Assembly (NCBI GenBank): GCA_030407315.1
Contig: JALQPE010000162.1
Coordinates: 1-29,439, forward strand
Direction: 5' to 3'
DNA from: Asparagopsis taxiformis
Taxonomy: Eukaryota > Rhodophyta > Florideophyceae > Bonnemaisoniales > Bonnemaisoniaceae
Length of the DNA stretch: 29,439 nucleotides
Each line of letters begins with the position of its first letter. The first letter of the stretch is position 1. The position numbers and the translations under genes were made by a program. The notes under the pieces are model-generated. The model was given only the letters and a program-made list of their open reading frames with translations, was not told the DNA's origin and made no database searches. Below are positions 1 to 29,439 of the stretch, piece by piece.

Positions 1-2178
1 CGCTGGGGGCACTGGAAATATACTTCTCAAGCGGAAATCCGGACAAGCTGCCAGCGTATTTTGACACCCTCGACGAAGACGTTATGGCTGTCCTCCGCCC
101 GGCACCACAAGCCGCGGACGCAGAAAAGGTCCCCAAGCCGGTTGATGACACTCCCACTCGTCGCAACACAGGAGGGAGTTTTTGGTTCCGTCGACAAGAC
201 ACACAACCAGGCTTCAACTTGGACCTGGGAGGACCAGTCTTACTGCCCAAGGGCCGTCTCCCCGTCACCGTCACCCCATGCGACAGAAGAGCAGGAAAGT
301 GAAGGGCAGGCTCTCGCAAAGGACTTTCTTTCGAAAATGAGTCAGTATTGCCGGGTGTACGACGTCCCTTTCGAAGATTTGGTCAGTGCCGACGAGAGCC
401 GAGAACACGTGCCCATCACGGGCAACGTTCAGCTCATTCTGACTGATCCGCCCTACAATGTTCGTCGTAAGAGGAACGATTCCAACTCTTCGTACGACAG
501 GCTAACTGCAGAAGATATGCAGGCTAGCATCGAAGTGTTTGACGAGCTGTTGCGCCCCGGTGGCCACGGCATCGTGTTCTGCTCGGTTTTGCAGTTCTAC
601 GAATGGTTCCATTACTTGGAAACGTACAAAGGACCGCAGTCAGAAGGCCCAACCGATACTGCTGCCAGTGATGACGGGTCGGATGAAGAAGAGGTTACGT
701 CCATGAATTCGGACTCCGAAGCATCGCAGCACAGTGGCGAAGAAAGTGCGGATGAGGAGGAGGACGAGGAGGAGGAGGACGTCGTTCGGAATTCAGTTTT
801 CTTCGTTGACGAGGTACCTCTGTTGTTTGTCCGACTACCTGGGCACCTCTATCAAATGCCGGGGCGGAAGAGGTACCAACGCATGAACATGGCAGAGGTC
901 GCTATCCACTTCTGGAAGCGAGGTGTTCCGTTCAAGACCGGAAGCGAGATGGTGGCCTATAGGAACCACGGATACATGGACGGCACGTACCCGGCGTGGT
1001 GCAACGTCACCATCAATATGCCCGCCATCGATTCGAATGAGATGGTGTGGCGAACAAGGAGCACAACCGGTGCTACGGTCAGAGTTCGTGCAGAGCAGAA
1101 GAGCGTCGCTCTCATGATGGAGTTGATCAGCCAGCATTCACAGCCTGGTGATATTGTTGTCGATCCATTCTCTGGCACTTTCGCAACGGGAAAAGCAGCT
1201 ATGAGCTTGCCTGAGCACCGTGTTTTCGTCGGCAGTGACATGGACAAATTGTGTGTGGTACGATCGCTTCCAAAGCTGTGTGCAGTCATGTCACGTGTAA
1301 TTCTTTCAAACAACACTGACATGAGGGTCACGACAGAAGCGAAACAGAGTGCTGAGAAGTTCTTGGCGTCCCCCTCTGTCACGATGCGTACGCAGAGGGA
1401 ACGCAGGATCATCGAACCCCCACCTGGCCTTCCCCTGTACCAGAGGTTCCCGAAATATATTCGGCAGTACCTCTGGCAGCTGTGCCCAGAGTCGATTGCG
1501 TCGCGCGAGCACATGGAGAAACCGGTACATTATTGGCCACCTTCCCTGCGCCGCTGGTTGCAAACTGAAAACCCTCGCGTGATGCGGGCACACGATTGTG
1601 TTGCGAAAAAATTGAGCGTTCGACCATCGCTGATTAAGCATCCAAATGCAGGAAGAGGGCTCTTCGCTGAACAGACATTTAATGTTGGTGACGAAGTATG
1701 TGCATACTACGGAACTGTTGTGTACTCTGATATGAGCAAGGAGTCGATGAGGTTCGCGTACGGAGAGGGTCACATGGCGATAACGAAGGAAACATTCTTG
1801 ATGTATGCTATCAAGCTGTATGCAACAGCGGAGGACGACGAAAACATCGAGCATCCAATTTGGATTGTTCCGGCTCCGTTCTGTTCGGCGCAGTTCATCA
1901 ACGACCCGCGGTATTTGCGAGGTGAGGACACTCCGGCGGAAGACACCAGGCGGATGGCCAACGTCGAGTTTGTCGAGAACTACAGCAGCGGTTCGACGGG
2001 GAAGAAGCTCAAGGCGAAGGACCTAGAAAATCCGAAGATCATTGTAGTACGTGCAATCCGCGATATCCGTCCGGGCAGGAGCTCTACGTTCATTATGGGA
2101 CAGCGTTTAGAGCATGGAATTAGGGTCACGAAAGATGTTTTCATTTCGACTACAAATAAAGCTACGTTCCAGAGTTGA
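1..2178 (+). CDS. DNA methyltransferase (beta-order N4C/N6A type) fused to a SET-domain protein methyltransferase; 5' end outside window, 3' end frameshifted
   Basis: The first half is an amino-methyltransferase of the DNA N4-cytosine/N6-adenine class. Catalytic motif DPPY (nt 445-456) precedes the AdoMet-binding motif DPFSG (nt 1162-1176), which is the beta-group order. A long acidic Glu/Asp insertion (about nt 680-785) separates them. The second half is a SET domain, with GRGLFA (nt 1651-1668), FIND (nt 1894-1905) and NVEFVEN (nt 1960-1980), so it probably methylates a histone or other protein lysine. The terminal SET motif is out of frame (see 2071-2123). The frame is open to the window edge. 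The first in-frame ATG is at 145, but the other frame from nt 3 to 302 reads more like protein, so the true N-terminus probably lies upstream and a second shift is likely near 240-300. The target base and histone residue cannot be read from sequence. The gene is followed directly by repeat array 1. Confidence 0.72.
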   Translation, partial: RWGHWKYTSQAEIRTSCQRILTPSTKTLWLSSARHHKPRTQKRSPSRLMTLPLVATQEGVFGSVDKTHNQASTWTWEDQSYCPRAVSPSPSPHATEEQESEGQALAKDFLSKMSQYCRVYDVPFEDLVSADESREHVPITGNVQLILTDPPYNVRRKRNDSNSSYDRLTAEDMQASIEVFDELLRPGGHGIVFCSVLQFYEWFHYLETYKGPQSEGPTDTAASDDGSDEEEVTSMNSDSEASQHSGEESADEEEDEEEEDVVRNSVFFVDEVPLLFVRLPGHLYQMPGRKRYQRMNMAEVAIHFWKRGVPFKTGSEMVAYRNHGYMDGTYPAWCNVTINMPAIDSNEMVWRTRSTTGATVRVRAEQKSVALMMELISQHSQPGDIVVDPFSGTFATGKAAMSLPEHRVFVGSDMDKLCVVRSLPKLCAVMSRVILSNNTDMRVTTEAKQSAEKFLASPSVTMRTQRERRIIEPPPGLPLYQRFPKYIRQYLWQLCPESIASREHMEKPVHYWPPSLRRWLQTENPRVMRAHDCVAKKLSVRPSLIKHPNAGRGLFAEQTFNVGDEVCAYYGTVVYSDMSKESMRFAYGEGHMAITKETFLMYAIKLYATAEDDENIEHPIWIVPAPFCSAQFINDPRYLRGEDTPAEDTRRMANVEFVENYSSGSTGKKLKAKDLENPKIIVVRAIRDIRPGRSSTFIMGQRLEHGIRVTKDVFISTTNKATFQS
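2071..2123 (+). other. One-base frameshift displacing the SET C-terminal motif
   Basis: In the main frame the end of the SET domain reads DIRPGRSSTFIMG, which has no family match. Starting at GGG 2073-2075, the -1 frame reads GQELYVHYG. That is the expected SET motif with the conserved catalytic tyrosine, and it meets a TAG stop at 2121-2123 soon after. The simplest reading is loss of one base in the C/G run at 2071-2075. No typical slippery heptamer is present and the overlap is too short for an intron. Sequencing error is possible. Confidence 0.75.
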
Positions 2179-2340
2179 AGTATATCATATAATGCAGAAT
2201 GTCCAGCCACCATTAGTCCAGGGTGAAACCTATTCGGCAGTACTCGCCTGTCAAAAACCAATCGTTCACACTCTAGGTGCACTTCGTCCGAGCAGTGAAC
2301 CTGACTGCTTGGTTGCTGTTATGCGTGCAGATGCAAAATA

Positions 2341-3440
2341 CAAGACCAAGTTGAAATGGACGCCCGGTGGATGTCCAGCTCAGTTGCATTGCTGTCCAGC
2401 CCAGAAATTCTACAATTCAGGGCAGAAAAAATATTGCAAAAAACATCGATTTCAGCGGGTCGATTGTGCCGTACGGCACACCCCCATCTCAAAAACATGT
2501 TCACATGTGCATGTTTTTGAGAATAGCCCAAATTTTAATTCAAATCAGGGTGTCTAATTTGGCCACAACGGCCCCAGGAACCGACCGCCGCCCCGAGTGG
2601 GGTTGTCACTGGCTTCTGTAAGCACTAACTGTAAGGCTAAATGGCGTCTGACAAAGGGTCAATTTCAGGCTCAATACGCCAGGGACAGGTCTTGGTCCTT
2701 GTTCCATCATGGTCCCACCCCACTCTCTCACGACCAACCTGAAATGCACGTCCGGTGGATGTCCAGCTCGATTGCACTGCTGGCCAGCCCGGAAATTCTA
2801 AAATTTCGGGCACAAAAAAATTGTAAAAAATCAACGATTTCAGCGGGTCGTTTGTGCCGTACGGCACACCCCCATTTCAAAAACATGTTCACATGTGCAT
2901 GTTTTTGAGAATAGCCCAAATTTTAATTCAAATCAGGGTGTCTAATTTGGCCACAACGGCCCCAGGAACCGGCCGCCGCCCCGAGCGGGGTCATCACTGG
3001 CTTCTGTAAGCACTAACTGTGAGGCTAAATGGCGCCGGAAGATGGGCCGATTGCAGGCTTCAAGCCTAAGTTATGCTAGGGAGAAATCTTCTTCCGTGTT
3101 TCATCATGGTCCCGCCTTACTCCCTCAACAGAAACACTACTCACCCATCACGTTACTCATATTCCGTGCACTTTATATTAGTAGTGAACCCGCCTGCTTA
3201 GTTGCTGCAATGCGTGGATGTAGGCAGCACACGACCAACCTGAAATGGACGTCCGGTGGACGTCCATCTCAGATGCACTGCTGGCCAGCCCAGAAATTCT
3301 AAAATTTCGGGCACAAAAAATCTTGCAAAAATCAACGATTTGGGCGGGTCGATTGTGCCGTACGGCACACCCCCATCTCAAAAACATGTTCACATGTGCA
3401 TGTTTTTGAGAATAGCCCAAATTTTAACTCAAATCAGGGT
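2341..3440 (+). repeat. Repeat array 1: three tandem hairpin-rich units (A, B, C)
   Basis: There are three imperfect copies of one non-coding unit. Each has a TGGACGTCC-GGT-GGATGTCCA-type inverted repeat (mutated in some copies), a short A/T stretch, then the perfect 14-bp palindrome GTGCCGTACGGCAC (2466-2479, 2854-2867, 3355-3368). After an 8-nt gap comes a hairpin with arms CTCAAAAACATG and CATGTTTTTGAG around a 10-nt loop (2488-2521, about 2876-2909 with one arm mismatch, 3377-3410). The conserved tail includes CAAATCAGGGTGTCTAATTT. The palindromes are 388 and 501 bp apart. Sequence at about 2290-2340, just upstream, resembles the leader of unit C, so the repeat may begin close to the end of the methyltransferase gene. 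Short apparent reading frames here are by-products of the repeats. Confidence 0.93.
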
Positions 3441-3785
3441 GTTCCCCGGATAAAGGGGTGCTCGCAGCCGCCCAAAACCCGCCTAGCTTGACAGCTGTAA
3501 TTTTAACACATTACACATCAAGGACACTGCCTGCTTCACGCCACCTCGTCAGGTTTCGAGAGCCCGACTCGGGCCCGTTCTGAACGGACACTCACATCTC
3601 GATTGCCTGTCTTGCATTCCAGCGGTCACGATAGGTGTGTACCTAACAAAATTTCGGTTGTATTGTGTTATTATTTCCAGCGATTGGCGTTCACGACCAT
3701 TCTTCAACTTAACGTGAAACATACCATCCACATCACTCGAATACGTCAACGTCAACCATCTCTTTTCCTTTCCAACTCAACAACC
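3441..3785 (+). promoter_or_regulatory. Presumed promoter and 5' untranslated region of the ParB/dioxygenase gene
   Basis: This is unique sequence between array 1 and the start codon at 3786. The array breaks off at about 3440, where the conserved tail GGGTGTCTAATTTGG is replaced by unrelated sequence starting GTTCCCCGG. The reading frame is open upstream to 3603 but without an ATG, and composition becomes A/T-rich and C-rich from about 3640, as expected of a leader. I see no convincing TATA box. Promoter assignment rests on position only. Confidence 0.35.
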
Positions 3786-6700
3786 ATGGCGGATACGCAT
3801 TTCAGCAGTTTGTTTTCAACGGTTTGCGGCGATCAAGTGAGCGCGTCAGCGGAGTCGCGCGGACTCAAGCGCGGCGTCGATGTCGACTTGTTTGCGGACG
3901 TGGACGGTGCGGCTGTGCATATTGGGACGGCTTCGGTGAGCACTGCTGGTGGCGATGTTGGCCTTCCGCGCACGCTGCACAACCACAAGCTGCCGGAAAC
4001 CGACGAGGCCGACTATATCGTCGTGCGCAACATTGCGACTAAGGACAAGTTCAAGGACCTCCCGTTCCCGTACATGTTTGATGGCGCCGAGGGACCGCCG
4101 GAGACGATGGGTGGAGCATACGCCGCGGCGTTTTACCCTTGGGATACTCGGATGATGCGCCCCGCTGCGGAGGATGGCTCTAGCGACATTCGTACCCCTG
4201 CTGCAGCGTCAAACTTCAACGCAGCGACGAACCAGGCCAGCTCGGGACGGATGCCCAGTACCGGTCCAGCAGGCGAAATCACTGGTTCGGGGGGTACGAA
4301 GCATCCAGGACGCTCCGTCCCGGTTTCGGGAGGCACGAAGCGCCCTGCTCGCTCTGCCAGAGCCTCCAGTGGAGGCACGAAGCACCCTGCTCGCTCCAAC
4401 GTCACCGAAGCTACTACGCAGGACGTAACCGAGGTGGACGACGAACCGGAGGTGGCGGAAAGCATTCGTGAGCAGCAGGGGACGCAAATTATGGTGCCCA
4501 AGTTTGTGACGTCGGATTACGTCGGAGAAGGAGCGACTGTGTTGGTGAGGCAGCTAGTGGAACCGGCCGTGACCCTTCGCGATGTCAAAGAAGACCACGT
4601 GGAGGACCTGCGCAACAATATGTTGGCGGTGGGGTATGTGAGCTCTTCGCGTATCACTGTGACGGTGCTGAGGTCGCAGAACACGCATTTGTCCGCCGAC
4701 ACGCGTCTGTTCCAGAATGGCAAATTCCATGCCAATGCGAACGTGACCGTGATCGACGGACTGCATCGTCTCAATGCTATGCATAGCATTGCGGATGACT
4801 TCACGCGCCTCACCCGTATGCACAGAACCAAGCTGCCACAGGAGGCAAACCGCTTGCGCTGGGTTACTCAGCCTCTGGATGTGTACTACCTTCGCCGCAA
4901 GGACGACAGTGATCTCCAGCCTCATGAGATCATCCACAAGAGTGCAGAGTCGAACCATACGACTGGGACGCAACTGACGGAGCGCTCCCTGGTTCGAATC
5001 TTGTCGTCCATCCAGCAGTTCATCCGTACGATTGCTGTTGCAAACAACGTGGAAAACGCTGGCGACTTGCGTGAGTCTGATGTCATCCGAACATTGTTCG
5101 AGGCGCAGTTCATGGGGATGATGAATTCGACGAACACGGCTCGGCGGTGGACGCGTTTGGCTATAGCAACGCTGAAGCATCCTGTTCTCGACGACGTGTT
5201 GCGTGAGCTGAACAATTCCGAGCGCCGCAACGAGATTGGGATAACGCACCTGGACCACAAGATAGTGCGCGAGTTGCTGGAAGAAAACTTTGTCTTCGTC
5301 TTGCGTGGTCTTTCGGAGTACTTGAACCCTGCTCATGGCGGACGTCCGGATGGACGCTTTGACGTGAACGACTTTTATACATACGTCCGTCGCGTGACTG
5401 CAATAGCAAATTCTCTGTACGCTGCGTTTGGGCGCCCAAAGAGTATTATGCGCAAGTCATTTCTGAGCACAGAGATGGCAATTGGGTCGGTTAAGCAGCC
5501 GAAGGAGTTGCAATGGCATCTCACCAATGCCATTGCAATGTATAGAGGGGACGACCGGAGCAGTGAGGTTCGAATGCGACGGAGAACCACGCGTTTACAG
5601 GATTTGGAAACGAACTTGAAAGAGTTTTTCAATCCGACATTGAAGAAGAAGACTAAGGCTCGACGCAAACGCCGCCCTTCTGCTGCCAATGTGAGACTCA
5701 CTCACAAGAAGCAGCGGAATGTCGAACATGAGCCTGCTTCGCATGGCATCCGCCGCCGTTCACAGCGACTTCGCTCGACGGGGAGCACACGCCTCGAGGA
5801 AGAAGAGCCGGTTGTGGTACAACAATCCGCCGGGGAAGAAGAGCAGGCCGTTGTTGATAAACCCACCGATCAACAACAAGCCACTGCTTCCGGTGATGAG
5901 GTTGACGAAGACTCCGCCCGTTCCCCCGATTCTGCCGTTGAGATTGTCCCCCAAGATAACCAACGTGCTGGTGCGACTCCCTCCAACCAAGAATCTGTCC
6001 ATACCGCTTCGGACGAGGAAGACAAACAGGGTGCAGACGAGGGCCAAGTCGAAAGCAAGGGGGTCCGCGAAGTGACAATTACATTCACTGTTCCGGAAGG
6101 AGTGGAAGTCGATGAAGACGGTTACATCGTTCGTGACTCTCCTTCTGAAGACGACCTCCTCTTCGACGACCGTATGCCGTCTCTTCCTGACGATTTCGAA
6201 GACCGAGCCGAAGGGCATCATCTGGCGCAGCGTCCCGCGGATGTCATCGCATCGGTGAGGGTTGGCTGTCTGCCCCCGATTGAGCTCAGGTTGTTATTGG
6301 AGAGTGTGGAAATCGATGAGGAGGGCAGAGAGGTGAGGTATTTGAAGCAAGTGGCGATGGACCCTGTGTTTGAGGGGCTGCATATTCCGGAAGAACATCG
6401 GGCTCGTGTGCTATTCGAAATCGATCACGTCTATCCGATGTTCTTCGCAGCGTGGAAGATGGCTGCCAAGGCGATGTGTGAGCCTACATCGACGTTTCTA
6501 CCCTCGAGGCTGGACTTTGCCCAGGTTGCGCGAATGTCTACAAGCTGGAAGGATTCGTATGAGGCCGGCACTGGTATGGCGTACTTCCACAATTGCCGAA
6601 CGGAAATCAACGAGCGAGGGTATACGGTGATGCACAATTTCGCGGATGTAAGCTACCTCGATGCGTCGGACAAGTTCCCCTTTGACTTGGGTCTCATGGA

Positions 6701-7718
6701 AGAAATTCCTAACCAGGAATTGTTTCGGTACTTCTTGGGAACATGGGAGGGGGAGCAGGTGCACAAGGACCCTGGGAACCGGCAGCTGTGGAGTCCCATT
6801 GTCAATACAGGGGACGATGAAACAGATGAGAAGAACCGGAATGAGGGGAGGGCTCGCTTCACGTCTACACGCCAGTGCCTGGTTGACTATGCAGAGAACG
6901 ACGAGACGCATATCGACCGGTTCAAGTTTGTGACGCGGCGAGCCCTACTGGATGTGTGGTTGGGAATCCTTGTCCGGCTGATAGGGCTGGAGGAGTGCGG
7001 TTTACCGGGAGAAAAACTTGTCATGCCGGCATCTGGGGGACGGTTTTTGATAACGGGAAAGGGGTGTCCTCGGCAGGTCCCACACAATGATTTCCCTGTT
7101 CCTCCTCGCGACCGCAAAGATCAACTTCCGGGTTACTTTGTTATTGCCAACGGAGATGACCCATTCCCTATCTGGGTGTGTCCAGGGTCCCACAAGTACG
7201 TCTTTTCCAAAGCGCTGGAATTAGATATGTACGCCAAGACGATGAAGCTGAAGAAGGTAATCGTTCCGCCACGTTCAGTCTTCATCGGTCACGGCCATGT
7301 ACAACATGCCGGGGCAGGGCATGTCGACAGAGTTGTGTCACACACGACAACGAGGTATCACACGTATTTCAGGAATGCGTCGTATCCGATTCCCGACAAT
7401 GTTTCGTTTGGTTTCATCAGGCGGTTGGGATTCGAAGAAGAAGTCATCGCCAATGCTCCGCGCCGGTCTGCAAGGCAAAGTCAACCGGCACCTGTCAATG
7501 TTCGCCACAAGACAGTTGTTCCCATCCCGGTCAAGAAAGATGGTAGGCCGAAGACAGGGCAGCTCCGAATGATGCGGATGAAGACGACAGAACCTCGCAA
7601 GGATGTAATGCACACACCGAGTGTGGCCCCGGTAGTGCCTCTTCTGCCGGGACAACCTGGATATCTAGTTCACTATCATAGTGAGGACGAAGAGGAAGAA
7701 CAGTTTTCCGACGGCTAG
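3786..7718 (+). CDS. 1310-residue protein with a ParB-like N-terminal domain and a 2OG-Fe(II) dioxygenase-like C-terminal domain
   Basis: The start is ATG 3786 in the context CAACCATGG; 61 upstream in-frame codons contain no ATG. Residues about 167-205 hold three copies of an SGGTK(H/R)P(G/A)RS motif, a likely flexible linker. Residues about 250-400 resemble ParB/Srx domains, with a VIDGLHRLNAM motif (D about 324) and a later SAESNHTTGTQLTE segment. Residues about 618-645 are strongly basic (KKKTKARRKRR), a probable nuclear localisation signal, followed by a long acidic region. The C-terminal part has a PhyH-type double-stranded beta-helix pattern: HxD in QVPHNDFP (His 1100, Asp 1102), a WVCPGSH segment, distal histidines in GHGHVQHAG (1169-1174) and a downstream arginine near 1189. 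This supports a 2-oxoglutarate/iron oxygenase, but the substrate is unknown. The frame is unbroken for 3.9 kb, unlike the other element genes here, and it lies between two near-identical repeat arrays. Confidence 0.8.
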   Translation: MADTHFSSLFSTVCGDQVSASAESRGLKRGVDVDLFADVDGAAVHIGTASVSTAGGDVGLPRTLHNHKLPETDEADYIVVRNIATKDKFKDLPFPYMFDGAEGPPETMGGAYAAAFYPWDTRMMRPAAEDGSSDIRTPAAASNFNAATNQASSGRMPSTGPAGEITGSGGTKHPGRSVPVSGGTKRPARSARASSGGTKHPARSNVTEATTQDVTEVDDEPEVAESIREQQGTQIMVPKFVTSDYVGEGATVLVRQLVEPAVTLRDVKEDHVEDLRNNMLAVGYVSSSRITVTVLRSQNTHLSADTRLFQNGKFHANANVTVIDGLHRLNAMHSIADDFTRLTRMHRTKLPQEANRLRWVTQPLDVYYLRRKDDSDLQPHEIIHKSAESNHTTGTQLTERSLVRILSSIQQFIRTIAVANNVENAGDLRESDVIRTLFEAQFMGMMNSTNTARRWTRLAIATLKHPVLDDVLRELNNSERRNEIGITHLDHKIVRELLEENFVFVLRGLSEYLNPAHGGRPDGRFDVNDFYTYVRRVTAIANSLYAAFGRPKSIMRKSFLSTEMAIGSVKQPKELQWHLTNAIAMYRGDDRSSEVRMRRRTTRLQDLETNLKEFFNPTLKKKTKARRKRRPSAANVRLTHKKQRNVEHEPASHGIRRRSQRLRSTGSTRLEEEEPVVVQQSAGEEEQAVVDKPTDQQQATASGDEVDEDSARSPDSAVEIVPQDNQRAGATPSNQESVHTASDEEDKQGADEGQVESKGVREVTITFTVPEGVEVDEDGYIVRDSPSEDDLLFDDRMPSLPDDFEDRAEGHHLAQRPADVIASVRVGCLPPIELRLLLESVEIDEEGREVRYLKQVAMDPVFEGLHIPEEHRARVLFEIDHVYPMFFAAWKMAAKAMCEPTSTFLPSRLDFAQVARMSTSWKDSYEAGTGMAYFHNCRTEINERGYTVMHNFADVSYLDASDKFPFDLGLMEEIPNQELFRYFLGTWEGEQVHKDPGNRQLWSPIVNTGDDETDEKNRNEGRARFTSTRQCLVDYAENDETHIDRFKFVTRRALLDVWLGILVRLIGLEECGLPGEKLVMPASGGRFLITGKGCPRQVPHNDFPVPPRDRKDQLPGYFVIANGDDPFPIWVCPGSHKYVFSKALELDMYAKTMKLKKVIVPPRSVFIGHGHVQHAGAGHVDRVVSHTTTRYHTYFRNASYPIPDNVSFGFIRRLGFEEEVIANAPRRSARQSQPAPVNVRHKTVVPIPVKKDGRPKTGQLRMMRMKTTEPRKDVMHTPSVAPVVPLLPGQPGYLVHYHSEDEEEEQFSDG

Positions 7719-7989
7719 ATATCTTAACAACAACTACTTTAGCAAACAATTATCGAGAATATAATCATCTCCTTTATCACTTTCAATCTATGAACCTACT
7801 ATAATGCACTTCCGTTCCATGCTTTCAAACTAGATTGTCCATTCCCTAGTGGGTTGGAGCATGATTCCAGGACGATTCCCTCACATCTCTAGACTCGATG
7901 GTCTATGCTAGAAATAGCAGAACAATTGGGTTTATACGTGCTTCATCGCCAACTTGCTTCTGGTAATGGCTGGACGTGCACGATACACG

Positions 7990-9170
7990 ATCACCTGAAA
8001 TGGACGTCCGGTGGATGTCCAACTCAGATGCATTCCTGGCCGGCCCAGAAATTCTACAATTTCGGGCACAAAAAAATATTGCAAAAAACATCGATTTGGG
8101 CGGTCGATTGTGCCGTACGGCACACCCCCATCTCAAAAACATGTTCACATGTGCATGTTTTTGAGAATAGCCCAAATTTTAATTCAAATCAGGGTGTCTA
8201 ATTTGGCCACAACGGCCCCAGGCACCGGCCACCGGCCCCGATCGGGGCTATCACTGGCTTCTGTAAGCACCAACTGTAAGGCTAAATGGCGTCTGACGAA
8301 GGGTCAATTTCAGGCTCAATACGCCAGGGACAGGTCTTGGTCCTTGTTCCATCATGGTCCCGCCCCGCTCTCTCACGACCAACCTGAAATGGACGTCCGG
8401 TGGATGTCCAGCTCGATTGCATTGCTGGCCAGCCCAGAAATTCTAAAATTTCGGGCACAGAAAAATATTGCAAAAAACATCGATTTGGGCGGTCGATTGT
8501 GCCGTACGGCACACCCCCATCTCAAAAACATGTTCACATGTGCATGTTTTTGAGAATAGCCCAAATTTTAATTCAAATCAGGGTGTCTAATTTGGCCACA
8601 ACGGCCCCAGGAACCGACCGCCGCCCCGAGCGGGGTCATCACTGGCTTCTGTAAGCACTAACTGTGAGGCTAAATGGCGCCGAAAGATGGGTCGATTCCA
8701 GGCTTCAAGCCTAAGTTATGCTAGGTACGCATCTTCTTCCGTGTTTCATAATGGTCCCGCCTTACTCCCTCAACACAAACACTACTCACCTATCACGTTA
8801 CTCATATTCCGTGTACTTTGTATTAGTAGTGAACCCGCTGGCTTAGTTTCTGCAATGCGTGGATGTAGGCAGCACACGACCAACCTGAAATGGACGTCCG
8901 GTGGATGTCCAGCTCAGATGCACTGCTGGCCAGCCCAGAAATTCTAAAATTTCGGGCACAAAAAATCTTGCAAAAATCAACGATTTGGGCGGTCGATTGT
9001 GCCGTACGGCACACCCCCATCTCAAAAACATGTTCACATGTGCATGTTTTTGAGAATAGCCCAAATTTTAATTCAAATCAGGGTGTCTAATTTGGCCACA
9101 ACGGCCCCAGGAACCGACCGCCGGCCCCGATCGGGGGCTATCACTGGCGTCTGTAAGCACCAACTGTAAG
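7990..9170 (+). repeat. Repeat array 2: three hairpin-rich units (D, E, F), a direct repeat of array 1
   Basis: The units match A, B and C in order, including inter-unit sequence. GTGCCGTACGGCAC lies at 8110-8123, 8499-8512 and 8999-9012. The 12-bp-arm hairpins lie at 8132-8165, 8521-8554 and 9021-9054. Palindrome spacing is 389 and 500 bp, against 388 and 501 in array 1, and corresponding palindromes are offset by 5644-5645 bp. Unit-specific variants are shared (A and D both have ATTCTACAATT; C and F share the longer leader), so the whole block was copied at once. Unit D carries a further perfect palindrome GCCCCGATCGGGGC at 8235-8248. All units keep the same orientation. Confidence 0.93.
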
Positions 9171-9405
9171 CCGGAGCCGGCTGCCGCCCCGATCGGGGCT
9201 ATCACTGGCTTCTATTAGCACCAACTGTAAGCCAAAATCGCGTCTCACGAAGGGTCGATTTCAGGCTCAACACGTCAGGGAAAGGTCTTGGTCCTTGTTT
9301 CATCATGGTCCCGCCCCACCCTCTCGCGACCAACCTGAAATGGACGTCCGGTGGATGTCCAGCTCGATTGCATTGCTGGCCAGCCCAGAAATTCTAAAAT
9401 TTCCG
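9171..9405 (+). repeat. Truncated seventh repeat unit (G) and duplicated unit spacer
   Basis: After unit F the spacer segment (CCCCGATCGGGG, TATCACTGGC, GTAAGC) occurs twice in tandem. It is followed by a unit leader matching the start of units B and E, up to CAGAAATTCTAAAATTT at about 9405. The 14-bp palindrome and 12-bp-arm hairpin are missing. The break marks an edge of the repeat-bearing element or a deletion. Confidence 0.85.
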
Positions 9406-10735
9406 AAAAATCAATTTGGTGGCCCAGCATCTCCTGTGCCGAAAATTCCCGCACTCAGTTCTGATATACGTCTAGACGTGTTTCCCACTTGTACGCATCA
9501 GGGAAGGCGTCACGGAAGGTTGACACTACGCTACTTGTGTACCGCGTCGTCTGAAATAGCGAGTAGTGTTTGTTGTATAGTTGTGGAGTATGCGTCTAGT
9601 GGTTTGTAAAGCTTGCAGAACGGGATAGGGATGTGGGTGGCCCTATTTTATGAATACATGAGTACCAATATTCAGGGTTGACAAAGCGGAGAGGCATAGG
9701 CTCATACATGTTTGAGATTGCATAGTAGAGAAAATATTTTCATCGAAATTTACATGGAGCTGATGGAGGTTTTAAGGATGAGGTATGAGAGGAAGAAAAT
9801 TCTTCTGTGGTATGAGGATGTGTTCTGTGGGGGGATGGAATCTTGGGATGGTACAGGGGGAGGTGGAAATGTACGGAGTGCGGGTTTAGAATGGATTGTG
9901 ATTCGGAGAGGAGTGCCGACAAGCATATTATGGGGATTGGGGAGACGCTGCGGGGTGTTGGGGTAGTGAGGGCGGAGGAGGTGTTTAGGTGGGACCGTAG
10001 GAGGGTGCGGTTGAAGGCGCCGAGAGGAGGGGTTTTTAGGAAAGTGAGGAGAAAGAAGGGGAGGGGGTGGCGTCTGTTCTGGCTGTGGTGAGTGGGGATG
10101 TGATGGAGAAGAAGGGGGTTATTGTATTTGGGGAGGGAGGGGAGTGGGAGGAAGGGTGCGAAGTGGGGGGTTGATATGTGTTTCAGAGCGGGGAGGTTTC
10201 TGGGGATACGGCGGGGGAGCCACCCCGCAGTGCGGGAGCGTGGGCCGGTGGTGGTGGTGTATACGGTATCGAAGATGCGGATGGCGTGGGGGCATGGAGC
10301 AGCTGAGGGAGGGAGGGGTGGAGCAGGTCGGGTACGGGATGGGGAGTGAGAGGTTTTGGAAGAGTAAGCTGCAGGGGAAGTTTGTGTAGAGGGCGAAGGA
10401 GAGGGGTTGAGGGTAGAGGAGAGAGGGTACTGAAGAACAATACGTTTCAAAGGTGATGGGGGAGAGCATGGTCGAGGAGATAGGGGGTGTTTTGCCCTAT
10501 TCTGAGGTAGTATGAGGACTGGTTATACGAAATCTGTACGGTAGAGCAGAAAAGTAGGTATGGAATGGAGGTGTGCACCGTGGAAGCGGGGATAGGTATC
10601 TGAAAATGCGTGCTAGAGTGGTATTGGGGGTGTTTGAGGTACAGTACGGGGGAGGTGAGCACCAACAGGAAGGGGGTGTGAGCGAGAGGATGAAAAAATT
10701 AAAGACGAAATTGGAGTCGACCGACAAGGAAAAAT
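9406..10735. other. Strand-asymmetric G-rich tract, no convincing gene
   Basis: From about 9760 to 10730 the plus strand is rich in G and poor in C, with many GGG and GGGG runs. A compact G-quadruplex-type cluster is at 10130-10148 (GGGG-A-GGG-A-GGGG-AGT-GGG). Several overlapping frames stay open on both strands because of this bias. The longest, on the minus strand (9740-10450), encodes only a Pro/Ser/Thr/His-rich low-complexity product and I do not accept it as a gene. A plus-strand stretch near 9865-9935 contains CTECGF followed by a later His, weakly like a zinc finger. Confidence 0.6.
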
Positions 10736-10739
10736 AGAG

Positions 10740-11035
10740 TGGTCGCCGTGATGGATGCGGACATCCATGTCGAGCACGGCGGCAGAAATTTCTGGGGTCG
10801 AAATTTTTGAATTTCTGAACCGGCGCCCGTCCTAGGTGGACATAGACATGGCGGAAGTCCATCCCGAGGGGGACATCCGTGGTACTAGAAACAATGAATG
10901 TCGCCCTAGTAATACTAGACGTACTAGACCGCATGGACGTCCGGTTCTAGGCGGACATCCAAAAATACTGGAGAACATGGACGTCCGCCTAGTAATACTA
11001 GGTGTACTAGAGGTTGTGGACGTCCGCGTCCATTT
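10740..11035. repeat. GGACGTCC/CTAGTA hairpin cluster
   Basis: This is a dense set of short inverted repeats. ATGGATG-CGGA-CATCCAT lies near 10752, GGACGTCC pairs with GGACATCC-type arms near 10932-10962, and there are further GGACGTCC copies near 10980 and 11016. Two copies of the near-palindrome CTAGTAATACTAG lie at 10906-10918 and 10989-11001, each followed a few bases later by a TGTACTAG or CGTACTAG variant. The GGACGTCC arms resemble those opening each unit of arrays 1 and 2, but the rest of the unit is absent, so a common origin is only suggested. Confidence 0.7.
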
Positions 11036-11611
11036 CCGAGAACACAGACGTAAGCGTTTAGCGAATCGCGAGGACCGATTGCGTTGAAACATTGCGTGCG
11101 GGTTGCTCACGATCGCCGACGTTCGCGTGCGCGCTGCGCGTAAACCGATCGTCGAACTGCGTCGCACCGCGATAGCGCGCGTTGCGTCGCACGCCACCAG
11201 GCCAGGGATTTACGACCCCTGTGTGGATCGCGTTGTGCTCGAGTTTACTCGGTGATCTCACCCTGAGATCACGGCTTGCGCCGGCCCGCGAATCCCGTGT
11301 TGCGATCGTTCCCTACGCGTTCCGCCGTTGTACCACCCGTTCGCCAGCGCGACCGAGCGACGCGCGAACGCAAGTTCAACCAGCGCGTTACGGTTCACCT
11401 CGCCCTGACACGGCTGCAATTCTAGAACTCCCTTAGCGATCGCCACACCGGCTGGTCCTACATCTAGGTCTTCCGACTCTTCGGTATCGCTGGAAGAGAA
11501 TTGAAAAATTCAAAGTGTAGCTCCTGGTATGATAAAAAGCGGAGATAAACATACAAGACAAGAAAAAAATCCGACTGCTTTCCATCAAGTCTCCAACTGA
11601 GAAGAGCATCA
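11036..11611. other. CpG-dense stretch upstream of the transposase pseudogene
   Basis: From about 11040 to 11400 the sequence is crowded with CpG (for example GCGTGCGCGCTGCGCG and CGCGATAGCGCGCGTTGCG), far above its surroundings. It then turns A/T-rich from about 11490. Frames on both strands stay open without recognisable domains. It could be a promoter-like CpG-rich segment, the terminal region of an element, or remnant coding DNA of foreign composition. Confidence 0.45.
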
Positions 11612-13497
11612 ATGTTACGCAAACTTGAATCGCCTTCATTCTCTTTCAGCTCAGCCCCATGTTGTAAGAGGAGCTGTATAACGGATGCTGATCACGAGTT
11701 CCTGTCGACACAAGTCCAAAAGGCTCTTCAGATGAGCCAAGAAGAACGCCGGAATTATCTTTCGAGAATGATGCATGGAACCAAGAGGAAACATTTCCAA
11801 TTCAATGAGAAAAGAGTTTGTACACAATTTCTCGTAGAAATGTTTGGATTCTCACGCTACCTGATATGCTCGGTCAAGGGAATTCACCGGAGTTTTGTAA
11901 GGCGGGAAAGACCAAATGAGTCTGGGGGTACGAGAGTCAACCACCAAGATAAGATCTTAACCTTTCTAAGTCGCCTCGCAGATAATACTGCTGAAAGAAT
12001 GCCTGACAACACCGAATTCCACCGGTCATTTATTGAAAAGAAACAAGTCAAACTGAGATTCCTTGATGAATGCAAGATTCTGTACCGAGATAATCTTCCG
12101 TCGCAAAGCTACTTCCTCCGCATATGGAAGCATCAACTACCCGAGATAAAGGTCAGAAAGCAAACCCGTTTCACAATATGCCATGACTTTGAGACCCTAA
12201 GGTCTGCGTTACATTCAGCCGGTACTGACGTAGCTAGAGCCGCAGCATTCCGAAAGAAGAAAACAGAACACCAAAAGATGATAAGGAGAGAAAGACAAGA
12301 GTACTCCCGTAAATTTGAGGAGTCTCAACTATATCCTGAGCAGTTCATGTCTGTTATTGTGTATGGAGCTGATCAGAGTGCTTTTGGCCTACCTCACTTT
12401 ACCTTCTCCACGAAAAACACCTCTGGGCATTCAATTAAGATCAAACTCGTTGGAGTATTGGAGCATGGTAGCTCCAAAAGCTTGTCTCTTTATGTCATGA
12501 CCGAATAATTTGAGACAGCTTCCAACCACATTGATGAAGCTATCCACCGCACACTACAGGAGAAATCTTTGGCTACTCCGAAATTCCCTCCTGTTCTGTA
12601 CATCCAGCTTGACAACTGCGTAAGGGAGAACAAAAATAGAAAAACCCTTACGTATTTGGAGTGCCTTGTTGCATGGGGTGTGTTTGCAGAAGTCCAGGCA
12701 TCTTTTCTTCCCATTGGACACACCCACGCTGATATTGATCAAACTTTCAGCTGTACGTCTGGCAGATTAAAACCCCATGACTCTATCACTCTGCCAGATC
12801 TAATGAAAGAACTGAAGCTTTCTTACACACCTTCCCCAACTGTTACAGAGATGACATCTTCAAATTCAATCGTGCTGCATTTCAACATTCTCATGATGTA
12901 TCTTCATCTACATCTAGACCTGGTAGCAATCTCAGTCAAGGCTCCTCATGCTTCTAAACGAATTGCACTGTGAAAATGACTTGTGACGCGGAATGGATTC
13001 CGCTTTGGGAACGAGACGAAAATGCAGGATTTCTCCAGCAGGTTTCGGACTTGAGTGAAACTCCTCCTACAAATTCTGTTTCTCCGACCAACTATGATCA
13101 GGTGACTAAGCGATTCATTTCAGAACAAGGGAGGATAAACAATACTTCAAAGATGAATTCAATTTTCAAATTGAGAGACACAGTATATGAAACTCGGTTG
13201 AATCCCTTCCACTGGGACCTAAGTGATTGTTTCGAGCTCAATTTCAATCGTCGCACCGATAATGACGATGAGTGGAACAAAATCAATTGTGAAGAGGACA
13301 TCGAATATCTCGATACAACAGGAGAATTTCAACACCAAGACTTGGAGTACGAGCCAAACGCTTTTGTGGCTGTGAAACGATCTGAGGGGTCCGATGAAAT
13401 GCCTTTCTGGTTGGCAAAAATCCAAACCGTTCTTACTGATGATAGCGGCAAAACCATAGCGCTGGAAGTTCATTGGTGGGAATTGAAGAGAGGATAG
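11612..13497 (+). pseudogene. Decayed DDE-type transposase (family with LQLDNC...ENKNR...GHTHxDIDQ, often labelled DUF7869-like)
   Basis: An opening frame of 298 codons carries an N-terminal domain (FGFSRYLICSVKGIHRSF) and the first acidic motif, YGADQSAFGLPHF. A TAA at 12506-12508 interrupts it, but the same frame continues with family-like sequence (FETASNHIDEAIH), then IQLDNC, ENKNR and GHTHADIDQTF, which carry the other acidic residues expected of an RNase H-like DDE/DDD fold. Near 12820-12840 the likely frame shifts (CYRDDIFKFNRAAF continues in another frame). That frame has a second stop, TAA 12955-12957, before a C-terminal part to 13497 with the typical PFWLAKI...VHWWEL module. Two stops and one shift make an inactive relic. 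Splicing out the stops is less likely, since sequence on both sides of the first stop is continuous with the family pattern. The family name is from memory. Confidence 0.65.
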
Positions 13498-16439
13498 AGC
13501 ATGTTTACGGGCTCATTTGCGCCTTCATTCATTAAAAAAGAAAGCAGAAAGATTGCCTGGATTGACAAAGTGTCGGTAGAAAGTGTACATGTTACATTCG
13601 ACCGATCGTCTTCCAGTAACAAAATCAATACAAGAAGAGCGAAAAAAATTAGACAATACTTGTCCTGAACAGTAAGAGAGACGTTCTAGAGTCGATTGGG
13701 ACATTAAATACCATCATGAGATCTTCGACATTATCCTTTCCAATACAGTTCTTCACATTTTTCCTGGTCCGGAAGGCTCGCATGAGACATTTGGAGACAT
13801 GTTCAAGGCTTGTCTATATTGTAGCAGGTAGAAAATCCGCAGGAGCGGCAAACCACCCGACAGGTGTCCCGAGCCTCGGTAGAGCAGATGGTAGAGCAGA
13901 TGAACCTTATAACGTACCCAGCAGGTAATCTCGTATGAGAGAAGGTATCGCTACCCGGAGGGGGTTGTGCGATTATAGCGCTCAAGCGAGGTGCGTATTA
14001 ATGGAGCAAAGTGACGTAATCCGTCGAGTTGTTGGCTAACCCTAAGGTCTTCCCGGAGAGGGGTTGAACAATAGGTATGCGAACACTGTTCCAATGGGTC
14101 GTAATTCCACTTGAGTTTACGTTACTCTAGAAGCCGTGCCTACTGGCTATTCCAGTGGCGTATTTATACTAAGTCTACTGTAAGCTAGGGTTAGTGGTTA
14201 GGAATAAATATCCAGTTATTGACCAACCAGAGCCCAGTTAACGGCACTCGCCTACCCGCGAGGTTATTGCCAGTTAGGCTTAAATTGTAATGTACAGCTG
14301 GTTAGCTTAAGTTATAAATTTGTCCCTTGTGGGGTCTTGGCCGGGGCCGATAGGCCCGAATAGGGAGTTTACAGCCTTGTGCTAGTCCCAATTACAGGAA
14401 ACACGCCCAGTTGGCTGGTGCCTTGTGATTGGCACATCCCTTAAGTGGGTACCCAATAGGGAAGCGACACGGCTCAGATTGAGAGGACCGCCAGGCGGTA
14501 TGACATATATGTTTGGGATGTTCGGTGCATGGAACCAAAAAGTGGCTCCTCCCAGACTGTGGGGATGTAGATGGAAGTAGAACGTATCAACTGGAAGGTT
14601 GCGTAAACTCAATGTTCGACCGTTTAGTTTCGTGAGTTTAATGGCACTAGTTAGTAGGTACAGGAAGAGGCAGCATTTCTGTTTGGAACCACAATCTCCG
14701 CAATGTTCATGACCATGCAGCTGCATAAGCAAAAGCTCCGCTGTAGTTGGTGGAATATCTATCGTGGTGGAAACCTCTGCATCAAATGTGTTTTTGCTTT
14801 TCTACAGGTCTTCACTCCATCGGTTTAGTACTAATAAGATGTCTTATTCATGAACAAATACACGGTTGAGCTCATCTGTGCCATAAACCAGCGTGGCAGT
14901 GTAGGAGTGGTATAGACTCTGAATCGCTTGTCTAAGACGCTTTCTAGTACTCCAGACACAATTAGTCGCTCATTGTCTCATGTAACGTATTCAAATTGAC
15001 GCTCATTGCCCTGTACGTCAGACGTATGTGCAAAGCAGGTATACTCTGCTTGAAATGATTAGTAAAACTTGTACAAGCACAACTCATGTACGTACATATC
15101 GTAGACGTGTTCAATAGATTAGACCATAGCCTATGGATGCATTTTCTCTCTCCATTGCCATGGCGTGTTCACAATTGTGCTCACAAGCGATTAATCGCTT
15201 ACGTGAGATTATCGCCATCCACGCTGCACGTATCTCATGCCCTTGTCTATCCCTATCCCTCACGCTCCGTCACCCAGCATTTTTACCAGCGTTAAACAAC
15301 AGAAACCGTATCCACAAAACCCTTCATCCTCCATGATGTGTACCATCACCATCCTTTCCAGGTTAGTATTCATCAACATCATCATACCCGTGTCATGCGC
15401 AGCCATGCCGAGTCATGGCGCCAATTTCAAACACATACGACCAACCATCTGCGATGTGCATACCATTCAAATCGCCATGTACATATCCTTCTTAGGTTGC
15501 AATCAGCCGCGATTCAAACAGAAGATCGTCAGATTTTCCAGGGCTTCTGTGGAGAATTGCTTGTCCGACACTACCTATACCGGTATATACGTCTGTATCA
15601 GCTTTGCTGACGGCATAGGACCGTACTCATTGGCCGCTTGCAGTCCTTGCGCCTGCCTTCCTACCGACCCGGACGATGTGCAATTAGCAACATTAATGTT
15701 CCTGTGCAAATCCTATCTGTCTACCTGGCGACTTATGCTTCGACTTTAGCGACGTCACCGCATCGCTTGGCCTCCCATCGGCCCAATGAGTTTCTGATTC
15801 ATCGGTGAACACGAGCACAAATGGTCTCACAGGCGCGCAGTGTAGAACTGATGATGATTGTCCGGGTGCGCATGTTGCTTGTCTGTGTGTCCCCACTGTG
15901 AGCTAGGTTTCTTGCGATTGCGACAATGACAAAAGTACAGATGGATAGGTCTGTGCCGCATGGCGCGGAATCTCCCTTTGTGTCCCGCCTGGAACTGACG
16001 CTTTTTTCTACACGAGTATGTTCCGCTGGTACCAACGCCGTCTGAAATTTATTAATTTATTTTCATCCATCGCTATTTTCCGAAATGTAATTCACCAACA
16101 TGCATACAACGGTACATGTTGACATCGAGTTGTCTACATTCAGAGTGGTATAGGCGAATGCGTTCAACAGAAAAGACATACAAGATTGTGTATATCATGC
16201 TGCACATCAAGATCTCCTCGGTGTCAGTGGAACAGGAGAGATAGGTGTCCTTATGTCTCTTTCGCGTCAAACGCAACTGTGCTTCCGACAAAACCCCAAA
16301 ATTCTCTCCGAGACAGCTGTCCCAATTCTGAATCACACTCAGCACTGAAATCATGTCCAAAAATGTCCAAGCAACCATATTTATGCTCTGAACAGTCCAA
16401 TTCGTAATCGAAATGATCGAAAACCCAAAGCACAGCGTT
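13498..16439. other. About 2.9 kb without recognised features
   Basis: No reading frame here has a recognisable domain. The longest (15237-15749, plus) has no family signature and a composition typical of chance. Two telomere-like fragments in opposite orientation (CTAACCCTAA near 14036 and GCTAGGGTTAG near 14184) are too short to interpret. No tRNA could be folded with confidence. Confidence 0.5.
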
Positions 16440-16518
16440 TTCTAAGGAATACAAAATATTCTGTTAAAAAAATAAATTCTGAATTTCTCGAAATAAGTGT
16501 TCCATAGAGAGATCAAAC

Positions 16519-18616
16519 CTAGTAAAAAGGACTTTCGTAGGAAAGATCGTGACACATCTCGACATGTTTTTTGAAGCAATCGCGACCAGTCTGATGGTGA
16601 CAGATAAAGACATCCTTTTGGTATAATCGTTTGCAAGTAGAGCATACGAACTTCGACTTCTTTGTTCCCTTGCAAATATCGCAGGGACCTTGATAGATAG
16701 CATTGCTATCCCTTCCATTGGAAGTCCTGCGAGTTCGAGTAGTCGGTGTCCAATGAGTTCCAATGCCACTACCGCTCTCCATCTCTTCCATATCAGGTGC
16801 ATCTGATTCTCGCTGACGTAATCCAATTGCATCCATGGAGTTGTCAATCAATCCTTCAGTCAATTTAGTATATAACTGATGAAGTGTCATCCTGCCCCTG
16901 TTATGCATGGCCCCACAGTACAGCTTCCAGACATCCAAGACGCATATGGCAAAAAGTGACGTGTTGACACGTGCCGACCATTCCTTGACTTCATATTTCT
17001 TCTCCAGCATAAGGCCGTCTTGGCGACATCGGTTGTGACGGTCAACCTGAGAGCAAGTCGCATAATAGGTCTCACATACTTGTGGGATCGGAATATCAAT
17101 TTCCTCCTTCCATGTCCTGCCATTCCTGCTTCGATAACGCCCTCGGAATATTGGCGTCCCAGGCTGAGTAGTACCAGCTGTACTAATAAAGTACCTTCTA
17201 TCACGGTCGATCCACATCACTGCCATCAGATCAGGACCATACTTATCTTTAGCAACCATAGACACGTGTTCACCCTTTCCCGAGATCTCCAAGTGTGACA
17301 GATGCTGAAGCGGGTATCCCTTTGTGGCATTCTTGACGAAACCAGTGAAACGTAGTCCATGCTTTAAGAGTATTTCTGCCGTTTCAACAGAGTGAAAGAA
17401 TGAATCAGCACACCTCGAGGCGATGTGTATAAAACCATGGCTCGACGAGCCTTAATGTGATGGCAGCACCATGCGTCGTTTCGGACTCGAATGCTTTTCC
17501 ACGTCTCTCCTCGGCTGAAATCACCACATCCATCCTTAGAATGATTCCACTATTGCCACATGATTCAGTTTTAAGCTCACATCCATTCTCGGGCTTACGG
17601 TCCATTGCAACGTAATGTGGGAGTCCGATGTCGATCCAGTCACCTCCCAGACCATACCACCTTGACATACTCTCATCGACACATATCTAATCGGAAGGGA
17701 ATACCTGAGAGCTTCTGTGGTCATTGATGGCGGTGATGAACCTAGATATGACACCCCACCGGTCAGTTTCGTCACAAACCTTGGAGTAAGTCACGTACTG
17801 TCTCAGCTCTTCAAACCGTTTGCGTGACATAATGTGTCCTGACATTGGTGCGGGGATATATTTAGTCCGAGACGGACTAATCCAGAGTGAGCGCCTCCCA
17901 CTGAACTCAAATCGTGACATGAGTACAATGACTCCAAAACACTTCAAAATCTCTCCCAGCAAGGTAGGTTTGAGATTCCGCTTTTCCAGCTCAAAATTGG
18001 AGTATGAGATTAGTGCTCAAAAATCCCATTGGAAACATCCACTGAAAATAGTCATACGGTGTCATATCTGATGGTCTTTGCCATTCAGATATTATCTCAT
18101 CCAATGTACCAATCACCTTCCAGGGCCGAGTGGGGGCCATCCATTCATTTGCATTGATACACCAGACACAGTCCATTCCACGTCATCGCAGATGACAATT
18201 GGCTCACCGGTTGACTCAGTGTCACATGGCATAGTATTAACACTCGTACTCATGTCACGTTCTTGCGGCGTGACTGCATCTGATTTTTCGGCCTCATTCT
18301 CGTCACTCCCTGTCTCTTGAGCTTGATCTCCTCCTTCTTTTACTTGTTCCTCTGTATCATCGGCAGGTGCCTTTACACTGCAGAGACGCAGGGCTGTCAC
18401 CTTGTTACCATCAGCCAGCTCCCACTCAGCCTCAATTGATGTCATCAATCGCTTTTTTCCTCTCTCTTTAATGACTCGAATGACAGTTCCGAATATCATC
18501 CTTGTCTTCCATCCGGCGACATACATCCTGCGACACTTGGAGATAGATTTCAGTTGTCTGGCAGGGGCGAGGACCCTGTTTCCGACAACTTGGCGACAAT
18601 CAAGTGGTTTCACCAT
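16519..18616 (-). pseudogene. PiggyBac transposase with C-terminal zinc-binding domain, copy 1, multiply broken
   Basis: The start is ATG at 18614-18616 (MVKPLDCRQVV). The N-terminal region is shared with copy 2. The PiggyBac core is recognisable as RFEFSGRRSLW...KYIPAPMSGHIMSRKRFEELR, then CVDESMSRWYG (first catalytic Asp region), ADSFFHSVETAEIL (second Asp) and QVDRHNRCRQD (third). The C-terminus has a Cys/His-rich domain, CDICKG through HVEMC. Breaks are a one-base deletion near 18135 relative to copy 2, a frameshift near 18005, an in-frame TAG at 17687-17689 just before the first catalytic motif, and a frameshift near 17420 just before the second. The final open part, from about 17420 to 16519, is intact. 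The catalytic assignments follow the known PiggyBac DDD pattern, and the protein cannot be made as one chain. Confidence 0.85.
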
Positions 18617-18785
18617 TTTTTGTGATTTCGGGATTGCAATGGAGTTGTCGTGGTTTGCTGACGTGAGAATTAAAATTTAAGCATTTACTCTGCCCTACCA
18701 CACCATCAATCTCGCAGGCGAGTCTTCTAGTGGCAAAATTGGAGCTAATCGTTTACTTTTTCATTTTAAACTAGGGTGGTAAAAA

Positions 18786-18843
18786 GTGGCCTCAAATGAG
18801 GCCATTTGACCTCATATGAGGCCACTTGTCCGATAGACACTAG
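18786..18843 (-). repeat. Terminal palindromic repeats of PiggyBac copy 1
   Basis: Two related near-palindromes lie in tandem: GTGGCCTCAAATGAGGCCA (18786-18804) and GACCTCATATGAGGCCAC (18808-18825). They are followed by the terminal motif whose complement reads CTAGTGTCTATCGGACAAG. Copy 2 has a single perfect version, so this end expanded by local duplication or copy 2 contracted. Confidence 0.8.
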
Positions 18844-19279
18844 GCAAATCGAAAACATCTCTAAAGTGCTCCTTTTTTCTTCTAGAATTATAAGAAAAGA
18901 GATTTTATAATGTGTTCCAAATCAAACCAGTGAGAAGGGTACCCTCACACAACACGGGAACAACTGAGAGTATTGTCTGGAAAACTTAACTAAATTCCAA
19001 AAAACTTCTGACAACGTTGACGAGAAAGGTAGAAAATTAAATTTTCTCATAAAATTTATTCGAAAACAATGACTCTCGTAAAACCAACGTCTCTCAATGA
19101 AGTTTTCAAAATTTTTTTAGTAGACAACATTGTACAATGACACTACCACGAGAGCATAATATTTCTCCAATCATTAATTTGCATGTTTTGCTTCACGTGC
19201 TCCAATAAGAATGATCGAATTGAATCCGAGAAAAGTGCGTGGGATTTAACTAGATGATTGCAATCTTCTCATACTTTCC
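18844..19279. other. A/T-rich intergenic sequence
   Basis: This lies between the transposon end and the stop codon of the ketoacyl synthase gene. It is A/T-rich with runs of A and T and no coding potential. It should hold the 3' untranslated region and polyadenylation site of that gene; none can be placed precisely. Confidence 0.5.
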
Positions 19280-20829
19280 CTACTCCACATATTTCGTAAA
19301 AACAGTTGTACTATTGTGTCCACCAAATCCAAAAGAGTTCGAAATTGCAACATCAATGTCATGTTCTTGCATTTCATCCCGAACGATATCAATATCAACC
19401 TCGGGCTCAATATCCGTAACATTGATCGTAGGATGGATCTTCCCTGTCTGAAGAGCTTTAACTGTCACAACAGCCTCAAAACCAGAGGCAGCTCCCAATC
19501 CGTGACCAATCATCGATTTGGTACAATTCATTCTAATCTTACTCACATCACCATCGAAAACACTTCGAATAGCTCTGAATTCAGCGAGATCGCCCAGCAT
19601 AGTAGAAGTTGCATGTGCATTGATGTAGTTCACTCTGTCCTTCGACACTCCGGCATCCGCGAGGGCATTCGTAATGCAGTTCCTGACTCCCAGTCCATCT
19701 GGGCGAGGCTCGGTCATATGATAAGCATCGAATGTTTGGGCACCACCGATATATTCAGCAAGGATTGGAGCACCTCTTGCCAAAGCACTTTCAAGACTTT
19801 CCATAACCACAAAACCTGACCCTTCTCCCATTACAAATCCGTCCCTGTTCTTGTCCAGAGGTCGTGATGCTTGTTCACAATTTTCATTATTCGAAGACAA
19901 TGCATGACAGGCTATGAATCCACCAATCCCGGAGGGATTGGTAGCAGAATCACTACCACCGGCAAGGCAAATGTCGCATTCACCTCGGCGAATATGGAGA
20001 GCAGCATGGTTGATACTGTAGTTTCCAGCTGCACAAGCTGTTGCAATGCAGTAATTGGGACCCTTGAGATCACACTCTATCCCAACCATTGCTGCTGCCT
20101 GGAGAAAGGAAATCTCTGTCAAACGGTTAGAAATATTGGAATTGCCGCTCGAAGTACGTGAAAATCTCTTGAGTAGAGCGCTGAAGCAATAAGTGAAGGC
20201 CAACGTACCATATTGGAGATGGTGTACGGGATGAAGAAAGGTGAAATCTTTTTGTATCCAGAGTTCACAAGCTTGTCAATTCCTGCTTGCATTGCGGAAT
20301 GTCCAGCGACACCCGTACCACACAAGCAACCAATTTTGGACTTGTCAATGTTATTGAACGCCTCGGATCCGACTGCAATGCCAGCGTTCTCAAGTGCTTT
20401 TTTTCCGGCAACAATGGCATATGTAATGAAAGGATCCAAGCGCCGCAACAATTTCCGATTGACATACTTGCTGGCTTCAATTTGCTCCATGTCGACGGTA
20501 GCAGCAAAGTTTGTTGACCAGCCGCTAGTGTCGAAGCTAGTGATCTTTTTCACTCCGCTCTTTCCCTCCAGTAAAGATTGGTAGAATACATCTGAATCGG
20601 ATCCGAAACATGATGCAACACCAGTTCCAGTGACAACAACTCGCTTTACTTGTCCATGAGGAGAATCCCGTGTCAATGAAACCATACTGATTGTACTTCT
20701 GGATAAGGAGCGGGAAGCAGTCGCTGGAAGCGAGGAAGTAGGCGTCGATTGTCTTCCATTGGCCCAGGAGCTGTGTGTAGAGTTGAATACCGGCGCGCTC
20801 AGTACGAAAGCGGAGGATGGGACGGTCAT
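19280..20829 (-). CDS. fabF: Beta-ketoacyl-ACP synthase (KAS I/II, FabF type), two exons
   Basis: This condensing enzyme of type II fatty acid synthesis extends acyl-ACP with malonyl-ACP. Exons are 20829-20209 and 20098-19280. The intron (20099-20208, 110 bp, GTACGT...CTCCAG) is phase 0 and restores PYTISNM-AAAMVGIECDLKGPN. The product is 479 residues. The thiolase-fold catalytic triad is complete: Cys about 229 in IATACAAGN, His about 369 in INAHATST, His about 406 in MIGHGLGAASG. The C-terminal NSFGFGGHNSTTVF signature is present. About 60 Ser/Thr-rich residues precede VKRVVVTGTGVASCFG, longer than bacterial FabF, which suggests import into plastid or mitochondrion. The presequence starts MTVPSSAFVLSAPVF without an obvious long signal peptide, so a missed upstream exon is possible. 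The gene appears intact and is likely a normal host gene. Confidence 0.93.
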
Positions 20830-23800
20830 TGTGAAGGACAGTTGGGAATGGAAGTTAGAATATCTGGAACCCTGGTTCCAATATGAACCTCTTCGTTAGC
20901 AGGGGTGAACTAGATATAATACTGCGAGACCCCCTTGTTTCCAGTTTTCCCTTCATGGGAAACGTTATGTGACTTATATTCATTTTCCCTCGGATTGGGT
21001 GCTCATGGGCGGGGCTCGGTTGGGAGATGAGTGAAATCTAGCGTGCTAGATTTCGAGTCAAGTTGGAAAAAGTATGCGCTCTTTTTGGAAAGGATACGTG
21101 TATAGTAGTCTGGACTATTGGTCTGGTATACCTGCTGAAATAAGTCCGAGTCTGCAAATTACTGCCAGATATAACTGGCTATGCAGTTATTCTTATCAGG
21201 GCAACGGCAAAGGTTTCAGATGGAAAGATGAGAGCTAGTGGAGAAAGTTGCACACTTATATATTCTTCTCCAACAACCAGTTGAATTGTTGGGTGCAATC
21301 TGGCAGTGAGAATCTTCGCTACACGCGCCATCTTTGACATCAGCGAATGAAAACGTTTGAATCGAAAAAAAAGAGAGTCACAGTATAATGCAGAAGCATC
21401 CTTACAGTACCATATTGGAAAAAAATGGAAAATGTTCAACAGCATCTGTCCCTCCTCTGGGAATCCTCGCCCAGCCAAAGCATAACTGTTCAGACGATAA
21501 CTGGCAACCAGGTATCGCTAACTTGACATGCCAAGCTCACTCTCCGACGTTTCAGAAGCGTAATGTTCGTCGTGTAAACTCATCGAAATGCGTTCATTGA
21601 GCGCTAGATCGCGCACAAACTTGAAATGTAGCTATCATCCTTTAGTCTAGCAGGGAAGTACAGATTCGTTCCCAGAAATCCTTTTTCCAGTTAATTGTGA
21701 CTTGTTGAGTCATGCCCGAACGACTGAGAAGTCTGTAGACAACTGACTTGAGACACAGGTTTCTGTCGCAACTAAACCTCTCGAATTGCCTGCTAGCGTC
21801 GTCAACTGGTTCGTAAACTTGCGCTGTAAATTCCAATGAACCTTGTGGCCGAATTTCTATGTATCGCTTTCAGCGCGTACGAGAGGTATCGATACCACTT
21901 GAATGAGTACGCTGGCGGAACCCGTACTATATTTCGTCCACACCTGCTGCAAACTTTGCAGCAATATCTACACAGAGGTTCAACAGATTTCTCGCCGGAG
22001 CATCCATGAAACTTCTGAAGGTCAAAACATTTGTGTTTTCCAACCGATTATGGTAGTACCATTCCTACACGTATCCATCACACAATGGAGTGGGTTCGAC
22101 TCCCCTTTTGGACAGTTCGCCAAGCAGATGGACATAGCCAGCTCGGAAAATTTGGGTTTTTCAATTTAGTCGCCTAGCACTCAAATCGAGCTATTGTTGG
22201 CACGTGCCAAGGGGGGCTCACAAGTGGACAACAACTGTGGCCGAGAGTTCCTGGATGATAGGGAGACCCCTAAGGTTTGAGGTCCGGTCCAATTCTTGCC
22301 AGTCAGTATCACCTGGCCATGTTGCTGACAAGTTGCGTATCGCTTCCGCTATACCACGACTATTTCCTATCACAAGCGCTTGGTTACTAAGCAATCGTGA
22401 TCAGCTGCGACTCACGGTCCACATTTCGAAGAAATTTCAAGTCAACTGCAGCGGCGTTTCCGTTTCTTCCGTGTCGTATGTGGCACAAAACTAGAGTTTT
22501 GTTGGACTAGATGCACCAATTTGATGAGTAATTTCATCCTGGAATGGACTTCCATCATTCATGCTTCCGGTTGAAGTCAGAGTGGTGATCAATTTTACCG
22601 CCGTATCATGCCCCATATCGCGATCGTTCTGAAACAGGTCTTGTAGATCTATAAAACTGGTGATCGCCCGTTGCTAAATGTAACATATGGGGACAGCAGG
22701 TTTAATTTCATCGAAACCAGGTTATGGTCAAAGGTGGGGCATGCGAATTTTGCCGTAACCCCTCCAAAACCTCCCCCTAGTGTGCAAACCCTGTCAACTG
22801 TGGTGCGACAGGACTCGAATCATCCATAGAGCAAAGCTCAGAATTGGTGTCTTGACGGTGAACGCATGCGGCACAGAATCTAGAACCGAAAAGTGTTTCA
22901 GCATGATCATGCACTTAACCGAGTACTTGTGCCATGGTTTCCAAAAGCAGAGAAAATCAAAGAATCACCGCGTTCATACAGCTTCACGGACGGGACCACG
23001 AAGAGTCCATGACTCACCACAGTTGGTCCCCCCTCCCCCCAACTTCAGGAAAAATCCCCTATATCTCACCGGTGGATGACTCGTCGATGAATCATTTCAA
23101 TCTCATGAACAGATAGAAAGGTGAATAGACTTGTCGAACTCTCAAAGGAATCGCTTGGAGAACCCGACTTTCAGAAAGTCAGTCTATTCCAAATTGGGTG
23201 TATATCTGCGTATTAAAAACGAATTACATACTCGCTATGGAAATAGAGTGAAACGAAGCCGAAGCCCTCCTTCGTTGAGTTCAATCGATTGCTCCATCCC
23301 AAATGAAAACTCGTAAAACCTCCTTTTGTGACTCTGCAGTACGAGTGACTTTACGGCGATGTACCCAGCCTCAGTTTTCCTTACAAGACTTTTGGGTATT
23401 CTGTGGCCTAGCCTTAAGAGACGAATAATAATATCGCTCAAACTCAAGGCATTTCAGAAGCTGTTGTGGCGAATCATGAGCTAGACAGAGAGCAAAACAA
23501 TATTCTTACAGCATGATGGTGTAATCGCCTTGCTTTGGCCTTTCGTAACTAACATTTGTAGAGAGCGGATATCTGTGGATATAACGGAAAGGGGTATTTT
23601 CTGTGAGGAAGTCCTTGTTGCTCTATGGCTGGCAAGATATTTCCTCGAGGATGAATTGATGCTGGGTGCATACCAAAGAAACCCTATTTGTGGTTGAAGA
23701 CGTACCTAAATCTCAAAGTAGTGCATTGTTGCTTCCTCATGTGCAACACGCAAGTTGGTTTAGGTTGAGCAGAAAAGTTACATATCGGACGGGTCATCCG

Positions 23801-24442
23801 CGTTACTCGTCACCAGTGTGAGCTCCCTGACCATGCCTCACACCTCCAGATTTCGCCGAAGCGTAGGTTATGGTTTGCAGCCATAGGGGAGCCGTGCTTG
23901 TCATATGCGGAAATATCATGGGATATTTTTGCGCACGTGCTTTCAATTCACGGCATCTCTTTCGCAAACTTCAATGCGCTGCTGTACCGACGCAATAGCC
24001 GCTTGTGTCAAATTACATAACGTCGGGGTTGGTAGACCAGCAAGTTGTCGACAATTTTTCCACCCGTCGAAAAGACGTGACGTTCTCTTATCTGGAATTC
24101 AAATGCAATAAATGTAATCATTACAGCGAAATTTGCATTACATGTTCCCAAGCGTAGATTGCCGCAAATATCTATCCGTCATCGTTGGTCGAGATCACTG
24201 GATATGAGGGCCAGATTCGCTCTGCTCTTAGTTGTAGATAGTGAACGGCGGCGTGCTACAGTCGGTCTATTGCAAGTTTTCTCTCGAGTTGGCTTCGCGT
24301 AGTCAAATCCGGCTCAAGATTTGTCGCCTGCAATATCCGGTATCAACATGCAAACCCACTGCCGCCCCTTAATCTCAGGTCATCCTCCCTGTATTTCCCG
24401 TTTTGCCGTTGGCCTACCTCACGTACGACCTCAACATTTAAT
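20830..24442. other. About 3.6 kb intergenic region with no recognised gene
   Basis: The first few hundred bases should be the promoter of the ketoacyl synthase gene and include a perfect inverted repeat (21033-21054). The remainder has only short frames (100 codons or fewer) without recognisable domains, and no visible tandem or terminal repeats. The left end of the glutamate-receptor-like gene (stop at 24443) closes it, so its 3' untranslated region also lies here. Small spliced genes cannot be excluded by eye. Confidence 0.5.
21033..21054. promoter_or_regulatory. Perfect inverted repeat about 200 bp upstream of the ketoacyl synthase start
   Basis: GAAATCTAGC (21033-21042), GT, GCTAGATTTC (21045-21054) are perfect 10-bp arms with a 2-nt spacer. 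The symmetry and position upstream of the start codon suit a dimeric factor site, but the function is unproven and a chance hairpin is possible. Confidence 0.35.
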
Positions 24443-26281
24443 TTATTTCCAAGTAACTGTTCGATTTGGTTTTCGTACTTTGGAATACGAATCCAATTCA
24501 CTGGAAGAGCCTGAATCACTGCAAGGATTCTCAACACCATAATCCATGTCTTCTACATCAATGTTTCGGATTCCATGAGGATCACAAATCATGATGATAA
24601 ACAGCAAAGCGCATGCACCGAATGCCATGATGAAAAATATTTTCAATCGATCAACTCCAAGCGATATACTTCGATTAAATTGGCAGCTTTTGACCGACTG
24701 CAAATACTGATCCAACGAGCCCGGCTTATCTTCTGCTCGTAACTCCAGTGTAGTTTTTGAAAATATAGCAGTCAAGTTTGAGCCCAAAGGTAGCAGAAAC
24801 GAAACCCCACCGGAAAAGAATGGCTCACCAGTAGTCTTCACCCTTCCACAGTACTTATCGTGTGCGGCATATTCAGTTGTTGAACCAGAGGCCAAGAAAT
24901 ACTTACATGTTTTGTTCTCAACCATTGTATTTCCTGTATCGTAGTCTTTCACAAGTTCTGGCTTAGGCGCGTTTTTTGCCTGATGACAGGCTCTGTTTGA
25001 CAAAGGGTTAGTGTTGGTGCGGATTTCAATTCTGGCTTGTATTAATTTTGGTTTAGTGACTTACGATGTTGCAATGGCACTGTTCCAAAGATTCTCTGCC
25101 GCTCCGCCTCTGGGTACGCAGACATCAGATGCTGGAACTCGACATGTTCGGAGATCTCGCAGTGAACGAAAATCGGCGGAAAGTTCTTCTTGCACGAGTG
25201 ATGCCCTTTGCAGTACAACCATTCATTCATCAATTTAGTCAGTTCACAGTCAGTCGCCCCCCGTTGCTCGGTAATCAAATCAACGCTATGGAGCACATAC
25301 GTCATTACTGCTTCATATGAGAGCACCAGAAACAGTCCACAGAGCAGCAAAATATAGTTGAGAAGCCACTGTCGTGTTGATTTCGAATCGCCAGTGATCT
25401 CCGAAGACGGCTGTCCCAGAGCTCCTTTCACTGCAAAGTGTGCATGAAAACAGTGGTATGTCAGAATATGGTCAAGGCAACCGTGTGTAGCATTTTCAGA
25501 GTAGAGAAGTTGGAGCCAACTTACAAACACTTTGTGCAGAGCGACGAATGCGGTATGGAATGGGGCTCTTCAACATGAAATGTTTCTTCCTCTTGTACCA
25601 AGATTTGTCTGATGATAGTGGTTCATAATTTCTTGTGACGGGAGCAAAGCGGTCATCCAGGAGCTTCAAGCCGATGAAACAGAGTAACAGAACGGCGATT
25701 AGAGCCCAGGAACCAGCGGAGAAGGCAGTGATAAAAAAAGCGCCACTGAAGTTTGACTTCAAATTGTCGACATGAGTAAGAATTCTGTAGTCATCATTCC
25801 AAAATGATGTAACATAATCAACTCGCCCAAATCGATCACTATTGATTGCCCAACCGCCAGTGCCAATGTCGCATTGGCAGTTTGGATCGTTTTGTCGTAT
25901 TTTACCGTTCTCTGTGCATGATTCCATCTCATATACAAAGCCTGTAAAGCCTTGATTGTTGGGGTCTGTGGCGTTGAAGAGTTTCAATGACTCGCATTCA
26001 AACCCGAGAGCGGATTGCATGTATTTCAAATATTCAATAGCAATTCCTCCAAATGGGAATGGCTACGTCGAAGTGGTCAGATTAAATTGAAGTGAGCAGA
26101 ATGGGAAGTGCGAAGATGCATAGATATTTCATACTTCACCGATAGAGGGGGGAGTCTCGAAAACAATTGGACTCTCCACCAGAGTGCAACATCGAAGCTT
26201 TTGTCCTTTTAGTTCGCCCCGGGAGTCCACCGGAATGAAAAGAAGAGAAAGAGCCGCTAAGAAACGCCATGTGGTATTCAT
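24443..26281 (-). CDS. Ionotropic glutamate receptor-like membrane protein, four exons
   Basis: Exons are 26281-26135, 26062-25525, 25430-25065 and 24990-24443. Introns of 72, 94 and 74 bp start GTATGA, GTAAGT and GTAAGT and end TAG, CAG and GAG. The product is 532 residues. Residues 1-20 form a signal peptide (MNTTWRFLAALSLLFIPV). Residues about 50-150 resemble ligand-binding lobe S1 (PFGGIAIEYLKYMQSALGF and WAINSDRFGRVDYVTSFW). Membrane segments are at about 157-182, 248-277 and 466-486. Between the last two, CGRVKTTGEPFFSGGVSFLLPLGSNL and LELRAEDKPGSLDQYLQ match the S2 pattern. The second membrane segment ends LSYEAVMTYVL, where receptors have SYTANLAAF. The stretch between membrane segments 1 and 2 is polar, so a pore loop is doubtful. 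The order is S1-TM-TM-S2-TM and the C-terminus is Ser-rich. It is probably at the plasma membrane; the ligand is unknown. Confidence 0.7.
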
Positions 26282-26923
26282 GCTTGATTCGAAAGTGATG
26301 ATGGGGACGGAAATGAAGAAAAACTCACTGTCGAACTCCAGCTGTTAAGGAAGTCTACGTACTTGAAACGATCACTGGATTTGTATCATTGTTACCTCCG
26401 TTGTTCACCGCTTACCAACTTTTTAATTGGATTAGTAGTTTCCTCTTCATTCTCTACATTGTTAAGATACTCTTGGTGTTGCATGGTCACGGTATGATTA
26501 TGTTGTAAACAGTTGTGTGTGACTTGTTTGGTCGTGAAAGCTATTACTGGCTCTGTTTGGAGCTCCGCGTACTCTCATACTCGGACTGATGAGCAGATCA
26601 AACAAACTCTCGCGGCAACAAGCCGAATTTGTCTACTAGATTCCAGCTTGGTGCCACATGCTTCCACTCTCATAGGCCATAAATAAATTGACAAGTGTTG
26701 ACCAGTCAAAGGTTTATTAGACGTCTCAATGAAATCTTCGGTCTTTACAGAAATATCGAGTCATTTTTAAGTTTACAGTAGAGAGATTACGCAAGAGCAA
26801 TTCTGCAACTATTCTGTAAAACTATTTTTCGAATTACAGCTGGAAATCACATTGCAGAATTCTGCATATTCACGCCCCTGGGGCGTGCGGTAACACACCT
26901 GTAAGCCATGCACGTCACTCATT
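26282..26923. other. Intergenic region with two perfect palindromes
   Basis: This lies between the receptor-like gene, whose promoter it should hold, and the end of PiggyBac copy 2. Close to the transposon end are TGCAGAATTCTGCA (26853-26866) and CACGCCCC-T-GGGGCGTG (26871-26887). No reading frame of note is present. The palindromes may belong to a small non-coding element, but no terminal repeats were found. Confidence 0.5.
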
Positions 26924-26941
26924 CTAGTGTCTATCGGACAA

Positions 26942-26961
26942 GTGGCCTCATATGAGGCCAC
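26942..26961. repeat. Perfect 20-bp palindrome at the end of PiggyBac copy 2
   Basis: GTGGCCTCATATGAGGCCAC is its own reverse complement. It sits just inside the terminal motif and matches the imperfect paired version in copy 1 at 18786-18825. It may be a transposase-binding or hairpin-forming subterminal site. Confidence 0.85.
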
Positions 26962-27781
26962 ATTTTACCACCCTAGTTTAAATTTAAAAAATAAACGATT
27001 AGCTCCAATTTTGCCACTAGAAGACTCGCCCGCGAGATTGATGGTGTGGCAGGGCAGAGTGAATGCTTACATTTTAATTCTCACGTCAGCAAACCACGAT
27101 AACTCCATTGCAATCCCGAAATCACAAAAAATGGTGAAACCACTTGATTGTCGCCAAGTTGTCGGAAACAGGGTCCTCTCCCCTGCCAGACAACTGAAAT
27201 ATATCTCCAAGTGTCGCAGGATGTATGGCGCCGGATGGAAGACAAGGATGATATCCGGAACTGTCATTCGAGTCATTAAAGAGAGAGGCAACAAGCGATT
27301 GATGACATCAATCGAGGCTGAGTGGGAGCTGGCTGATGGTCACAAGGTGACAGCCCTGCGTCTCTGCAGTGTCAAGGCACCTGCAGATGATACAGAGGAA
27401 AAAGTAACAGAAGGAGGAGATCAAGCTCAAGAGACTGGGAGTGACGAGAATGAGGCCGAAAAATCAGATGCAGTCACGCCGCAAGAACGTGACATGAGTA
27501 CGAGCGGTAATACTCTGCCATGTGGCACTGAGTCAACCAGTGAGCCAATTGTCATCTGCAATGACGTGGAATGGACCGTGTCTGACGTATCAATGCAAAT
27601 GAAAGGCTGGCGCCCCACTCGGCCGTGGAAGGTGATTGGTCCATAGGATGAGACAATATCTGAAGGGCACGGACCATCAGATATGACACCGTACGAATAT
27701 TTCCAGTGGATGTTTCCAATGGGATTTTTGAGCAGTATCGTCCAATACTCCAATTACGAGCTGGAAGAGCGGAATCTCAAA

Positions 27782-29166
27782 CTGTAGTGAAATGGCTTGG
27801 TCGATTCGACAACGGGCAGACTTGGCTGTAAGACGAATCGGCGAGCCACCGCGAGGTGTTCGAGCCCTCCTGTCTCGGTAGTCAGGCTCGGGTCGAGTGT
27901 GGTAGAGCAAAGGCGAATCGCCTGCTTTAGTGTGGGTTGTAAGGCCACAGAGACGATCCGTCTAGAATCATGTGGTCACATGGTGAGTCATGGTGGTGCA
28001 CCAAAAGGATGGTGGTTCACCAACCCTAATAGGGAAGAAGGGAGGACACCAGGCACAAAAGGGGTGAGTGCCCTGTATAAGAAGCAAAAAGGGAAGAAGA
28101 AGGGGGAGCCCTATAGGATAGGGCGGGCGCTGGTACAGCGATGCATACAGCGATACGCTGGTACAGCGGGAGACGGGCAGTGGCTCAAGAGCCGGGCACC
28201 AGGCACCCGAAGATACCTGATCGAAGGGCACGCGCACCACCGGTGACGCGTGGTATCGGGGAAAGGGAAGCTGATCCAGCAGAATAACCAGTCAAAGACT
28301 GAATCAGAGAGTGACCAGGGTCGGCGCGGTCCGCGCTATAGCCAAAGACGAAGCAGGCTTCTATGAGACTGCAAAACGATAGTTGGGAGCACATCAATAA
28401 CCAAGTCCGATTGGTCGGCGGGGGGGGGTTTGCTGAACCAGCACGACGGCCAGGACAGAAAGCTGATACAGCGGGGAATGGGTTCCAGAAGCAGGCCAGA
28501 CACTATAGCCAAAGTCGAAGCAGGCTGTAATGGGACTGCGAAACGCAAGTTGGGAGTGGCTCGCAACCATACCTCCGGGTGGGCACCAGGCGGCCGAAGA
28601 CATCTGATTGAGGGGCACGCGCACCACCGGTGACGCGTGTAGGGGCAATGCTGATACAGCGTCCCGACATTGAGAAGCTGAATCAGCGAAAAGGGACACC
28701 GGAAGAGTGCCAAGCACCATAGCCAAGGGAGAAGCACACTGAATCAGTAGGCAAAACGCACCCTGGGGGTAGATTGGACACCGAGCTTCTGGCTGGCTTT
28801 TACAATCAAAGGACATGGCGGTTCGCCTCTAGTTAAATACAAAATTATATGTGGCTTGTAGCCCTAAATGTCCTTATGGTTGGTGTCCAGTAGGTAGGCT
28901 AAATACTGATACAGTGGGGTGGTCGAAAAACCCTAAGTGACGGGTGCGCCGGCGGCGCTGGCACACTGTAAATACAGTGTAAACTGTTAGGTGTAGTGTA
29001 AAATTCAGTGTATCACTGGTGTTACGTGCCACGTGTTCAGTGATTGCACTGCTGTTAGAATAGATAGTCCAAAATAGTTGAGAATTAAAAGAATTATGTA
29101 AAGTGCCCAAAATTGGAGGTGAAACACCTAGCTGTAAGCGCTTCGCCAAGTGGCATTGCACTACAG
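27782..29166. mobile_element. 1385-bp insert with terminal inverted repeats inside PiggyBac copy 2
   Basis: The left end reads CTGTAGTGAAATGGCTTGG. The right end, reverse-complemented, reads CTGTAGTGCAATGCCACTTGG. The first 8 bases are identical and about 20 of the first 25 match when a 2-base gap is allowed. No coding sequence is evident, so this looks like a non-autonomous, MITE-like DNA element. I see no clear target-site duplication, and the flanks are not adjacent in copy 1, so deletion accompanied or preceded insertion. A TGTTCGAGCCC sequence near 27858 resembles a polymerase III B box, so a tRNA-derived origin for the left part is possible but weak. Confidence 0.65.
28190..28760. repeat. 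Interleaved direct repeats inside the insert
   Basis: A block beginning GGGCACCAGG and ending in ACGCGCACCACCGGTGACGC occurs at 28194-28252 and 28581-28639, 387 bp apart. A second block, CTATAGCCAAAG followed by GAAGCAGGCT, occurs near 28336 and 28503, with a partial copy near 28719. The first contains the palindrome CACCGGTG within ACGCG/CGCGT arms. A run of nine or more G lies near 28421-28430. Confidence 0.75.
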
Positions 29167-29439
29167 GATTGATTGACAACTCCATCGATGCAATTGGATT
29201 CCGTCAGCGAGAATCAGATGCACCTGATATGGAAGAGATGGAGAGCGGTAGTGGCATTGGAACTCATTTGACACAGACTACTCGAACTCGCAGGACTTCC
29301 AATGGGAGGAATAGCAATGCTATCTATCAAGGACGCTGCGATATTTGCAAGGGAACAAAGAAGTCGAAGTTCGTATGCTCTACTTGCAAACGACTATACC
29401 AAAAGGATGTCTTTATCTATCACCATCAGACTGGTCGTG

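What the first reader, a model, noticed from the sequence alone, without database searches (positions are those of the whole stretch)
1..9405. Candidate undescribed element: DNA/histone methyltransferase gene, ParB-dioxygenase gene and paired palindrome arrays
Two large plus-strand genes alternate with two copies of one repeat array. One gene fuses a DNA methyltransferase with a SET domain. The other joins a ParB-like domain with a 2OG-Fe(II) dioxygenase-like domain. Together they hold functions that write DNA and histone marks, could bind or cluster on DNA, and could remove methyl groups, beside iterated palindromes that could be their target. I infer a selfish or mobile element that controls its own chromatin state or inheritance. 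No transposase or integrase is visible, and the left end is outside the window.
Basis: partly seen in the sequence, partly recalled or inferred. Interest (0 to 1): 0.88.

Follow-up and report, generated by a model that had tools for sequence, protein, structure and literature searches.

The report
Giant transposon carrying chromatin-marking genes
This is the right half of a jumping element of about 22.8 kilobases, with about 870 gene copies in what is very likely a red seaweed genome, that carries genes for a predicted DNA- and histone-methylating fusion enzyme and a predicted DNA-binding dioxygenase, which would likely mark the element's own chromatin and help it avoid being silenced.

Summary
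The genes and arrays are real, and the element is mobile. Window 1-11050 is the right half of a Plavaka-family DNA transposon of about 22.8 kb. The left half, outside the window, holds an intact Plavaka transposase and a coiled-coil protein. Terminal inverted repeats, 2-bp target duplications (3 of 4 copies) and an exact empty site (1 of 3 junctions tried) were found. Exact tags count 965 transposase, 811 methyltransferase and 869 ParB-dioxygenase copies, at most 13-16% of the assembly. Gene 1 is a beta-class (predicted N6-adenine) DNA methyltransferase fused to SET; the window copy is damaged, intact copies exist. Gene 2 joins a ParB-like domain to a PhyH-type dioxygenase fold and is under purifying selection. 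The arrays lie mainly in the element, vary in unit number, and have recombined: the methyltransferase gene is inverted relative to the window in 22 of 37 readable copies. Giant Plavaka elements, and Plavaka with TET/JBP dioxygenases, are known; this cargo pair was not found in the papers searched. Control of the element's own chromatin is inferred, not shown.

The parts
1..2127 (+). 3' two thirds of the DNA methyltransferase-SET gene (damaged copy; the 5' end lies outside the window). MTase domain about 307-1302 (DPPYN at 445), SET about 1651-2100; positions carried over from the intact copy, so approximate
   Evidence: 1065-aa copy in C2995, same full-length frame in C2167
2277..3442 (+). array B: three repeat units (388/501-nt spacing), each with GTGCCGTACGGCAC, a 36-nt inverted repeat and a GGACGTCC-like site
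   Evidence: one side of the methyltransferase-segment inversion
3786..7718 (+). ParB-like / 2OG-Fe(II) dioxygenase gene (1310 aa from the ATG at 3786; ORF listed from a TTG at 3603). ParB-like about 4515-4964 (motif DGLHR), dioxygenase about 6435-7397 (HND...HAG...RYH)
   Evidence: best 38 of 1,259 candidates all full length without gaps; purifying selection
7921..9403 (+). array C: three further units and a partial one of the same repeat, variable in number between copies
   Evidence: ParB tag-to-right-end distances fall into four classes near 3.0, 3.5, 3.95 and 4.45 kb
9404..11050 (+). right non-coding region, strongly G-rich strand at 9501-11000, ending in subterminal CTAGTA/GGACGTCC repeats (about 10883-11050)
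11004..11050 (-). right terminal inverted repeat (41 of 47 nt match the left end of copy C2995), element boundary at 11050/11051
   Evidence: 1,282 exact right-end 17-mers genome-wide, reversed control 0

Best explanation
Window 1-11050 is the right half of a Plavaka-family DNA transposon of about 22.8 kb, abundant in what is very likely a red seaweed genome, whose methyltransferase-SET and ParB-like-dioxygenase proteins are predicted to act on the element's own DNA and nucleosomes and would likely keep it transcribed instead of silenced. Shown: ends, 2-bp target duplications, an empty site, the transposase gene, copy number, gene linkage, selection on the ParB-dioxygenase gene, and array location and variability. 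Inferred: the Plavaka transposase moves the element by cut and paste. The ParB-like protein binds the palindromic arrays next to the cargo genes, or the GGACGTCC sites that arrays and ends share. The fused enzyme writes adenine methylation and a histone-lysine mark there. The dioxygenase oxidises an opposing mark. The net effect is anti-silencing, as proposed for TET/JBP-bearing fungal transposons. The direction (activating instead of self-repressing) is the least certain step.
Confidence: 0.5

Rival explanations
1. The writer marks the element to repress it: the transposon methylates itself and its nucleosomes to limit its own activity and damage to the host, and the dioxygenase resets the mark for bursts.
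For: A DNA methyltransferase fused to a SET domain would be expected to set, not erase, marks; 869 tag copies with near-identical genes suggest bursts.
Against: The recent burst (one substitution in all among seven transposase copies compared) suggests that repression is not effective. No expression or mark data.
Confidence: 0.2
2. The cargo serves transposition itself: adenine methylation and ParB binding at GGACGTCC sites in ends and arrays mark donor DNA, bring the ends together or time excision to replication.
For: GGACGTCC occurs in both ends and in the arrays: 13 in the element, 0 in the 18.4-kb flank. Adenine methylation controls some bacterial transposons (recalled).
Against: No binding or target-site evidence. 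Plavaka families without dioxygenase cargo were reconstructed in fungi (PMC12730594, section 20 read).
Confidence: 0.15
3. Passenger cargo: genes picked up from a host or virus and amplified with the element without benefiting it.
For: Transposons do capture genes; the methyltransferase frame is broken in the window copy and carries gap bases in two others.
Confidence: 0.1
4. The arrays and inversion form a phase switch: recombination between inverted arrays A and B flips the methyltransferase gene and so turns it on or off.
For: Both orientations are common: 15 same and 22 opposite among 37 pairs. In copy C236 both breakpoints lie in the repeat units.
Against: The unique stretch between array A and the gene flips with it, so no promoter is obviously exchanged. 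Six of the 38 top-ranked ParB copies could be read for orientation from tag lists and all six are 'same', which hints that orientation is inherited by lineage and not often switched; the sample is small.
Confidence: 0.05

Closest known systems
Plavaka DNA transposons (PF18759; PlavakaA/B of fungi, PMC12730594)
   Same: Plavaka transposase; TIRs; 2-bp target duplications; some fungal members carry a TET/JBP dioxygenase gene
   Different: About 22.8 kb, in a probable red alga; termini CGTCTGTG..CACAGACG instead of TGT..ACA or CATCA..TGATG; methyltransferase-SET and ParB-PhyH-like dioxygenase cargo; palindromic arrays
Giant Plavaka repeats of Amoebidium (PMC11244446, passages read) and giant Plavaka elements of the red alga Bostrychia (recalled; not in the library)
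   Different: The passages read describe tyrosine recombinase genes in the Amoebidium elements and do not mention MTase-SET or ParB-dioxygenase cargo
TET/JBP-bearing KDZ, EnSpm, Plavaka and other transposons of fungi (PMC12730594)
   Same: DNA transposon carrying a 2OG-Fe(II) dioxygenase proposed to counter silencing
   Different: Here the dioxygenase fold is PhyH-like and fused to a ParB-like domain, with an added DNA/histone writer
SET-bearing HarbingerS and MuDR transposons of Phytophthora (as cited in PMC12730594)
   Same: DNA transposon encoding a SET methyltransferase
   Different: Different transposase; SET is fused to an adenine-type DNA methyltransferase here
Bdelloid rotifer N4C methyltransferase (8s9m)
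   Different: Predicted base differs (DPPY motif here); here it is fused to SET and carried by a transposon

Membership tests
Plavaka transposon | Plavaka transposase domain | tested here: met
   PF18759 87.2 bits vs cut-off 26.3; 123 of 123 scored genome hits over cut-off (1,208 candidates), 0 of 14 control genomes
Plavaka transposon | terminal inverted repeats and 2-3 bp target duplication | tested here: met
   TIR 41 of 47; TSD in 3 of 4 copies, the fourth (C2995) shows none; empty site
PlavakaA or PlavakaB subgroups | termini 5'-TGT..ACA or 5'-CATCA..TGATG | tested here: not met
   termini CGTCTGTG..CACAGACG against PMC12730594 section 20
TET/JBP-bearing transposon | TET/JBP dioxygenase domain | tested here: inconclusive
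   none of the 11 family members matches a dioxygenase family of Pfam at E up to 5; the listed folds are PhyH-type and similar oxygenases
beta-class N6-adenine DNA methyltransferase | fold, DPPY and motif IV before motif I | tested here: met
beta-class N6-adenine DNA methyltransferase | methylates adenine | not testable with these tools
   needs assay or read kinetics
SET lysine methyltransferase | SET domain with terminal catalytic tyrosine | tested here: met
   PF00856 29.5 bits vs 22.4; E(L/F)xxxY end in 14 of 18 aligned rows; substrate unknown
ParB-like clamp protein | ParB/sulfiredoxin-type N-terminal fold | tested here: inconclusive
   DGxHR in 11 of 11; Foldseek BFVD ranks 1, 6 and 9 are ParB/Spo0J proteins, best E 6.9e-5, but low TM and aligned residues not printed; Pfam only weak (DndB 0.064, 2 of 11); not predicted alone
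ParB-like clamp protein | CTP-dependent loading at a parS-like palindrome | not testable with these tools
   palindromic arrays are present but no binding data
Starship giant transposon | tyrosine recombinase captain (DUF3435) | tested here: not met
   Pfam scans of the four element proteins gave a Plavaka transposase and no recombinase

The most novel reading that the evidence does not exclude
A eukaryotic DNA transposon with a self-contained epigenetic system: its own adenine-DNA and histone writer in one protein, and a ParB-type clamp that loads on its own parS-like palindromic arrays and carries an oxidising eraser, so that the element nucleates and maintains a heritable chromatin state over hundreds of copies.
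Probability: 0.15. Interest if true: 0.92.

Novelty: new variant of a known kind. Interest (0 to 1): 0.74.

Why it matters
If right, one element family equivalent to up to about one seventh of this genome carries both halves of an epigenetic tool kit, with candidate target sites inside it. It would extend transposon anti-silencing from one enzyme (TET/JBP, SET or VANC-like) to a linked writer and DNA-binding dioxygenase module. It would also bring a ParB-like fold, known from bacterial chromosome partition, into a eukaryotic transposon, and offer a testable reason why giant Plavaka elements can expand red algal genomes (that expansion is recalled). PacBio reads of the probable host exist, so the methylation prediction may be checkable without new sequencing.

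Tried and rejected
Retrotransposon or provirus: the ORFs beside copy C2995 that I read by eye as Ty3/gypsy-like (no family scan run) lie on the other strand and mostly outside the left TIR; they are the flank. Viral origin: IMG/VR scans with P0023 and A1 gave no relative. A2 gave one locus that reads as an ordinary phage-type methyltransferase. Starship: no recombinase. Dispersed host repeat: not supported, though 7 of 98 units lie near no element tag. Frequent phase switching: weak, see rivals. Rfam: no match in the window. PADLOC: for P0023, 34 families with generic Type II/III and orphan methyltransferase models on top; none for the other three proteins. A prokaryote scan with A1 could not be built. 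PDB sequence search with A1 gave one chance hit. The PDB fold lists for the two models are filled by one domain each, so absence of other families there means nothing. The N-terminal 450 residues of the methyltransferase protein and the coiled-coil protein stay unexplained. Whether the genome has cellular relatives of the two proteins could not be asked: the protein search of the own genome did not complete.
Full report
WHAT THE WINDOW IS. The window is contig C162 of a 141,494,207-base assembly in 3,156 contigs. The host is very likely a red alga: 11 of 13 phycobilisome hits sit on contig C469, with one gene repeated 177,170 bases apart as in an over-long circular plastid contig. These figures are close to the Asparagopsis taxiformis lineage 6 assembly, 142.472 Mb, 3,308 contigs, plastid 176,936 bp (PMC12115072, passages read). 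That identity is an inference from numbers.

ELEMENT ENDS. Copies of window 1-9405 exist elsewhere at 99-100% (11 of 3,660 candidates scored). In nine of ten copies scanned (the window included; C119 gave no match) the shared sequence stops at the same base, window 11050, and the following bases differ. The left end was found in 6 of 6 copies given. The left end of C2995 is the inverted repeat of the window's right end, 41 of 47 nt. The length of about 22,764 nt adds 11,714 nt measured left of window base 1 in copy C2995 to 11,050 nt in the window copy, so it comes from two copies; array length varies between copies. Of four copies with both flanks, three show a 2-bp target duplication (CA, TA, AA) and C2995 does not. 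Joining the two flanks of the C2167 copy with one CA found the empty site at 100% over 238 nt on C266 and at 99% on two other contigs, so the target is itself repeated. The same test for C1975 and a pattern for C2995 found none; C503 was not tried.

GENES. Left to right in the element: (1) an intact 1012-aa Plavaka transposase (PF18759, E 1.6e-24); (2) a 761-aa coiled-coil protein on the other strand, no family over its cut-off; (3) the methyltransferase-SET protein, 1065 aa; (4) the ParB-like-dioxygenase protein, 1310 aa from the ATG at 3786. The window starts inside gene 3. The window's gene 3 has 4 gap bases against the reference copy and its frame runs out before the SET end, so it is a damaged copy or carries assembly errors. 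Five copies show a frame with the SET end (C2995, C2167, C503, C1819, C2934). C1756 and C546 do not, and have 1 and 2 gap bases. Transposase copies C119 and C1975 have 4 and 1 gap bases.

ARRAYS. Array B (2277-3442) and array C (7921-9403) share 277-nt units at 388 and 501 nt spacing. Array A, upstream of gene 3, has the opposite orientation. The units hold GTGCCGTACGGCAC, an inverted repeat with TCAAAAACATG arms 10 nt apart and GGACGTCC-like sites; GGACGTCC also lies in both element ends (13 in the element, 0 in 18.4 kb of flank). Genome-wide the 22-mer around the palindrome occurs 7,470 times with 0 for the reversed control, about 8.6 per ParB-dioxygenase tag. Of the 100 places listed I used 98 (one on C7 and one on C45 were dropped): 72 lie within 8.5 kb of a gene tag, 91 if right ends are included, and 7, all on C39, near none. 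I gave the 68 of 100 listed ParB-dioxygenase tags on contigs up to C190: 54 have a right end within 6 kb, 14 do not. The 54 distances fall into classes near 3.0, 3.5, 3.95 and 4.45 kb (22, 12, 10 and 10 copies), which fits gain and loss of array units.

INVERSION. Reading listed tag positions in contigs C9-C256, 37 of 67 methyltransferase tags have a ParB-dioxygenase tag within 9.5 kb. It is downstream in 37 of 37, on the same strand in 15 and on the opposite strand in 22. In copy C236, where the gene is opposite to the window form, both breakpoints fall inside repeat units of arrays A and B. So the inverted arrays have recombined; which orientation is ancestral is not known, and one flipped copy was read. 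Six of the 38 top-scoring ParB-dioxygenase genes (C162, C119, C222, C213, C135, C326) could be read for orientation from the tag lists and all are in the window form. Six more (C546, C2934, C1819, C503, C2167, C1975) are too, but were found by a query that favours that form. This suggests inherited subfamilies and not frequent switching; the sample is small.

COPY NUMBER AND SELECTION. Exact tags: transposase 454+511, methyltransferase 393+418, ParB-dioxygenase 427+442, reversed controls 0; right ends 639+643. At full length 811-965 copies would be 18.5-22.0 Mb, 13.0-15.5% of the assembly; this is an upper figure because many copies are cut by contig ends or shortened. 51 of 97 transposase tags have neither cargo tag downstream, and 45 of 100 right ends have no ParB-dioxygenase tag within 6 kb, so shortened forms are common, contigs are short, or tags have mutated. 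The best 38 of 1,259 ParB-dioxygenase candidates were scored and are all full length and gapless. Among 7 compared copies, 13 of 18 variants are synonymous (p 1.7e-5, pN/pS 0.12). The transposase has 1 variant, the methyltransferase 4 (2 synonymous) and the coiled-coil gene 6 (0 synonymous), too few to judge. With an older copy and C2995 added, 29 of 45 ParB-dioxygenase variants are synonymous.

RELATIVES. 17 methyltransferase-SET relatives (one is 99% identical, the others 27-36%; 9 of 17 carry a precomputed SET annotation) and 10 ParB-dioxygenase relatives (36-49% over the part searched) were found in genomes and metagenomes without organism names. Two pairs list the same longest contig length, 15,726 (P0012, P0027) and 7,918 (P0015, P0028), so the pairing is probably conserved. 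I could not fetch those contigs.

LITERATURE. 'Plavaka' occurs in 11 papers of the library. PMC12730594 (abstract, passages and sections 20 and 26 read) describes TET/JBP cargo in fungal Plavaka and other transposons and gives Plavaka termini and TSDs. PMC11244446 (passages read) describes giant Plavaka-flanked repeats in Amoebidium. PMC12633428 (one passage) mentions EnSpm-Plavaka elements in a green alga. Searches for this cargo listed no paper that describes it, judging by titles and abstract beginnings; of those listed I read parts of PMC12730594 and PMC12633428. Giant Plavaka elements in Bostrychia are recalled; no such paper is among those that hold the term here. So the claim 'not in print' covers only this library and these searches.

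MECHANISM. The best reading is an anti-silencing module. The ParB-like domain would find arrays or shared GGACGTCC sites, the fused writer would mark adenines and histones, and the dioxygenase would oxidise an opposing mark. Only the anatomy, spread and selection are shown. Binding, chemistry and the sign of the effect are inferred.

Noticed in passing
window 9501-11000: Strong strand asymmetry (596 G to 189 C; skew up to 0.62) in the right non-coding part of the element; G-rich runs could form unusual DNA structures.
   Followed up: partly
window 11612-13497 (+): Broken-up ORFs, one with a DUF7869 domain (E 4.8e-36), probably another transposon close beside the right end.
   Followed up: partly
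window 19280-20829 (-): Beta-ketoacyl synthase gene in two overlapping ORFs, probably an intron-bearing or plastid-type FabF host gene.
   Followed up: partly
window 18113-18616 (-) and 26927-27646 (+): Two very similar ORFs on opposite strands (MVKPLDCRQVVGNRVL...), with a weak IS4-type transposase match at 16519-17292 (E 0.011, below cut-off): a second, unrelated repeat.
   Followed up: no
G000 contigs C11, C12, C14: Array units in mirrored order with an element right end but no listed ParB-dioxygenase tag: perhaps a related subfamily with other cargo between the arrays.
   Followed up: no
G000 C39:1209-15117: Seven array units near no gene tag or right end.
   Followed up: no
L014 (C2167:51000-60999): A second, more diverged and inverted copy a few kb beyond the right end of the C2167 copy (ParB-dioxygenase 98.3%, right region 95.4%).
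   Followed up: partly
L028:3391-3828: About ten 43-bp tandem repeats just inside the left end, likely transposase-binding subterminal repeats.
   Followed up: partly
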